This document shows positions 1 through 64,000 of a DNA stretch of 64,000 nt, piece by piece. The position numbers were made by a program, and so were the translations under genes. The notes below the pieces were generated by a model. That model searched no databases, was not told the DNA's origin, and saw only the letters and a list, made by a program, of their open reading frames with translations. Source of the DNA: Amycolatopsis sacchari (GTDB lineage Bacteria > Actinomycetota > Actinomycetes > Mycobacteriales > Pseudonocardiaceae); contig NZ_FORP01000006.1 in assembly GCF_900114035.1 (NCBI RefSeq), positions 1-64,000 of the forward strand, given 5' to 3'. The number at the start of each line of letters is the position of its first letter. Position 1 is the stretch's first letter.

Positions 1-216
1 GGACACTTCCTGGCCAAGCCAACCCCACACGGCGGCAGCGCCCTTGCCAGTCACCACGCAACCAAACCGGACCATAACCACCAAGCCACAGCCCACCCAC
101 ACCCTCACACTGAGGCGCCCTTGACGCGGCCGCCCCGCCGTAAAACGATCAGCGACGAAGGGCGGTGAACCGGCAGCCCGCACGGCGACCGGCACCGGCC
201 GCCCACCCGTCACCCC
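1..216. other. Intergenic or end-of-window DNA, no gene recognised
   Basis: I see no coding frame with protein-like composition in this stretch, which lies downstream of the ABC exporter genes on the minus strand. It could hold the terminator of that operon, but no clear GC stem with a T tract is visible. Confidence 0.4.
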
Positions 217-1947
217 TCAAACATCCACAGAAGCCGCAGCCACCAGCCGAGCGTAGGCCCCGTCAGTGGAGAGAAGTTCAGCGTGCGACCCCAGCTCGCT
301 GATCCGCCCGTCCTCCACGACAGCCACCCGATCAGCGGCCGCCGCGGTGTGCAGCCGATGCGCGATGGCGATCACTGTCCGCCCGGCCAGCACCCCGCTC
401 AACGACCGCTCCAACTGCCGCGCCGACGACGTGTCCAACAGCGACGTCGCCTCGTCCAGCACCACCGTGTGCGGGTCGGCCAGCACGACCCGGGCCAGCG
501 CGAGCTGCTGCGCGACCGCAGCAGGCACTGCCAGCGCCCCGGCCCCGAGCCGCGTGTCCAGCCCGTCCGGCAGCCCGTCGAACCACCCCCGCAGCCCCAC
601 GGCTTCCAGCGCCCTCACCAGGTCGGCGTCCTGCCACTCGCCCGCGGGCAGTGTCAGGTTCTCCCGCAGCGTGCCCGCGAACACGTGCTGTTCCTGCGTC
701 AGCAGCAGCACCTCACCACGCAGCACGTCCTCCGGCAGCGTCGACACCTCCGCCCCGCCGATCGTCACCGAACCGGCTCCCGGCGCCGCCACCCCCGCGA
801 GCAGCCTGCCGAGCGTCGACTTCCCCGCACCTGACGGCCCGACGATCGCCAGCCGCTCGCCAGGCGGTACGCGCAGGTCGATGCCGTGCAGCACCTCGCG
901 GTCCGCGGAGTACCCGTACCGCACCCCGCGCACCACGATCTCCCGGCCGTGCGGGCGCCCGTCCCGCCGCCGCTCGTCGCTGCCGCGGACCCCGATGATC
1001 CGCCGCAGCGCGGTGCCCGACACCAGCACGTCCTCGGTCCACCACAGCAGCTCCTCCAGCGGCCCCGCGAGCGCCTGGACGTACACGACCATCGTCGTCA
1101 CCACGCCCAGCCCGACGAGCCCCCGCCCGTACGCCCACGCGCCGAGCAGCAGCATCACCGCGATCGGCAGCACCTGGGACAGCTGCATCCACGGCACCCA
1201 CCGCACGGACAGGCTCCGCAGCTCACGCTCGCGCCCGACCGCGTCCGCGAGCGCCCGCCTGCCCAGCGCGACGCGGCGCTCGACCAGACCCAGGGCCTCC
1301 GCCGTGCGGGCGCCGTCCGCCGTCTCGTGCAGCTGCGTCTGCACGTCGGCCCACCCGCTGAGCATCCGCTCGATCGTCCTGGGCACGCGGGTCCAGTACC
1401 ACCGGCACGACAGGTACAGCACCGGCACGACGACCAGCAACGCGAGCGACAGCAGCGGCGACGTGACGACCATCGCGACCACCGTGCACGCCACGGTCAC
1501 GGTGGACACGACGATCTCCGGCACCCCGTTGCGGACGGCGTGGTCCACCCGGTCGGCGTCGGTCGTCGCGCGGCTGAGCAGGTCGCCCGTGCCCGCGGCC
1601 TCCACCGTGCTCAACGGCAGCTTCAGCGCTTCGCCCACGAAGGACTCGCGCGTCTCGGCCAGCACGCGCTCACCCAGCATCCCCGCGCGCACCCTGGCGA
1701 GCCGCTTCAGCGTCGCCTGCACCACCAGCACGACGACGAACAGCAGCGCAAGCGCCTCGATGTTCGCGTGCCCCGCGACCACGGAGTCCACCAGCCTGCC
1801 CAGGATCTGCGGCCCCACGAGGCCCGCCACGGAGGCCAGGCCGAACAGCCCGATCACCCCGGCGAACGCCCCGCGGTGCGTGCGCACCGTGGTGCGCAGC
1901 CACGCCCTCGCCGCCCGCGTTGTCGCGAGCGGCAGCTTCACCGGCAC
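217..1947 (-). CDS. ABC exporter half-transporter, subunit with intact ATP-binding motifs
   Basis: Type IV ABC exporter (multidrug or lipid type): six membrane segments in roughly the first 310 residues, then a nucleotide-binding domain. The Walker A (GPSGAGKST), Q-loop, Walker B (VVLDEATS) and H-loop (IAIAHR) are all intact. The position of the LSGGQ signature reads VPAAV, so it is lost. The start is a GTG 10 bp inside the end of the upstream half-transporter gene, with GAGGTGA just before it, which indicates translational coupling. The partner has the opposite pattern: signature kept, Walker A and H-loop lost. The two should form a heterodimer with one competent ATP site made of this subunit's Walker motifs and the partner's signature. 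The substrate cannot be told. Length, 576 residues, is normal for the family. Confidence 0.9.
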
Positions 1948-3512
1948 GAGATCACCTCATCCGCCACGACCGTCCACAACGGACTCTCCGTGAACACCAC
2001 CGTCGTCCTGCCCCTCCGCAGTTCCGCGACCCGCTCGGTGATCCGCGCCTCGGTGTGCGTGTCCACCGCCGACGTCGGTTCGTCGAGCAGCAGCACGTCC
2101 GCGTCGAGCGCGAGCGCCCGTGCGAGGCTCAGCCGCTGCCGCTGCCCGCCGGAGACCTCGCGGCCCCGCTCGCCGATCACCTCGTCCAGCCCGTCGGGGA
2201 AACCGGCCACGATGTCGCCGGCGTCGGCCGCGGCGAGCGCCGCCTCCGCCCGTTCCTCCGGCACCAGCTGCTCCCGCAACGGACCCGAGAACCACAGGTC
2301 CTGGTTGTGCGCGTAGACCACCCGCGACCGCAGCTCGCTCAGCGCCACCTGGTCGGCGGGAACTCCCGACACCAGCACGCGCTCGCCGGGCGCCGCGTCC
2401 GCGAAGCGCGCCATCCGCTCCGCGAGCTCCTCCGCCCGCTTCCCCGCGTCGATCACCGTCAACTTGCCCGCCACGGCGGTGAAGCCGGTCTCGCTGTCGT
2501 GCAGTTCCAGCGGCCCTTCCGGCAGCGCGACCGGCCGCTCCGGCTCGGCCAGCACCGGGCGCAGCGCCAGCACGCCGCAGATCTTGCGGGCCGCCACCAG
2601 CCCCGAGGTGAAGGCGTTCGCGAACTCCGTCGCCGTGCTCACCGGGACCACCAGGAACGCCGACGCGGCGTAGAACGTGACCAGCTCGCCGACCCCGATC
2701 GTGCCCGCCACGGCCAGCCGCGCACCGAGCCACGTGATCGCGACGGTCACCAGTCCGGGCAGCAGGACCTCGGCACCCACGAGCCACGAGTCGCTGCGGG
2801 CCACCCCGACCCCGGCCAGCCGCACCCGCTGGCTCGCGCCGCGGAACCGCTGCGCGAACTGCCGTTCGCCACCGATGCCCCGCAGGATCCGCAGGCCGGA
2901 CACGATGTCCGAGGCGATGGAGTTCACCTCGGACAGTTCCTCCCGCTGCTCGCCCTTGCGGCGCTGGAGCGGGGCGACGAGCCGGCCCATGCCCAGCACC
3001 GCGACCGGCACCCCGACCAGTGCCACCGCACCGAGCAGCGGCGAGGAGAACAGCAGCACGACGCTGACCGTGAGGAACGCCACGACGGACCCGAACATCC
3101 TGGGCCCCACCTCGAGGACGTTGCCGATCCGGCCGATGTCGCTGGAGGAGAGGGCCATCACGTTCCCCGTCGCCGCCTGGGCACGCAGCGACGCGCCGAG
3201 GCGCGCGGTGTGGTCGGCGATCAGCCGCTGCGCGGTCGAGGAGCCGTGCAGCCAGGTCGTGTGCACCGCGAAGATCAACGCCCCGCCGAAGACCGCCTGC
3301 ACCACGCCGAGGCCCGCGACGAGCACGATCTGGCCCCAGATCCGTTCACCGCGGGCGATCGCGGTGACCGTGTTTCCGATCACCAACGGCAGCAGCGCGC
3401 CCGGCAGCAACCACACCGCGCCCAGCACACAGGCGGCCACGGCCAGCAAGGGCCGGGCCCTGAGCAGGGCGCCGAGGAAGCGCAAGGGGGTGAGCCGGGA
3501 CGGCAGACGCAT
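1938..3512 (-). CDS. ABC exporter half-transporter, subunit with degenerate ATP-binding motifs
   Basis: First gene of the exporter operon. Six membrane segments occupy the first 320 residues or so. The nucleotide-binding domain is shortened (524 residues in total) and abnormal: the Walker A position reads [11 protein letters not shown] with no GxxGxGKST, while the signature ([14 protein letters not shown]) and Walker B (LLLDEPTS) are perfect. The H-loop His is replaced in VVFTESPLW. It probably cannot hydrolyse ATP at its own Walker site but supplies the signature to the partner encoded downstream. An ATG at 3512 follows TACCGT by 7 nt with no ribosome binding site, so the transcript is probably leaderless. 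It is divergent from purL with 66 bp between the starts. Confidence 0.88.
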
Positions 3513-3544
3513 TCTGCAAACGGTATGGAGGCCCCGTGTCCAGG

Positions 3545-3578
3545 TCGACCGAATTTCCCGTCAAGCTACCCTGGTCTG
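3545..3578 (+). promoter_or_regulatory. Probable leaderless promoter of purL
   Basis: A TCGACC (-35-like, 3545-3550), a 16 bp spacer and TACCCT (3567-3572) end 6 nt before the GTG of purL. No Shine-Dalgarno sequence lies in between, so transcription would start at the start codon. Confidence 0.45.
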
Positions 3579-5867
<2,289 letters not shown>

Positions 5868-6365
5868 TCAGCGCGGCACGAGGGAACGCTGCATCAGCTG
5901 GGTGTCCAGCCACTGGCCGTGCTTGTAGCCGACCGCGGTCAGCCTGCCCGCGTCGGTGAAACCCCGTCGGCGGTGCAGCGACGACGAGACGTTGCCCGGT
6001 CCCGGGGCGGCGATCACCGCGATCACCTCGCGGATGCCCGCCGCCCCGCACCGGCTGAGCAGCTCGTCGAGCAGCAGCCCGCCGAGGCCTTTGCCGACGG
6101 CGTCCGGCGCGAGGTAGATCGAGTCCTCCACCGTCTGCCGGTAGGCGGGGCGCGGCTTCCACGGCGAACAGTAGGCGTAACCGGCGACGGCGCCGTCCAG
6201 CTCGCCCACCAGGAACGGCAGGCCCGCACCGGTCACGGCCGCGAAACGGCGCTCCCACTCGGCGAGGTCCGGCGGCTCCAGCTCGAAGGTGGCCACGCTG
6301 TGCTCGACGTAGTGCGCGTAGATCTCCGCGACTGCCGGAAGGTCAGCCGCGGACGCTGATTTCAC
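5868..6365 (-). CDS. GNAT-family N-acetyltransferase, phosphinothricin acetyltransferase-like
   Basis: Single GNAT domain of 165 residues. The pattern VEHSVATFE near the N-terminus, the aromatic YCSPWKPRPAYR segment and the acetyl-CoA loop VGKGLGGLLLDEL match the phosphinothricin/methionine sulfoximine acetyltransferase group (Pat/YncA). It would acetylate a small amine, possibly an antibiotic or amino-acid analogue; the substrate is inferred only from the family. The GTG at 6365 is preferred because the family begins with this segment; an upstream GTG or ATG up to 6398 would run into the divergent XRE-cupin start. The 31 bp gap to that gene holds two CTATAG palindromes, so the XRE-cupin protein is the likely regulator. 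The stop is contiguous with the end of purL. Confidence 0.85.
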   Translation of the reverse strand: MKSASAADLPAVAEIYAHYVEHSVATFELEPPDLAEWERRFAAVTGAGLPFLVGELDGAVAGYAYCSPWKPRPAYRQTVEDSIYLAPDAVGKGLGGLLLDELLSRCGAAGIREVIAVIAAPGPGNVSSSLHRRRGFTDAGRLTAVGYKHGQWLDTQLMQRSLVPR

Positions 6366-6391
6366 TATAGCGGAATCTGCCACTACTATAG
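6365..6391. promoter_or_regulatory. Twin CTATAG operator between the acetyltransferase and XRE-cupin genes
   Basis: Two copies of the self-complementary hexamer CTATAG lie at 6365-6370 and 6386-6391, 21 bp apart (two helical turns). They overlap the -10-like TACTAT of the rightward gene (6384-6389, ATG at 6397) and TATAGT elements on the other strand. This arrangement suits an autoregulated divergent promoter bound by the XRE protein. Confidence 0.55.
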
Positions 6392-6396
6392 AATAC

Positions 6397-6981
6397 ATGG
6401 ATCTTGTCGCCCTCGGGGAACGCGTCCAGGCCGCCCGTCTGGAACGGGGCCTGACCCTGCAGGCTCTGGCCGAACGCTCCGAGGTGAGCGTGAGCATGCT
6501 GTCCTCAGTCGAACGAGGGGCGAAGGCTCCGACGATCGTGGTCCTCGACCGGATCGCGACGGGGCTCGGACTGCCGCTGGCGCAGCTGATCACCCAGCCG
6601 GCCCGCCGGATCCTCCGCCGCGCCGCCGAGCAGGACACCGTGCACGAACCCGGCGGCTGGCAGCGCACGGTCCTGACCCCCGTCGTGCCCGGGGTGAACT
6701 TCGAATGGATCCGTTCGACGCTGCCGCCGGACTGCGAGGCGGGCACGTACCCGCCGTACGCCACCGGTTCCCACGAGTTCATCGTCGTGCTGGACGGCAC
6801 GCTGACGCTGACCATCGACGGCGAGGTGGTGATCCTCGGCGAAGGCGACTCCCTGTACCTCGCCGCCGACGTCACGCTCTCCTACGCCAACCACTCCGAC
6901 GCGCCCTGCACGTACTACGTGGCGGCACTGGTCATGCGGCCGAGGACCCCCGGCCTCGGCCGCATGAAGCCGGCTCAGTAG
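6397..6981 (+). CDS. XRE-family transcriptional regulator with cupin domain
   Basis: 194 residues. The N-terminal helix-turn-helix (about residues 5-60, with the [17 protein letters not shown] recognition region) is followed by a C-terminal cupin_2 barrel (about residues 100-185, with [21 protein letters not shown]). Regulators of this kind usually bind a small ligand or metal in the cupin and control a neighbouring enzyme or transporter gene. Here the divergent acetyltransferase is the obvious target, with paired CTATAG sites in the 31 bp gap. The ATG at 6397 has a TACTAT hexamer about 7 nt upstream and no ribosome binding site. The 3' end overlaps the convergent gene by 7 bp. Confidence 0.9.
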
Positions 6982-8078
6982 AGGTCGAACGAGTCGATGC
7001 AGGCCTGGTCGCCGACCTCGTCGGTCGAGATGAAGCCGGTCACCTGCTGGCCGCCGACGGTGCCACGGACGCTGCCGAAGCCGATCCCCTCGATGCCCGA
7101 GACGTTCGCGGTCAGCTGCGAGCCGCCCGAGACCGCCTTGTCGACATTGGGCTGCACCTCGGAGACGTTGTCCTGGCACACCAGCGCCATCGCACCGGCG
7201 CTGTCCTTCCCGTTGACCTTGTCCACGAAGCTCTGGGTCGTCACCTTGTAGGCGTCCGAGGCGATGCTGCCGCCGCTGCTCGACGGCCGGCTGCTGCTGG
7301 TGGCGCTGCGGCGCGACGACGGCGGCGTGACCGTCCGGCTCGACGCCTTGTCGGCCTTGAGCGCCAGGTCGTGCCAGCACCACTTGCCGTTCTGCTTCTC
7401 CAGCCCGCCGGTCGCGGTGCCGGTGGTGTCGGAGGCGGTGACCGCCGCGACCACCGTCGCCTTGTCACCGTTGGTCTGCACGCTCGTGAGCTTCGCGGTG
7501 GAGACGTCCTCGACCTCGTCGATCGCGTCGTTGACGTCGGACTCCGCGTTGGCGCAGACCAGCGCCTTCAGCCCCGCCTTGTCGTGCTGGTTCAGACCAT
7601 CCACAATGGACTGCGCGAGGGTCTGCGGCCCGGAGTCGCCGCCACCGCCGACGAAGAACCCCGGCTTCCAGAACCCGGTGATGCCCAGCGCCGCCAGCAC
7701 CACCACGAGGCCGATGCTCAAGCCGATCCACAGCCCCTTGCGGCCCCCGCCGGACGGCGGCGGCTGCTGCCCGTACACCCCCGGCGGGTACTGCCCGGGC
7801 GGCGGCGGGTACTGACCACCGCCGGACGGGTCGTAGGCGGGGTAGGGCTGCGTGTAACCCTCGCCCCCGTACGGCTGTTGCTGCCCGTACTGCGGCTGAC
7901 CGTACCCCGGCTGCTGGCCGTACCCGGGCTGCTGCCCGTACTGCGGCTGTCCCGGCTGCTGCGGGAAACCACCGGAGGACGGGTAGCCGGGCTGCTGCCC
8001 GGAGCCTTCCGGTTGCTGCCCGTACGGACCCGGCTGCTGTCCGTAGTCCGGCTGGCCCGGCTGCGGTGGGTAGGTCAT
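6975..8078 (-). CDS. Membrane-anchored protein with Pro/Gln/Gly/Tyr-rich cytoplasmic tail and two DUF4878-like extracellular domains
   Basis: 367 residues. The first 115 or so residues are low-complexity repeats built from GQQPGYGQ and PQYGQQ units. A single membrane segment follows ([19 protein letters not shown]), then two related extracellular repeats, each with a predicted helix-rich start ([19 protein letters not shown] and [19 protein letters not shown]) and conserved Cys residues. Such lumazine-binding or DUF4878-like folds are common in actinobacterial envelope proteins of unknown function. The ATG at 8078 is chosen because AAAGG lies 8 nt upstream; another ATG at 8096 has no ribosome site. 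The function is unknown. The sticky P/Q/G/Y tail may mediate self-association; that is inference. Confidence 0.75.
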
Positions 8079-8151
8079 CGGCTTCGCCTTTCGCAAGTCA
8101 CTTCGCCCGCTCGGACGTGCCTGCCCCGGGCCTGGTTCCCGGAAAATACGC

Positions 8152-8190
8152 GAAAGGGGCTTCTGGTCCGTGTGACCGGAAGCCCCTGTC
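8152..8190 (-). terminator. Terminator of the first lysozyme gene
   Basis: A 13 bp stem with one mismatch (GGGGCTTC..GGTC at 8156-8168 against 8174-8186) and a 5 nt loop lies just downstream of the lysozyme stop. On the minus strand it is followed by TTT. Confidence 0.7.
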
Positions 8191-8204
8191 GACCGAAACG
8201 TTGC

Positions 8205-9068
8205 TCAGTCGGAATTCGTCGCCAGCACCACCAGCCGGTCGTAGGCGCCGTTGAAGACGTCCTGGTCGACGGGGCTGGAGCTGTACTGCCAGAACGTGTA
8301 GAAGCCCCAGTTGTAGGGCAGGGTCCCCACGCTGGAGGAGTACCGGGCGACCCACAGCGGGTTGGTCGAGCTGAAGTCGCCGTCCACGCACTGGCCCCAC
8401 CAGCTCGTGGACGTGTAGATGGTGGGGTACTTGTTCGTGCGCGCGTGGTAGGTGTCGCTGAAGTCCTTGATCCACGCCGTCATGGCGCTCTTCGACTTGC
8501 CGTAGCAGGTCGAACCGTAGGGGTTGTACTCCATGTCGAGCGCACCGGGCAGCGTCCGGCCGTCGGGCGACCAGCCGCCGCCGTGGTCCACGAAGTAGTT
8601 GGCCTGCGCCGCGCCGGACGAGGTGTCCGGGGTGGCGAAGTGGTAGGCCCCGCGGATCATCCCGACGCCGTACGAGCCGTTGTACTGCTGCGCGAAGTAC
8701 GGGTTGGTGTAGTCGACGCTCTCGGTGGCCTTGACGTAGGCGAACCGGATCCCCTGGTTCCAGTAGCTCGCCCAGTCGACGTTGCCCTGGTGACCGCTGA
8801 CGTCGATGCCCGACACGGTCGCGGTGGCGACGACGCCGTCGACGTTCACCCCCTGCGGCCGCCGTGCCGCCGCCTTCGTGTCCGGAGTGGACTGATCACC
8901 TTCGACGCGCCGGATCTGCGAGCCCATCTCGTGGTCGTGCTGCGCGACGTACTCGTTCGTCGAGTCCATCGCCTCAGCCTGGGGAGCGAGCAGTCCCGGC
9001 ACAAGGGCGGCAATCGCCGCCGCGCAGGAGAGCGCGCTGAGCCGCCGTCTTCTCCCGGAAATCGGCAT
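8205..9068 (-). CDS. Secreted GH25 lysozyme (muramidase), copy 1
   Basis: Glycoside hydrolase family 25, which cleaves the MurNAc-GlcNAc bond of peptidoglycan. 287 residues. A signal peptide ends near AQAEA or after MD at about residue 31. The catalytic domain begins at SGIDVSGHQGNVDW and contains the LDMEYNPYG strand with the acidic DxE pair; a conserved Cys pair (STCYG and GQCVDG) should form a disulfide in the secreted protein. The ATG at 9068 is preceded by AAAGGGA 8 nt upstream. It is a clear paralogue of the next gene on the same strand. It could act in cell-wall remodelling or against other bacteria. The 5' region is strongly structured (see 9100-9200). Confidence 0.93.
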   Translation of the reverse strand: MPISGRRRRLSALSCAAAIAALVPGLLAPQAEAMDSTNEYVAQHDHEMGSQIRRVEGDQSTPDTKAAARRPQGVNVDGVVATATVSGIDVSGHQGNVDWASYWNQGIRFAYVKATESVDYTNPYFAQQYNGSYGVGMIRGAYHFATPDTSSGAAQANYFVDHGGGWSPDGRTLPGALDMEYNPYGSTCYGKSKSAMTAWIKDFSDTYHARTNKYPTIYTSTSWWGQCVDGDFSSTNPLWVARYSSSVGTLPYNWGFYTFWQYSSSPVDQDVFNGAYDRLVVLATNSD

Positions 9069-9099
9069 GGTCGTGTCCCTTTCGGTTGCCCTCGCGATG

Positions 9100-9200
9100 C
9101 GGGCGGCCTGGTGCAGGGAGGCCGCCCGAGCGGATTCTTTATGACGACATGCCGACTTGTCACTCACTTCCGGGAAATTCCTGGGTCAGGTCAGGAATTT
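9100..9200 (-). promoter_or_regulatory. Structured leader upstream of lysozyme copy 1
   Basis: Two perfect inverted repeats lie upstream of the start. A 10 bp GC stem (9100-9109 with 9119-9128, 9 nt loop) lies about 30 nt before the ATG. An AT-rich 9 bp stem (AAATTCCTG at 9175-9183 with CAGGAATTT at 9192-9200, 8 nt loop) lies about 107 nt before it. The first could control translation or mRNA stability. The second could be an operator, or the terminator of the upstream lysozyme gene. Confidence 0.45.
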
Positions 9201-9275
9201 ACGCACGTCGCGACCGTGAGAGCCGACTTTCGTCGTCCTCCCGTTGGTCTAGAGCACGGCTGAGCAGGGCTTCCG

Positions 9276-10082
9276 TCACAGCCCGAGCGCGAAGTCCCGG
9301 AGCCGGTCGGCGCTGCCGTCGAAGAGGTTCTGGTCGCCGGGCAGCGTGCCGCGGTCGGCGAACTGCCAGATCGCCTGCCGGGGCCAGCCGGACGGCAGCG
9401 CGCCCAGCTCGGCGTTGTACCGGGCCACCCACAGCGGGTTCGCGCCGAAGCCCGTGTTGCCGCCGGTGCACTGGTTCCACCAGCGGGTCGACGTGTAGAT
9501 CGTCGGCAGCCTGCCGGTGCGCGTGCGGTAGGTGGCCGAGAAGTCGGCGATCCACGCGCTCATCGCGGCCGCGTCCTTGCCGTAGCACGCGTCGCCGTAC
9601 GGGTTGTACTCCACGTCGAGCGCGCCGGGCAGGGTCCGGCCGTCGGCCGACCAGCCGCCGCCGTGGTCGAGGAAGTAGTCGGCTTGCGCGGCGCCGGAGG
9701 ACAGGTCGGGCCTCGCGAAGTGGTACGCCCCGCGGGTCATGCCGACCGCGTACGAGCCGTTGTACTGCTGGGCGAACTGCGGGTTGACGTACCCCGTGCC
9801 TTCGGTGGCCTTGACGTAGACGAACCGGCCGCCCGCCTGCCACGCACCGCCCCAGTCGACGGCGCCCTGGTGGCCGCTGACGTCGTGCCCGAGCGTGCCG
9901 CCCAGCTGCTGGTACGCGGGGGCGGCCCCCACGCCCTCGACGCGGGCGATCTGCGAGCCGGCGGACGTGGTGCCCGCCTTGCTGTAGTCGGCCGCGGCGG
10001 CTTCGGGGGCGAACCCGGTGGTCAGGGCACCGGTCAGGCACAGGGCCGCACCCCAGCGCAGCCGTGTCTTCCAGGAACGCAC
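9276..10082 (-). CDS. Secreted GH25 lysozyme (muramidase), copy 2
   Basis: 268 residues, with a signal peptide (CLTGALTTGFAPEAAAA) and a GH25 domain from HDVSGHQGAVDW. The catalytic strand reads LDVEYNPYGDACYG, and the Cys pair seen in copy 1 is conserved. The two proteins share long identical stretches (FAQQYNGSY, YFLDHGGGW, RTLPGALD) and lie in tandem, so they arose by duplication. This copy lacks the extra 25 residues that copy 1 has between signal peptide and domain. The GTG at 10082 is preceded by GGGGAG 6 nt upstream. A TACTGT hexamer on the minus strand at 10134-10129 could be its -10, giving a leader of about 40 nt. Confidence 0.92.
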   Translation of the reverse strand: MRSWKTRLRWGAALCLTGALTTGFAPEAAAADYSKAGTTSAGSQIARVEGVGAAPAYQQLGGTLGHDVSGHQGAVDWGGAWQAGGRFVYVKATEGTGYVNPQFAQQYNGSYAVGMTRGAYHFARPDLSSGAAQADYFLDHGGGWSADGRTLPGALDVEYNPYGDACYGKDAAAMSAWIADFSATYRTRTGRLPTIYTSTRWWNQCTGGNTGFGANPLWVARYNAELGALPSGWPRQAIWQFADRGTLPGDQNLFDGSADRLRDFALGL

Positions 10083-10187
10083 GGCAACTCCCCTCTCCCT
10101 CAGGGAGCAACCATGCCTCTATCGAGCACAGTATGCGAATCGGATGTCACTCATCGGAGTGACGACCGGCGTGTCCTGCTGCGCGCG

Positions 10188-10811
10188 TTACCGCTGACCC
10201 TCACGCGCCAGCGCCTGAACGAGGTGTTCGGCAGGCACCACGGCGGTGACGACGTCGTGGGGGTTGATCGTCACCGGGTGGCCGGCGAGCAGCGGCACGA
10301 TGTCCCGGCCCAGCACCGCCCGCGCGTGCGGCCACTCCCGCGGCACCAGCGACTTGGACGTGTAGGCGGGCACCATGACCCGGCCGTCGGTGTTGTGGAA
10401 CCCGATGACCGTGCGCTGCAACGGCGACATCGCGTACACGAACAGCGTGGCGTCGAGGATCACCGGCGGCAGGTCCTCCGCCGGGCGGTGGTTGGTGCGG
10501 ACCAGCTGCAGCAGCCGCTCGAGCTCGTTGGCGGGCTCGGGGAAGCCGAGCGCCTTGGGCGAGGGGCGGTACCGGTCGTTGGGGTGGAAGTCCTCGACGA
10601 TCATGCCGCGGCCGTTCACCGGGTACGCGCCGACGACGGCCCAGGAGGGCACGGGACCGTTGGGGTCGAAGGCCTCGTCGATCACGTAGAGCCAGCTGTT
10701 CGGGTTGGCCCTGGCGTTGGCGCGCATCTCCTCGGTGATCTTCGGCTTGCCGAGCCTGGCGGTGGTCTGGGGATTCGGTACGAGCCGGTCTGCTTCGTCC
10801 CGCTGCGCCAT
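10188..10811 (-). CDS. SseB-like domain protein, possible type VII secretion-associated protein
   Basis: About 207 residues, no signal peptide or membrane segment. The C-terminal half ([19 protein letters not shown], then [17 protein letters not shown]) resembles SseB domains. The N-terminal half ([21 protein letters not shown]) resembles proteins annotated in Pseudonocardiaceae as type VII secretion system-associated; this is family recollection and not certain. No ESX ATPase or WXG100 gene is in the window, so a secretion role cannot be supported locally. The ATG at 10811 with GGGG upstream is chosen; a GTG at 10823 is an alternative. Confidence 0.6.
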
Positions 10812-10866
10812 GTTCAACCCCACGTTTCGCGTGCCTTCGTACTGGCCATCACTCTACTGTTCCCCC

Positions 10867-11247
10867 ATGCCCACTTCGCGTTCGGTCGACCCCGCAGAGT
10901 TACGTGCCGCGGTGACGGCGATGTCCGCCTGGTTGAGCGGGAAGGAGGAGAAACCGCTGCGGCCCGCGCTGGCCGCCGCGGTGCGGCTCAGCCTACGCGC
11001 ACTCGCCGAGGACGCGCCGGGAAAAAGCGTGGAGGTCCGCGTGCCGCCGTTCGCCGCCGTGCAGTGCGTCGAGGGCCCCCGGCACACCAGGGGCACCCCG
11101 CCGAACGTGGTGGAGACCGATCCACGCACGTGGCTGGAGCTCGCCACCGGCCGTCTCAAGTGGACGGACGCGGTCGAGGCCGGCCGGGTCACCGCCTCCG
11201 GCACCCGGGCCGACCTTTCGCACTGGTTACCGATCGTCCCCGCTTAA
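10867..11247 (+). CDS. Sterol carrier family protein (SCP_3)
   Basis: 126 residues. The segment [12 protein letters not shown] followed by [13 protein letters not shown] and the ending [13 protein letters not shown] are diagnostic of the small actinobacterial SCP_3 family, which is thought to bind a lipophilic or nucleotide-like ligand; its true role is not established. It sits ahead of purF in many Actinobacteria (Rv0807 in M. tuberculosis, from memory), as here apart from an inserted block. The ATG at 10867 has TACTGT (10855-10860) 6 nt upstream and no ribosome binding site, so it is probably leaderless. Its end overlaps the convergent methyltransferase gene by 4 bp. Confidence 0.85.
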
Positions 11248-12077
11248 GGCTTGCGGCCGACGCCGCCGACGATGCACTGGCGGACGGCGTTCAACGGCTG
11301 GATCCGCGGGCCGTCCGGCCACCAGTCGTCGCACAGCACCAGGCCCGGCTCGACCATCTCGAGCCCGGGGAACATCGCCTGGATCTCGGCCCTGGTGCGG
11401 AACCGGCCGCTGCCCATGGGGCTGTGCACGAACTTCTCCTCCATCTGCCGCGCCAGCTCGCTGAGCTCGGGCTTCTCGGGGTCGAAGAAGTGCGCGATGG
11501 CCACGTACGAGCCCGAGGGCAGCGCGTCGACGTAGGCACGCATCAGCTCGGCGGTGTCGTCGCCCAGGTAGTGGTGCAGCGTGCCGATCTGGAACAACGC
11601 GATGGGCCGCGAGAAGTCCAGCTCCTTGCGGACCAGCTCGTGCTCCAGCACCCGCGGTGGGTCGAAGATGTCGGCCTCGACGAGGTGGGTCTGCGCGTTC
11701 TCCTCCAGCAGCGCGCGGCCGTGCGCCAGCACCACCGGGTCGTTGTCGGCGTAGACGACGCGGGCCTCGGGGTTGACGCGCTGCACGACCTGGTGGGTGT
11801 TCTCGGCCGTCGGCAGGCCGGAGCCGAGGTCGAGGAACTGGTCGATGCCCGCCTGCATGGCGAGGAACCGGCAGGACCGGATGAGGAAGTCCCGGTTGGC
11901 CCACGCGAGGTCGTTGACCTGGGGCGCGACGGTGCGGACCTGCGCGAGGACCTGGCGGTCGATCTCGTAGTTGTCCTTGCCGTTGAGCGCCGCGTCGTAG
12001 ACCCGGGCGATGCTCGCGCGGTTCGGGTCGACCCCGACGGGAACCGAACTGGGGTATGGGGCGGTGGCACCGGACAT
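11244..12077 (-). CDS. SAM-dependent methyltransferase, DUF574 (Methyltransf_19) family
   Basis: 277 residues. The N-terminal [20 protein letters not shown] motif is typical of this actinomycete-specific group. The SAM-binding loop is [10 protein letters not shown] and the acidic end of strand 2 is VVYADND. Substrates are unknown; these genes are multiplied in mycelial actinomycetes and often sit near XRE/DUF397 modules, as here. The ATG at 12077 has GGGAG 8 nt upstream. It is divergent from the XRE regulator at 12249, with a 171 bp gap containing TACGCT-like hexamers. Confidence 0.88.
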
Positions 12078-12248
12078 GGGACACACTCCCGGGCGGTCGA
12101 GTTTCGTGCTGGCGGCCTGGTCGGATCCACGTAGCGTAATCGGGCAAGTCGCGCTGGTAAATCCTGCTGCGCACTTGACCGCGTCCGGCCGCGGTGTACC
12201 TTCGGATGCTGGGTGTTTTCTCCCGCTCCCCGAATTCAGGAAGGTCCT

Positions 12249-13127
12249 ATGGCTCCGGTCGACGCTTCCGGCTTCGAGCCGGGTACCGGCCCCACGGCAC
12301 GGCGGATGATCCTGGGCACCCAGCTGCGCAGGCTGCGGGAGGCCGCCGGGGTCACGCGGGCGCAGGCGGCGTGGGAGATCCGCGCCTCCGAGTCGAAGAT
12401 CTCCCGGATGGAGCTGGGCCGCGTCGGCTGCAAGGAACGCGACGTGGTCGACCTGCTCACCATGTACGGCGTGCACGACCCCGCCGAGCGCGAGTGGGCC
12501 GTGGAGATGGTCAAGCAGGCCAACAAGCCCGGCTGGTGGCGGAGCTTCAACGACACGCTGCCCAACTGGTTCGACAACTACATCGGCCTCGAAGAAGCCG
12601 CGACGCGGATCCGCACGTACGAGCTGATGTTCGTGCCCGGCCTGCTGCAGACCGAGTCCTACGCCCGCGCGGTGATCTCCCGCGGCAACCCCGACACCGC
12701 GGACCCGGGTGTCGAAGGCCGGGTCGCGATCCGCATGCGGCGGCAGAAACTGCTCACCGGCCCGAAACCGCCGCGGTTGTGGGCCGTGCTCGACGAAGCG
12801 GTGCTGTACCGGCCGGTCGGCGGGATGGCGGTGCTCAAGGAGCAGCTGGAGCACCTGCTCGAAGTCATCAAGCTGCCCACCATCTCGCTGCAGATCGTGC
12901 CCTTCGACATGAGCGGGTACGCGGTCGAAAGCGCTTTCTCGCTGCTGCAGTTCGCCGAGCCCGAACTGCCGAACATCGCCTACCTCGAGCACCTCAACGG
13001 GGCCAGCTACCTGGAGAAGCCCGACGAGCTCGAACTGTACGGCCGCGCCTTCGACCGGCTCACCGTCGACGCGGAAACACCCGATCGAAGCAGGCAGATG
13101 CTGATCAAGCGGATCGCGGAGATCTAG
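12249..13127 (+). CDS. XRE-family regulator with DUF5753 domain
   Basis: 292 residues. The N-terminal helix-turn-helix occupies about residues 15-75 (LRRLREAAGVTRAQAAWEI, SESKISRMELGRVG). The DUF5753 domain follows (IRTYELMFVPGLLQTESYAR through SAFSLLQF). Proteins of this BldB/WhiJ-associated group pair with small DUF397 proteins and act in developmental or antibiotic control in Streptomyces. The DUF397 gene lies 237 bp downstream behind its own palindrome-rich promoter region. The ATG at 12249 has AGGAAGG 5 nt upstream, which decides against an upstream ATG at 12213. Confidence 0.92.
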   Translation: MAPVDASGFEPGTGPTARRMILGTQLRRLREAAGVTRAQAAWEIRASESKISRMELGRVGCKERDVVDLLTMYGVHDPAEREWAVEMVKQANKPGWWRSFNDTLPNWFDNYIGLEEAATRIRTYELMFVPGLLQTESYARAVISRGNPDTADPGVEGRVAIRMRRQKLLTGPKPPRLWAVLDEAVLYRPVGGMAVLKEQLEHLLEVIKLPTISLQIVPFDMSGYAVESAFSLLQFAEPELPNIAYLEHLNGASYLEKPDELELYGRAFDRLTVDAETPDRSRQMLIKRIAEI

Positions 13128-13245
13128 TCACCCTTTTCGTGACATTCGGTTAGATCTCTTCGCCGCTGACTGCCGATTTCTTCACCCATCCGAGTGGGTA
13201 TCGAACGGCCTAACCCGGCGGTGGTACGCAGGCCGTATCCACTTC

Positions 13246-13330
13246 TGCACGTGCATCGACTCGTGCATTTACCCGTGCACCCATTGACTGGTAGCTTCGC
13301 CTTCACGTTCAGATGCACGTGCATCTGCAC
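13246..13330. promoter_or_regulatory. GTGCA palindrome cluster upstream of the DUF397 gene
   Basis: Five GTGCA/TGCAC-type elements are crowded into 85 bp: TGCACGTGCA (13246-13255), GTGCA (13263-13267), GTGCAC (13275-13280), the perfect 16 bp palindrome AGATGCACGTGCATCT (13311-13326) and TGCAC (13326-13330). A TTGACT -35-like box lies at 13284-13289 between them. This looks like a multi-site operator, plausibly for the XRE protein encoded just upstream. Confidence 0.55.
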
Positions 13331-13363
13331 TACCAGACCAGTCGATCGGGGAGGCTGCGGACG

Positions 13364-13603
13364 ATGGCGAAGCGATACGCGAACGGCATGCCGGCGACCG
13401 ACATCGCCGGTGTCAGCTGGCGCAAGAGCAAGCGCAGCGGTGCGATGGGCAACTGCGTCGAGGTGGCCGAGCTCGGCTCCGGCGAGATCGCCGTCCGCAA
13501 CTCGCGCTTCCCGGACGGCCCCGCCCTCGTCTACACCCGCGCCGAGATCGCCGCGTTCGTCGCGGGCGCGAAGGACGGCGAGTTCGATGACGTACTCCGC
13601 TGA
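13364..13603 (+). CDS. DUF397 domain protein
   Basis: 79 residues, essentially one DUF397 domain: VSWRKSKRSGAMGNCVEVAEL, then IAVRNSRFPDGPAL and a helical end. DUF397 proteins are the small partners of XRE/DUF5753 regulators such as WhiJ and are thought to counteract or modulate DNA binding. The ATG at 13364 has GGGGAGG about 9 nt upstream; the earlier ATG at 13313 falls inside the palindrome cluster and would add a His/Val-rich tail, so it is rejected. The next gene starts within its last 17 bp, so the two are translationally coupled. Confidence 0.9.
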   Translation: MAKRYANGMPATDIAGVSWRKSKRSGAMGNCVEVAELGSGEIAVRNSRFPDGPALVYTRAEIAAFVAGAKDGEFDDVLR

Positions 13604-13964
13604 GCAGACCTCCGTCGAGGCGCGGTTGCTGGACCTCATCGACCGCGGCTACAAGTTCCTCCACCCCTGTGACGCGGACGGCAACGTGGTCACCGTCGTC
13701 GGGATCCGCGCGCACGGCTGCGTGATCGACGTCATCCGGCTCGACGCCGAGGACGACGCCGTCGCGACCCGCCTGCCCGGCGACGAGCAGGACGTCCTCG
13801 CGCCCCGCAAGCTGCTGTGGCGCTGCCGCGGCTCCGCCCACGACGTGCTCGACGAGCTGCTCGCGCTGGCCGACGACTACGGCGCCGACCGGGCGAAGCC
13901 CATCCCCGGCTGCTGGGTTCCCGGGGAGCACGGCCGCGCGAAGTGGCTCGCCGCGTCCTCGTGA
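13587..13964 (+). CDS. Hypothetical protein coupled to the DUF397 gene
   Basis: 125 residues, soluble, acidic. I do not recognise a named domain. The N-terminus is helical (SVEARLLDLIDRGYKFLHP), followed by a beta-rich region (VVTVVGIRAHGCVIDVIRL) and a helical end rich in Asp and Leu. The ATG overlaps the DUF397 gene by 17 bp out of frame, so the two are probably co-translated and may act together with the XRE regulator. Confidence 0.7.
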   Translation: MTYSAEQTSVEARLLDLIDRGYKFLHPCDADGNVVTVVGIRAHGCVIDVIRLDAEDDAVATRLPGDEQDVLAPRKLLWRCRGSAHDVLDELLALADDYGADRAKPIPGCWVPGEHGRAKWLAASS

Positions 13965-14056
13965 GGGAGCCGAAGGTCACGTCGGCCGTGATCTCGGCGG
14001 GGGCGGGATCCACCTACACTTGAGTCGGCCTGCCCTCGTCTCCAGGGAGCACATTC

Positions 14057-15583
14057 GTGGTTTCCTCCGACCACAGTCCGATCGACCAGCCCGAGAACGA
14101 ACCCAGGGAAGAATGCGGCGTCTTCGGGGTCTGGGCACCCGGTGAAGAAGTCGCGAAGATGGCCTACTACGGGCTGTACGCGCTCCAGCACCGCGGCCAG
14201 GAAGCCGCGGGCATCTCGGTGTCGGACGGCAAGCAGATCGTGGTCTTCAAGGACCTGGGCCTGGTCAGCCAGGTCTTCGACGAGCAGGTGCTGTCCTCGC
14301 TGCAGGGCCACATCGCCGTCGGGCACTGCCGGTACTCCACCACCGGCTCTTCCACGTGGGAGAACGCCCAGCCGATGTTCCGCACGACGGCTACCGGCAG
14401 CGGGCTGTCCTTCGCCCACAACGGGAACCTCGTCAACACCGCGGAGCTGCGTGACCGCACCCGCGAGCTGGGGGTCAAACCCCACGCCGGGCTGACCGGT
14501 TCGTCGAGCGACTCCGACCTGGTCTGCGGGCTGCTGGCACAGGCCGCCGCGGACAAGGGCATCGAGGCCGCCGCGCTGGAGCTGCTGCCCACGCTGCGCG
14601 GCGCGTTCTGCCTGGTGTTCTCCGACGAGGAGACCCTCTATGCCGCCCGCGACCCGCACGGCGTGCGCCCGCTGGTGCTGGGCAGGCTCGAACGCGGCTG
14701 GGTCGTCGCGAGCGAGACCGCCGCACTGGACATCATCGGCGCCTCGTTCGTCCGCGAGGTCGAGCCGGGCGAGCTGATCGCGATCGACGCGGAGGGCCTG
14801 CGGTCCTCGCGTTTCGCCACCCCCGAGCCCAAGGGCTGCATCTTCGAGTACGTCTACCTCGCGCGGCCGGACACCTCGATCGCCGGGCGCAGCGTGCACG
14901 CCACCCGCGTCGACATCGGCAGGCGCCTGGCGCAGGAGAACCCGGTCGACGCGGACCTCGTCATCCCGGTGCCCGAATCCGGCACCCCGGCGGCGATCGG
15001 GTACGCGCAGGAGTCCGGCATCCCGTACGGGCAGGGCCTGGTCAAGAACGCCTACGTCGGCCGCACGTTCATCCAGCCGTCGCAGACCATCCGGCAGCTG
15101 GGCATCCGGCTCAAGCTGAACCCGCTGCGCGACGTGATCCGCGGCAAGCGGCTGGTCGTGGTGGACGATTCGATCGTCCGCGGCAACACCCAGCGCGCGC
15201 TGGTGCGGATGCTCCGCGAGGCCGGCGCGCTGGAGGTCCACGTGCGGATCGCGTCGCCGCCGGTGCGCTGGCCGTGCTTCTACGGCATCGACTTCGCGTC
15301 GCGGGCGGAACTGGTCGCCAACGGCGCGGACCTCGACGGCATCCGCCGCCTGATCGGCGCCGACTCGCTGGGCTACGTGTCGCTGGACGGGCTGATCGCC
15401 GCGTCGGAGCAGCCGAAGTCACGGCTGTGCACGGCGTGCTTCAGCGGCCAGTACCCGATCCCGCTGCCCGATGACGCGCTCATCGGCAAGCACCTCCTCG
15501 AAAGCCTCGAAGGGACCGATGGTCCGGCCCGGCCCGTCACCCAGGCCGGGTACGGTGCTGGGGATGCCGTCCGGCGTCCCTGA
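14057..15583 (+). CDS. purF: Amidophosphoribosyltransferase (PurF)
   Basis: First step of purine synthesis: PRPP plus glutamine gives phosphoribosylamine. 508 residues. The nucleophile of the glutaminase domain is Cys20 in EECGVFGVW, so a 19-residue propeptide must be removed. The phosphoribosyltransferase domain carries the PRPP loop VVVDDSIVRGNTQR near residue 375, and iron-sulfur-type Cys residues are visible (PVRWPCFYGID, LCTACFSGQYP). The GTG at 14057 has GGGAG 9 nt upstream; TACACT at 14015-14020 is a possible -10. purM follows 30 bp downstream, so the two form an operon. Confidence 0.97.
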   Translation: MVSSDHSPIDQPENEPREECGVFGVWAPGEEVAKMAYYGLYALQHRGQEAAGISVSDGKQIVVFKDLGLVSQVFDEQVLSSLQGHIAVGHCRYSTTGSSTWENAQPMFRTTATGSGLSFAHNGNLVNTAELRDRTRELGVKPHAGLTGSSSDSDLVCGLLAQAAADKGIEAAALELLPTLRGAFCLVFSDEETLYAARDPHGVRPLVLGRLERGWVVASETAALDIIGASFVREVEPGELIAIDAEGLRSSRFATPEPKGCIFEYVYLARPDTSIAGRSVHATRVDIGRRLAQENPVDADLVIPVPESGTPAAIGYAQESGIPYGQGLVKNAYVGRTFIQPSQTIRQLGIRLKLNPLRDVIRGKRLVVVDDSIVRGNTQRALVRMLREAGALEVHVRIASPPVRWPCFYGIDFASRAELVANGADLDGIRRLIGADSLGYVSLDGLIAASEQPKSRLCTACFSGQYPIPLPDDALIGKHLLESLEGTDGPARPVTQAGYGAGDAVRRP

Positions 15584-15613
15584 GCCGAAAACCGAGTCTG
15601 GAGTCCGCTTGCC

Positions 15614-16684
15614 GTGAGCGAGTCCACGAACGCCACGTACGCCGCCGCCGGTGTCGACATCGAAGCCGGTGACGAAGCCGTCGAGCTGCTGAAACCGCAC
15701 GCCGAGCGGGCGAGCAGGCCGGAGGTCCTCGGTGGGGTCGGCGGGTTCGCCGGGTTGTTCTCGCTGAAGCTCGACCGGTGGAAGGAGCCCGTGCTGGCGT
15801 CCTCGACCGACGGCGTGGGCACCAAGATCGCGGTGGCGCAGGCGCTGGACAAGCACGACACGGTGGGCATCGACCTGGTGGCGATGGTGGTCGACGACCT
15901 CGTCGTCACCGGCGCCGAACCGCTGTTCCTGCAGGACTACATCGCCGTCGGCAAGGTGGTGCCGAAGCGGATCGAGGCGCTGGTCGGCGGTATCGCCGAG
16001 GGCTGCGTGCAGGCGGGCTGCGCCCTGCTGGGCGGGGAGACCGCCGAGCACCCCGGCCTGATGGGCGAGCACGACTACGACCTGTCGGCCACCGGCGTCG
16101 GCGTGGTCGAGGCCGCCGACCTGCTCGGCCCGGACCGGGTCCGGCCGGGTGACGTCGTCGTCGCGATGGGCTCGTCCGGGCTGCACTCCAACGGCTACTC
16201 GCTGGCCAGGCACGTGCTGCTGGAGATCGCGCGGATGCCGCTGGAGGGCCACGTCGAGGAGTTCGGCCGCACCCTCGGCGAGGAGCTGCTGGAGCCGACC
16301 CGGATCTACGCCAAGGACTGCCTCGCGCTCGCCGCGGAGGCGGAGGTGCGGACGTTCGCGCACGTCACCGGCGGTGGCCTGGAGGCGAACCTCGCGCGCG
16401 TGATCCCGCGCGGGCTGGTCGCCCAGCTCTCGCGCGACACGTGGACCCCGGCGCCGGTGTTCGCGCTCGTCGCGCAGCGCGGCAAGGTCGAGCGCGCCGA
16501 GATGGAGAAGACGTTCAACATGGGCGTCGGCATGGTCGCGGTGCTCGACGCCGAGGACGCCGACCGCGCGCTCGCCGTGCTCACCGCGCGCCACGTGCCG
16601 GCGTGGGTGCTGGGCGAGGTGCGGGCCGCCGAGGACAGCGACGGCCCGCGTGCCGTGCTGTCCGGGGACCACCCCCGCTTCTGA
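15614..16684 (+). CDS. purM: Phosphoribosylformylglycinamidine cyclo-ligase (PurM, AIR synthetase)
   Basis: Converts FGAM to AIR with ATP, the step after PurL. 356 residues, normal for the family. Landmarks: YAAAGVDIEAGDEAVEL at the start, VLASSTDGVGTKIAVAQ, DLVAMVVDDLVVTGAEPLF and the MGSSGLHSNGYSLAR region. The GTG at 15614 has only a weak ribosome site; translation probably continues from purF. The arfB gene follows after 5 bp. Confidence 0.97.
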   Translation: MSESTNATYAAAGVDIEAGDEAVELLKPHAERASRPEVLGGVGGFAGLFSLKLDRWKEPVLASSTDGVGTKIAVAQALDKHDTVGIDLVAMVVDDLVVTGAEPLFLQDYIAVGKVVPKRIEALVGGIAEGCVQAGCALLGGETAEHPGLMGEHDYDLSATGVGVVEAADLLGPDRVRPGDVVVAMGSSGLHSNGYSLARHVLLEIARMPLEGHVEEFGRTLGEELLEPTRIYAKDCLALAAEAEVRTFAHVTGGGLEANLARVIPRGLVAQLSRDTWTPAPVFALVAQRGKVERAEMEKTFNMGVGMVAVLDAEDADRALAVLTARHVPAWVLGEVRAAEDSDGPRAVLSGDHPRF

Positions 16685-16689
16685 CCGCC

Positions 16690-17124
16690 GTGCCGCTCGA
16701 CGCCGATCTCGTGGTCACCCGGCGGTTCGTGATCCCGCCGGGTGAGCTGGGTGAACGCTTCTCGCGGTCCTCGGGGCCGGGCGGGCAGGGCGTCAACACC
16801 ACCGATTCGCGGGTCGAGCTGTCGTTCGACGTCGCGCGGTCGCCGTCGGTCCCGGAGGACCTGCGCTCGCGGCTGCTCGCCCGGCTCGCGTCCCGGCTGA
16901 CCGACGGCGTGCTGACGATCGCGGCCAGCGAGCAGCGGGCGCAGCTGGCGAACCGCGAGGCTGCCCGGCTGCGGCTGGTCGCGGTCCTGCGGGACGCGGC
17001 CGCCCCGCCGCCCCCGAAACGCCGCCCCACCAAGCCGACGCGCGGCTCGAAGGAGCGGCGGATCGCCGAGAAGAAGCGCCGCGGCGAGGTCAAACGCGGG
17101 CGGCGCGGCCGGTTCGACGACTGA
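16690..17124 (+). CDS. arfB: Alternative ribosome-rescue factor ArfB-like peptidyl-tRNA hydrolase
   Basis: 144 residues. The release-factor GGQ motif is present in SRSSGPGGQGVNTTDSRVEL, and the C-terminal third is strongly basic (KRRPTKPTRGSKERRIAEKK), as in YaeJ/ArfB where the tail enters the empty mRNA channel of a stalled ribosome. There is no codon-recognition domain, so it is not RF1 or RF2. The GTG at 16690 lies 5 bp after purM and gives the expected N-terminus. It ends 3 bp from the convergent sigma factor gene. Confidence 0.88.
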   Translation: MPLDADLVVTRRFVIPPGELGERFSRSSGPGGQGVNTTDSRVELSFDVARSPSVPEDLRSRLLARLASRLTDGVLTIAASEQRAQLANREAARLRLVAVLRDAAAPPPPKRRPTKPTRGSKERRIAEKKRRGEVKRGRRGRFDD

Positions 17125-17127
17125 CGG

Positions 17128-18018
17128 TCAGCGGCGCAGCGCGGTCTCGCGGTCCATGTGCGACAGCTTGTCGGGGTTGCGCACGGCGTAGAGCCCCGTG
17201 ACCTTCCCGTCGTCGATGCGCACCGCCAGCACGGTGTCGACCTCGCCGTCCTGCTGGAAGACGAGTGCGGGATAGCCGTTGACCTGGGCAGGCCGCAGCG
17301 TCCCCAGTTCCGCGAGCCGCGGCAGCCCGGCGACGAGCAGGCGCGCCACCTTGTCGGCCCCGACGACGGGCCGCGGCACGGCCTGCTTGATCCCGCCGCC
17401 GTCGCCGAGGAACACGACGTCGGGCGCGAGGACGTCGAGCAGCCCGCGCAGGTCCCCCGTCTCGGTCGCCCGCTGGAACGCTTCGAGGGCGCTGCGGGCT
17501 TGAGCTGCCGAGACGTCACCGCGCGGCCGCCGCGCCGCGACGTGTTCCCTCGCCCGGTGGGCGATCTGGCGGACCGCGGCCTGGCTCTTGTCGACGGCTC
17601 CGGCGATCTCGTCGTAGTCCAGCGCGAACACCTCACGCAGCACGAACACCGCGCGTTCGGTCGGCGTGAGCGTCTCCAGCACCAGCAGCATCGCCATCGA
17701 GACGTGGTCGGCCAGCTCGACGTCCTCGGCGACGTCCGGCGCGGTGAGCAGCGGTTCGGGGAGCCAGGTCCCGACGTAGGACTCCTTGCGGCGGCCCAGC
17801 GTCCGCAACCGGCCCAACGCCTGGCGGGTGGTGATCTGGACCAGGTACGCGCGCTGGTCCCGCACGGTCTCCTGGTCGACCCCGGTCCACCGCAGCCACG
17901 TCTCCTGCAGCACGTCCTCCGCGTCGGCGGCGGAGGAGAGCATCTCGTAGGCGACGGTGAACAGCAGGTTCCGGTGGGCCAGGAACGCCTCGGTGGCGGG
18001 GTTCGCGCGCTCGTCCAT
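17128..18018 (-). CDS. sigJ: ECF41-type RNA polymerase sigma factor with C-terminal SnoaL-like domain (SigJ-like)
   Basis: 296 residues. Sigma regions 2 (FTVAYEMLSSAADAEDVLQ) and 4 (YDEIAGAVDKSQAAVRQIA) are followed by an NTF2/SnoaL-like domain of about 110 residues that acts as a built-in regulator in this family. The WLPEP loop, DGGG stretch and final NPDKL motif are ECF41 hallmarks. The ATG at 18018 is preferred; a GTG at 18054 is possible but falls in the -35 box. Upstream, TGTCACA-N17-ATCTGGTGG is repeated in mirror image in front of the divergent AhpD-like gene, consistent with autoregulation and with a classical ECF41 target. Confidence 0.93.
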   Translation of the reverse strand: MDERANPATEAFLAHRNLLFTVAYEMLSSAADAEDVLQETWLRWTGVDQETVRDQRAYLVQITTRQALGRLRTLGRRKESYVGTWLPEPLLTAPDVAEDVELADHVSMAMLLVLETLTPTERAVFVLREVFALDYDEIAGAVDKSQAAVRQIAHRAREHVAARRPRGDVSAAQARSALEAFQRATETGDLRGLLDVLAPDVVFLGDGGGIKQAVPRPVVGADKVARLLVAGLPRLAELGTLRPAQVNGYPALVFQQDGEVDTVLAVRIDDGKVTGLYAVRNPDKLSHMDRETALRR

Positions 18019-18020
18019 AC

Positions 18021-18053
18021 CCACCAGATACCGGTCCCCGCCTTCCTGTGACA
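18021..18053 (-). promoter_or_regulatory. ECF41-type promoter of the sigma factor gene
   Basis: On the minus strand TGTCACA (18053-18047), a 17 bp spacer and ATCTGGTGG (18029-18021) precede the ATG at 18018. TGTCACA is the known ECF41 -35 element. Confidence 0.7.
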
Positions 18054-18077
18054 CCGGTTCGCTGTGGCGCCCGTCAC

Positions 18078-18110
18078 TGTCACACCCGATCCGCGGCCGG
18101 CATCTGGTGG
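18078..18110 (+). promoter_or_regulatory. ECF41-type promoter of the AhpD-like gene
   Basis: TGTCACA (18078-18084), a 17 bp spacer and ATCTGGTGG (18102-18110) repeat exactly the arrangement found on the other strand. The ATG of the AhpD-like gene follows 37 bp later. Confidence 0.7.
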
Positions 18111-18146
18111 TCGTCCGGAACGGAACACGAAGTGAGGACGGAAGCG

Positions 18147-18632
18147 ATGGAACCCCGGTTCGACCTGTTCAGCAACGAGATCGCCGGCAAGTTCACCAAG
18201 CGGTTCGCCAACACCGGCTTGGTGCTGCACAACTCGACGCTGCCGCGCGCCACGCAGGAGCTGGTTTCGCTGCGGGCCAGCCAGATCAACGGCTGCGGCT
18301 GGTGCGCCGACATGCACACCAAGGAGGCCGCGGCCGCCGGCGAGACCGCGGTCCGGCTCAGCCTCGTCGCCACCTGGCGCGAGTCGACCGTGTTCACCGA
18401 GGCCGAGCGCGCCGCGCTCGCACTGGCCGAGGAGGGCACCCGCCTGGCCGACGCGTCGCCCGGCGTGTCGGACGAGACCTGGGCGCAGGTGCGCAAGCAC
18501 TACGACGACGACCAGGTCGCCGCGCTGGTGTGCCTGGTCGCGCTGATCAACGCGGCCAACCGGCTCGCCGTGATCGTGCACCAGCAGGGCGGTTCCTACG
18601 AGGTCGGCGCCTTCGCCGCCGCGGTGAGCTGA
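18147..18632 (+). CDS. Carboxymuconolactone decarboxylase / AhpD-family protein
   Basis: 161 residues. The redox motif CGWC followed by ADMH (QINGCGWCADMHTKEA) is that of AhpD-like alkylhydroperoxidases. Proteins of this family are the standard targets of ECF41 sigma factors, together with oxidoreductases and epimerases, and are thought to deal with peroxides or reactive organics. The ATG at 18147 has GAGGACGGAAG upstream. The promoter matches that of the sigma factor gene. The downstream Gfo/Idh gene is convergent. Confidence 0.92.
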   Translation: MEPRFDLFSNEIAGKFTKRFANTGLVLHNSTLPRATQELVSLRASQINGCGWCADMHTKEAAAAGETAVRLSLVATWRESTVFTEAERAALALAEEGTRLADASPGVSDETWAQVRKHYDDDQVAALVCLVALINAANRLAVIVHQQGGSYEVGAFAAAVS

Positions 18633-18657
18633 CCGCCCCGCTCCGGGTCGCCGCGGC

Positions 18658-19554
18658 TCAGGCCCCGGCGACCTGGAGCACGCGGTGCAGGATGCGCTGG
18701 ACGTGCAGACCCCGGCGGACGTCGCAGGGGTGCGTGGTGGTGCCGGTGGCGATCATCGCGGCGAAGTCGTCGAGCAGCGCGGTGAAGCGCTCCACGCCGG
18801 GCACCGGGCGCCGCTGCAGCGCGCGGTAGCCGTGCTCGCCGTAGACCGCGATCTCGGTGACCGAAGGCTCGATCGGCAGGTTCATCGACAGGGTCGCGGT
18901 GCTCGTCGCCCCGCCCTCGTGCGCGAACACGAGCTGCCACAGGTCCTGCGGCGACCGGTGCGCGGCCAGGACGTCGGTGATCGGGCCCAGTGCCGCGTCG
19001 AGCAGATCGACGACGTGCGGGCCGACGTCCGCCAGCGCACCGCTGTCGTGCCGCCACGGCGACGCGCTGTACGGCCCGGCCAGCAGCGCACCCGACAGCC
19101 AGCGCGCGCCGCCGCCGGTCCAACCGCCGACGGCCGCCAGGTCTTCGAGCCATTCGCGTGTCTCCACCGCGTACCGCAGCGTGAACACGACCAGGCTCGC
19201 CACCCCGGCGGACACCACGGCGTCGGTGAGCTGTTCCGCCGCGGCCAGGTCCGGCGCGATCGGCTTCTCCAGGATCACGTGCTTGCCCGCCTTGGCGGCT
19301 TCGAGCGCCAGCTCGGCCTGCACGGCGGGTGGCACCGCGAACGCGACCGCGTCCACCTGGCCCAGCAGCTCCTCCAGCGTCGAGGACACCGAAGCGCCGT
19401 GGCTTTCGGCGAGTTCGCGGGCGGCGTCGGGACGGCGGGCCCAGACCGTGGTCAGCGTCGTTCCCGGGTGGTCGGCGATGCCCGGCGCGTGCACCCCGTG
19501 GGCCCACGGCCCGGCGCCGACGAGACCGATGCGCAGCTGCTCGTCCATGCTCAC
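18658..19554 (-). CDS. Gfo/Idh/MocA-family oxidoreductase
   Basis: 298 residues. An N-terminal Rossmann fold (RIGLVGAGPWAHGVHAPG) binds NAD(P), the EKP motif region reads HVILEKPIAPD, and a C-terminal alpha/beta substrate domain follows. These enzymes oxidise or reduce sugars, inositols or other polyols; the substrate is not evident. The GTG at 19554 overlaps the stop of the upstream hydroxyacyl-CoA dehydrogenase in a GTGA, so the two are co-translated. Confidence 0.88.
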   Translation of the reverse strand: MSMDEQLRIGLVGAGPWAHGVHAPGIADHPGTTLTTVWARRPDAARELAESHGASVSSTLEELLGQVDAVAFAVPPAVQAELALEAAKAGKHVILEKPIAPDLAAAEQLTDAVVSAGVASLVVFTLRYAVETREWLEDLAAVGGWTGGGARWLSGALLAGPYSASPWRHDSGALADVGPHVVDLLDAALGPITDVLAAHRSPQDLWQLVFAHEGGATSTATLSMNLPIEPSVTEIAVYGEHGYRALQRRPVPGVERFTALLDDFAAMIATGTTTHPCDVRRGLHVQRILHRVLQVAGA

Positions 19555-20411
19555 TCGTAGCTGTAGAAGCCGCGGCCGCTCTTCTTGCCGAGCAGCCCCG
19601 CGTCCACCATGCGCAGCAGCAGCGGCGGCGCCGCGTACAGCGGCTCCTTGAACTCCTCGTACATCGAGTCGGCGATAAACTTGACCGTGTCGAGGCCGAT
19701 CAGGTCGGACAGCCGCAGCGGGCCCATCGGGTGCGCGGTGCCCTTCTCCATGCCGCGGTCGATGTCCTCGGCGGTGGCGAAGCCGGACTCGACCATCCGG
19801 ATGGCGGAGAGCAGGTACGGCACCAGCAGGGCGTTGACGATGAAGCCGGCGCGGTCCTGCGCGCGGATCACGGTCTTGCCGAGCATGGCGGTGGCGTGCT
19901 CCTCGGCGCGCTTGACCGTTTCCTCGCTGGTCAGCAGCGACGGCACCAGCTCGACGAGCGGCAGCACGGGCACCGGGTTGAAGAAGTGGATGCCGAGGAC
20001 CTGTGCGGGCCGCTCGGTGGCGCGCGCCAGCTTCACGATGGGGATCGACGACGTGTTGGAGGCGAGGATCGCGTCCGGCCGCCGCACCACCTTGTCCAGC
20101 GAGCGGAAGATGTCGACCTTCGCGGCCTCGTTCTCCACGACGGCTTCCACGACGAGGTCACGGTCGGCGAAGGACTCCAGTTCCGTGGTGAACCGCAGCC
20201 TGCCCAGGACGGCTTCGAGGTCGGACTCGGCGAGCTTGCCGCTGCGGACGGCACGCTGGAGCGACTTCTCGATGCGCCCACGACCGGCGTCCAGCGCTGC
20301 CTGGCTGACCTCGGTGACGACGACGTCGGCACCCGCTCGCGCGTGCACCTCCGCGATCCCCGAGCCCATGAGCCCGGCGCCGACCACACCGACGCGCTGG
20401 ATGTCCGCCAC
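19551..20411 (-). CDS. 3-hydroxyacyl-CoA (3-hydroxybutyryl-CoA) dehydrogenase
   Basis: 286 residues, the single-function HbdA/PaaH/FadB2 type. The NAD-binding loop is GVVGAGLMGSGIAEVHARAG. The catalytic His lies in GIHFFNPVPVLPLVE; the Ser/Asn segment is ILASNTSSIPI; the C-terminal domain has TAHPMGPLRLSDLIGLD. It oxidises (S)-3-hydroxyacyl-CoA with NAD in fatty-acid, butyrate or aromatic acid degradation. The GTG at 20411 follows a very strong AAGGAGG, so translation should be efficient. First gene of a two-gene operon. Confidence 0.93.
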   Translation of the reverse strand: MADIQRVGVVGAGLMGSGIAEVHARAGADVVVTEVSQAALDAGRGRIEKSLQRAVRSGKLAESDLEAVLGRLRFTTELESFADRDLVVEAVVENEAAKVDIFRSLDKVVRRPDAILASNTSSIPIVKLARATERPAQVLGIHFFNPVPVLPLVELVPSLLTSEETVKRAEEHATAMLGKTVIRAQDRAGFIVNALLVPYLLSAIRMVESGFATAEDIDRGMEKGTAHPMGPLRLSDLIGLDTVKFIADSMYEEFKEPLYAAPPLLLRMVDAGLLGKKSGRGFYSYE

Positions 20412-20490
20412 GAAAACCTCCTTGTTCAGGTGGCCTCGCAGCGAGGTGTCCGCGAGGCGCCGGTCAACCGACCCAGGGCACCACGAGGAA

Positions 20491-20529
20491 CGAGGGCGGG
20501 TTCCGGAAGCTCCCCGGAGCCCACCCTCG
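20491..20529 (-). terminator. Terminator-like hairpin downstream of the DUF3073 gene
   Basis: A 16 bp stem with one mismatch (20491-20506 with 20514-20529, 7 nt loop) lies between the DUF3073 stop and the start of the dehydrogenase operon. No long T run follows. Confidence 0.6.
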
Positions 20530-20543
20530 TGCCTCGTCGGACG

Positions 20544-20729
20544 TCAACGACGGTAGTCGTCGTACTCGTCCGCGTACGGGTCCTCGTACTTGTCGTCCTC
20601 GTCGTGGGAGTTCTGAGAGGATTTACCTGACAGCTCGCGCTGCAAAGCATCGAAGTCCGTGTCGTGAGTGCTGTATTTGAGCTCCCGCGCCACCTTCGTC
20701 TGCTTGGCCTTAGCCCGGCCGCGCCCCAT
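20544..20729 (-). CDS. DUF3073 protein
   Basis: 61 residues. It begins MGRGRAKAKQTKVARELKYS, the diagnostic start of this small, highly charged actinobacterial family (Rv0810c in M. tuberculosis, from memory), and ends in an acidic, Tyr-rich tail. The function is unknown; the basic N-terminus suggests nucleic acid or ribosome binding, which is inference. The ATG at 20729 has GAGGGGG upstream and a good hairpin terminator follows. Confidence 0.9.
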   Translation of the reverse strand: MGRGRAKAKQTKVARELKYSTHDTDFDALQRELSGKSSQNSHDEDDKYEDPYADEYDDYRR

Positions 20730-20925
20730 GGCTCGACCCCCTCGCACAGGGACGGGGCGGCCGGGGGAAACGGCGGCCCCGTATCGTTCGACAACTATTT
20801 CCTGTCCACACCGTACCTTGTCAGAGGGGGAGAATGCGACGTGGCATCTCCTCTCGTGGCGAGTGTCTCTCCGGGTTCGCGTGGTCGGTGCACCGGGAAG
20901 TCCGCCGACGTGCCACGATTCAACC

Positions 20926-21819
20926 GTGCTCCGACCGATCGTGGCCTACCTGAGGGTGTACGAGCCCCTGTCCGCCTTCGGCGAACCCCCTTCTGAGCAG
21001 CTGGAGAAGGCGGTCGAGGCGGCGACGCTGTCGCGGGCCACGGTGGGCGAGCGCGAGCAGTGCATGTGGCTCAAATCACAGGTGGCCGTGCCGGTGCGGC
21101 TGTTGCCCGCCGAGCTGGCCAACGGCAAGCCCGCGCCCAGCACCGGAACCGACGTCCTGGTGCTCGACCCGGAAGACGTGCCCGGCGAGGTCGGCCCGGG
21201 TCCGCTGGTGTGCCCGCTGGAACTGCGGGCCCGCTCGGCGGCCGCGCTGGTCGGCTTCCTGGGGGACGCGCCACCCGCGCTCGCCGCGACGGTCCTCGAC
21301 GCGAGCGGGGTGACGCCGGAGAAGGTGCGCTCCAGGACGACGGCGGCGCTGGGCGGCCTGCCGAAGGCCGCGGTGCACGTCCTGTCGACGACGTGGACGG
21401 TGCCGCTGCCGTGGTTCGCACTCGTCGACCCGGCGGAGCGCAGGCTGAACCTCGGCACCGGCCAGGACGACCCGGCACGCGAGTTGTCGTGGCGCGTCTC
21501 GATGTCCGACGCGCTGACCCGCGCGGCGGAGGCGAGGGAACTGGTCGAGAACACCCTCGGCGATTCGGGTCCGGCGAGGATCCTGGAGGAGACCGAGCGC
21601 TGGCTGACGAACTTCGACCCGCGCTCAGCGGTCGAGCTCGACTACGGCGGCCTCGTGCAGCTGATCGCCGACCCGATCCTCGAGTCGGACACCTCGGCCG
21701 AAGAGGTGCACAGCATCCTGGACGCCCTGCGCACCGGCAACGTCGAGCAACTGGCAGAGCTGTTCAACGACCTCCGCGAGTACTGGAGCGAGCTGGCAGC
21801 ACGGGAACACTTCAACTAG
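20926..21819 (+). CDS. Conserved actinobacterial hypothetical protein
   Basis: 297 residues, soluble, with no signal peptide or membrane segment. It starts VLRPIVAYLRVYEPLSAF. I do not recognise the family. The composition is that of a folded protein rich in Leu, Ala and acidic residues, with a helical C-terminal third (SDALTRAAEARELVENTL, then TSAEEVHSILDALRTGNVEQ). The GTG at 20926 has CACGAT six nt upstream and no ribosome site, so leaderless expression is likely. Its neighbours are DUF3073 and the anti-sigma factor RsiG. Confidence 0.72.
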   Translation: MLRPIVAYLRVYEPLSAFGEPPSEQLEKAVEAATLSRATVGEREQCMWLKSQVAVPVRLLPAELANGKPAPSTGTDVLVLDPEDVPGEVGPGPLVCPLELRARSAAALVGFLGDAPPALAATVLDASGVTPEKVRSRTTAALGGLPKAAVHVLSTTWTVPLPWFALVDPAERRLNLGTGQDDPARELSWRVSMSDALTRAAEARELVENTLGDSGPARILEETERWLTNFDPRSAVELDYGGLVQLIADPILESDTSAEEVHSILDALRTGNVEQLAELFNDLREYWSELAAREHFN

Positions 21820-21863
21820 CAGCACGACGCGAGCAGGGTGGCCCCCAAGCAGGGCCCCAGGAT

Positions 21864-22445
21864 TCAATCCTCGTCGCGGGCTCGTTCCGCGGCCAGCAGG
21901 TCGTCCACCGAGGCCACCCGGTCGCGGTACCGCGTGGCGATCTCCGAGTTGAACAGGTCGACCACCGCCTGCACCTCACGGCGGCGGGCCGACACCGAGG
22001 ACTCCTCCTCGCCGTACACGCGCAGGGTCTCGGCCAGCTTCTCGTCCGACAGCGCGCCCACGTCGGTCAGGTCCGAGTTGCCGACCAGCGCCTCCGCCTG
22101 CCGCCGGTGCTCGCCGGCCCGCGACGGCTCCAGCGGCTGGTGCCGCCCCGAACCCCGTGGCCGCAGCGCGTTGTCGGACAGGATGGTGGCCAGCTGGTCC
22201 ACGATGCTGCTCTGCCCGCCGGTGCTGCGCCGCCGCTGCTCGGCCTTCACGATGTCGATGCGGGCGTGCAGGAGCCGGCGCAGGTACGACAGGTCCGTCT
22301 CCTCCTGCGCGGCCTCGTCCCGCCGCTCCCGCAGCTCCTCCAGCGAGAGCGCGCCGGGGTCGCGCACGTAGGCGGGGTCCAGGACGCGGTCGATGCGACG
22401 ACGTCCACCCGGCCGGACTTCGATCACGCGCACATCCTGCTCCAT
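21864..22445 (-). CDS. rsiG: RsiG-family anti-sigma factor with c-di-GMP-binding signature
   Basis: 193 residues, largely coiled coil. RsiG of Streptomyces holds the sporulation sigma factor WhiG inactive when loaded with c-di-GMP; the ligand is bound through two E(X)3S(X)2R(X)3Q(X)3D motifs on antiparallel helices. Both are visible here. Helix one has E49, S53, R56, H60 and D64 (Gln replaced by His); helix two has E148, S152, R155, Q159 and D163, an exact match. The family is often labelled aerial mycelium formation protein. No whiG is in the window, but a GGDEF protein is encoded at 52875-53612. The start at 22445 is an ATG whose ribosome site is not strong. Confidence 0.85.
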   Translation of the reverse strand: MEQDVRVIEVRPGGRRRIDRVLDPAYVRDPGALSLEELRERRDEAAQEETDLSYLRRLLHARIDIVKAEQRRRSTGGQSSIVDQLATILSDNALRPRGSGRHQPLEPSRAGEHRRQAEALVGNSDLTDVGALSDEKLAETLRVYGEEESSVSARRREVQAVVDLFNSEIATRYRDRVASVDDLLAAERARDED

Positions 22446-22469
22446 CGGGCGGCGTGACGCCAGGGCGGG

Positions 22470-23597
22470 TCAGCCCCGCAGCCGCGCCGCGGCCTCCCGG
22501 CCCGCACCCACGTGTTCGACCGGTACCGAGTCCGGGTCGATGGCAGCCTGCACCACCCTGTCCTCGTCGCCAGCCAGCAGTTCAGCTTCCATCGGCGTCG
22601 ACCGCTTGAGCAGCGCCAACGCCACCGGGCCCAGCTCGTGGTGCTGCGCCACGCTGCCGACGCGGCCCACCACCCGCTCGCCGAGGCGCACCGGGTCCCC
22701 GGTCTCCGGGTAGACCTCGGGCGAACCGTCGAGGTGCAGCAGCACCATCAGGCGCGGGGGACGGCCGACGTTGAAGACCTTCGCCACCGTCTCCTGCCCC
22801 CGGTAGCAGCCCTTCGCGACGTGCGCGGCCGAGCCGATCCAGCCGACCTCGTGCGGGATGGTGCGCTCGTCGGTGTCCACGCCCATTCGGGGCCGCAGCG
22901 ACTCGACGCGCAGCGCGTCGAACGCCCAGCTGCCCGCCGGGCGCGCGCCCGCGTCGGTGATCCGCCGCCACCAGCCGGCCAGCTCAGCCCTCGGCACCAC
23001 GAGGTCCACGCTCGACCGCCCCGGCCACGGCATCCGCCGGGCGAACCCGCCCTCCAGCGGCGACACCGCGTACGGCTCCGCGCCCAGCGAAATGTCCAAA
23101 GCGGACAGCACGCGGTCGGTCTCCGGGCCCAGCAGGGTCAGCACCGCGAGCTCACCCGTGACGTCGGAGATCTCGACCTTCGACCAGAACTTCATGGCCT
23201 CCAGGTACTCGCGCAGCGTCTGCGGCCCGCCCTTCGGCAACGCGCTCGTCGCCTTCGCGCCCGGGTCGGAGTCGAGGTACACGGCCTCGCCGACGTGGGC
23301 GAGGACCATGTGCGTGTCGATGTGGCCCTGGCTGTCGAGCACCAGCGCCTCGGTGCCGCTGCCCTCGGCGAGTTCCGTGACGTGCTGCGAGATCACCAGG
23401 TGCAGCCACGACAACCGCTCCGGCCCCGCCACCTTCAGCACCTCGCGGTGCGAGCGGTCCACGACGGCGACACCGCGGGTGGCGGTGCGCTGCTCGGCGA
23501 ACGGGTCACCCCAGTGCCAGGGCACCCCCTGTTCCGGGTTGCCGTCCGGGGCGGCGACCGCGCCAGGAGCCTCGAGGAGCGGCGACAAGTACGTCAT
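22470..23597 (-). CDS. ygfZ: YgfZ/GcvT-family folate-binding protein
   Basis: 375 residues. The signature KGCYRGQETVAKV is present near residue 270. YgfZ proteins use tetrahydrofolate to support assembly or repair of certain iron-sulfur enzymes, such as MiaB. The N-terminal GcvT-like fold (VDRSHREVLKVAG) is clear. The ATG at 23597 has TAACAT 7 nt upstream, so it is probably leaderless, and it is divergent from pabC with only 31 bp between the two start codons. The ygfZ-pabC pairing is widespread in Actinobacteria (Rv0811c and Rv0812, from memory). Confidence 0.92.
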   Translation of the reverse strand: MTYLSPLLEAPGAVAAPDGNPEQGVPWHWGDPFAEQRTATRGVAVVDRSHREVLKVAGPERLSWLHLVISQHVTELAEGSGTEALVLDSQGHIDTHMVLAHVGEAVYLDSDPGAKATSALPKGGPQTLREYLEAMKFWSKVEISDVTGELAVLTLLGPETDRVLSALDISLGAEPYAVSPLEGGFARRMPWPGRSSVDLVVPRAELAGWWRRITDAGARPAGSWAFDALRVESLRPRMGVDTDERTIPHEVGWIGSAAHVAKGCYRGQETVAKVFNVGRPPRLMVLLHLDGSPEVYPETGDPVRLGERVVGRVGSVAQHHELGPVALALLKRSTPMEAELLAGDEDRVVQAAIDPDSVPVEHVGAGREAAARLRG

Positions 23598-23599
23598 GC

Positions 23600-23628
23600 C
23601 TCCGATGTTAGGTGAGTACGGTGACCCC
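23600..23628. promoter_or_regulatory. Back-to-back leaderless promoters of ygfZ and pabC
   Basis: TAACAT on the minus strand (23610-23605) ends 7 nt before the ygfZ ATG, and TACGGT on the plus strand (23617-23622) ends 6 nt before the pabC ATG. The two -10 elements are 6 bp apart, so polymerases cannot occupy both at once. Confidence 0.5.
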
Positions 23629-24477
23629 ATGCGCGTACTCGCTTTCCTCGACGGAACCCTCGCGAACCCGGAGGACCCGCACATCCGGGTCGACGACCTG
23701 AGCGTCCAGCGCGGCGACGGCATCTTCGAGACCGTGCTCGCCGTCGGCGGGCAGCCGCGGGAGCTGCGGCCGCACCTCGACCGGCTGGCCCGCTCCGCGT
23801 CGATGCTCGACCTGCCGGAGCCGGACGACGCGGCGTTCGAGCGCACGGTCCGGCTGGTGTTGGACAACTGGACCGGCGGGGACGAGTGCGCGATCAAGCT
23901 GGTCTACAGCCGCGGTGTCGACGGTGATCCCGAGACCAAACCCACCGCGTTCGTGCTGGCCATCCCGATCGGCGAGAAGATCAAACAGGCCCGCGCCGAG
24001 GGTGTTTCCGTCGTGACGCTGGAGCGCGGCATCGACCCGGGGCTGGCCGAGCGCGCGCCGTGGTTGCTGCTGGGCGCGAAGTCCCTGTCCTACGCGGTCA
24101 ACATGGCCGCCGGGCGCGAGGCGGCCCGCCGTGGCGCGGACGACGTGGTGTTCCTGGCGACGGACGGGTCGGTGCTCGAAGGCCCGACGTCGAACGTGAT
24201 CATCGCGCGTGGCCGCACGCTGTACACGCCGCCGGCGACGATCGGCATCCTGCCCGGCACGACACAGGCCGCGGTGTTCCGCGGCGCCGAACGGGCGGGC
24301 TGGACGACCAAGATCGAACCCCTGACGGCGGAGGACCTGCGGGACAACGACGGGCTGTTCCTGGCGTCGTCCGTGCGGAAGCTGACCAGGGTGCACACGC
24401 TCGACGGCGAGCGACTGCCGGACTCCGGCGCGGTGCACGCGGAGCTGGCGAAGGCGTACGAGGACGTCTACGCCTGA
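23629..24477 (+). CDS. pabC: Class IV aminotransferase, aminodeoxychorismate lyase-like
   Basis: 282 residues. Fold-type IV PLP enzyme: the VQRGDGIFETVLAV segment, the PLP Lys in LLGAKSLSYAVNMAA and the EGPTSNVIIA phosphate-binding region are seen. PabC releases p-aminobenzoate from aminodeoxychorismate for folate; some relatives are D-amino acid or branched-chain aminotransferases. The neighbouring folate-dependent YgfZ supports the folate role, but substrate specificity cannot be read from the sequence. TACGGT lies 6 nt before the ATG (leaderless). Its end overlaps the convergent pxpC by 10 bp. Confidence 0.85.
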   Translation: MRVLAFLDGTLANPEDPHIRVDDLSVQRGDGIFETVLAVGGQPRELRPHLDRLARSASMLDLPEPDDAAFERTVRLVLDNWTGGDECAIKLVYSRGVDGDPETKPTAFVLAIPIGEKIKQARAEGVSVVTLERGIDPGLAERAPWLLLGAKSLSYAVNMAAGREAARRGADDVVFLATDGSVLEGPTSNVIIARGRTLYTPPATIGILPGTTQAAVFRGAERAGWTTKIEPLTAEDLRDNDGLFLASSVRKLTRVHTLDGERLPDSGAVHAELAKAYEDVYA

Positions 24478-25319
24478 GCCCGGAAGCGCACGGTGGTGCC
24501 GGGGCGCGCCTGCGCGAGGGCGGGCAGCGCCCCCGGCGCCACGACCCCGATGACCGGGTACCCCCCGGTCGTCGGGTGATCGGCGAGGAACACGACGGGC
24601 AGTCCGCTGGGCGGCACCTGGATCGCACCGGTGATCAGGCCTTCGCTCGGCAGCTCGCCCTCACGCGCACGCCGCAGCGGGGCGCCGTCGAGACGCAGGC
24701 CCACCCGGTTTGACTCCGGCGTGACGGTCCACGGCACGGCCAGCTGTGCTGCCGGTTCGGGGAACCAGTCGTCGCGCGGGCCCAGGTGCACGGGCACCAC
24801 CAGCTCCTCCGGCGGCCGCAGCGCGGCCAGCTCGTCCTCGCCGGTGGGGATGCCCCGCGCTTCGCCCAGCGGCAGCACGTCCCCGGCCTTCAGCGGCTCG
24901 GGTCCGATGCCCGACAGCACGTCACGGGAACGGCTGCCCAGCTCGGGTTCGACCGCGATACCGCCGGAAACCGCCAGGTAGCACCGAAGTCCGGCGGAGA
25001 GCGGCGAAACTTCCAGCCGCTGCCCGGCGGTCAGGTGCACAGGCGTGTGGGAACCGACCTCACGGCCGTCGACGGCCACCCGCACCGGCGGGCCGGTCAC
25101 CGCGACCGTGCACGAGGAACCCGCGCGCACGACCAGCCCGCCGAGCAGCGACTCGATCCCGGCGCAGCCCTCGTCGTTGCCGACCAGCCGGTTCGCCAGC
25201 CGCAGCGCGGGCACGTCGAGCGCGCCGGACGGCGGCACGCCGAGGTGTGCGTGGCCCGGCCTGCCGAGGTCCTCGACGAGCGCGGCGGGGCCCGGCTCGA
25301 CGATCTCGATCGTCCTCAC
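24468..25319 (-). CDS. pxpC: 5-oxoprolinase subunit C (KipA / biotin-dependent carboxyltransferase family)
   Basis: 283 residues. Typical start VEPGPAALVEDLGRPGHAHLGVPPSGALD and end FLADHPTTGGYPVIGVV. With PxpA and PxpB it forms the prokaryotic ATP-dependent 5-oxoprolinase, which opens pyroglutamate to glutamate. Start GTG at 25319 overlaps the stop of pxpB in GTGA. No pxpA (LamB/YcsF) gene is in the window. Confidence 0.92.
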   Translation of the reverse strand: MRTIEIVEPGPAALVEDLGRPGHAHLGVPPSGALDVPALRLANRLVGNDEGCAGIESLLGGLVVRAGSSCTVAVTGPPVRVAVDGREVGSHTPVHLTAGQRLEVSPLSAGLRCYLAVSGGIAVEPELGSRSRDVLSGIGPEPLKAGDVLPLGEARGIPTGEDELAALRPPEELVVPVHLGPRDDWFPEPAAQLAVPWTVTPESNRVGLRLDGAPLRRAREGELPSEGLITGAIQVPPSGLPVVFLADHPTTGGYPVIGVVAPGALPALAQARPGTTVRFRAQA

Positions 25320-25927
25320 GACGCGCTCCGGAAGCGCACGCGGTCGCCGGGCGCGAGCAACGCGGGGCGCTCCGCACGCGGGTCGAACAACACGGTTTCG
25401 GTGTGCCCCAGCAATCGCCAGCCCCCGGGGGACGAGCGCGGGTAGACCCCGGTGAACTCGCCCGCCAGACCCACGGATCCGGCGGGCACCTTCGTCCTCG
25501 GAGTGTCCAAACGCGACTGCCGCAGGGGCTCGGGCAGCCCGGTGAGGTACGCGAAACCCGGCGCGAAACCCGTGAACGCCACGGTGTACTCGGCGCTCGT
25601 GTGCAGGCGGACGACCTCCTCGACGGAGATGCCAGCGGTTTCGGCGACCAGCGGCAGGTCCTCGCCCTCGTAGTGCACGACCAGCTCGACCTCACGCGGG
25701 TCGGCGCTCGGCGGGTGCGCCAGGTCCGCGGCCTCGACCGCCTGCCGCGCCTCCTGCAGCGCCCCGGTCCCCGGTCGCGCGACGACCAGCACCGAGCGGG
25801 CGCCCGGCACGATCTCGACGACGTCCGGCAGCCGCGCGGCGGCGACGGTCGCCCTGACCGCGCTCATCTCGCTCAGCGAACCGCACTCGACGAGCGCGGC
25901 GTGCGGCCCGTAGGGCAGCCAGCGCAC
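25316..25927 (-). CDS. pxpB: 5-oxoprolinase subunit B (KipI / allophanate hydrolase subunit 1 family)
   Basis: 203 residues. The family pattern is clear: FTGFAPGFAYLTGLPEPL, then TKVPAGSVGLAGEFTGVYP and GGWRLLGHT. It partners PxpC, encoded immediately downstream. The GTG at 25927 overlaps the stop codon of the nitrobindin gene (TAGTG), so the three genes form a tight operon. Confidence 0.92.
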   Translation of the reverse strand: MRWLPYGPHAALVECGSLSEMSAVRATVAAARLPDVVEIVPGARSVLVVARPGTGALQEARQAVEAADLAHPPSADPREVELVVHYEGEDLPLVAETAGISVEEVVRLHTSAEYTVAFTGFAPGFAYLTGLPEPLRQSRLDTPRTKVPAGSVGLAGEFTGVYPRSSPGGWRLLGHTETVLFDPRAERPALLAPGDRVRFRSAS

Positions 25928-26541
25928 TAGCCGACCACGCGCCGCAGGTAGGCGGAAACGTGCGGCTGCATCGGCTCGCCCACCATGGCCCGCTCCTCGA
26001 CGTACCCGAGGTCGCCGTTGTTGACCAGGCCGTACAGCCGCTGCGCGCCGGTGACCTCCTTGGCGCTGGCCGTGCGGACCACCGCGTCGGTGCCCAGCTC
26101 CCACGAGGTCTGGTTGCGCGGCTTGCCGTAGAAGATCTCCATGATGCCGCTGGAGTGCGTGAGCAGCAGCTCGATCGTGTCGTCGGCCTGCGGGCGCCAC
26201 CAGCCGACCTCGCGGGCGGCGGGACGGATCACCGCGCCCTCGTCGTCGAGCAGCCACGAGCGCGATTCGTGGTAGAGGAACGGCCTGCCGTCGTGCGCGA
26301 TCGTGAGCTGCTGGGCGAAGCGGACCGGCTTCTCCATCGTGGAGTAGTTGATCTCGCCCTCGCCGCGCCACACGCCGACCAGCGGCAGCAGCGCGAGGCA
26401 GGCGTCGTTGAGGTTCGGGCCCTGGCGCAGGTTCGCGGTGTCACCGGGGATCGGCAGGTCCTCGAACTGGGGCAGGTTGCGGTCGCGGGTACTCGCCGCC
26501 CGCTCCTCGGCGGCTTGGATCGCTTCGTCGCCGCTGCTCAT
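25927..26541 (-). CDS. Nitrobindin-like heme-binding protein (DUF1794, FABP-like beta barrel)
   Basis: 204 residues. Ten-stranded barrel family related to THAP4 and M. tuberculosis Rv0813c. The GVWRGEGEINY motif (GxWxGxG) starts the barrel, and the His near the end (QPHVSAYLRR) is the expected proximal heme ligand. Nitrobindins bind ferric heme and isomerise peroxynitrite or sense NO. Placement before pxpB/pxpC in one overlapping operon is unusual and gives no obvious functional link. A small membrane-protein gene lies 9 bp upstream. Confidence 0.9.
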   Translation of the reverse strand: MSSGDEAIQAAEERAASTRDRNLPQFEDLPIPGDTANLRQGPNLNDACLALLPLVGVWRGEGEINYSTMEKPVRFAQQLTIAHDGRPFLYHESRSWLLDDEGAVIRPAAREVGWWRPQADDTIELLLTHSSGIMEIFYGKPRNQTSWELGTDAVVRTASAKEVTGAQRLYGLVNNGDLGYVEERAMVGEPMQPHVSAYLRRVVG

Positions 26542-26550
26542 GGCCTCGTC

Positions 26551-26649
26551 TCAGCGCTGGTCGGCGTACAGCCGGTAGATGACGTAGATCGTGAACCACA
26601 CGACGGCGACACCGGCGAGCACCAGCAGGGTCGTAAAGAGAGCTTCCAC
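26551..26649 (-). CDS. Small single-pass membrane protein
   Basis: A 32-residue frame running from a GTG at 26649: a short acidic start (MEAL), a membrane segment (TTLLVLAGVAVVWFTIYVIY) and a basic tail (RLYADQR). It is supported by TATTCT on the minus strand ending 7 nt before the GTG (leaderless promoter) and by its tight spacing, 9 bp, to the nitrobindin gene. The function is unknown; such peptides often modulate a membrane partner. Confidence 0.6.
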   Translation of the reverse strand: MEALFTTLLVLAGVAVVWFTIYVIYRLYADQR

Positions 26650-26678
26650 GTCGAGCAGAATAACCCGCTGCCTTTCGC

Positions 26679-27998
26679 TCAGCCTGCCCGCACCGTGGTG
26701 GCGAGCGCCACGGTGACGATCGCGCTCGCCACGCCGGCGATCACGAACCCGGCGGCGAAGTCCGCGGTCGCCGACGCCACGGTGCCGAGGACCGCGATGC
26801 CGAGCGCGGTCCCCGTCTGCCGGGCCGTGTTCACGGTCGCCGACGCGATCCCCGACCGCTCACGCGGCGCCGCCCCGATCGCGGCGAGGTTGGTGGGCGG
26901 CAGCGCGAGCCCCATCCCCGCGCCGAGCAGGACGAACAGGACCACGAGCACCGGGTACGACGTCGAGGCGTCCAGCACCGGCAGCACCAGCAGCGCCACC
27001 GTGCACAGCGCGTACCCGCCCAGCAGGCTCACCCGGTGCGGCAGGCGCCCGGTGAGGACCGAGGCCAGCGCCGTCGCCGACATCATCGGCAGGAACCACA
27101 GCCCCGCCTCGGTGGCCGACACGCCCCGCACGGTCTGCAGGTAGAGCGAGAGCAGGAAATATCCGCCGTAGGACGCCGCGCCGAGCACGAAGGAAGCGAC
27201 GTTGACGACCGAGAAGGCCGCACGGCGGAACAACGCGACCGGCAGCATCGGCCGCGGCGACCGCCGTTCCACCGCGACGAACGCGGCGAGGCAGAGCAGC
27301 CCGGCGGCCAGGCAGCACAGCACCGTGGCATCCGCCCAGCCCGCGTGCCCCGCTTCGATCACGGCGTAGACGACCAGCCCCGTCCACGCGACGGCGAGCA
27401 CCTGCCCCGCCGGGTCCAGCGCCGTGTGCTCGGGGTCGGCCGACTCCTCGATGGCCCGGCGGCCGGCGACGAGCGCGACGACGCCCAACGGCAGGTTGAG
27501 CAGGAAGATGCTGCGCCAGCCGAACGCGTCGGTCAGCGGGCCGCCCAGCAGCGGTCCGACGACGAACCCGAGGCCACCGACCAGACCGCCGATCCCGAGC
27601 ATCCGGGCCCGCTCACGGGGATCCGGGAACGCCTGCGCGATGAGGGAGAGCCCGCCGGGCACGAGCACCGAGGCACCCGCGCCCTGCAGCACCCGTGCGG
27701 CGACGAGCCAGCCCGTGTCCGGGGCGAGCGCGCAACCCGCCGAGGCGAGCGTGAACACCACCAGGCCGGCGAGGAACGCCTTCTTGCGGCCGTAGCGGTC
27801 GCCCAGCGCGCCGCCGGTGAGCATGACCGTCGCGAGCGCCACCACGTACCCGTCGAGCACCCACTGGAGGCCGGCCAGCGAGCCGCCGATCGAGGGCAGT
27901 GCGAGCGTGACGACGCTCGCGTCCAGCATGGCCATGAACGTCGCGAGCAGGACGGCGACGAGCATCGCCTTCTTGGTAACGGTTTTCGTTCCAGTCAT
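26679..27998 (-). CDS. MFS drug-efflux transporter (DHA2-like)
   Basis: 439 residues with about 12-14 membrane segments. The N-terminal motif MAMLDASVVTLALPSIGGSL, loop 2-3 motif GALGDRYGRKKAF and the GGPLTDAFGWRSIFLLNLPLG segment are those of DHA2/EmrB-type proton-driven exporters. It is divergent from a MerR regulator, with a classical MerR promoter (19 bp spacer) in front. The ATG at 27998 lies 6 nt from the CAGGCT -10 element. Confidence 0.9.
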   Translation of the reverse strand: MTGTKTVTKKAMLVAVLLATFMAMLDASVVTLALPSIGGSLAGLQWVLDGYVVALATVMLTGGALGDRYGRKKAFLAGLVVFTLASAGCALAPDTGWLVAARVLQGAGASVLVPGGLSLIAQAFPDPRERARMLGIGGLVGGLGFVVGPLLGGPLTDAFGWRSIFLLNLPLGVVALVAGRRAIEESADPEHTALDPAGQVLAVAWTGLVVYAVIEAGHAGWADATVLCCLAAGLLCLAAFVAVERRSPRPMLPVALFRRAAFSVVNVASFVLGAASYGGYFLLSLYLQTVRGVSATEAGLWFLPMMSATALASVLTGRLPHRVSLLGGYALCTVALLVLPVLDASTSYPVLVVLFVLLGAGMGLALPPTNLAAIGAAPRERSGIASATVNTARQTGTALGIAVLGTVASATADFAAGFVIAGVASAIVTVALATTVRAG

Positions 27999-28035
27999 GC
28001 CGACAGCCTGGAGGCTCAAGCCGGCTTGAGGTCAA
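27999..28035 (-). promoter_or_regulatory. MerR-type promoter and operator of the MFS gene
   Basis: On the minus strand TTGACC (28035-28030), a 19 bp spacer and CAGGCT (28010-28005) lead directly to the MFS ATG. The overlong spacer contains the perfect palindrome CTCAAGCCGGCTTGAG (28015-28030). This is the hallmark of promoters remodelled by MerR activators. Confidence 0.75.
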
Positions 28036-28043
28036 CTGGACGC

Positions 28044-28460
28044 ATGTGGTCCATCGGTGAGGTTGCCGCGAAGCTCGGGCTCGCGGTGTCGGCCCTGCGC
28101 TACTGGGACGAGCGCGGCCTCGTGCGCCCGGTCGGACGCCGGGCGGGCAAACGCGTCTACGGCGAGCCGGAGCTGCACCGGCTCGCCGTCGCGAAGCTGT
28201 TGCAGGACACGGGTTTGCTGAGCCTGGACGAGATCTCCGCGCTCCTGCACGGGCCCGGCCGCGGCGAGGACTGGCGCGCCGCCGTCCGGGGGCGCCTCGA
28301 CACGGTCCGCGAGCAGCAGGCCGTCCTCGACCGGGCGGCGGACTTCCTCGAGCACTTCCTGGACTGCCCCCGCGAGGACCCGGTGGCCTCGTGCCCGGAA
28401 CTGCGGGCGCTCACGGAAAAAGGCCACCGGCGCCGCGGCGCCGGTGGCCTTTCCCGATGA
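28044..28460 (+). CDS. MerR-family transcriptional regulator
   Basis: 138 residues. The MerR winged helix is clear (WSIGEVAAKLGLAVSALRYWDERGLV), followed by the dimerisation helix. The C-terminal part has two Cys residues (LDCPREDPVASCPEL) that could bind metal or sense thiols. The last 14 codons are made of a strong bidirectional terminator, so the tail is probably not functional. The palindrome between this gene and the divergent MFS exporter is its likely binding site. Confidence 0.88.
   Translation: MWSIGEVAAKLGLAVSALRYWDERGLVRPVGRRAGKRVYGEPELHRLAVAKLLQDTGLLSLDEISALLHGPGRGEDWRAAVRGRLDTVREQQAVLDRAADFLEHFLDCPREDPVASCPELRALTEKGHRRRGAGGLSR
28417..28453. terminator. Bidirectional terminator within the 3' end of merR
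   Basis: AAAAA (28417-28421), a 13 bp GC stem (28422-28434 with 28437-28449) and TTT (28450-28452). It can stop the leftward sulfur operon after the DUF1416 gene and rightward merR transcription, although it lies inside the merR coding region. Confidence 0.75.
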
Positions 28461-28463
28461 TCG

Positions 28464-28772
28464 TCAGGCGACCGAGATGGCCACCTGGTGCAGGCCGGGA
28501 CCCTCCGCCGTCACGGAGGCCTCACCGTTGCCCGCGCGGTGCAGCGCACGCACCTTCCAGTCGCCGGGCGCGGCGTAGAACCGGAAGTCGCCCTCCGGGG
28601 AGGCCTGGACCTCGCCCGCGAAGTCGCCGTCACCGTTGAGCAGGCGCACGTACGCGCCGCCCAGCGGGCCGTCGTTGCCGATCACCTTGCCGGCCACCAC
28701 GACCTGGCCCTGGGTGTCGATGTCCGCGGGCGTCGCCGTCTGGACCGGCGCGCCGCAACCGTCAGCACTCAT
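28464..28772 (-). CDS. DUF1416 protein, SseC-like
   Basis: 102 residues. A transthyretin-like beta-sandwich fold is suggested by GQVVVAGKVIGNDGPLGGAY and FAGEVQASPEGDFRFY. The N-terminus has a conserved Cys (MSADGCGAP). In mycobacteria the homologue SseC2 follows the rhodanese CysA2, exactly as here. A role in sulfur transfer is assumed from this constant neighbour. The ATG at 28772 has GGGAAG upstream; 2 bp separate it from the rhodanese gene. Confidence 0.88.
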   Translation of the reverse strand: MSADGCGAPVQTATPADIDTQGQVVVAGKVIGNDGPLGGAYVRLLNGDGDFAGEVQASPEGDFRFYAAPGDWKVRALHRAGNGEASVTAEGPGLHQVAISVA

Positions 28773-28774
28773 CG

Positions 28775-29614
28775 TCACTTCCCCGTTCCGGTCTCGATCG
28801 GCACGCCGACGAGCGAGCCGTACTCCGTCCACGAACCGTCGTAGTTCTTCACGTCCGGCAGGCCCAGCAGCTCGTGCAGCGCGAACCAGGTGTGGCTGGA
28901 GCGCTCGCCGATGCGGCAGTAGGCGATGGTCGCCTTGGACGTGTCCAGCCCCGCCTCGCTGTACAGCTCCTTCAGCTCCTCGGCGGACTTGAAGGTGCCG
29001 TCCTCGTTGGCGGTCTTGGCCCACGGCACGTTCAGCGCCGACGGGATGTGGCCGCCGCGCTGCGCCGACTCCTGCGGCAGGTGCGCCGGGGCCAGCAGCT
29101 TGCCGGAGAACTCGTCGGGCGAGCGCACGTCGACCAGGTTCTTCGTGCCGATCGCGTCGACGACCTCGTCGCGGAAGGCGCGGATCGAGGTGTCCGGCTC
29201 CTTCGCGGTGTACGTGGTGCGCTCGCGCTTGACCTCGTCGGTGGTCAGCTCGCGGCCGTCGAGCTCCCACTTCTTGCGGCCGCCGTCGAGCAGCTTGACC
29301 TTGTCGTGGCCGTAGAGCTTGAAGTACCAGTACGCGTACGCGGCGAACCAGTTGTTGTTGCCGCCGTACAGGACCACCAGGTCGTCGTTCGAGATGCCCT
29401 TCTCGGACAGCAGCGCCTCGAAACCGGCGCGGTCCACGAAGTCGCGGCGCACCGGGTCCTGCAGCTCGGTCTTCCAGTCGATCTTGACGGCACCGCGGAT
29501 GTGGCCACCGTCGTAGGCGGTCGTGTCCTCGTCCACCTCGGCGAAGACCACGCCGGGGGTGTCCAGGTTCTCCTCGGCCCACTGCGTCGTGACCAGGACG
29601 TCTTCACGGCTCAT
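28775..29614 (-). CDS. Thiosulfate sulfurtransferase (tandem rhodanese, CysA2/SseA-like)
   Basis: 279 residues, two rhodanese domains. The active-site loop of the second domain is YCRIGERSSHTWF, with the catalytic Cys, as in mycobacterial CysA2 (Rv0815c). It moves sulfane sulfur from thiosulfate to an acceptor such as cyanide or a thiol. The operon order DUF4395, rhodanese, DUF1416 and the upstream Cys leader peptide point to control by cysteine supply. Confidence 0.93.
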   Translation of the reverse strand: MSREDVLVTTQWAEENLDTPGVVFAEVDEDTTAYDGGHIRGAVKIDWKTELQDPVRRDFVDRAGFEALLSEKGISNDDLVVLYGGNNNWFAAYAYWYFKLYGHDKVKLLDGGRKKWELDGRELTTDEVKRERTTYTAKEPDTSIRAFRDEVVDAIGTKNLVDVRSPDEFSGKLLAPAHLPQESAQRGGHIPSALNVPWAKTANEDGTFKSAEELKELYSEAGLDTSKATIAYCRIGERSSHTWFALHELLGLPDVKNYDGSWTEYGSLVGVPIETGTGK

Positions 29615-29652
29615 TTGAGCGGACTCTCTTTCTTCTTCTCTTGGGTGGACTG

Positions 29653-30090
29653 TTAGGACGCTTGACGGGCCGACGGGGCGACCCGCCGGAACAGCAGGTA
29701 CACCTCGCAGCCGAGGCAGAAGTTGAACGCCGCGTTCAGGAACGCCGCGAGCAGGGCGAACGCCGTCGCGACGATGCCCAGCACGGTCACCCCCGACGCG
29801 TAACCGATCGTGCCGACCAGCGCGAACACGAACCCGACGGTCTGCGCGAACCGCAGCGGCGCCGCGTCCTCGCGCTCGCTCGTCGGAGCCAGCCGCGGCG
29901 CGACGAGGTAGCGGTAGAGGACCGAGTACGGCGCGGGTTTGAGGCCGACGAACGCACCGATCGCGAACACGACCGTCTGCGCCGCGAGCAGCGGCCACCA
30001 GCCGGTGACCAGCACGACGGCGAGGACGACGGTGGTGACGGCGGCGGCGAACCGCGGACCGCGGGGATCGACTGCTGGGCCTGCTGACAT
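29653..30090 (-). CDS. DUF4395 membrane protein
   Basis: 145 residues with four predicted membrane segments and a CLGC motif near the C-terminus (FNFCLGCEVYLLFRR), typical of this family and suggestive of thiol chemistry at the membrane. First structural gene of the sulfur operon. The ATG at 30090 has a strong GGGAGG; an alternative CTCGTC-containing hairpin can reach this ribosome site (see 30091-30177). Confidence 0.88.
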   Translation of the reverse strand: MSAGPAVDPRGPRFAAAVTTVVLAVVLVTGWWPLLAAQTVVFAIGAFVGLKPAPYSVLYRYLVAPRLAPTSEREDAAPLRFAQTVGFVFALVGTIGYASGVTVLGIVATAFALLAAFLNAAFNFCLGCEVYLLFRRVAPSARQAS

Positions 30091-30177
30091 CGGACCTCCC
30101 GGACGAGCGCGCACGCGCGCGAGTGGAACGGACTGCGGAACCGGGGGTGGACGAGCCGCTTCAGGCGGGACTCGTCG
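30091..30177 (-). promoter_or_regulatory. Attenuator-like hairpins between the leader peptide and the DUF4395 gene
   Basis: Directly after the leader stop codon, GACGAG (30176-30171) and CCGC pair with GCGG and CTCGTC (30155-30150) to form a 10 bp hairpin with a 2 nt bulge. A second CTCGTC (30107-30102) lies just before the GGAGG of the DUF4395 gene, so the same GACGAG could pair there and mask the ribosome site. A stalled ribosome on the leader would cover GACGAG and change the choice. Confidence 0.55.
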
Positions 30178-30252
30178 TCAGAAGTGACACAGGCTGCTGC
30201 GCACGCGGCAGAGGTCCACCGCGCGACGTTGCGTCAGCAGGGTCGTCGTCAC
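30178..30252 (-). CDS. Cysteine-containing leader peptide of the sulfur operon
   Basis: A 24-residue frame from a GTG at 30252 to TGA, ending 87 nt before DUF4395. It reads MTTTLLTQRRAVDL then C15 and, after six residues (RVRSSL), C22, H and F. The RRxVDLCRVxSxLC pattern is that of the putative leader peptides seen ahead of sulfur-assimilation genes in Actinobacteria. TACTCT (30265-30260) lies 7 nt before the GTG, so the peptide is leaderless, like the cysteine-responsive leader peptides reported ahead of the equivalent mycobacterial operon. Slow translation of the two Cys codons when cysteine is scarce would favour operon expression. Confidence 0.8.
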   Translation of the reverse strand: MTTTLLTQRRAVDLCRVRSSLCHF

Positions 30253-30295
30253 GCCGTTCAGAGTACCCAGCGCGTCCTCCTGCTGGGAACCACGT

Positions 30296-30736
30296 TCACT
30301 GGGTGGGACGGCTTGACGCGGCGGGAAGGTGCTCTTCCAGGGCTTCCAGCACCGCGGGGCCCTTGGGCACCCCGCTGATGCGGAGCAGCTCCTTCCCAGC
30401 GGGTGAGAAGGCGAGCGTGGTCGGGGTGCGCAGCACGCCGAGCGCCTGCGCGACCTCCGGCTGGTCCGTCACGTCCAGCTCGACGTGACGCAGGCCGTCC
30501 GTGCGCTCCGCGAGCGGCTCCAGCACGGCCTTCGTGTGGCGGCACGGCGCGCAGAACGTGGTGGAGATCTGCACGAGGGTGACCGCGGCGTCCGGGTCGA
30601 GCGCGTCCGCGACCGGGCCGGGCAGCGCCCGCTCGGTCTCCTTCGCGGCCCCGATCCGGCCGTTGCGCGCCTTGAGCACCGCCCCGGCGACCCCGCCGAG
30701 CACCAGTACCCCCAGCACGACCCAGACGCCGACCAT
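30296..30736 (-). CDS. Membrane-anchored thioredoxin-fold protein (ThiX-like)
   Basis: 146 residues. One N-terminal membrane anchor (VWVVLGVLVLGGVAGAVL) and a thioredoxin domain with the active-site motif CAPC in ISTTFCAPCRHTKAV. The cis-Pro loop is LRTPTTLAF. It probably reduces disulfides at the cell surface or serves the neighbouring sulfur operon; in M. tuberculosis the homologue ThiX (Rv0816c) has the same position. 4 bp separate it from the lmeA stop. An inverted repeat of CCCAGC (30266-30287) lies between it and the leader promoter and may end its transcript. Confidence 0.88.
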   Translation of the reverse strand: MVGVWVVLGVLVLGGVAGAVLKARNGRIGAAKETERALPGPVADALDPDAAVTLVQISTTFCAPCRHTKAVLEPLAERTDGLRHVELDVTDQPEVAQALGVLRTPTTLAFSPAGKELLRISGVPKGPAVLEALEEHLPAASSRPTQ

Positions 30737-30740
30737 CAGC

Positions 30741-31580
30741 TCACCTTCCCGCCGTGGCCCCGCTGAACTTCACGTTCTTCGCCTCGCCCTTGATCGTCAC
30801 CGAACCGCTGTTCACCTGGACCGCCGTCGGGGTCACCTCGAACGGCAGGCTGCCGGTGTCGATGCTCGCCTTGAACTCGGGCAGCAGAGCCTTCTGCACT
30901 GACTGGGGAACGACCGTCGTCTCCTTGTCATTCCCGTACTGCAGCCGTTCCGGCACGATGTCGATCTGCGTGCCGTGCAGCTCGATGAGCGCGAAGCAGA
31001 AGATCTCCAGCTCCTGCCCGGCGATCTGGACGGTGCCGGAGACCCGGATGCCCGCCCTCGACTTGTCCTGCTCCTCGGCCTGCCGCGTCTCCTGGTCGGT
31101 GCTGTCCTGCCCGGTGCGCACGTACTCGATGCTCGACGGTTCGATGCGCAGGTCCTGGATCTTGGTCAGCGGGTCGATCCGCGCCAGGTCGCTGGCCTTG
31201 ATCGTGACCTGCGCCTCCAGCTGCCCGATGGTGATCGCGTCGGTGTTGCCGTTCACCAGGTCCGACAGCGGCGCGGCGACGTCCCTGAGCTCGGCGTTGA
31301 CGCCGACGTCCTGCAGGTCCTTGATCGGCACGCCGGACGCGGACAGCGAGATGTGGCGGTAGTCCCCGCCCAGCGCCTGCGTGGTGAAGGGGAACCCGTG
31401 GATCGTCACGGACGGGTCGTCGGTCAGCTGCAGCTGCTCGCGCGCCTTCTGCGACACCGTGTGCTCCGCGAACGCCGCGAGCCCGAAGTCGGCCCCGACC
31501 AGCAGTGCGGCCAGCACGACGAGGCTGATGACGATCCGGCGCGCCCGCCGGCCGCGGCGGTTGCCCGCGGCCGGTGACAC
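30741..31580 (-). CDS. lmeA: LmeA-like DUF2993 secreted/periplasmic lipid-binding protein
   Basis: About 279 residues. A basic N-terminus (GNRRGRRARR) and a signal/anchor segment (IVISLVVLAALLVGADFGLAA) precede a DUF2993 domain of about 230 residues. In mycobacteria LmeA supports mannan chain elongation of lipomannan, and its structure resembles lipid-binding tubular proteins; binding of phosphoinositides has been reported. The GTG at 31580 is chosen because AGGA lies 7 nt upstream and TAGAGT (31614-31609) fits a -10. A GTG at 31610 gives ten more residues. It lies between thiX and glnR, as in mycobacteria. Confidence 0.82.
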   Translation of the reverse strand: MSPAAGNRRGRRARRIVISLVVLAALLVGADFGLAAFAEHTVSQKAREQLQLTDDPSVTIHGFPFTTQALGGDYRHISLSASGVPIKDLQDVGVNAELRDVAAPLSDLVNGNTDAITIGQLEAQVTIKASDLARIDPLTKIQDLRIEPSSIEYVRTGQDSTDQETRQAEEQDKSRAGIRVSGTVQIAGQELEIFCFALIELHGTQIDIVPERLQYGNDKETTVVPQSVQKALLPEFKASIDTGSLPFEVTPTAVQVNSGSVTIKGEAKNVKFSGATAGR

Positions 31581-31668
31581 GGTGCGATCCTGGGTTCCAG
31601 GCCTGCTCACTCTACGTATCCGATCTGTCGGAAGACTGCTCTTCGCGCCACTCGACGATATGGGTCCC

Positions 31669-32543
<875 letters not shown>

Positions 32544-32556
32544 TAGCGTCGGACCC

Positions 32557-33456
32557 GTGCTGAACCTGGTGTGGGCCGACGAACTCGACGAAACCGCCGT
32601 GCGCGAGGTGCGTGAGCTGCTGCTCGCCGCCCGCCGGGCCGACGGGCGCCCGGAGGTCGACGCCGAGGGCCCGCTGCCCGGCGAGTTCTCCGGTGGTCTG
32701 CACCTGCTGGGCCGTCTCGACGGCCGGCTGGCGGGCTACGCGCACCTCGACACCGCGGGCGACTCGTTCGGCCGCCAGGTGGCGGAGCTGATCGTCCACC
32801 CGGAGCTGCGGCGGCGCGGCGTGGGCACCCGGCTGACCGAAGCGCTCGTCGCCAAGGCGGGCACGGCGGAGCTGCGCGTGTGGGCGCACGGCGACCACCC
32901 GGCGGCGGCCAGGATCGCCGGGCACGTGGGCCTGCGCCGGGCACGTGAACTGCTGGTGCTGCACACCGAGGTCCGCGACTGGCCGGAACCGTCGTTGCCC
33001 GGAGGCGTCGCGTTGCGCACGTTCGTGCCGGGGCAGGACGAGCAGGCCGTCATCGACGTCAACGCCCGCGCCTTCGACTGGCACCCCGAGCAGGGCGCGC
33101 TGACCGTCGCCGAGCTGCGCGCCACCGAGGCCGAGGACTGGTTCGACCCGGCCGGTTTCTTCCTCGCCGAGCGTGACGGGCGGGTCATCGGCTTCCACTG
33201 GACGAAGGTGCACCCGGCCGATCCGAACCAGTTCGACGGCGAGCCCGTCGGGGAGGTCTACGTCGTCGGTGTCGACCCGGCGGCGCAGGGCGGTGGACTG
33301 GGCAAGGCGCTGACGCTGGCCGGGCTGCGCCACCTGAGGGACCGCGGGCTCAAGCACGTCATCCTCTACGTCGAAGGTGACAATGCGCCAGCACTCGCGG
33401 TGTACCAGCGGCTCGGGTTCACCCGGTTCGCTGTAGATGTCCAATACGGACGGTGA
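32557..33456 (+). CDS. mshD: Mycothiol synthase (MshD)
   Basis: 299 residues, two GNAT domains. It acetylates Cys-GlcN-Ins to mycothiol, the main thiol of Actinobacteria. The C-terminal active domain shows VYVVGVDPAAQGGGLGKALT (acetyl-CoA loop), LYVEGDNAPALAVYQRLGF and VDVQYGR at the end. The GTG at 32557 has TAGCGT (32544-32549) 7 nt upstream and no ribosome site, so it is leaderless, with its promoter next to the glnR stop. Confidence 0.95.
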   Translation: MLNLVWADELDETAVREVRELLLAARRADGRPEVDAEGPLPGEFSGGLHLLGRLDGRLAGYAHLDTAGDSFGRQVAELIVHPELRRRGVGTRLTEALVAKAGTAELRVWAHGDHPAAARIAGHVGLRRARELLVLHTEVRDWPEPSLPGGVALRTFVPGQDEQAVIDVNARAFDWHPEQGALTVAELRATEAEDWFDPAGFFLAERDGRVIGFHWTKVHPADPNQFDGEPVGEVYVVGVDPAAQGGGLGKALTLAGLRHLRDRGLKHVILYVEGDNAPALAVYQRLGFTRFAVDVQYGR

Positions 33457-33575
33457 CCGCATCGCGGAGCGGGTTAACGCCACGCCAACGAGCCGTCACG
33501 GTCGGCAAACCCGCTGGTCACAGCTAGGACACGAGAGCCCAGCGGTGGTGCACACCACGCGGTTCCGGCCCCCTT

Positions 33576-33636
33576 GTTCACTTTGCATTCACCTGTTCAC
33601 GGCCACCCGGCCACCCTGTCTGCCTAGTGTCCGTTT
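33576..33636 (+). promoter_or_regulatory. PHO box and promoter of pstS
   Basis: Adjacent 11 bp repeats GTTCACTTTGC (33576-33586) and ATTCACCTGTT (33587-33597), with a further TTCAC at 33596-33600, match the GTTCACC-type PhoP sites of actinomycetes. TAGTGT (33625-33630) is the probable -10; no -35 box is seen, as expected for a PhoP-activated promoter. Confidence 0.65.
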
Positions 33637-33660
33637 CGGAATGCTCAGACAGCGGAGGAC

Positions 33661-34794
33661 ATGACAGTGAAGATTCTGCGGCCCATGGGCGCCGTCGGCA
33701 TCGTGGCGAGTGCGGCCCTCGTCCTCGCGGCGTGCGGCTCTGACCCGGCGGCGAACAACAGCGGCGCCCAGACCTCCGGCGCGGCCACCGCCCCGACCGG
33801 CACCGCGCAGGTGGCCTGCGGCGGCAAGACCCCCCTCTCCGGAGAGGGCTCGACCGCCCAGAAGACCGCGATGGACGTCTTCGCCCAGCAGTACGCCAAG
33901 GCGTGCTCGGGCCAGGTCGTCAACTACAACGCGACCGGCTCCGGCGCCGGCGTGCGGCAGTTCAACGCCAAACAGGTCGACTTCGGCGGTTCGGACTCGG
34001 CGCTGTCGGGCGCCGACGTGGACGCGGCGAAGACCCGCTGCGACGGCAACCCGGCGTGGAACCTGCCGATGGTCGTCGGCCCGATCGCGATCGCCTACAA
34101 GCTGGACGGCGTCCCCTCGCTGACCCTGACCGGCGAGCTCGCCGCCAAGATCTTCAACGGTCAGATCAAGACCTGGGACGATCCCGCGCTCAAGGCGGCC
34201 AACCCCGGCGTGAACCTGCCCAGCAAGCCGATCCAGGTGGTCTCGCGCTCGGACGAGTCGGGCACGACCGACAACTTCCAGCACTACCTGGCCGCCGCCG
34301 GCAAGGGCGCGTGGACCCAGGGCACCGGCAAGGCCTTCAAGGGCGGCGTCGGCAACGGTGCGGCCCAGTCGAACGGCGTGGCTTCGGCCGTCCGCGCGGC
34401 CGACGGCGCGATCGGCTACGTCGAGTCCTCCTACGTCAAGGACGGCCTGACCGCGGCGAAGATCGACAGTGGCTCCGGCGCGGTCGAGCTGACCCCGTCC
34501 AACGTCGGCAAGGCGCTCGACGCGGCCGTGTTCAAGGCGCCCGGCACCAACGACCTGGCGATGGACCTCGACAAGATCTACGCCGCCAACACCCCGGGTG
34601 CGTACCCGCTGCTGCTGGCGACCTACGAGATCGTCTGCTCGAAGGGCTACGACGCCGAGACCACCAAGGCGCTCAAGGCGTTCCTGACGGTCGCGGCCAC
34701 CACGGCGCAGCAGCCGATCGCGGACAAGGGCTTCGTGCCGCTGCCGCAGAGCCTGCAGGACAAGGTGCTGACCGCGGTCAACGCCATCTCCTGA
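33661..34794 (+). CDS. pstS: Phosphate ABC transporter substrate-binding lipoprotein (PstS)
   Basis: 377 residues. The signal peptide ends in the lipobox LAAC, so the mature protein is a membrane-anchored lipoprotein. Phosphate-binding elements are visible: GEGSTAQ, NATGSGAG, FGGSDSALSG and SRSDESGTTDNF. First gene of pstSCAB, with a strong GGAGG before the ATG. A terminator-like hairpin after it (34851-34881) should leave it expressed above pstCAB. Confidence 0.96.
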   Translation: MTVKILRPMGAVGIVASAALVLAACGSDPAANNSGAQTSGAATAPTGTAQVACGGKTPLSGEGSTAQKTAMDVFAQQYAKACSGQVVNYNATGSGAGVRQFNAKQVDFGGSDSALSGADVDAAKTRCDGNPAWNLPMVVGPIAIAYKLDGVPSLTLTGELAAKIFNGQIKTWDDPALKAANPGVNLPSKPIQVVSRSDESGTTDNFQHYLAAAGKGAWTQGTGKAFKGGVGNGAAQSNGVASAVRAADGAIGYVESSYVKDGLTAAKIDSGSGAVELTPSNVGKALDAAVFKAPGTNDLAMDLDKIYAANTPGAYPLLLATYEIVCSKGYDAETTKALKAFLTVAATTAQQPIADKGFVPLPQSLQDKVLTAVNAIS

Positions 34795-34850
34795 GGTACT
34801 CCGGCCACCAGGACCGAAGAAAAACTCGATGAGCGAGGCAATCGCGACGC

Positions 34851-34881
34851 GGACGCCCACCGGTGACCCCGGTGGGCGTCC
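34851..34881 (+). terminator. Intercistronic hairpin between pstS and pstC
   Basis: A perfect 13 bp stem (34851-34863 with 34869-34881, loop TGACC) without a T run. It probably attenuates read-through or stabilises the pstS mRNA 3' end. Confidence 0.6.
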
Positions 34882-34926
34882 ATCGTCGTCCCTAGACCCC
34901 CGGAGGCCACGATTTCGGCGCAACCA

Positions 34927-35871
34927 GTGACTCAGAGCCGGACCAAGGTCCGGCCGGGCGATCGCATCTTCAAGAACCTGACCACGGGCGCCGGCGTCCT
35001 CGTCGTGGCGCTGATCGGGCTGATCGGCATCTTCCTGCTGGTGCAGGCCATCCCCGCGCTGTCCGCGGACAACGTCAACTTCCTGACCGCGCGCGTCTGG
35101 GAGACCGGTGACCCGAGCAACCTGCGGTTCGGCATCCTGGACCTGCTGCTGGTCACGATCTACAGCTCGATCGTGGCGCTGGTGTTCGCGATGCCGATCT
35201 CGCTGGGCATCGCGTTGTTCCTGACGCAGTACGCGCCGCGCCGGCTCGCCCGGCCCTTCGCGTACATCATCGACCTGCTCGCCGCGGTGCCGTCGATCAT
35301 CTTCGGTCTGTGGGGGATCCTCGTGCTCGCGCCGGTGCTCTCGCCGGTCTCCCAGTGGATCAACGACGTCTTCGGGTTCATCCCCATCTTCGGCACCGGC
35401 AACGTGTACCCGAACTTCTCGGGCACGATCTTCACCGCGGGCATCGTGCTCGCGGTGATGCTGCTGCCGATCATCACGTCGCTGTCCCGCGAGGTGTTCG
35501 AGCGCACCCCGGTCGCGCACATCGAGGGCGCGCTGGCGCTCGGCGCGACCCGGTGGGAGGTCATCCGCACCACGGTGCTGCCGTTCGGCAAGGCCGGGTA
35601 CATCGGCGCCTCGATGCTGGGCCTCGGCCGTGCGCTCGGCGAGACCATCGCCGTCACGGTGATCCTGTTCATCCCGCGGGGCGGGCACTTCGACTGGTCG
35701 ATCTTCGACGGTGGCGCGACGTTCGCCTCGCAGATCGCCACCAACGCGAGCGAGTTCAACAACCCGACGTCGGCGGGGGCGTACATCGCGTCCGGTCTGG
35801 TGTTGTTCGTGCTCACCTTCGCGGTGAACTTCGCCGCGCGGGCGATCATCGGCGACAAGAAGGGCGACTGA
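34927..35871 (+). CDS. pstC: Phosphate ABC transporter permease (PstC)
   Basis: 314 residues, six membrane segments, with the permease loop [20 protein letters not shown] that contacts PstB. GTG at 34927 is the first conventional start, but its nearest GGAGG is about 20 nt upstream. An in-frame ATT at 34912 lies 5 nt after that GGAGG, so initiation may be unusual. The PstC N-terminus is variable, so homology does not decide. Confidence 0.93.
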
Positions 35872-35874
35872 GGC

Positions 35875-36801
35875 ATGACGAGCACGCTCTCCGAGACCGA
35901 GCGGCCGGCACTGTCCCCGGCCTTCCAGCAGATCAGCCTCGGGCGGAAGGTCCGCAACGGCCTGGCCACGGTGCTGGTCTGGCTGTCGTTCCTGATCGCC
36001 GTGGTACCGCTCGTGTGGGTGCTCTACACGGTGATCGCGAACGGCATCAAGCGCATCCCCTACTCGAACTGGTGGTCCCAGGACTTCGGCTCGGTCCTGT
36101 CCGACGAGGTCGGCGGCGGCGTGCTGCACGCCATCATCGGCACGCTGGAACAGGGACTGGTGTGCGCGGTCATCGCGGTCCCGCTCGGCCTGCTGGTCGC
36201 GATCTACCTGGTCGAGTACGGCCGGGGCGGCAGGCTGGCCAAGATCACCACGTTCATGGTCGACATCCTCTCCGGTGTCCCGTCGATCGTGGCCGCGCTG
36301 TTCATCTACGCGCTGTGGATCACCACGCTGGGCCTGCCGCGCAGCGGGTTCGCCGTGTCGCTGGCGCTGGTGCTGCTGATGATCCCGGTGGTCGTGCGGT
36401 CGGCGGAGGAGATGCTCCGCATCGTCCCCGACGACCTGCGTGAGGCCTCGTACGCGCTGGGCGTGCCGAAGTGGAAGACGATCATGAAGATCGTGCTGCC
36501 CACGGCGTTGTCCGGCATCATCTCCGGCATCATGATGGCGCTCGCCAGGGTCATGGGCGAGACCGCTCCGCTGCTGGTGCTGGTGGGGTACTCGGCCTAC
36601 GTGAACTGGGACCTGTTCAACCACGAGCAGGCCGCCCTGCCGCTGCTGATGAACAACGAGCGGGCGACCAACAGCATGGAACCCGGCAGCGTCGGGTTCG
36701 ACCGCATCTGGGGTGCCGCGCTGACGCTGGTCCTCATCATCGCCCTGATCAACCTCGTCGCCACGGTGGTCTCCCGCCTGGTCGCACCGAAGAAGAAGTG
36801 A
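35875..36801 (+). CDS. pstA: Phosphate ABC transporter permease (PstA)
   Basis: 308 residues, six membrane segments. The EAA-type loop is REASYALGVPKWKTIMKIVLP. It pairs with PstC to form the phosphate channel. It starts 3 bp after pstC and the operon spacing is tight. Confidence 0.95.
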   Translation: MTSTLSETERPALSPAFQQISLGRKVRNGLATVLVWLSFLIAVVPLVWVLYTVIANGIKRIPYSNWWSQDFGSVLSDEVGGGVLHAIIGTLEQGLVCAVIAVPLGLLVAIYLVEYGRGGRLAKITTFMVDILSGVPSIVAALFIYALWITTLGLPRSGFAVSLALVLLMIPVVVRSAEEMLRIVPDDLREASYALGVPKWKTIMKIVLPTALSGIISGIMMALARVMGETAPLLVLVGYSAYVNWDLFNHEQAALPLLMNNERATNSMEPGSVGFDRIWGAALTLVLIIALINLVATVVSRLVAPKKK

Positions 36802-36812
36802 GCTGATCCGCC

Positions 36813-37589
36813 ATGGCAAAGCGAATCGACGTCAAGGATCTGAACATCTACTACGGCAAGTTCCACGCCGTGGACAACGTCACGCTGTCGGTGCCGCCGC
36901 GGAGCGTCACGGCGTTCATCGGTCCGTCGGGCTGCGGCAAGTCGACCGTGCTGCGCACGCTCAACCGGATGCACGAGGTGATCCCCGGCGCCCGGGTGGA
37001 CGGCGAGGTCCTGCTGGACGGGGAGAACATCTACGCGGCGAACGTGGACCCGGTGCAGGTGCGCCGCACGATCGGCATGGTGTTCCAGCGCCCCAACCCG
37101 TTCCCCACGATGTCCATCCGGGACAACGTGGTGGCGGGGCTGAAGCTCGCCGGCACGAAGAACCGCAAGCAGCTCGACGAGATCGCCGAGCGGGCGCTGC
37201 GGGGCGCGAACCTGTGGAACGAGGTCAAGGACCGGCTGAACAAGCCGGGCGGCGGCCTGTCCGGCGGGCAGCAGCAGCGCCTGTGCATCGCCCGCGCCAT
37301 CGCCGTGCGGCCGGACGTGCTGCTGATGGACGAGCCGTGCTCGGCGCTGGACCCGATCTCGACGCTCGCGATCGAGGACCTGATCGGTGAGCTGAAGAAG
37401 GACTACACGATCGTCATCGTCACGCACAACATGCAGCAGGCCGCTCGCGTGAGCGACCAGACGGCGTTCTTCAACCTCGCCGGCATCGGCCAGCCCGGGC
37501 GGCTGGTCGAGCTGAACGACACGGAGAAGATCTTCTCCAACCCCAACGAGAAGGCCACCGAGGACTACATCTCGGGCCGCTTCGGCTGA
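36813..37589 (+). CDS. pstB: Phosphate ABC transporter ATP-binding protein (PstB)
   Basis: 258 residues. Walker A is GPSGCGKST, signature [14 protein letters not shown], Walker [13 protein letters not shown] and the switch His is in [15 protein letters not shown]. The Q-loop reads [10 protein letters not shown], typical of PstB. A strong terminator follows directly. phoU, normally the next gene in related genomes, is 10 kb away on the other strand. Confidence 0.97.
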
Positions 37590-37598
37590 GCCGATGGG

Positions 37599-37644
37599 AA
37601 AGGCCCCTGGAACCGTTGGGCACTCACGGTTCCAGGGGCCTTTT
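37599..37644 (+). terminator. Rho-independent terminator of the pst operon
   Basis: A perfect 18 bp stem (37599-37616 with 37626-37643) and 9 nt loop. The stem ends in AAA and TTT, and TTTT runs at 37641-37644, so it may act in both directions. Confidence 0.9.
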
Positions 37645-37838
37645 CACGTTCGGTGGCCGGTACGGCGGTCGCCTCTCGGCGAAAGGTCCGAACAGGGCTC
37701 CAGCCGGGCTGGTATTCCCTGACGGCGAAATGGTGAGGCCCGGGGGACACGGACCGCACCGACCGCCTCGTACAACCACGGGTGCGGGAGGGATATTCCG
37801 GTGCGGGAACTGTCGTACCCCCCGGCTACCGTCGTGGT

Positions 37839-38747
37839 GTGGTTTCGGTGAACGTGAACGAATTCGGCAATCCAGTGCCGCGGGCGCGGCCGCTCGCGAT
37901 CGCGGCCCGGGCGCTGGGCGCGGTACCGCCGCCGCTGCAGATCCTGGTGGGGATCGTCAGCGTGCAGGTGGGCGCGTCGCTGGCGAAACAGCTCTTCACG
38001 GTCGCCGGTGCCGCGGGCACCGTCGCCCTGCGGTTGTTCTTCGCCGCGCTGGTGCTGCTGCTCGTGTGGCGGCCCGCGGTGCGGCTCGGCCGCCGCGGGT
38101 GGCCGGTGGTGCTCGCGTACGGCGTCGTGCTCGGGTTGATGAACCTCAGCTTCTACCAGGCGCTCGCCCGCATCCCGCAGGGCATCGCGGTCACCATCGA
38201 GTTCCTCGGCCCGCTCGCGGTGGCGCTGGCCGGGTCCCGCCGCCTGGTCGACGCGCTGTGGGCGTTGCTCGCCGCGGGTGGGGTGGTGCTGCTCGCCGAG
38301 ACGCGGGGCGACCTGTCGCTGGCCGGCCTGCTGTTCGCGCTCGCGGCCGGCGCGTGCTGGGGCCTGTACATCCTGCTCAGCGCGGCGCTCGGGAAGCGCA
38401 CGACGGAGGGCAACGGGCTCGCGCTCGGCATGGCCGTCGCCGCGATGGTCGCGATGCCGGTCGGTGTCGTGGAGACGGGCGCGAAACTGCTGTCGCCGTG
38501 GATCCTGGTCATCGGGCTCGCGGTGGCGCTGCTGTCGTCGGTGATCCCGTACTCGCTGGAGCTGGAGGCGCTGCGCCGCATCCCGCCGCGGGTGTTCGGC
38601 GTGCTGATGAGCCTCGAACCGGCGGTCGCCGCGCTGGCCGGGCTCGTCGTGCTCGGCGAATCCCTGCACCCGCCGCAGTGGGTCGCGTTGTGCTGCGTCG
38701 TCGCCGCCTCGATAGGGGCCACGCGCTCGCATAAGCTGGCGGGGTGA
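37839..38747 (+). CDS. EamA/RhtA-type metabolite exporter
   Basis: About 302 residues with ten membrane segments in two EamA repeats. The pattern LRLFFAALVLLLVWRP, then MNLSFYQALARIPQGIAVTIEFLGPL and SLEPAVAALAGLVVLGE, is that of RhtA-type threonine/homoserine exporters. TACCGT (37827-37832) lies 6 nt before the GTG chosen, so it is leaderless. The alarmone synthetase gene starts inside its stop codon (GTGA). Confidence 0.85.
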   Translation: MVSVNVNEFGNPVPRARPLAIAARALGAVPPPLQILVGIVSVQVGASLAKQLFTVAGAAGTVALRLFFAALVLLLVWRPAVRLGRRGWPVVLAYGVVLGLMNLSFYQALARIPQGIAVTIEFLGPLAVALAGSRRLVDALWALLAAGGVVLLAETRGDLSLAGLLFALAAGACWGLYILLSAALGKRTTEGNGLALGMAVAAMVAMPVGVVETGAKLLSPWILVIGLAVALLSSVIPYSLELEALRRIPPRVFGVLMSLEPAVAALAGLVVLGESLHPPQWVALCCVVAASIGATRSHKLAG

Positions 38748-39382
38748 CCGTCCTCGACGACCTCGACCAACCCCATGCCGCCGCGGTGCTGCGTGACCTG
38801 CGCCGGGAGCTGATGGTCTACAAGTTTGCGGTCGACGAGCTGATGACGAAGCTGCGCATCCTGTCCGAGGAGTTCGACTTCGCCCACCAGCACGACCCGA
38901 TCGAGCACATCACCAGCCGGGTCAAGCAGCCCGAGGCGATCCTGCGCAAGCTCCAGCGCAAGGGGCACGCACCGGGCATCGAAGCGATCCGCGAGCACAT
39001 CGAGGACGTCGCCGGGATCCGCGTGGTGTGCCCGTTCGTGCCGGACGTGTACATGGTCGCGCGGATGCTCGGGCAGCAGGACGACGTGGAGATCGTCCGC
39101 ACGAAGGACTACATCGCCGAGCCGAAGCCCAACGGGTACCGCAGCCTCCACCTGATCGTGCGCATCCCGGTGTTCCTGTCCGACCGGGTCGAGAAGGTCA
39201 AGGTCGAGATCCAGATGCGCACGATCGCGATGGACTTCTGGGCCGCCGTGGAGCACGAGCTGTTCTACAAGTACGACGGCGAAGCCCCTGACGACTTCGC
39301 CGAGGAACTCCGCGCCGCCGCGGTCACGGCCGCCGATCTCGATAGCCGGATGACCGCGCTCCACCAGCGCATCCGCCGGTAG
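38744..39382 (+). CDS. Small alarmone synthetase (RelA/SpoT nucleotidyltransferase domain)
   Basis: 212 residues, synthetase domain only. Landmarks: SRVKQPEAILRKL, DVAGIRVVCPFVPDVY with the catalytic Asp, DYIAEPKPNGYRSLH and VEIQMRTIAMDFWAAVEH. It makes (p)ppGpp or pGpp from ATP and GTP/GDP, without a hydrolase domain or ACT/TGS regulatory parts. It resembles the YjbM/RelQ group. The GTG at 38744 overlaps the exporter's stop codon, so it is translated from the exporter mRNA. Confidence 0.92.
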   Translation: MTVLDDLDQPHAAAVLRDLRRELMVYKFAVDELMTKLRILSEEFDFAHQHDPIEHITSRVKQPEAILRKLQRKGHAPGIEAIREHIEDVAGIRVVCPFVPDVYMVARMLGQQDDVEIVRTKDYIAEPKPNGYRSLHLIVRIPVFLSDRVEKVKVEIQMRTIAMDFWAAVEHELFYKYDGEAPDDFAEELRAAAVTAADLDSRMTALHQRIRR

Positions 39383-39602
39383 CGCGTGGGTTGTGCCCCA
39401 GTCGCGCACCGCCCGGCGGAGCAGCTTCTCGGTCAGGTATCCATTCGACGATGATTCCTGCCGCTCGTCTTTCGGCATCGCCGTAGCCGCCTGAGGTACG
39501 TCCGAGAGACGACCGGCTCCAGCGGGCCGACCAGCGAACGTCGGGAGTTCAGTCGGGGTAGAACTCCAACAGTCAGTGTCGAACCGTTGGGCATGCGGCC
39601 CG
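39383..39602. other. Intergenic, no gene recognised
   Basis: 220 bp between two genes that converge. Short minus-strand frames exist but have no ribosome site and run into antisense of the neighbours. No hairpin with T tract stands out. It could be remnant DNA at a rearrangement border. Confidence 0.3.
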
Positions 39603-40169
39603 TCACTTCAGCGCGTTCGCGGCCAGCCGCAGGTCGGTGAAGGCGCGGTCGAGGTGGGTGTGCAGGTCGTCGGTGCGGTCGGCGCCCCAGCGGCGGACGG
39701 CGATCGCGTACGTGTCCATGCCCACCTGGGCGCACAGGGCCGCGAGCGGACCGGCGACGCCGCGGGCCACGAGTGCGTCGGTGAGGGCCGCGACCAGTGC
39801 CGCGGTCTTGGCCAGCGCCCGTTCCTGCAGGGCTGGGGTGGCGGCGATGACCGGCGCGCGCCGTTCGGTGACGGGGAGGTTGCGTTCGATCAGCGGCACG
39901 GCCTGGTGGAACGCGGCGCGCAGGGTGGGCAGCGGTTTGGTGCCGGCGGGCACCGCCGCGACCGCGCCGGTGAGCAGGTCCCGCAGCTCCGCCTCACCGT
40001 CGAAGAAGACCTCGCGCTTGTCGGCGAAGTGGCGGAAGAACGTTCGCTCGGTGACCCCGGCGCGGGCCGCGATGTCCCCCGCGGTGGTCTTGTCGTAGCC
40101 GCGCTCCAGGTACAGCTCGAGCGCCGCCTCCTGGAGCCGCAGCCGCACTTCTTCCCCGTTCCGTGGCAC
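39603..40169 (-). CDS. TetR-family repressor
   Basis: 188 residues. N-terminal helix-turn-helix with GYDKTTAGDIAARAGVTERTFFRHFADK; the remainder is the helical ligand domain. GTG at 40169 with TAGGGT 7 nt upstream (leaderless). It is divergent from the SDR/hydrolase operon, and four phased palindromes fill the gap, one of them 21 bp from its start codon. It probably represses itself and the SDR operon. Confidence 0.92.
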   Translation of the reverse strand: MPRNGEEVRLRLQEAALELYLERGYDKTTAGDIAARAGVTERTFFRHFADKREVFFDGEAELRDLLTGAVAAVPAGTKPLPTLRAAFHQAVPLIERNLPVTERRAPVIAATPALQERALAKTAALVAALTDALVARGVAGPLAALCAQVGMDTYAIAVRRWGADRTDDLHTHLDRAFTDLRLAANALK

Positions 40170-40189
40170 GGTTCCGACCCTACCTCAGC

Positions 40190-40269
40190 GACAGTCGCTG
40201 TCACTACCTTGCGTCAGTGACTGTCGATCTGTACCGTCAGTTTCTGACAGTTCTGAGTCAGTAACTGAC
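40190..40269. promoter_or_regulatory. Array of four phased palindromic operators
   Basis: Four related 13 bp palindromes: GACAGTCGCTGTC (40190-40202), GTCAGTGACTGTC (40213-40225), GTCAGTTTCTGAC (40236-40248) and GTCAGTAACTGAC (40257-40269). Centre spacings are 23, 23 and 21 bp, about two helical turns each. A promoter for the SDR gene, TTGCGT-N17-TACCGT (40209-40237), is embedded: one site in its spacer and one over its start. Confidence 0.75.
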
Positions 40270-40279
40270 AGGGGAATCC

Positions 40280-41041
40280 ATGGAACAACGCTTCACCGGC
40301 AGGACGGTCGTCGTCACCGGCGCCAGCTCCGGCATCGGCGCCGGGATCGCCCGCCGGTTCGCGGCCGAAGGGGCCAACCTCGTCCTTGCCGCACGGCGCG
40401 AGGACCGGCTGAAGGCGCTCGCCGCCGAAATCGGGGCCGACCGCGCGCTCCCGGTCGCCACCGACGTGACCAGCCAGGACGACGTCCAGGCGATGATCGA
40501 CGCCGGTGCGGGCCGCTTCGGCGGCATCGACGTCCTGGTGTCCAACGCCGGGTTCGGCCTCGCGAAGGACTTCGAGGAGACCACGCCCGCGGACTGGCGG
40601 CTGATCATGGTCACCGACGTCGACAGCTGCTTCTTCGGCGCGCAGGCGGCGCTGCCGCACCTGAAGGAGAGCCGCGGCAGCATCGTCCAGATCGCCTCCG
40701 CGTCCGGCCTCGGCGGCGACCGGCGCCTCACCGCCTACAACACGGCCAAGGGTGCGGTCGTCAACCTCACCCGCGGGCTCGCGTTCGACCTCGGCCGGTT
40801 CGGGATCCGCGTGAACACCGTCGCCCCGGCGCTGACACTCGAAGAGGGCGTGGCGGCGGAGTACGCGGGGCTGGTCGAAGCCTTCAACCAGCGCCGGGCG
40901 CTCACCGGTTTCAGCACCCCGGCCGACGTCGCCGCCGCGGTCGCCTTCCTGGCCTCGCCCGACGCCCGGTTCGTCACCGGCACCACCCTGCCCGTGGACG
41001 GCGGCATCACCGCCGGCAGCGGGCAGCCCTCCGTCTTCTGA
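40280..41041 (+). CDS. Short-chain dehydrogenase/reductase
   Basis: 253 residues. Cofactor loop TGASSGIGAGIARRFA, NAG motif (LVSNAGFGLA) and the catalytic Ser...Tyr-x-x-x-Lys in IASASGLGGDRRLTAYNTAKG. The R in ARREDR after strand 2 suggests NADPH. The substrate is unknown. The ATG at 40280 has AGGGGAA upstream. The hydrolase gene follows after 11 bp, and both lie behind the operator array. Confidence 0.9.
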   Translation: MEQRFTGRTVVVTGASSGIGAGIARRFAAEGANLVLAARREDRLKALAAEIGADRALPVATDVTSQDDVQAMIDAGAGRFGGIDVLVSNAGFGLAKDFEETTPADWRLIMVTDVDSCFFGAQAALPHLKESRGSIVQIASASGLGGDRRLTAYNTAKGAVVNLTRGLAFDLGRFGIRVNTVAPALTLEEGVAAEYAGLVEAFNQRRALTGFSTPADVAAAVAFLASPDARFVTGTTLPVDGGITAGSGQPSVF

Positions 41042-41052
41042 AAGGACCTCCC

Positions 41053-42015
41053 ATGCCCGGCGCCCACGACGCGCTCGACCCCGAACTCGCCACCGCGTTC
41101 GCCGCACTGCCCAAGGCCGCGAACGGCACCCTGCTCCAACTCTCCGACATCGCCGGCCTGCGCGCGCAGCACCGTGCGGCACTCGCCCAGCGGCCGCCGA
41201 CCCCACCCGACCCGCGGATCACGATCGAAAGCCTGCGGATCCCCAGGGACGACCGGACCGAGCTGGAGGTGGTCCTGTACCGCCCGTCCGGCGCCGAAGG
41301 CATCCTCCCGGCGCTGGTCTGGTTCCACGCCGGCGCCCAGGTCCTGGGCGACAACGCCCGCGACGACGACGCCTACCACACGACGCTGGCGCTGGAGCTC
41401 GACTGCGTCCTGGCCGCCGTCGTCTACCGGCTCGCGCCGGAAACGCAGGCTCCCGGCGCCGCCGAGGACGGCTACCTGGCCTACACCCACCTCGTCGAGC
41501 ACGCCGCCGAACACCGGATCGACCCGCGGCGGATCGCGCTCGCCGGGGCCAGTGGCGGCGGAGCGCCCGCGGCCGCCACCGCGCTCATGGTGCGCGACCG
41601 GGGCGCCCAGCCGCCGTGCTCGCTGTCGCTGCTCTACCCGATGCTCGACGACCGCCTCGAAGCGCCGTCGATCTCCGAGGCCGGCTCCGAAGTGGTCTTC
41701 GCCCGCCCGGACATCGGGCTCGCCTGGGCCGCGGTCCTGGGCGAGCGGTTCGGCACGGACGACGTGCACCCGTACTCAGCCCCCGGCCGGGCCACCGACC
41801 TCACGGGCCTGCCGGACACCTTCGTCGCGCTCGCCCAGTTCGACCTGCTGCGGGACGAAGGCCTCGACTTCGCCCGCGGGCTGATCGCCGCCGGGGTACC
41901 GGTGGACCTGCACGTCTACGCCCGTGCCTTCCACGCCTGGGACCGCTTCGCACCGGCGTCGGCGCTGACCCGCTCCTTCGAACGGACCTGGCACACGTTC
42001 CTCCGCCGCTGGTAA
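41053..42015 (+). CDS. Alpha/beta hydrolase of the hormone-sensitive lipase type
   Basis: 320 residues. Nucleophile elbow GASGGG (usually GDSAGG), oxyanion segment WFHAGAQVLGD (usually HGGG), acid in QFDLLRDEG and His in YARAFHAWD. It should cleave short-chain esters or lactones. Together with the SDR it may process one substrate under TetR control. AAGGA before the ATG. The oxyanion motif departs from the family, so specificity is uncertain. Confidence 0.88.
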   Translation: MPGAHDALDPELATAFAALPKAANGTLLQLSDIAGLRAQHRAALAQRPPTPPDPRITIESLRIPRDDRTELEVVLYRPSGAEGILPALVWFHAGAQVLGDNARDDDAYHTTLALELDCVLAAVVYRLAPETQAPGAAEDGYLAYTHLVEHAAEHRIDPRRIALAGASGGGAPAAATALMVRDRGAQPPCSLSLLYPMLDDRLEAPSISEAGSEVVFARPDIGLAWAAVLGERFGTDDVHPYSAPGRATDLTGLPDTFVALAQFDLLRDEGLDFARGLIAAGVPVDLHVYARAFHAWDRFAPASALTRSFERTWHTFLRRW

Positions 42016-42020
42016 GGGTT

Positions 42021-42626
42021 TCAGCCCAGCGGGGAGGGGAGGTCGGCGTCCGGCTCCGCCACCGTCGCGACCGCCCAGAACAGCAGGGCGATCCCCACAG
42101 CGCCCGGGTCCGGCTCGCCCTTGACCCGCTCGCCGACGTAGCTCGCCCGGCCCATCCGCGCCCGCAGTTCACCGGTGCGGGCCGCGCCTTCGGCCGCCGC
42201 CTTCGCCGCCGTGGCGAAGCCCCCGGACTCGAGGGCCTCGACGGCCGGGGCGAGCGCGTCGACCAGCGTCCGGTCGCCGACCTGCGCCTCCCCGACCCGC
42301 TGGATCGCGGCGAGCCCGGCGGCGGCGCCCGCCCGGAACGCCGCCACCGGCTCGGCCTCGCGGTCCAGTGCGTGCGCCAGCTCGGTGAACAACAGGCCCA
42401 GCAACGGGCCGCTGGTGCCGCCGACCTCGTCGAGGAACACCTCCCCGAGCGCGCCGAACGCGCTGCTCCCGCCGGCGTCGAACCGCGCGACGGCCTCGCG
42501 GACGCCACCGCGCAGGTTGTCACCGAAGTCGCCGTCCCCGCTGCGCTGGTCGAGCCTGGTCAGCTCGCCGTGTGCGTCCTCCACCACCTGCGCGAACCGG
42601 CGCAGCACGCTCTCCTGGTCGAACAT
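42021..42626 (-). CDS. dhaL: Dihydroxyacetone kinase subunit L (DhaL), ATP-binding
   Basis: 201 residues. The nucleotide and magnesium loop is QRSGDGDFGDNLRGG, where DhaL has GDxDxGxN; GGTSGPLLG is the second family motif. It phosphorylates a short ketose or aldose held covalently by DhaK. No DhaM phosphotransferase gene is near, so ATP is probably the donor. Start ATG overlaps the dhaK stop (TGATG). Confidence 0.9.
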   Translation of the reverse strand: MFDQESVLRRFAQVVEDAHGELTRLDQRSGDGDFGDNLRGGVREAVARFDAGGSSAFGALGEVFLDEVGGTSGPLLGLLFTELAHALDREAEPVAAFRAGAAAGLAAIQRVGEAQVGDRTLVDALAPAVEALESGGFATAAKAAAEGAARTGELRARMGRASYVGERVKGEPDPGAVGIALLFWAVATVAEPDADLPSPLG

Positions 42627-43639
42627 CACGCGGTCTCCTCGGTCGTCCTTGGGAAGGCCGGGGTGATCGCCGGCGCCGCCCACCACTGCCGCCATTCCGG
42701 CTGGAGCCTGGTCAGGGTCAGCGAAAACCCGGCCATGTCGAGCGCCGGGACGAACGTGCCGACAAGCCCACCCGCCTGGCGCAGCCCACGTCGTTCAAGG
42801 CCTGCGGCGACGAGGTCCTGCAGCACGTACAGCTCCAGCAACGTGGTCCCGCCCAGCCCGTTGACCACGACGACCACGTCGTCCGGCCCCTCGGGCAGGC
42901 CCGCCACGAGCTGGTCCAGCAGCTGCTCGACCAGCTCCTCCAGCGGCGGCCGGGGCACCGTCTTCTGCGCCCGCTCGCCGTGGATGCCCACGCCGAACTC
43001 CAGCTCACCGGCGTCGAGCGCGAAGGACGGTTCACCGGTGTGCGGCGAGGTTTGCGCCCGCGAAGCGACGGCGAGACTGCGCGACGCCGCCGCGAACTCC
43101 GCACCCAGCGAGGCCAGTTCGTCCAGCCCGAGCCCGGTGTCGGCGGCCGCCCCGAGCAGTTTCTCCACGACGACCGTCGCACCCGTGCCACGCCGCCCGG
43201 TGGCGGTCTCGGCCGACTCCGTGGCGAGGTCGTCGTCCACCAGCACGCGGCGGACCTCGATGCCTTCCAGGCGCAGCCGCTCCGCCGCGATGCCGAAGTT
43301 GATCCGGTCGCCCGTGTAGTTCTTCACCACGTGGATCACGCCGTCGGGCCCCGCGGCCTTGCGACTGGCCTCCAGCACCTGCTTGTTGTGCGGCGAGGCG
43401 AAGATCTTGCCCGGCGCCACCGCGTCGAGCATCCCGCGGCCGAGGAACCCGGCGTGCAGCGGCTCGTGCCCGGACCCGCCGCCCGACACGAGCCCGACGC
43501 GGCGGCCCGGGTTCCGGTGCCGCGCCACGAGGTGCGCCGGCTTCTCGTGCAGCTCCACGAGGTCCGCGTGCGCGCGGGCGAACCCGCGCAGCGCCGCCGG
43601 GACGGGATCACCGTCGGCGGGGTGGAAGGGCAGGGGCAT
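42626..43639 (-). CDS. dhaK: Dihydroxyacetone kinase subunit K (DhaK)
   Basis: 337 residues. GGGSGHEPLHAGFLG near the start, VVKNYTGDRINFGIA, and the substrate-binding His in GVGIHGERAQ. DhaK binds dihydroxyacetone or a related C3-C4 sugar through a hemiaminal. Start overlaps the transporter stop (TGATG), so transporter, dhaK and dhaL are one operon. Confidence 0.93.
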   Translation of the reverse strand: MPLPFHPADGDPVPAALRGFARAHADLVELHEKPAHLVARHRNPGRRVGLVSGGGSGHEPLHAGFLGRGMLDAVAPGKIFASPHNKQVLEASRKAAGPDGVIHVVKNYTGDRINFGIAAERLRLEGIEVRRVLVDDDLATESAETATGRRGTGATVVVEKLLGAAADTGLGLDELASLGAEFAAASRSLAVASRAQTSPHTGEPSFALDAGELEFGVGIHGERAQKTVPRPPLEELVEQLLDQLVAGLPEGPDDVVVVVNGLGGTTLLELYVLQDLVAAGLERRGLRQAGGLVGTFVPALDMAGFSLTLTRLQPEWRQWWAAPAITPAFPRTTEETA

Positions 43640-44964
43640 CAGACGTTCTCCTTGGACAGGTTCTCCGCCGTGGGCGAGTACCGCGCTTCTCCCCACTTCA
43701 GGCGGCTCGCGGCGAGCGAGGACAACACGGCGATCCCGATCGCGTAGACCACCAGCCAGGTCCAGTGCCCGCCGCCCGCGGCGAGCAGCGCCGTACCGAG
43801 CAGCGGGGCGAGCCCGCCGCCGAGCGTCGCGCCGACCTGCTGCGTGACCGAGAGGCCGGTGTAGCGCACCGCGACGGGGTACAGGTTGGCGAACAGCGCG
43901 GCCTGCGCGCCGTACATCGCCCCGTGCCCGATCCCCAGGCCGAGGGTCGTGGCCAGGATCATCAGCGGCAGGTTACCCGTGGCGATCATGAGGAAGAACG
44001 GAATCGCCAGTACCACCTGGAAGAGTGCACCGCCGATGTAGACCTTGCGCCGCCCGATCCGGTCCGACAGCGCCCCGAACAGCGGCAACGTCAGGCATTC
44101 CACGGCACACGCGACGAGCACGGCCAGCAGCGCCGGACCGCGCGGGTGACCCAGTTCCGTGGTGACGTAGGCGATCGCGACCACGTAGTAGACGTTGAAC
44201 AGCCCGCTCTCGGCGATCTTCGCGATGATCGACAGGACGACGCGCCCGGCGTGGTTGCCGAACAGCTCCTTCACCGGCAGCGTGCGCACCTCGCGCTCGG
44301 CCCGCGCCTTGACGAACTCCGGGCTTTCGCTGACCCGCGTGCGGATGTACACGCCGAGCAGGATCAGCACGATGCTGGCCAGGAACGGCAGCCGCCACGC
44401 CCACGACTCGTACGCGCCCTCGGGCAACGCGGCGTCGAGCAGCGTCACGAGGCCGACGGGCAGCAGCACCCCGGCGGGCGTTCCGATGTGGACCAGCGAC
44501 GTGTAGAACCCCTGCTTCTTCGCGGGGCTGTATTCGAGCGCCATCAGCACGCCGCCGCCGTACTCGCCGCCCATGCCGACGCCTTGCAGGAGGCGGATCA
44601 CGACGAGCAGGATCGGCGCCCAGATCCCGATGGTCTCGTAGGAGGGCAGCAGGCCGACGGCGAACGTGCCACCGCCCATCAGGATCATCGTGGTGATCAG
44701 GACGGTCTTGCGGCCCAGCTTGTCGCCGTAGTGGCCGAAGACCAGCCCGCCGAGCGGGCGCGCGAGGTACCCGACGAAGAACGTGGCGAACGCGGCGAGC
44801 GTGCCGACGATCGCGTTCCCGGCGGGGAAGAAGATCTTGTTGAACACGAGCGCGGCGGTCGTCGCGTACAGCGTGAAGTCGTAGTACTCGACCGTCGTGC
44901 CCAGGGCGCTGGCCCACACGACTCTCTTGACGGGGGTCCCGTCCGCTTTCCCTGGAGCAGTCAT
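43639..44964 (-). CDS. MFS transporter of the metabolite:H+ symporter (MHS) family
   Basis: 441 residues, 12 membrane segments. It begins VVWASALGTTVEYYDFTLYATTAAL, characteristic of MHS symporters for carboxylates and osmolytes (shikimate, alpha-ketoglutarate, proline). The loop GHYGDKLGRKTVL and RLLQGVGMGGEYGGG motifs are standard. The ATG at 44964 has GAGGAAG upstream and is preferred over 44991. It probably imports the substrate of the flanking catabolic genes. Confidence 0.9.
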   Translation of the reverse strand: MTAPGKADGTPVKRVVWASALGTTVEYYDFTLYATTAALVFNKIFFPAGNAIVGTLAAFATFFVGYLARPLGGLVFGHYGDKLGRKTVLITTMILMGGGTFAVGLLPSYETIGIWAPILLVVIRLLQGVGMGGEYGGGVLMALEYSPAKKQGFYTSLVHIGTPAGVLLPVGLVTLLDAALPEGAYESWAWRLPFLASIVLILLGVYIRTRVSESPEFVKARAEREVRTLPVKELFGNHAGRVVLSIIAKIAESGLFNVYYVVAIAYVTTELGHPRGPALLAVLVACAVECLTLPLFGALSDRIGRRKVYIGGALFQVVLAIPFFLMIATGNLPLMILATTLGLGIGHGAMYGAQAALFANLYPVAVRYTGLSVTQQVGATLGGGLAPLLGTALLAAGGGHWTWLVVYAIGIAVLSSLAASRLKWGEARYSPTAENLSKENV

Positions 44965-45007
44965 CGGCACTTCCTCGTACCCGGTGGTCATCTGGCTGAC
45001 GAGGCGC

Positions 45008-45036
45008 TAATGTATCAGATACTAGATTTCAAACAA
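45008..45036. promoter_or_regulatory. Operator and divergent promoters of the catabolic cluster
   Basis: The perfect 11 bp palindrome GTATCAGATAC (45012-45022) overlaps the leftward -10 (TACATT, 45014-45009, with TTGTTT at 45036-45031 and a 16 bp spacer) and abuts the rightward TAGATT (45023-45028). A GntR/FCD site is expected here. Confidence 0.55.
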
Positions 45037-45053
45037 GCCTCAGAAGGGAAGCC

Positions 45054-45941
45054 ATGAAGGACGTGGCGTTGCACGGGATGATCTCGACGGTCGTCACCCC
45101 GTTCGATGAGAACGACCAGGTCGACCTCGGCCTGCTGCGTGGCGAGGTCAAGTACCTGCTCGACCAGGGCGTCACGGCGATCTGCGCGTGTGGCAGCACC
45201 GGGGAGGGGCAGACGCTCTCGCTGGAGGAGAGCAAGGCGATCTGCGAGGTCGTCGTCGACGAGGTCGCGGGCCGCGTCCCGGTCATCGGCGGCGTCATCC
45301 AGAACTCCACCGCGCAGGCGATCCGGTACTCCCTCGCGCTGAAGGAGGCCGGGGTCGACGCGCTGCAGGTGACGCCCGTGCACTACGTCTTCGCGCCCTC
45401 GGCCGAGGAGACCGTGGAGCACTACCGCCTCGTCGGCGAGGCCACCGACCTGCCGATCGTGCTGTACAACGTCGTGCCGTGGGCGCTCGTCCCCGTCGAC
45501 GTCATCGAGAAGCTGGCGGCCGTGCCCCAGGTCGTCGCCGTCAAGCAGTCCGGTGGCGACATGCACCTGCTCGTCGACCTGCTGGCGCGGGTGCGGGACC
45601 GGTTCACGATCCTCGCGGCGCTGGACGACCTGCACTACCCGGCGTTCGTGCTGGGCGCGCACGGGGCGCTCGCCGCGATCCCGACCGTGACGCCGAAGCT
45701 GTCGGTGGAGCTGTGGGACGCGGTGCAGGCCGGCGACCACAAGACCGCGCTGGAGCTGCACGAGCGCATCCTCACCGTGTGGCGCGCGATCGACGGCCCC
45801 AACCTGCCCGCGACGCTCAAGGCCGCGCTCCAGCTGCAGGGCCGCGACGGCGGGCTGCCGCGCAAGCCGTTCGCCCCGGCCACCGAGGAGGACCGGGAGC
45901 GTATCGCCGCCGCCCTCCGCTCGGCTAACCTGATCGACTAG
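45054..45941 (+). CDS. Dihydrodipicolinate synthase/N-acetylneuraminate lyase family aldolase
   Basis: 295 residues, TIM barrel class I aldolase. CGSTGEGQTLS is the substrate carboxylate loop, Tyr138 (IVLYNVVPW) and Lys164 (VVAVKQSGGD) are the catalytic pair. The context, with a semialdehyde dehydrogenase and transporter, argues for a catabolic 2-keto-acid lyase or dehydratase, not lysine synthesis. AAGGGAAG precedes the ATG. Confidence 0.88.
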   Translation: MKDVALHGMISTVVTPFDENDQVDLGLLRGEVKYLLDQGVTAICACGSTGEGQTLSLEESKAICEVVVDEVAGRVPVIGGVIQNSTAQAIRYSLALKEAGVDALQVTPVHYVFAPSAEETVEHYRLVGEATDLPIVLYNVVPWALVPVDVIEKLAAVPQVVAVKQSGGDMHLLVDLLARVRDRFTILAALDDLHYPAFVLGAHGALAAIPTVTPKLSVELWDAVQAGDHKTALELHERILTVWRAIDGPNLPATLKAALQLQGRDGGLPRKPFAPATEEDRERIAAALRSANLID

Positions 45942-45965
45942 ACGTCACACATCTGTGGGGAAGCC

Positions 45966-46640
45966 GTGGCCGGAAAATCCGCACTCGTCGTCGAATCACT
46001 CGCCGACCAGCTCTACCGCATCCTGTGCGACCGGATCGTCACCGGCGTGTTCGCCCCGGGTTCGCGGCTCGACCCGCAGGTCATCGCGCAGGAGTTCGGC
46101 GTCTCGCGGACCCCGGTGCGGGACGCGCTGGCCCGGCTCGAACACGACCAGCTGATCGAGACGCGGCCGCGCTCCGGCACGTTCGTGGCGCGGCCCGGGG
46201 TGCAGGACGTGCGGGAAGTCTGCCAGCTGCGCAAGGGAATCGAGTGGGTCGCGACCGGGCTCGCCACGGAACTCATGCCGGACTCGCTGATCGCCGACCT
46301 GCGCGCCGAGGCCGTGGAAGCGCTTTCCGCGTTGGACAAAGGGGATTTCGAGCCCTTCTTCGCCAGCGACTTCCGCATCCACCGGGAGATCGTGGCGGCC
46401 ACCGGCAACGAACGGCTCGTGCGCGCCCGCGGGTCCGTCGAGCCGTTCGTCGCGTGGCTGCGGATCCTCGGCGCGACCGGACCGCACCGGGCCCGCGGCT
46501 CCACGGAACGGCACCTGCAGATCCTCGACGCCATGGCGGCGCGGAACGCCGCCGCCGCACAGGAAGCGGCCGCGGTCCACCTCGACGAGGTCGAGGAGTG
46601 GACCGTGGCCGACATGAACTCGCACGCGATCTCGACCTGA
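45966..46640 (+). CDS. GntR-family regulator with FCD domain
   Basis: 224 residues. Winged helix (PGSRLDPQVIAQEFGVSRTPVRDALARLEHD) and helical FCD ligand domain with metal-binding Asp and His residues (FRIHREIVAATGN, TERHLQILDAM). FCD regulators usually sense sugar acids or carboxylates. GGGGAAG before the GTG. The palindrome at 45012-45022 is its likely target. Confidence 0.92.
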   Translation: MAGKSALVVESLADQLYRILCDRIVTGVFAPGSRLDPQVIAQEFGVSRTPVRDALARLEHDQLIETRPRSGTFVARPGVQDVREVCQLRKGIEWVATGLATELMPDSLIADLRAEAVEALSALDKGDFEPFFASDFRIHREIVAATGNERLVRARGSVEPFVAWLRILGATGPHRARGSTERHLQILDAMAARNAAAAQEAAAVHLDEVEEWTVADMNSHAIST

Positions 46641-46670
46641 GCAGCCGAGGTCGCGGAGAAAGGACGTCCC

Positions 46671-48029
46671 GTGACCGACGCACTGGAAACCGCTCTCGCC
46701 GGAGCCGCGGCCGCCGCCCGTCCCGTCGCCAGGACCACCCGCGCCGAACGCGCCGCCTGGCTGCGTGCGGCGGCGGACGCGCTCGACGCGGCGGCCGCGG
46801 AACTCGTGCCGATCGCGATGGCCGAGACGCACCTGCCCGAAGCGCGGTTGACCGGTGAACTGGGGCGCACGACGTTCCAGGCCCGCCTGTTCGCCGAGCG
46901 GCTGGAGCAGGGGCGGCTGCACGACGTGCGGATCGACCACGCCGACCCGGACTGGCCGATGGGCCCGCGCCCCGACATCCGCCGCACGCAGGTGCCGATC
47001 GGGCCGGTGCTGGTGTTCGCGGCGAGCAACTTCCCGTTCGCGTTCTCGGTGTTCGGCGGTGACACGACGAGCGCGCTCGCGGCGGGCTGCCCCGTCGTCG
47101 TGAAGGCGCATCCCGGGCACCCCGAGCTGTCCCGGCGTACGGCCGCCGTCGTGTCCGCGGCGTTGAGCGGCGCCCCGGCGGGCACGTTCGCGTTGATCGA
47201 AGGCGAAGCCGAGGGCGCTCAGGCGGTGCGGGATCCCCGGATCAAGGCGGTGGGTTTCACGGGTTCGACGCGGGGCGGGCGTGCCCTGTTCGACCTCGCG
47301 GTGTCCCGCCCCGACCCGATCCCGTTCTACGGCGAGCTGGGTTCGACGAACCCGGTGGTCGTGACGCCGGCGGGCTGGGCCTCGCGTGCCACGGAGATCG
47401 CCACTGGTTTCGCCGGTTCGGCCGTGCTCGGCTCGGGGCAGTTCTGCACCAAGCCCGGGATCGTCCTGGTGCCGGACGCGGACGCGTTCCTCGCGGCGGT
47501 CCCGGAGCTGTCGGCCGGACCGTTGCTGAACGAGCACATCGAGCGTGGTTTCCGTGCTGCCGCTGCGGAAATGGCGTCGGCCGTGACGGTGGCGCGTGGC
47601 TCACTCGACGACGACCTCGCCCCGATCCTCTTCCGCGCCAACGCATCCGATGTGCTGAAGCAGCCGGATCTGTTGGAACTGGAGGTGTTCGGCCCGGCCG
47701 CGTTGATCGTCGAGTACACCGATGTGCCGGAAGTGCTGTCGGTGCTCGACGTGATGCCCGGCCAGCTGACCGGCACGGTGCAGGGCGCCGACGACGACCC
47801 GGACGGCCCGGAACTCGTGGCACGGCTGGCCGAACACGCAGGGCGGGTGCTGTGGAACCAGTGGCCGACCGGCGTCACGGTCAGCGACGCGCAGCAACAC
47901 GGCGGCCCGTACCCGGCGACGACCGCCCCGCTGACGACGTCGGTGGGCACCGCCGCGGCGCAGCGTTTCCTGCGGCCGGTGGCGTTCCAGAACGTGCCCA
48001 CCGCGGCACTGCCGGCAGAACTGTCCTAA
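46671..48029 (+). CDS. Aldehyde dehydrogenase (NADP+), alpha-ketoglutaric semialdehyde dehydrogenase type
   Basis: 452 residues, somewhat short. FGASNFPF-like motif reads VFAASNFPFAFSVFGGDT, the catalytic Cys is in GSGQFCTKPGIVL and the Glu in FYGELGSTNP. This subgroup (KGSADH type III) oxidises 2,5-dioxopentanoate to alpha-ketoglutarate in sugar-acid and hydroxyproline pathways. AAAGGA lies before the GTG. Last gene of the rightward half of the cluster. Confidence 0.9.
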   Translation: MTDALETALAGAAAAARPVARTTRAERAAWLRAAADALDAAAAELVPIAMAETHLPEARLTGELGRTTFQARLFAERLEQGRLHDVRIDHADPDWPMGPRPDIRRTQVPIGPVLVFAASNFPFAFSVFGGDTTSALAAGCPVVVKAHPGHPELSRRTAAVVSAALSGAPAGTFALIEGEAEGAQAVRDPRIKAVGFTGSTRGGRALFDLAVSRPDPIPFYGELGSTNPVVVTPAGWASRATEIATGFAGSAVLGSGQFCTKPGIVLVPDADAFLAAVPELSAGPLLNEHIERGFRAAAAEMASAVTVARGSLDDDLAPILFRANASDVLKQPDLLELEVFGPAALIVEYTDVPEVLSVLDVMPGQLTGTVQGADDDPDGPELVARLAEHAGRVLWNQWPTGVTVSDAQQHGGPYPATTAPLTTSVGTAAAQRFLRPVAFQNVPTAALPAELS

Positions 48030-48041
48030 GTGGACGAGGGT

Positions 48042-48070
48042 GGCCGGGCCGCGCAGGGGGCGGCCCGGTC
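48042..48070. terminator. GC-rich hairpin between the aldehyde dehydrogenase and phoU genes
   Basis: An 11 bp stem with one G-T pair (48042-48052 with 48060-48070) lies between the convergent genes. It lacks a T run, so termination is only likely. Confidence 0.4.
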
Positions 48071-48076
48071 GCCCGC

Positions 48077-48742
48077 TTAGACGTCCTCGTCGGAGCCGTA
48101 ACCCGGCATCTTGCCGGTGGCGACGAACACCATCCGCTTCGCCACGGAGACGGCGTGGTCGGCGTAGCGCTCGTAGAACCGGCCGAGCAGGGTGACGTCC
48201 ACCGCGGCCGGCACGCCGAACTCCCAGTCCTTGGCCATGATCACGCTGAACAGGTGGCGGTGGATCTCGTCGACCCTGTCGTCCTCGGCCTCCAGCGACC
48301 GGGCCGCCTCGACGTCCTTGGACTTGATGACCTCTTCGGTGCGCAGCGCCAGCTTCACGACCGCCTCGCCCATCTCCTGGAAGTACGGGCGGACCGGGTC
48401 GGGCAACGCGTGTTCCGGGTGGCGGCGGCGGGCCGCCTTCGCGACGTGCAGTGCGAGGTCGCCCATCCGCTCCAGGCTCTCCGCCGCGTGGATGACCGCG
48501 AGCACGGTGCGCAGGTCGGTGGCGACCGGGGCCTGCAGCGCCAGCAGGGCGTACGCCTGCTCCTCGCACTCCGCACGGAGGTCGTCGATCTTGGCGTCGT
48601 CCCCGATCACCTGTTCGGCCAGGCCGAGGTCCGCATCCAGCAGGGCCTTGGTGGCCTTCTCCATGGCGTTCGCGACCTGGACCGACATGTTCGCCAGATT
48701 GCCGGCCAGCTCTTCGAGTTCGACGTGGTAAGCCTCGCGCAT
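48077..48742 (-). CDS. phoU: Phosphate signalling protein PhoU
   Basis: 221 residues, two three-helix PhoU domains with metal-binding ExxxD patterns (EAESLERMGDLALHVAK, YADHAVSVAKR). It links the Pst transporter to the PhoR-PhoP two-component system. TAAGGT lies 6 nt before the ATG at 48742, so it is leaderless. In related genomes it lies next to pstB; here 10.4 kb separate them. Confidence 0.95.
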   Translation of the reverse strand: MREAYHVELEELAGNLANMSVQVANAMEKATKALLDADLGLAEQVIGDDAKIDDLRAECEEQAYALLALQAPVATDLRTVLAVIHAAESLERMGDLALHVAKAARRRHPEHALPDPVRPYFQEMGEAVVKLALRTEEVIKSKDVEAARSLEAEDDRVDEIHRHLFSVIMAKDWEFGVPAAVDVTLLGRFYERYADHAVSVAKRMVFVATGKMPGYGSDEDV

Positions 48743-48816
48743 GGCCACACCTTACGGCGTGAGCAGGGCGAATGCCGCATCGCTGGATGAACCGGTGGTG
48801 AACCCGGGCTAACGAA

Positions 48817-51800
48817 TCACTGGTCGGCGGCGTTCTTGCCCGCGCCGGCGGTCTGCTTGTCGGCGGGTGGCGACGGCGGGGCGCTGCCCGGTAACGCGGT
48901 GTTGTTGATGAGCGCCTGGAAGACCGCCTTGGCCTTGCTCTCCAGCAGGACCTCGTTGTTGCGCGAGTTCGGCTCGCCGACGGTCGGCACGGTCATGAAG
49001 TTGACCTTCGACGGGTCGAGGCCCTTCATCGACTGCGCGAGGGTGAGCATCTGGTCGACGCCGATGTTGTCGCCGAACGTGGCCTTCGCGAAGGCGGTCA
49101 CGAAGTCGGACAGCTGGGTCGGGTTCGTGAGCACGCCGTGGGACATGACCTTCGCCATGAGCGCGCCGATGAACTCCTGCTGCCGCTTGATGCGGCCGTA
49201 GTCGGACGTGGGGTCGCCGACCACGTGCCGGGCGCGCACGAAGCTCAGGGCCTGGTCGCCGGAGATCGTCACGTCGCCGGTCTGCGAGATCACCATGCCC
49301 AGCGTCGTGTCGTTGATCGGCCTGTCCACGTGGACGGTGACGCCGCCGACCGCGTTGACCATGTCCTTGAAGCCGCTGAAGTCGATGCCGACGAAGTGGT
49401 TGATCTTCATGCCGGTGAGCTGCTGCATCCACTTGATGAGGCAGCGCGGCCCGCCGACGGCGTAGGCGGTGTTGAGCTTGACCTTGCTCGCGGCCGGGAC
49501 GATTTCGCTGGTGTAGTCGTTCTTCGCGACGTCGAAGCGCTCGCACGGGGGCCGCGTGATCTCCAGGTCGCGCGGGAAGGAGATGACGACCGCGCGCTTC
49601 CGGTCGGCGGGGATGTGGGCGAGCATCACGGTGTCGGAGCGGGCGCCCTCGACCTCGTCGGCGCTGCCCACGTTCTCGTCCGCCGTGGCACCGGCGCGCG
49701 TGTCGGAGCCCGCGATGAGGAAGTTCTCGTCACCGAGCTGGGCGGGGGCGTCCTGGATGTCGGATGAGTTCTCGTCGAGCGCGGCGATCTGCGTGAACTG
49801 GCTGTTGAACCAGGTTTTGGTGCCCCACAGCGCACCGGTACCGAGGAAGACGAGCACCGCCAGCACGACGACGGAGATACGTCCGATGAGGACGGTCCGC
49901 TCGTTGTGGCGTTTTTTCTTCTCCTGCAAGCGGGTCTGGGGTGCGACCTCGTTCTCGTCCGGCGCGCCCTTCGCGGCGACCGGGGCGACGACGCGCTGCA
50001 GCTTGGTGCGCGTGTGCTCGAGCAGCTGCACGGGCCGCGCGGCGAGCTTTTCCAGGCGCTGCTTGCGTTTGGCTTCCTCGGCCTCGAGCTCGTCGTGGGC
50101 GGCGGAGAACCGGGCGAGGGTGTGGTCGATCTTGCGCCGCACCATGGTGCTGTCGTCGATCGGCTCCAGCTCGTCCGTCATGGTGAGCCGGTCCTCGGGC
50201 GGCACCGTCCGGTTGCGACCCGGGGAAGCGCTTTCAGCCGCGGCGCCACGCGGCTCGTCGGCTGCGGTGGCGTTGGCGGCGGACGGCTGGGGAGCGGCTT
50301 GCTCGGTGGCGTTGCGGCCGGGGGGAGCTGGGGTGTTCTGGCCCGGGGCGGGTTGGTCCGGAGTGCGGCCGGGGGTGGGCTGCTGCGGCGGACGGCCTGG
50401 GGCGAGTTCGGCGGCGTTGCGACCCGGCATGGGCTGATCCGCCGGGTTGCGGCCGGGGGCGGCTTGCTCCGGCGCGAGGTCAGCGGCGTTACGGCCGGGC
50501 ACGGCCTGCTCCGGCGCGCGGCCAGGCGCGAGATCCGCGGGGTCGCGGCGCGGGGCGGGCTGAGCCGTGGCGTTGCGACCGGGCCCGGCCTGGTCCGGAG
50601 TGCGGCCAGGCGCGAGGTCGGCGGGGTCGCGGCGCGGGATGGGCTGAGCCGTGGCGTTGCGACCGGGCGCGCCTTGCTCCGGCGCGAGGCCACCGGCGTT
50701 GCGGCCGGGCACGGCTTGGTCTGGCGCGCGATCCGCGGGGTCGCGGCGCGGGGCGGGCTGGTCGGCGAGCGGGCGAGCGGGCACCGGACGGCGTACGGCG
50801 GTGCGGTCGTCGAGGCCTCCGGCGGGGGCTTCGGTCTCGGCAGCGGGCCGGACGGCTTCCCCCACCGCGCGGCGGATCCGCGTGGGCTCGGCTGTCGAGG
50901 GCGGCGGTGCGATGCCGTTGCGGGGCGGCATCGGTTGCGAGGTTTCCGGCGCCGCGAACAGCGCGCGGCCTGCCAGGTTCTCTCCCGCGGGCCGGGCCCC
51001 GGACTCGGCGGCCCGCCGTGCGGCCGGCGACTGCGCTTCCGGGGCGCCGGGGACAGGGGGTCGCGTCGCGGGAGGTTCGGCCGGAGCCTCGGCGAAACCG
51101 GAACGGTGCGGATCCGGCGCGGGACGTCGAGGGGCGACAGGCCCCTCCGGAGCGGGCGCGGGACGTCGGACGCCCGGTACGGAACGCGTGGGCTCCTCGG
51201 GGGCGGAGTGCCGGCCAGGCTCCACGACACCACCGCGCGGCGATCCCGAAGCGGAGTGACGCGTCTGCAGGGGCTCGGCCGCCGCGGCTTCAGGCCCCAC
51301 CTGTCGCGAGGCGGGGTGATCCGCTTCGCGATGGCGTGACGGGAGCTGCCCGGCCTCGACACCTTGCGGCGACGGGGCTACCTCCCCGCGCCGCGGCGGA
51401 AGCCCCGGCTCGGCACGGTGCGGCGGGAACGGCTCCGGCTCGGCGACCGGTCCGGGACGCCTTCCCGGGGCGTCATCCACCCCGGGAAGGTGCGCGGCCG
51501 ACTCGGCACGGCGGGACGGGAGTTGGCCCGCCGTCGGGCCCATCGGCTGAATGTCGCCAACGTCGGGAAGCTGCCCCGGCTCGGGGCGCCGTGACGGAAG
51601 CGAACCCGCTTCGGGGCGCGACGAGGGGAACGCGCCTGACGCGGGGCCCCGCGCGGGAGGCTGGTTCGCATCGAGGCGCTGCGGCTCCGGACGGCGTGAC
51701 GCGAGTTCGCCCGCCTCGGCGCCCTGCGGCCACGGCGATTCGGGACGTCGCGACGGGGCCTGAGTCAGCTCGGGGCTGCGTGACGGGGGCTCTTCCGCCG

Positions 51801-52668
51801 ACCGCCGCAGTGGGAGTGGGGCGGGCTCCGGCTGCCGACCAGCGGATGCTGGCTCCGGCTGGCGACCGAGAGACCCTGCCGACTCCGACCGCCGCGGAGG
51901 GAGTGGGGCGGGCTCCGGCTGCCGATCGACGGGCGCGGCCAGCCCCGGGCGCCGACCGGGGGGCCCCACCGACTCCGACTGCCGACCAGGGGACACCGAC
52001 TCCGGCTGCCGCCCAGGGGACGCGACCGCCTCAGATCGTCGCCCGGCAGGTGTGGCCGCCTCCGGGGGCACCGGCTCGGCACCTCGCACCGGGACCGGTT
52101 CCGCATGCCGGCCCACCGGGCCGGGCTCAGGCGCTTGCGGCGGACGTGGACCCGCCGACTGCGCCTCCGGGTCCGCGGACGGCCGCGTGGCTGCCCGCGG
52201 CGCCTGTCTCTTCGGCAGGTCCTCCGGCGCGCCCTGGTCCTCCGGCCGGCCGCGATCGCCCGTGTGGCGGCCCGCCTCCGGGGCGTCCGCCGGCTGCCGG
52301 TGCCGCGCCGGCGACTCCGGCGCGGCGTGCCGTGATTCGGCCTGCTCGTCCGGGGCCGCGTGCCGGGCTTCGGGCGCCGCGTGGCGGGCTTCGAGCGGGG
52401 GCACCGGACGGCGGGCCTGGCGGCTCACCGGCGGTGGCGTCAGCGGCCGCCGCTGGACCGGGGGCTCGGCGGGCGCCGCACGGCGGCCTCCCGGCGGTAC
52501 GGCGTCCTTCGGCTTCGGCCCTTCGAAGGTCGGGCGGACTCCGGTGGCCTGCGCCAGCACGTCGGACACGCTGATCCCGCCGTGCGTGTCGATCGAGCGG
52601 CGGCGGCGGGCCCTGGCGGACCCTTCCGTACCGCGGGAGCCGGGGCCTGCGGCATGGTCGTCTGGCAC
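48817..52668 (-). CDS. LCP (LytR-CpsA-Psr) family protein with giant disordered N-terminal region
   Basis: 1283 residues, where typical LCP proteins have 300-550. From about residue 45 to 830 the sequence is low complexity, rich in Pro, Arg, Ala, Glu and Gly, with tandem units such as PGRNA, DPADLAPGR, SRRPEP and GRQPE. A charged helical part (830-920), one membrane segment (about 925-950) and the LCP domain (about 975-1240) follow. The LCP motifs GSDTRAG, RSDTVMLAHI, VVISFPRD and GRIKRQQEF are intact. LCP enzymes attach polymers such as arabinogalactan or teichoic acids to peptidoglycan. GTG at 52668 is chosen for its AAGGAG site; the ATG at 52716 has none. Confidence 0.9.
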   Translation of the reverse strand: MPDDHAAGPGSRGTEGSARARRRRSIDTHGGISVSDVLAQATGVRPTFEGPKPKDAVPPGGRRAAPAEPPVQRRPLTPPPVSRQARRPVPPLEARHAAPEARHAAPDEQAESRHAAPESPARHRQPADAPEAGRHTGDRGRPEDQGAPEDLPKRQAPRAATRPSADPEAQSAGPRPPQAPEPGPVGRHAEPVPVRGAEPVPPEAATPAGRRSEAVASPGRQPESVSPGRQSESVGPPGRRPGLAAPVDRQPEPAPLPPRRSESAGSLGRQPEPASAGRQPEPAPLPLRRSAEEPPSRSPELTQAPSRRPESPWPQGAEAGELASRRPEPQRLDANQPPARGPASGAFPSSRPEAGSLPSRRPEPGQLPDVGDIQPMGPTAGQLPSRRAESAAHLPGVDDAPGRRPGPVAEPEPFPPHRAEPGLPPRRGEVAPSPQGVEAGQLPSRHREADHPASRQVGPEAAAAEPLQTRHSASGSPRGGVVEPGRHSAPEEPTRSVPGVRRPAPAPEGPVAPRRPAPDPHRSGFAEAPAEPPATRPPVPGAPEAQSPAARRAAESGARPAGENLAGRALFAAPETSQPMPPRNGIAPPPSTAEPTRIRRAVGEAVRPAAETEAPAGGLDDRTAVRRPVPARPLADQPAPRRDPADRAPDQAVPGRNAGGLAPEQGAPGRNATAQPIPRRDPADLAPGRTPDQAGPGRNATAQPAPRRDPADLAPGRAPEQAVPGRNAADLAPEQAAPGRNPADQPMPGRNAAELAPGRPPQQPTPGRTPDQPAPGQNTPAPPGRNATEQAAPQPSAANATAADEPRGAAAESASPGRNRTVPPEDRLTMTDELEPIDDSTMVRRKIDHTLARFSAAHDELEAEEAKRKQRLEKLAARPVQLLEHTRTKLQRVVAPVAAKGAPDENEVAPQTRLQEKKKRHNERTVLIGRISVVVLAVLVFLGTGALWGTKTWFNSQFTQIAALDENSSDIQDAPAQLGDENFLIAGSDTRAGATADENVGSADEVEGARSDTVMLAHIPADRKRAVVISFPRDLEITRPPCERFDVAKNDYTSEIVPAASKVKLNTAYAVGGPRCLIKWMQQLTGMKINHFVGIDFSGFKDMVNAVGGVTVHVDRPINDTTLGMVISQTGDVTISGDQALSFVRARHVVGDPTSDYGRIKRQQEFIGALMAKVMSHGVLTNPTQLSDFVTAFAKATFGDNIGVDQMLTLAQSMKGLDPSKVNFMTVPTVGEPNSRNNEVLLESKAKAVFQALINNTALPGSAPPSPPADKQTAGAGKNAADQ
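50290..50750 (-). repeat. Coding tandem repeats in the LCP gene
   Basis: Imperfect units of about 40-90 bp encode variations on DPADLAPGRxPxQAxPGRN and ATAQPxPRR. The units differ by deletions of whole codons, as expected from replication slippage. Confidence 0.7.
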
Positions 52669-52716
52669 CCGGGCTCCTTCCAAGTCTGCTAGCAGGCGAA
52701 ATACGGCTTCAAACAT

Positions 52717-52874
52717 TGATCGCCCGAACGGCGAGCATCGTTATCGTACGGATACTCGCCGATCCTGACGACACCCTCCCGCGAGTTTTTTCACATAGAG
52801 TGCGAGAAGAAGCGCCAGGTGCGACAAACCGGGTGAACCGAGGGAGCTTCAAATAGGGAAATAAGCTCCGGAAA
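52717..52874. other. Intergenic between the GGDEF and LCP genes
   Basis: Contains an inverted repeat GGAGCTT/AAGCTCC (52843-52849 with 52863-52869) just downstream of the GGDEF stop, a weak terminator candidate, and an AT-richer stretch near 52785-52800. No gene seen. Confidence 0.35.
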
Positions 52875-53612
52875 CTACGGACAGTACTCGATCACCTGGG
52901 TACCGACGCGGTCCCGGTACGCGACCCTGTTGCGGCCCGCGTGCTTGGCGGCGTAGAGGAGATCGTCCGCCTCCAGCACCTGCCTGCGGTTCGCACTCGC
53001 CTCACCCGACTCGTACGCGAGTCCGACGCTGATGGTGACCGAAAGCCCCTCGCACAACGTGGACCAGGGGTGTTCCGCGACCCGCGCCCGTGCCAGCTCG
53101 GCGATCCGGACCGCGGCATCCGGTTGCACCGCGGGCAGCACCAGCATGAACTCCTCGCCACCGTAGCGTGCGCAGAACGCGTGCGACGGAAGGCCTTCCC
53201 GCAACAGCGCGGCGACCCGCTGCAGCACCTGGTCACCCACGACGTGACCGAACGTGTCGTTGACGTTCTTGAACAGGTCGATGTCGACCAGTGCGACAGC
53301 AAGCGGTTTCCTGGCGTCGGCGAGCAGATCGTCGAGCCGCTGGTCGAGGTAGCGCCGGTTGTAGACGGCGGTGAGCGCGTCGCGCAGGCTCTCCTCGCGG
53401 GCCTGTGCGCGCTCGCGGCGGAGGCGGTCCACCTCGCGGCGCAACTGCTCGGGGATCGTCGGTTCCGCGCGCGCCAGCTCGAACGCGACCTTCAGGTGCT
53501 CGTACGCACGACGCCAGTCGCCCTGCGACGCGAGGGCGCCCGCGATCGACTCGTGCAGGCTTGCCTCGTCCGGCACGACCTGCTTCGGCGTCACCGTCTC
53601 CACCTCCGTCAC
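52875..53612 (-). CDS. GGDEF-domain diguanylate cyclase
   Basis: 245 residues, soluble. The N-terminal 80 residues look like a helical TPR-type pair (GDWRRAYEHLKVAFELARAEP). The GGDEF domain has RYGGEEFML, a functional variant, and DIDLFKNVNDTFGH for metal and GTP. The inhibitory RxxD site before GGEEF is absent (PSHA at that place). It should make c-di-GMP. The GTG at 53612 has no ribosome site. Possibly relevant to RsiG encoded at 21864-22445. Confidence 0.92.
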   Translation of the reverse strand: MTEVETVTPKQVVPDEASLHESIAGALASQGDWRRAYEHLKVAFELARAEPTIPEQLRREVDRLRRERAQAREESLRDALTAVYNRRYLDQRLDDLLADARKPLAVALVDIDLFKNVNDTFGHVVGDQVLQRVAALLREGLPSHAFCARYGGEEFMLVLPAVQPDAAVRIAELARARVAEHPWSTLCEGLSVTISVGLAYESGEASANRRQVLEADDLLYAAKHAGRNRVAYRDRVGTQVIEYCP

Positions 53613-53898
53613 GCAGTTACTGTCGTCTACTCAGAGGCGCGTCTTGAGCGGCACGGACGAGCAAACGCGAATATCGCTCAACCGGACGACGAGTTCGTGG
53701 CTCTGCGTGTCCGGTACTGCGACAGACGAGGAGGTGGGCGACGGCCGGCCGAGCAGCACTGCCCGACCGGGAAAAACCGTTGCCCTGAAAGGAAAGTAAC
53801 GAGATCCGCGGACATCGTGGGAAATTCCGGCGAAAATCGCCGCGTGCCGGAACCGGACGCGGTGTGTGACCGAGAAACGGTTCCGGCTCGGCGGGGAA
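53613..53898. other. Intergenic between nucleotidase and GGDEF genes
   Basis: 286 bp without a convincing gene. It should hold the GGDEF promoter and the end of the nucleotidase transcript; no clear -10 or terminator is seen. Confidence 0.3.
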
Positions 53899-55599
53899 CT
53901 ACGGCACGACGGTGATGCGGTCCGCCGGTGGTGGGGCGATACCCGGGTGCGCACCGAGGTAGGCGGTCAGCGCGTCGAGGTCGACCGGACCACCCGTGAG
54001 GTCGGTGCCCTTGGTGAACTCGGTGAACCCGTCACCGCCCGCGGCGAGGAAGTTGTTCACCGACACCCGGTAGGTGGCGTTCGGGTCGACCGGCGTGCCA
54101 CCGACGGTGATGTTCGAGACGCGGGAACCGATCGGCGCGGACGCGGAGTACGTGTAGTGCAGCGTCGACGAGATCTGCAGGATCCGCGTCGTGGTCGCGG
54201 TCCACTGCTGCTCCAGCACGTTCTTCAGGTTCGCGCCGGTCAACGTGATGGTCTGCATGATGTTCGAGAACGGCTGCACGGTGAACGCCTCGCCGTAGGT
54301 GACGACACCGTCGCCTTCACCCGCGGGCGACGACGCGTACGTGAGGTCCGCGCGGATGCCGCCGGGGTTGGTGATGGCGATCTGTGCGTTGTTGCCCGCG
54401 GTGGCTTCGAGCTGCGCGTCCGCGATCACGTCGCCCAGTGCCGACTCGCCGGAGGCCGCGCCGGCCGCTTTGAGGTCGGCGGTGATGGTGCCGACCTGCC
54501 GGTTGGCGATGGGCGCCGATTCGGTCTTCGCCTTGTCGACGAGTTTCTGCACCGCCGGGTCCGGGGTGACGTCACGGGTGACGATTTCGTTGTGCGCCTT
54601 GGTCGCCGAGCGCACCACGTCCCGCGTCCGCGTGTCGATCTTCAGGTCCACGACCGAAAGCAGGCGCCCGAACGACGAGCCCTGGATGACCGGCCGCGGT
54701 TTGCCCTTGGGGTCGTTGATCACGCAGTTGTACTGCTGGTGGCTGTGGCCCGTGAAGATCGCGTCCACGCTCGCCGAAACACCCTTGGCGATCTGCGTCG
54801 CCGGACCCGGGGTGACCTTGCAGTCGTCCGGACCGCCGCCGCCGGTGTTGTCGCCCTGGTGCAGCAACACGACCTGGGCCTTGATCCCGAGCCTGTCGAG
54901 CCAGCCCGAGGTGCGGTTGATCGCCTCGACCTCGTCGCCGAACTTCAGCCCCTCGATCGCGGTCGGGGTGACGACGGTGGGCAGGTCCTCCAGCGTCGCG
55001 CCGATGACGCCGATCGGCACGCCACCGGAGACCTGCACCGTGAACGGCAGCAGCGCGGGCACCCCGTTGTCGAAGTACACGTTGCTGCCCAGGAACGGGA
55101 ACTTCGCGCCACGGAAGGAGTTCTCGTACTGGCAGCCGTCGGTGGGGTGGCAGCCGCCGAACTGCATGCGCTGCAGTTCCCGGTACCCCTCGTCGAACTC
55201 GTGGTTGCCGACGACGGAAGCGCGCACCCCGATCTCGTCGAGGAAGTCGATGGTCGGCTCGTCGTGGAACAGGGCCGAGGTCAGCGGGGACGCGCCCACG
55301 TTGTCGCCCGCGGACAGCAGCACCGAGTTCCGCACCTGCGCTTCGAGCTGCTTCACGTGCGTCGCGAGGTACGCGGCGCCGCCCGCGTCGACGGTGGTGC
55401 CGTTGGACAGCGTGATGCGCCCGGACGAACCCGACGGCGGTTCGAGGTTGCCGTGGAAGTCGTTGAAGGCGATCAACCGGACGTCGGTGGTGGGGACGGG
55501 TCGTTGTGCGGACGCCGGCGTGGCGGTGGCCACGGCGGCGGCGAGCACGGCAGCGGTGACGGCTACCGAGCGTCGCACAACGCGGGATGAAGAAGCCAT
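53899..55599 (-). CDS. Secreted 5'-nucleotidase/2',3'-cyclic phosphodiesterase family protein
   Basis: 566 residues. Signal peptide (SVAVTAAVLAAAVATATPASA), metallophosphatase domain with NDFHGN, GDNVGAS, GNHEFDEG and GHSHQQYN motifs, and the C-terminal nucleotidase domain (ITNPGGIRADL, YGEAFTVQPFSN). It releases phosphate from external nucleotides, fitting a phosphate-scavenging role near pst/phoU. GGAGG before the ATG at 55599. Confidence 0.93.
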   Translation of the reverse strand: MASSSRVVRRSVAVTAAVLAAAVATATPASAQRPVPTTDVRLIAFNDFHGNLEPPSGSSGRITLSNGTTVDAGGAAYLATHVKQLEAQVRNSVLLSAGDNVGASPLTSALFHDEPTIDFLDEIGVRASVVGNHEFDEGYRELQRMQFGGCHPTDGCQYENSFRGAKFPFLGSNVYFDNGVPALLPFTVQVSGGVPIGVIGATLEDLPTVVTPTAIEGLKFGDEVEAINRTSGWLDRLGIKAQVVLLHQGDNTGGGGPDDCKVTPGPATQIAKGVSASVDAIFTGHSHQQYNCVINDPKGKPRPVIQGSSFGRLLSVVDLKIDTRTRDVVRSATKAHNEIVTRDVTPDPAVQKLVDKAKTESAPIANRQVGTITADLKAAGAASGESALGDVIADAQLEATAGNNAQIAITNPGGIRADLTYASSPAGEGDGVVTYGEAFTVQPFSNIMQTITLTGANLKNVLEQQWTATTTRILQISSTLHYTYSASAPIGSRVSNITVGGTPVDPNATYRVSVNNFLAAGGDGFTEFTKGTDLTGGPVDLDALTAYLGAHPGIAPPPADRITVVP

Positions 55600-55777
55600 T
55601 TTTCCTCCGTAACGGGCAGAACCCGCAGGATCTTGCCTGCGCGGAGCGACAGAAACCAGAGCCGATAGGTGGAAGGTGGGTGAACGAACACGGATCGGCC
55701 ATCCGGCCGATGCGGGGCGCGGGCTTCCGGCTGCTCGACCGATCCGCGGCGCCACCCGGCCGACCTAGCGTCGGGGT

Positions 55778-56407
55778 ATGACATCAGCGCAGGTCAACGC
55801 ACTCCAGGCCGGGTTGCTCGGCTTCCTCGCCAGCTGGGCCGTCGTGCTCGTGCCGCAGCTGATCGTGCACCACGCCCGGTACGGCCGGGTGGTCGTGCGG
55901 CGGGTCGTCGCGACGGGAGCCGTGCTCTGCTACGGCTGGCTGGCGTTCGCGGTGGTCTTCCTGCCGCTGCCGGGGCCGAGGGCGCGGCACCTCGTGCAGA
56001 GCGTCCAGCTGGTGCCGTTCCAGTGGATCGCGGACGTGCACCGGGACGCGGCCGGCTCCGGGCTGCTCGCGGAACTGAGCACCACGGCGTTCGAGCAGAT
56101 GGCGCTGAACGTCCTGCTGTTCGTGCCGTTCGGGCTCTTCGCGCGGCTGCTGTGGCGGCGCGGTTTCGCCGGGACGGTGCTGCTGGGCTTCGCGGCCTCG
56201 TTCGCCGTCGAGGTCACGCAGCTGACGGCGAACTGGGGGACGGCGCCGTTCCAGTACCGGATCTTCGACGTCGACGACCTGATCACCAACACCAGCGGCG
56301 CGGCGCTGGGCTGGATCGCCGCGGCGAGCTACCTCGCGCTGCGGACTTCAGCGGTCCGTGCGGAGACGCGACGGAGCGAGCGGGTCCACCTCACCGAGGC
56401 GCGCTAG
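55778..56407 (+). CDS. VanZ-family membrane protein
   Basis: 209 residues, about five membrane segments. The VanZ pattern is FEQMALNVLLFVPFGLF and EVTQLTANWGTAPFQYRIFDVDDLITNTSGAALGW in parts. VanZ relatives affect glycopeptide or antibiotic resistance by unclear means. TAGCGT lies 6 nt before the ATG, so it is leaderless. The 3' end overlaps a small convergent gene by 60 bp. Confidence 0.88.
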   Translation: MTSAQVNALQAGLLGFLASWAVVLVPQLIVHHARYGRVVVRRVVATGAVLCYGWLAFAVVFLPLPGPRARHLVQSVQLVPFQWIADVHRDAAGSGLLAELSTTAFEQMALNVLLFVPFGLFARLLWRRGFAGTVLLGFAASFAVEVTQLTANWGTAPFQYRIFDVDDLITNTSGAALGWIAAASYLALRTSAVRAETRRSERVHLTEAR

Positions 56408-56524
56408 ACGCGCCGCGCGCTGCACAGCGCGGCGATGAGCGGCCCGCCGGTCCTCGAGCGCCACCACGAGCGTGGCGATCGCGAAGAACAGCACTACGAG
56501 GCCCAGGACGATCGCGAGTTCCAC
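56348..56524 (-). CDS. Small membrane protein overlapping vanZ
   Basis: 58 residues from a GTG at 56524: a membrane segment (LAIVLGLVVLFFAIATLVVA) then a basic, Arg-rich cytoplasmic tail (EDRRAAHRRAVQRAARLARL). AAGGGAGG lies 4-5 nt before the GTG, a strong ribosome site. The last 60 bp overlap the vanZ end antisense. The function is unknown. Confidence 0.55.
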   Translation of the reverse strand: MELAIVLGLVVLFFAIATLVVALEDRRAAHRRAVQRAARLARLGEVDPLAPSRLRTDR

Positions 56525-56585
56525 GCCGCCTCCCTTGGCGTCGTCCTTGTGTGGCAGATCACACAGAGTACGCCTGTGGTGTGCT

Positions 56586-57218
56586 TTACGCCACCTTTGC
56601 CGCGAACCAGGACTCCTCGGGCGAGAGGAAGCCGTCGAACGCGAGCCCCGCGTCGGCGAGCAGAGCTGTGAGCTGCGGTTCGGTGAGCCGCCTCGCGGTG
56701 AAGGCCTGCGTCCACGTCGAGGCGCCTGCCTCGTACCGGACCGCCGCGCTCAGCAGGTCGCCCTGGCGCTCGACGCCGGACAGCTCGACCCGCACCTCAC
56801 CGAAGTAGCCGCCCATCCCGTCCGCGACCGTGTCGAACCAGGACGGGGGGTGCCACTGCACGACCGCCCGGCCCGTCGGTGACAGGTGCCGTGCGACCGC
56901 CGCGAGCAGCGGCGCGCCGTGCGGCTGGTTGACCAGGTGGCTCGCGAGCAACACGGCCTCGAACCGCTGGTCCAGCCGCAGGTCCTCGATCCGGGAGAGG
57001 ACCGCCTCGGTGCGCACGTGCGCGAGCATCTCGGGCGAATCGTCGACGGCGACGACCGGGTGGCCGAGCTCCTGCAGGCGGTGGGCGATCCGCCCGGTCC
57101 CGCAGCCGAGGTCGAGCACGGCGGCTCCCGACGGGACCGCGGCGTGCACGATCTCCGCCTCCCCGTCGGGCGGGAGGAGCCGGTAGAGGTCGACGGAACA
57201 GCCGTCCGCGGTGGTCAT
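56586..57218 (-). CDS. Class I SAM-dependent methyltransferase
   Basis: 210 residues. SAM motif I is VLDLGCGTGRIAHRL, motif II VVAVDDSPEM. The start (CSVDLYRLLPPDGEAE) is typical of small-molecule methyltransferases of unknown substrate. CACTCT lies 6 nt before the ATG, so it is probably leaderless. Confidence 0.88.
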   Translation of the reverse strand: MTTADGCSVDLYRLLPPDGEAEIVHAAVPSGAAVLDLGCGTGRIAHRLQELGHPVVAVDDSPEMLAHVRTEAVLSRIEDLRLDQRFEAVLLASHLVNQPHGAPLLAAVARHLSPTGRAVVQWHPPSWFDTVADGMGGYFGEVRVELSGVERQGDLLSAAVRYEAGASTWTQAFTARRLTEPQLTALLADAGLAFDGFLSPEESWFAAKVA

Positions 57219-57230
57219 GCCCCCAGAGTG

Positions 57231-57584
57231 TCACCGCGGGGGCAGCACGCAGAACTCGTTGCCCTCCGGGTCGGTCAGCACGACCCACGGGAAGTCCGGC
57301 TCGTCCGACACGACCTCCGCGCCGAGGTCCACGAGGCGGCGCACCTCGTCGGCCTGGCTGCCCTCGTCCGGGCGCAGGTCGAGGTGCAGGCGGTTCTTCA
57401 CCACCTTGTCCTCGCCGACCGGCTGGAAGAGCACGATCGGCTCGCCCTGGAGCTGGACGTATTCGACGCCTTTCGCGTCCTGCCAGCGCTTCGTCTCGCG
57501 GTGGCCGAGCGCCTCGCGCCAGAACGCGGCGAGCGCTTCCGCGTCGTGGCAGTCCACCGCGACGGCTACGATCCGGCTGCTCAT
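57231..57584 (-). CDS. VOC-family (glyoxalase-like) protein
   Basis: 117 residues, one VOC repeat pair (VAVAVDCHDAEALAAFWREAL; PWVVLTDPEGNEFCVLPPR). Members bind metals or drugs; the role is unknown. GGGAGG precedes the ATG. The start codon overlaps that of the divergent mug gene in the shared CATG. Confidence 0.88.
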   Translation of the reverse strand: MSSRIVAVAVDCHDAEALAAFWREALGHRETKRWQDAKGVEYVQLQGEPIVLFQPVGEDKVVKNRLHLDLRPDEGSQADEVRRLVDLGAEVVSDEPDFPWVVLTDPEGNEFCVLPPR

Positions 57585-58137
57585 GACTTCCTCCCGACCG
57601 ACCAAGGACCAGCTGGCCGCCGCGCACGGCACGACGATCCCGGACGTCATCGCCCCCGGCCTGCGCGTGCTGTTCTGCGGGATCAACCCGGGGCTGTACT
57701 CCGGCGCCACCGGGTACCACTTCGCCCGTCCGGGTAACCGGTTCTGGCCCGCGCTGCACGCGAGCGGCTTCACCCCGCGCCGCTTCGACCCCAGCGAGCA
57801 GGCGGAACTGCCGGCACTCGGGCTCGGCATCACGAACCTCGTCGCCCGCGCGACCGCCCGTGCCGACGAGCTGACCGCCGACGAACTGCGCGAGGGCGGC
57901 GAGATCCTCGTGCGGAAGATCGAGCGGTACCGGCCGCGCTGCCTCGCCGTCGTCGGCGTCACCGCGTACCGCACGGCCTTCGGTCACCCGAAGGCGCGAG
58001 TGGGCCTTCAGCCGGATTCGGTTGGCGAAACCGCCGTTTGGGTACTGCCGAACCCGAGTGGCTTGAACGCCCACTGGACGCCCGCGACGCTCGCCGAGGA
58101 GTTCGCTGAACTCCGTTCAAATTTCTACTCAGAGTAG
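57583..58137 (+). CDS. mug: G/U mismatch-specific uracil-DNA glycosylase (Mug)
   Basis: 184 residues. Family-2 uracil glycosylase: FCGINPGLYSGATGYHFARP, PGNRFWPAL and LPNPSGLNAHW. It removes uracil or ethenocytosine opposite G. The N-terminus (RPTKDQLAAAHGTTIPDVIAPGL) matches the family, so the ATG at 57583 is right. It has no space for its own promoter: it shares CATG with the VOC start codon. Confidence 0.93.
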   Translation: MTSSRPTKDQLAAAHGTTIPDVIAPGLRVLFCGINPGLYSGATGYHFARPGNRFWPALHASGFTPRRFDPSEQAELPALGLGITNLVARATARADELTADELREGGEILVRKIERYRPRCLAVVGVTAYRTAFGHPKARVGLQPDSVGETAVWVLPNPSGLNAHWTPATLAEEFAELRSNFYSE

Positions 58138-58156
58138 TCCCGTTCTCAGCTGGGTG

Positions 58157-58180
58157 AACCCGCGTCACACCTGACGGGTT
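58157..58180 (+). terminator. Hairpin downstream of mug
   Basis: AACCC and GTCA (58157-58167) pair with TGAC and GGGTT (58172-58180). No T run. Probably the end of the mug transcript. Confidence 0.4.
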
Positions 58181-58335
58181 GGCTACTCCCACAATGGACG
58201 AGGTGTCAGGCTCGGCCGGTCCCAGCAGGGGGGATCGGACTGTGGCGCCGGTGCAGCCCGGGAGGGCCGTCGAGGGGGCGGCCGTCCCGGGGCGGCGCGC
58301 ACCCCGGGGACTGACCGTGCGAGACGGAGTTGTTC
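58181..58335. other. GC-rich leader of the LuxR-type gene
   Basis: Contains a CCCGGGG/CCCCGGG hairpin (58286-58292 with 58302-58308) close to the ribosome site of the next gene. It may lower translation. No gene seen. Confidence 0.3.
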
Positions 58336-59112
58336 ATGACGCGCAGTAACGAGCCCAGCCGGGCACCGCAGGGCTCGCCACCGGTCCGCAGCCTCGGCAT
58401 CGCCGCCGTCGACCCGGTGCCGTTCTGCCGCGAAGGTCTGTCCGCGATCGTCCAGCGGACCCCGGGCCTGCACTGGGCCGGGCACGCCGGGAACCCGCAC
58501 GCCGCGCTCCAGCTCGCCGAGCAGGTGCACCCCGACGTGATCCTGCTCGACTCCGGCCTCGACCCGCACGGGCACCTGACGAAGTTGCTGGTCAACGGCG
58601 ACGCGTCGCTCCTGGTGGTCCTGCTCGTCCGGGAGTCCCACCGCACGGCGCCGTTCCTGCAGGCCGCGATGCTCGCGGGCACGCACGGCGTCCTGCCGCG
58701 GACGGCCGAGGCACGCAGGCTGGTCGAGGCGATCCGCCGGGTGCAGCTCGACCGGCGCTACCTCGACCCGGCGCTCGCCCCGCTCGTGACCCAGCGCCAG
58801 GGGCTGCGGCCGGGCGAACCCGTCGTCGCGACGCAGCGGCCGCGGATGCCGTTGTCGCGCCGGGAGTTCCAGGTGCTCCAGCTGGTCGCGGAGGGCCTGG
58901 AGAACGCGGCGATCGCCAAGATCCTCTACCTGTCGGTCGAAACCGTGCGCACCCACGTCAAGAGCATCCTGCGCAAGCTCTCCGCGCGGGACCGCACGCA
59001 CGCCGTCACGATCGCGTTCCGCGGCGGCATCCTCATCGCGCAGCCCGACGACGGCACGGAGGGCCAGACGCCCGCACCCCCGTCCGGGATGGTGGAGCAG
59101 CGCGCCCGCTGA
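58336..59112 (+). CDS. LuxR-type response regulator with degenerate receiver
   Basis: 258 residues. The receiver keeps one Asp (DVILLDSGLD) but has only a single acidic residue in AVDPVPFCREGL and no clear Lys at the end, so phosphorylation is doubtful. The LuxR helix-turn-helix is complete (LSRREFQVLQLVAEGLENAAIAKIL then VETVRTHVKSILRKLSARDR). GGAG lies before the ATG at 58336. No partner kinase nearby. Confidence 0.88.
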   Translation: MTRSNEPSRAPQGSPPVRSLGIAAVDPVPFCREGLSAIVQRTPGLHWAGHAGNPHAALQLAEQVHPDVILLDSGLDPHGHLTKLLVNGDASLLVVLLVRESHRTAPFLQAAMLAGTHGVLPRTAEARRLVEAIRRVQLDRRYLDPALAPLVTQRQGLRPGEPVVATQRPRMPLSRREFQVLQLVAEGLENAAIAKILYLSVETVRTHVKSILRKLSARDRTHAVTIAFRGGILIAQPDDGTEGQTPAPPSGMVEQRAR

Positions 59113-59154
59113 CGTGCTCCGCCGGTCACAACCGGCTGGATCTCCTTGCCCCAG

Positions 59155-59183
59155 TTACCCACAGGTAATATCCTGAAGTTACC
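59155..59183 (+). promoter_or_regulatory. Operator-like repeat over the -10 of the acyl-CoA dehydrogenase gene
   Basis: TTACCCACAGGTAA (59155-59168, an inverted repeat with a 4 bp centre) overlaps TAATAT (59166-59171), the probable -10. A further TTACC lies at 59179-59183. Binding here would block transcription. Confidence 0.5.
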
Positions 59184-59246
59184 GGCCAGTAGGGGACACC
59201 AGCATGCGCCCAGCCGGAAGACCCGATGACCAACGGAGCGAACGAC

Positions 59247-61088
59247 ATGGGCCACTACAAGAGCAACGTCCGAGACCTGGAGTTCAACCTCTTCGAGGTG
59301 CTCGGCGTCCAGAACCGCCTCGGCAAGGGCGTACTCGCGGACTCCGACGAGGAGACCGCGCGCGGCGCGCTGCACGAGCTGAACAACCTGGCCGTGGGCC
59401 CGCTGGCGGAGTCGTTCGCCGACGCGGACCGCAACCCGCCGGTGTACGACCCGAAGACGTTCTCGGCGAAGCTGCCCGAGTCGTTCAAGAAGAGCTACCA
59501 GCAGCTGTGGGACGGCGAGTGGTGGCGGCTGGGCCTGACCAACGACCTCGGCGGCCTCGGCCTGCCGCCGACCGTGCAGTGGGCGGCCTCCGAGCTGATC
59601 CTCGGCGCCAACCCGGCCCTGTTCATGTACATGGCGGGCCCGAACTTCGCGATGATCCTCGACCGCAACGGCACCGAGGAGCAGAAGCGCTGGGCGCGGA
59701 TCATGATCGACCGCGGCTGGGGCGCCACGATGGTGCTCACCGAGCCCGACGCGGGTTCCGACGTCGGCGCGGGCCGCACCAAGGCCGTGCGGCAGGAGGA
59801 CGGCTCCTGGCACCTCGACGGGGTGAAGCGGTTCATCACCTCGGGTGACCAGGACATGACCGAGAACATCATGCACCTGGTGCTGGCCCGCCCCGAGGGC
59901 CCCGGCATCGAGCCCAAGCCCGGCACCAAGGGCCTGTCGCTGTTCCTGGTGCCGAAGTTCCACTTCGACACCAACACCGGCGAGCTGGGTGAGCGCAACG
60001 GCGTGTTCGTCACCAACGTCGAGCACAAGATGGGCCTGAAGGTCTCCACGACCTGCGAGGTGACCTTCGGCCAGCACGGCACCCCCGCCAAGGGCTGGCT
60101 GCTGGGCGAGGTGCACGACGGCATCGCGCAGATGTTCCAGGTCATCGAGTACGCCCGGATGATGGTGGGCACCAAGGCGATCGCCACCCTGTCCACCGGC
60201 TACCTCAACGCGCTGGAGTTCGCCAAGGAGCGCGTGCAGGGCGCCGACCTGACCCAGATGACGGACAAGACCGCGCCCCGGGTCACCATCACCCACCACC
60301 CCGACGTGCGCCGCTCGCTGATGCTGCAGAAGGCCTACGCCGAGGGCCTGCGCGCCGTCTACCTCTACACGGCGTCGTTCCAGGACCAGGTGTGGACCGG
60401 CGAGGGCGACGAGGAGACGCTCAAGCTGGCCGAGCGGGTCAACGACCTGCTGCTGCCGATCGTCAAGGGCGTGGGCTCGGAGCGCGCGACCGAGCAGCTG
60501 GTGCAGTCGCTGCAGACCCTGGGCGGCTCGGGCTTCCTGCAGGACTACCCGCTGGAGCAGTACATCCGCGACTCGAAGATCGACTCGCTGTACGAGGGCA
60601 CCACCGCGATCCAGTCGCAGGACTTCTTCTTCCGCAAGATCATCCGCGACAAGGGTGTGGCGCTGGGCTACATCGCGGGCGAGATCACGAAGTTCATCGA
60701 CTCCGAGGCGGGCAACGGGCGGCTGAAGAACGAGCGGCAGCTGCTCAAGCAGGCCCTCGAGGACGTGCAGGGCATGCTCGGCGCGATGATCGGCTACCTG
60801 ACCTCGGCGCAGGAGGACATCACCAACCTGTACAAGGTCGGCCAGCACACCGTGCGGCTGCTGATGTCCGCCGGTGACCTGCTCGTCGGCTGGCAGCTGC
60901 TGCGCCAGGCCGAGATCGCGCTGGCCAAGCTCGACACCGCCTCCGCCAAGGACCAGGCCTTCTACCAGGGCAAGCTCGCGGTGGCGTCGTTCTTCGCCAA
61001 GACCGTGCTGCCCGAGCTGACCGCGCGCCGCGCGGTCGTCGAAGCCGCGGACAACGACCTCATGGAGGTTCCGGAAGCCGCGTTCTGA
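59247..61088 (+). CDS. Acyl-CoA dehydrogenase, FadE5-like
   Basis: 613 residues, the long type. Start [18 protein letters not shown], as in mycobacterial FadE5. [14 protein letters not shown] is the flavin and substrate region, and the catalytic Glu is expected in [18 protein letters not shown]. It introduces the alpha-beta double bond in acyl-CoA of broad chain length. An ATG at 59226 also has a ribosome site; the family start favours 59247. Confidence 0.93.
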
Positions 61089-61102
61089 CCGGTCCCCGTG
61101 GG

Positions 61103-61133
61103 AAGGGCCCCGTCCTCGTGACGGGGCCCTTTC
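61103..61133 (+). terminator. Terminator of the acyl-CoA dehydrogenase gene
   Basis: Perfect 10 bp stem (61105-61114 with 61120-61129) then TTTCTC. Confidence 0.8.
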
Positions 61134-61208
61134 TCATTTCCACAACAGGAGGTTTGCCGGAGGAACCGCCGCGGTACCCCCTGGGGGCCAGCGACATAAG
61201 GAGTTTCG

Positions 61209-61484
61209 ATGACCATTGGCGGAATCATCTCGGCGATCGTCGTCGGTCTGATCATCGGTGCGCTCGGTCGCCTGCTCGCCCCCGGCAAGCAGAGCATCCC
61301 GATCTGGCTGACGATCGTGATCGGCATCATCGCCGCGTTCATCGGTACGGCGATCGCGCGGGGCATCGGTTACGCGGACACCGACGGCATCGACTGGCTG
61401 GAAGTGCTCACCCAGGTGGTGCTGGCCGCGATCGGGGTCTCGCTGGCGAGCGGCATGTACGGCCGCCGCAACTTGACCAGGTAG
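61209..61484 (+). CDS. GlsB/YeaQ/YmgE-family membrane protein
   Basis: 91 residues, three membrane segments. GGIISAIVVGLIIGALGRLLAPG is the family start. Transglycosylase-associated or stress-response protein of unknown mechanism. AAGGAG before the ATG and a strong terminator after. Confidence 0.9.
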   Translation: MTIGGIISAIVVGLIIGALGRLLAPGKQSIPIWLTIVIGIIAAFIGTAIARGIGYADTDGIDWLEVLTQVVLAAIGVSLASGMYGRRNLTR

Positions 61485-61506
61485 AAGGACCAACCCTCCG
61501 GTAACC

Positions 61507-61549
61507 GGGTGGGGAGGGCGCGGCGGGGCGCCCTCCCCACCCTTTTTTT
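61507..61549 (+). terminator. Strong terminator of the GlsB-type gene
   Basis: Perfect 15 bp stem (61507-61521 with 61528-61542), 6 nt loop, then seven T (61543-61549). The T run ends at the stop codon of the convergent gene. Confidence 0.92.
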
Positions 61550-61917
61550 CATTTCCGGAACACCGCGCAGGCCACTGCGACGTAGGACTTCTGCGGCGTC
61601 CGCCAGGCCACCTCGGCCCAGCGGTTGTCCTTCACCTGCTTGCCGTCCGCCCCGACGCAGCTGTACTCGCCGCCCGTCACGTACGGCCCGCACGGCACGT
61701 CCGTCGCGCTCACGCACGTCGTGTAGTTGTTGCAGGTCAGCGTGCCCAGCAGGGCGGAGCCGGGATCGGCCGCCGCCCGCACGTTGAGCCTGCAGTCGTT
61801 CGCCGGCGAGGCGTGCACCAGCGCCGGTTCGGCTTCCGCGGCACCCGCCGCCTGCGGCACGGCCAGCACCGCCCCCGCCACCCCCGCGCACACGACGAAC
61901 ACCTTGGCGGACCTCAA
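61549..61917 (-). CDS. Secreted Cys-rich small protein
   Basis: 122 residues from a TTG at 61917 with GGGAGG 8 nt upstream. Signal peptide (VFVVCAGVAGAVLAVPQAAGA) and a mature domain with six Cys residues. The fold resembles bacterial SH3 (DCRLNVRAAADPGSALLGTL). It may bind the cell wall; function unknown. Confidence 0.75.
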   Translation of the reverse strand: MRSAKVFVVCAGVAGAVLAVPQAAGAAEAEPALVHASPANDCRLNVRAAADPGSALLGTLTCNNYTTCVSATDVPCGPYVTGGEYSCVGADGKQVKDNRWAEVAWRTPQKSYVAVACAVFRK

Positions 61918-62027
61918 GACACCAACCTCCCAGAAACACTCCGTGACACCAGGACGACGGTGAGTATGGCCCCGCGGGCACCGCGTTCCGCCAGGGTTCC
62001 GGGGCGATTTCCCCCGGACGTGCTGCC

Positions 62028-63848
62028 CTAACAGATGACGGCGGACCTGGCCGAGTACGTCGTGCTGGTGCTGTCGCGGCGGACCTCGGCGCCGGTGGCG
62101 GCGTCGTAGAGCACGCGGGTGTCGCTGACGCTGAAGCCCGGCGACCCCGCCGACCACTGGCAGCCGGGCGGACCCGGTTCGACGCCGGGTGGCGTGAAGT
62201 TCGTCCGCGGTCCCGTGTCGCTCTCCACCCGGTACTGCCGGGCGCCCCAGATCCGCACCGTGACCGTCGAGCCGGTGACGTTCGCCTGGACGATCACGGC
62301 GCCGTTGAGGCTGTTGGTGAACTTCAGGTCCACCGGGGAGCCGTCGTCCCGGATCGCCGCGGCGTCCCGGCCCACCGGGTAGCGGTCGAGGTAGTAGGGC
62401 TGCGGCGTGTGCCCCGCGTCGGTCAAGCCCGCAAGGTAGGCGGCGTTGTACAGCGTGGTGGCGAACTGCGAGACGCCACCACCGCGGACCGTGGGCCCGG
62501 TGCCGTCGTCGTTCGCCGGGGCCGGCACGAACGCCGCGCCGTAGGAACCCGTCCTGCCCAGCAGGCTGAAGGTCTCACCGGGTTTCACGAGCGCGCCGTC
62601 GACCTTCGCGGCCATCGCGCGGACGTTCGCCGCGGAGGGTTCGGCCAGCCCCCCGGTGCTGAACTCGCCGACGACCTCCCTGATACCCAGCGCGTTCGCG
62701 GCTTCGGTGGTCAACGCGGGCTTCGTGGTGCGGTACCGCACGGGCAGCTCGCGACCATCGGCCTTGACCAGCACGCCCATCAACGGCGAGAAGGTGCCCG
62801 CCCAGTCGACGCGACGCCCGTCCTCGGACGGCCGGACCGTCGGCGCACCGCTGGTGAACACGATCTGCGCGTCCCTGCCCTCCTGCTCGGTCCCCGCGAG
62901 CTGCGGCTGCAGGTTCTGCCGCAGCTTGGCCGGGTCGACGCGCACGTCGAGGCTCCCGTCGTCGCGCGGCGTGATGGTCATCGCGGCGGAGATGGCCAGC
63001 GGCGTGAGGATCGCGTCCGTGCCTTCTCCGTGCAGGACAACGGGTTTCGCGACCGCCGGGCGCACGATGTCGTCGAGCGCCGCCTGCACCCCCGCCGCGG
63101 TCGCCTTCACGGGCGTGAGCGCCATCGGCAGCTGCACCCCGCTCTTGTCGAGCCAGCGGGCCTTCACGAGGTTCACCGCGCCACGCAGGTCGGTCAGCTG
63201 CTGGCCCCAGCGGGGCTCGACGGCGTACGCGCCGACGCCGTCCCCCGCCGCGCGGAACACGATGCCGCCCTCCGTGGCGGGGTGGTCGAGCTGTTCCGCC
63301 GCGAGCCTGTCGACCGCCTGGGTCAGCGCGTCGGCGTCCACCGTGGTCACGACGTCCACCGTGCGCCGGGTGAAGAACGAGGTGAGGCGGTCGAGCGGGT
63401 CGAGCGGCTGGTGCCCGGCCTGGGCGAGGGTGGAGGGCCAGTCCAGGCCGAGCCCCGAGCGCTCCGGGTCCAGCGTCGTCCGGACGTCCCCGGCGAGGAC
63501 CGGTACCGGTTCGGTGAGGCGGGGTTCGAGCTCGCGGCGCAGCTTCGCCTCGGCGTCGGCACGGCTGAGGCCACCCACGTCCACGCCCGCGACGACGACC
63601 CCGCGCGGCACCTCACCGGCGCTGAGCACCAGGTCCACGGTGTAGAGCACGACACCGGCGGCGAGCACGCCGCCGACCGCCATCAGGACCTTCGCCAGCA
63701 AGCGCTTTCCGGGCGAGGGCGGCACGGGCGAGACGCGGTCGCCGTCGAGGAGCTCCTCGACCAGCGCGGGCTGCTCGTCGAGGGGTCTGTCGAGCTGTTC
63801 CGTGGGCGGGGCCTCGGAGTCCCAGCCCGGCCAAAGCTCCTCCCGCAC
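62028..63848 (-). CDS. VanW-family membrane protein with peptidoglycan-binding domains
   Basis: 606 residues. Cytoplasmic start, membrane segment (VLMAVGGVLAAGVVLYTVDLVL), two PG_binding_4-like domains and the VanW domain (VKPGETFSLLGRTGSYG, RGGGVSQFATTLYNAAYLAGL, YYLDRYPVGRDAA). Likely a wall-associated protein; the link to vancomycin resistance is by name only. GGGAGG precedes the GTG at 63848. Confidence 0.9.
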   Translation of the reverse strand: MREELWPGWDSEAPPTEQLDRPLDEQPALVEELLDGDRVSPVPPSPGKRLLAKVLMAVGGVLAAGVVLYTVDLVLSAGEVPRGVVVAGVDVGGLSRADAEAKLRRELEPRLTEPVPVLAGDVRTTLDPERSGLGLDWPSTLAQAGHQPLDPLDRLTSFFTRRTVDVVTTVDADALTQAVDRLAAEQLDHPATEGGIVFRAAGDGVGAYAVEPRWGQQLTDLRGAVNLVKARWLDKSGVQLPMALTPVKATAAGVQAALDDIVRPAVAKPVVLHGEGTDAILTPLAISAAMTITPRDDGSLDVRVDPAKLRQNLQPQLAGTEQEGRDAQIVFTSGAPTVRPSEDGRRVDWAGTFSPLMGVLVKADGRELPVRYRTTKPALTTEAANALGIREVVGEFSTGGLAEPSAANVRAMAAKVDGALVKPGETFSLLGRTGSYGAAFVPAPANDDGTGPTVRGGGVSQFATTLYNAAYLAGLTDAGHTPQPYYLDRYPVGRDAAAIRDDGSPVDLKFTNSLNGAVIVQANVTGSTVTVRIWGARQYRVESDTGPRTNFTPPGVEPGPPGCQWSAGSPGFSVSDTRVLYDAATGAEVRRDSTSTTYSARSAVIC

Positions 63849-63866
63849 ACACCCCTCCCCGCGCAG

Positions 63867-64000
63867 TTACAGGTACAGCCCCGTTCCGTGCTCCGTGCGT
63901 TCGGTCGCCACCGCGTGGATGTCGCGCTCCCGCATGACGAGGTACGCCTCGCCCTGGACCTCCACCTCCAACTGGTCCTCCGGGTTGAACAGCACGCGGT
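63867..64000 (-). CDS. GroES-family co-chaperonin-like protein, C-terminal part only
   Basis: Partial: 44 codons before the TAA, running off the window edge. It ends VLFNPEDQLEVEVQG then EAYLVMRERDIHAVATER and a short GLYL tail. The pattern YLVMRERDIHAV matches the last strands of GroES-type proteins found in Actinobacteria besides the main GroES. Confidence 0.7.
   Translation of the reverse strand, partial: RVLFNPEDQLEVEVQGEAYLVMRERDIHAVATERTEHGTGLYL

Follow-up and report, generated by a model that had tools for sequence, protein, structure and literature searches.

A two-cysteine leader peptide with a nearly fixed UGU codon as a predicted cysteine gauge upstream of a DUF4395-rhodanese-DUF1416 operon in Amycolatopsis sacchari

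The leader and its sulfur operon

We analysed a stretch of 64,000 nucleotides from Amycolatopsis sacchari (NCBI RefSeq assembly GCF_900114035.1, contig NZ_FORP01000006.1, positions 1 to 64,000), hereafter the window. On its minus strand, a thioredoxin-like gene is followed by a short leader open reading frame (ORF) and by the genes for a DUF4395 protein, a rhodanese and a DUF1416 protein:

30260..30265, minus strand: -10 box TACTCT of a predicted leaderless start, 7 nt before GTG (sequence)
30178..30252, minus strand: leader ORF MTTTLLTQRRAVDLCRVRSSLCHF with its stop (translation; NF042934 and NF042933 scores)
30208..30210, minus strand: Cys15 codon UGC (of 172 leaders, 168 have Cys at this position, and 160 of these use UGC)
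30187..30189, minus strand: Cys22 codon UGU, the proposed sensor codon (UGU in 171 of 172 leaders of the same operon)
30095..30100, minus strand: ribosome site GGGAGG of the DUF4395 gene (sequence)
29653..30090, minus strand: DUF4395 gene (PF14340, 156.4 bits; ATG at 30090)
28775..29614, minus strand: rhodanese (sulfurtransferase) gene with two rhodanese stretches (PF00581, 113.3 bits)
28464..28772, minus strand: DUF1416 gene (PF07210, 128.2 bits)

The leader starts at GTG 30252-30250, encodes 24 residues and stops at TGA 30180-30178. An earlier note on this DNA had described a 24-residue peptide with Cys15 and Cys22 that begins 7 nt after TACTCT, and all of these elements are present in the sequence. 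Its reading as a putative leaderless Cys leader before a sulfur operon is supported by the -10 spacing and by the conserved place of the leader. Specifically, an in-frame ATG or GTG with TANNNT 6-8 nt upstream was found in 78/80 leaders of the bacterial family when any start was allowed (6.4% in the shuffled control) and in 69/80 when only the nearest in-frame start was considered. Outside the bacterial family, the same spacing occurred in 76/91 leaders for any start and in 33/91 for the nearest, with controls of 2.6% and 1.7%; identical shuffling was applied to every leader. The ORF, its location and its -10 box recur across the bacterial family beyond chance, and we predict that transcription starts at the GTG itself.

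Upstream of the -10 box, members of the family share a two-part motif, numbered here from the start of the leader: TCCC (-36 to -33) and GGGA (-25 to -22), with, for example, C at -34 in 68/80 and G at -23 in 61/80. In the window (30274-30289, minus strand) TTCCC is present and the second half of the motif is incomplete. The motif could represent a variant -35 element or else an operator. Near the operon, on the plus strand at 31707-32543, there is also a regulator gene whose product has a GlnR N-terminal domain (PF21695, E 3.9e-41); its start is uncertain.

With regard to family membership, the leader matched NF042934 ("putative leader peptide") with 29.4 bits by hmmscan and 27.4 in a genome search, passing the curated cut-off of 27, and NF042933 ("Ms5788A family Cys-rich leader peptide") with 35.5 bits (E 5.6e-9). 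Because the latter score lies below the curated cut-off of 45, we file the leader under NF042934 only; it is a member of that family and is homologous to NF042933 while falling outside its membership. Searching Rfam 15 over 29900-30500 gave nothing at the gathering score (the sole hit, to Guanidine-III on the plus strand, scored 15.4 bits where 36 are required).

The leader stands upstream of DUF4395 on the same strand in 83/87 DUF4395 loci of the bacterial family, the other four having no leader by the motif pattern. Of these 83 leaders, 80 were used in the start and folding analyses, and 57 remained once redundancy was removed. Their common form is LLT[QKR]RRAVDxCRVxSSLC. A nearly identical leader occurs in a named Amycolatopsis bartoniae record (L277). 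In six loci (L026, L030, L032, L098, L107 and L113) the leader frame stays open until only 4 nt remain between its stop and the start of DUF4395, and the leader may be translationally coupled there.

In other families of the class, 126 loci were tried, of which 15 had no motif match; the remaining 111 gave 92 unique leaders, and 91 of these had a recognised next gene, preceding DUF4395 or rhodanese. The corresponding non-redundant set (n=79) comprised 59 leaders without and 20 with a polycysteine tract. By profile, NF042933 was detected in 247/394 genomes of the class at E 1e-4 (48 above the cut-off) and NF042934 in 215/296 at E 0.01 (177 above the cut-off). Across the phylum NF042934 was found in 10/149 genomes, nine from the same class and the tenth under the cut-off.

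A nearly fixed UGU at the proposed sensor cysteine

The Cys seven codons after Cys15, which is Cys22 in the window, is encoded by UGU almost without exception. Besides the leaders of this operon, this held for 11/12 paralogous leaders (from 14 loci tried, three of which yielded no leader and one of which yielded two), for 39/40 further leaders, most of them before other genes (about three are DUF4395-like by eye), and for 119/119 named records among the matches listed, where the pattern permitted UGC or UGU at both Cys positions. These sets overlap in part, the named records sharing genomes with the unnamed sets. By comparison, UGU makes up 12/174 Cys codons (7%) in the first downstream gene of the family set and 29/151 (19%) in that of the other set, and the remaining Cys codons of the 40 further leaders were UGC in 36 cases and UGU in one. 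The earlier note had given both Cys codons a part in positioning the ribosome; the two are not equivalent, as Cys22 is kept and nearly always UGU, while Cys15 is missing from many paralogous leaders. This rule was not found among the titles and abstract openings listed by searches of an open-access library, and what our analysis newly contributes is this near-fixation of UGU at the proposed sensor codon.

The three exceptions were one leader of this operon (L169), L001 and L266. L001 lies in the same genome as the window (contig C27), has UGC at the sensor Cys before a sulfite reductase gene, and had no Rfam match at the gathering score; L266 also has UGC, and its next gene resembles that of L001. 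One locus (L065) has two leader motifs on opposite strands, both with UGU at the last conserved Cys. The gap from this Cys to the stop is exactly three codons in 97/119 named leaders among the matches listed, and two in the window. In the core (30190-30226, minus strand), CGC predominates at the Arg codons five before and one after Cys15, and GCC is rare at the Ala codon four before it.

The ten paralog downstream genes that we chose match two nitrite/sulfite reductases, a ThiS-type carrier, a PAPS reductase, an APS kinase, a luciferase-like monooxygenase, TauD, an NMT1/SsuA-like binding protein, a flavin reductase and a cysteine dioxygenase. Since UGU is kept in front of so many different genes, its third letter is unlikely to be fixed by base pairing to a single partner downstream. 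A single tRNA-Cys presumably reads both UGU and UGC. NNC codons are reported to be decoded faster than NNU codons, Cys tRNA included (PMC4046918), and we infer that slow decoding is a simpler cause of the UGU fixation than base pairing. The best reading of these patterns is that cysteine would be sensed mainly at one slow UGU codon.

The strongest competing explanation is a sequence-specific arrest peptide, in which the nascent chain RRAVDxCRVxxxLC slows the ribosome and Cys-tRNA at UGU merely tunes the effect, with an identical output downstream. All 116 non-redundant leaders that lack a polycysteine tract have Arg at the position of the first Arg, encoded by any of five codons; Asp, Val and Thr are likewise kept as residues but written with different codons; and many paralogs retain the motif without Cys at the first position. 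Because codons vary and amino acids do not, the conserved chain may contribute some arrest. However, some core codons are biased at the third base, and conservation may therefore lie partly in the RNA; as the main cause of the pause, we consider arrest rather unlikely.

Sensing at the UGU codon could reach beyond this operon. We tentatively propose a class-wide sulfur regulon read by one sensor Cys codon at the end of the conserved core, fixed as UGU, the slower of the two Cys codons. The conserved chain would amplify the pause, so that a single codon would do the job that other attenuators give to a run of codons, and the mycobacterial polycysteine tract would be a later amplification. One locus (L235) has a RRVHMDLVRYAGCVC-type leader before a cysteine dioxygenase gene, with similar leaders in L243, L263, L265, L269 and L270. 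As cysteine dioxygenase consumes cysteine, regulation at such loci would presumably have a different sign.

Pairing partners around the DUF4395 ribosome site

Four further elements lie around the leader stop and in the spacer before the DUF4395 gene:

30171..30188, minus strand: leader tail, stop and first post-stop bases, the proposed blocker of the ribosome site (excess complementarity; window duplex -21.1 kcal/mol)
30150..30176, minus strand: post-stop hairpin GACGAG..CTCGTC, 6+4 bp (genus stem score, covariation)
30141..30148, minus strand: spacer ACCCCCGG, which pairs with the ribosome site with a probability of ~0.79 in free window RNA
30102..30107, minus strand: second CTCGTC, present; pairing with GACGAG unsupported in relatives

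The hairpin joins GACGAG (30176-30171) to CTCGTC (30155-30150), with an inner CCGC/GCGG and a 2-nt bulge. The earlier note had placed GACGAG directly after the stop; it is there but begins one nt past it, and the 10 bp stem proposed with the near CTCGTC exists as 6+4 bp and covaries in the genus. The genus stem score was 16.8 against 9.25 +/- 1.24 in shuffles, a value that 0/300 shuffles reached (16 distinct of 18 loci). Often the genus stem takes in the last two bases of the stop codon, and UGA/CUCGUC, UAA/CUCGUU and UAG/CCCGCU covary. Genus stems were counted by script, the MAFFT alignment of the hairpin segments having misaligned some loops. In distant loci, comparing own with cross pairings of the hairpin gave a z of -2.82 (p 0.0034; 44 loci), weaker than in the genus; in the same test two neighbouring arms gave -1.86 and -2.05, and three controls 0.05, -0.09 and -0.04. 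Outside the genus the hairpin averaged -9.35 kcal/mol against -6.60 for shuffles (41 loci, mean z -0.75).

An alternative is transcriptional attenuation in the spacer, intrinsic or Rho-dependent. Genus spacers are C- and T-rich by eye, and Rho was suggested for mycobacterial cys leaders by Seliverstov 2005, in a prediction that the available text itself describes as weak (PMC1262725). Against this, the genus hairpins have no consistent U run (by eye), and translation attenuation has been described for the related leaders of M. smegmatis (PMC13236596, PMC9031893). We regard a transcriptional mechanism as improbable.

The switch proposed in the earlier note, in which GACGAG chooses between the near CTCGTC and a second one beside the ribosome site, seems to us more doubtful still. 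Both partners exist in the window, the second (30107-30102) one nt upstream of GGGAGG (30100-30095), and a complement of at least 5 bp occurs in 8/18 genus loci when redundant loci are counted. Among distinct loci, however, it occurs in 4/13, compared with 15% of cross pairs (z 1.56, p 0.083), and in the folded window the second GACGAG:CTCGTC pairing has a probability of 0.00 in all four states, the first hairpin standing at 1.00. Across the genus, the far pairing is not conserved.

To identify the strand that blocks the ribosome site, each ribosome-site region was compared with windows of the leader at the same locus and of leaders at the others; relatedness among loci inflates all z values of this test. 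For the 57 non-redundant loci of the bacterial family, the top window was centred 12 nt beyond the first base of the Cys22 codon (z -4.63; 0/5000 permutations; 23 windows), and with 20-nt windows the peak was -3.83, with a standard deviation of z elsewhere of 1.36. The best partner of the ribosome site lay at the leader tail in 15/57 loci, where ~12% would be expected if positions were uniform. A finer map of 504 cells had extremes of -4.04 and +3.95, so that noise equals signal at this resolution.

For the 59 leaders of other families without a polycysteine tract, the windows starting 3 and 6 nt past the sensor codon averaged -10.3 and -10.8 kcal/mol, compared with about -7.5 elsewhere and -7.7 to -8.0 in shuffles. 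The z values were -2.82 at 3 nt, -2.50 at 6 nt and -3.05 at 0 nt (standard deviation elsewhere 0.82). In the 20 polycysteine leaders the lowest z (-3.51) fell within the tract. Before other sulfur operons (40 loci, 37 with a usable gene start, 35 non-redundant), tail complementarity was weak, with z about -2 and no absolute excess. With moderate confidence, we take the tail and stop as the best-supported blocker for this operon, an architecture predicted from these comparisons.

Two other candidates were considered. The VDL codons were suggested both by the window, where they read GGACCTC, and by the sulfite-reductase leader. They are the strongest single partner of the ribosome site in window folding, and are a possible blocker in the window alone; as a family-wide blocker they were rejected, there being no covariation, and the Leu of relatives giving way to F, Y, N, H or Q. 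The spacer CCCCCGG was set aside as a conserved blocker; the folding that favours it is that of the window.

Folding predictions gave a less clear picture. Single-sequence folding, averaged over the family loci, had the ribosome site mostly closed in every state and showed no switch: openness was 0.19 in the absence of a ribosome and ranged from 0.18 to 0.26 when a ribosome footprint was placed at any codon. When the RNA was cut at the front of the ribosome, openness rose from 0.236 to 0.323 around Cys22; relative to a stall 45 nt earlier, a Cys22 stall in cut RNA raised it by more than 0.05 in 23/57 loci and lowered it in 9. In free window RNA the hairpin is already formed and the ribosome site is paired with CCCCCGG. 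Openness in the window was 0.19 when free, 0.39 with a ribosome at Cys22, 0.19 at Cys15 and 0.18 at the stop. Modelled folding shows no clean switch in the window. RNAalifold found negligible structure in the leader core (-1.9 kcal/mol, n 116; -5.4 in the 20 polycysteine leaders).

Proposed mechanism and relation to known leaders

Present in the DNA itself are the ORF, the -10 spacing, its place before the operon, the UGC/UGU choice, the hairpin and a tail complementary to the ribosome site. From these we predict that the leader, a member of NF042934 and a homologue of Ms5788A, probably attenuates translation of the DUF4395-rhodanese-DUF1416 operon in response to cysteine. It likely serves as a gauge by which the operon would be translated when cysteine runs short. 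Transcription would begin at the GTG. With ample cysteine, ribosomes would clear the leader, and its last codons and stop would pair with the DUF4395 ribosome site and shut it. When Cys-tRNA is short, a ribosome would slow at Cys22, whose UGU codon is probably decoded at a lower rate than UGC. The front edge of this stalled ribosome could cover the blocker, upon which the post-stop hairpin would form and the ribosome site would open, inducing the operon under cysteine shortage. Cys15, upstream of the blocker, likely plays a lesser role.

That the peptide acts in trans, and not as a leader, is hardly credible: strong amino-acid conservation would suit such a role, but copies precede sulfur genes of varied kinds, and the synonymous UGU choice would be hard to account for.

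The published polycysteine attenuators are one variant within a broader family of actinomycete leaders, in which two Cys codons, or only one, are kept. The DUF4395 and DUF1416 genes would be tied to cysteine supply. The nearly fixed UGU also makes a sharp prediction, one letter wide, on codon-specific sensing of amino-acid supply.

Canestrari and colleagues (2020) reportedly studied the Ms5788A leader of Mycobacterium smegmatis. Cys-rich leaderless ORFs before cysA2 and Msmeg_5788 were described by Shell 2015, where Cys attenuation was proposed (PMC4633059); Cys-dependent attenuation in M. smegmatis (PMC9031893) and translation attenuation in the same species (PMC13236596) have also been reported. 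In Streptomyces lividans, the available text of one study lists eight leader peptides, none of them named for cysteine (PMC8079986).

Mycobacterium-type relatives of our leader have the LTKRRAVDLCRV core followed by a polycysteine tract (e.g., LTKRRAVDLCRVAGCCCCCCSC), and leaders of other families have LTKRRAVDLCRVAGCLC or RVATCLC, before DUF4395 or rhodanese. The window leader holds the same sulfur-operon position as the mycobacterial polycysteine attenuators (before DUF4395, rhodanese and DUF1416), and a contiguous Cys codon tract is absent from it. The polycysteine tract and the SSLC of the window are hence versions of one element. The earlier note had set the leader apart from the polycysteine leaders of mycobacteria by its two separated Cys codons; it does have just these two, but by core and neighbourhood it is homologous to those leaders rather than separate. 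On these sequence comparisons, it is a two-Cys version of a leader kind that is already known.

Its closest described counterpart, Ms5788A of Mycobacterium smegmatis, shares the LTxRRAVDLCRV core, the leaderless spacing, the rhodanese/DUF4395 operon type and Cys codons near the end, but has a polycysteine tract where the window leader has two separated Cys codons. The strongest signal for a blocker comes downstream of the last Cys in window-type leaders and inside the tract in polycysteine leaders. The NF042934 profile ends at the Cys22 position; it is a family model without a mechanism, and the UGU rule lies outside a protein model. The actinobacterial Cys leaders of Seliverstov 2005 are likewise short Cys ORFs before sulfur operons, without a conserved terminator in the text available, yet they have runs of Cys codons and precede cys operons of Mycobacterium and Propionibacterium and cbs of Bifidobacterium (PMC1262725). 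The enteric leu attenuators likewise use a specific synonymous codon, CUA, at the regulatory site; they differ in relying, as far as the excerpted report describes, on several codons and a distinct tRNA isoacceptor (PMC1183508), whereas the window leader would rely on one codon.
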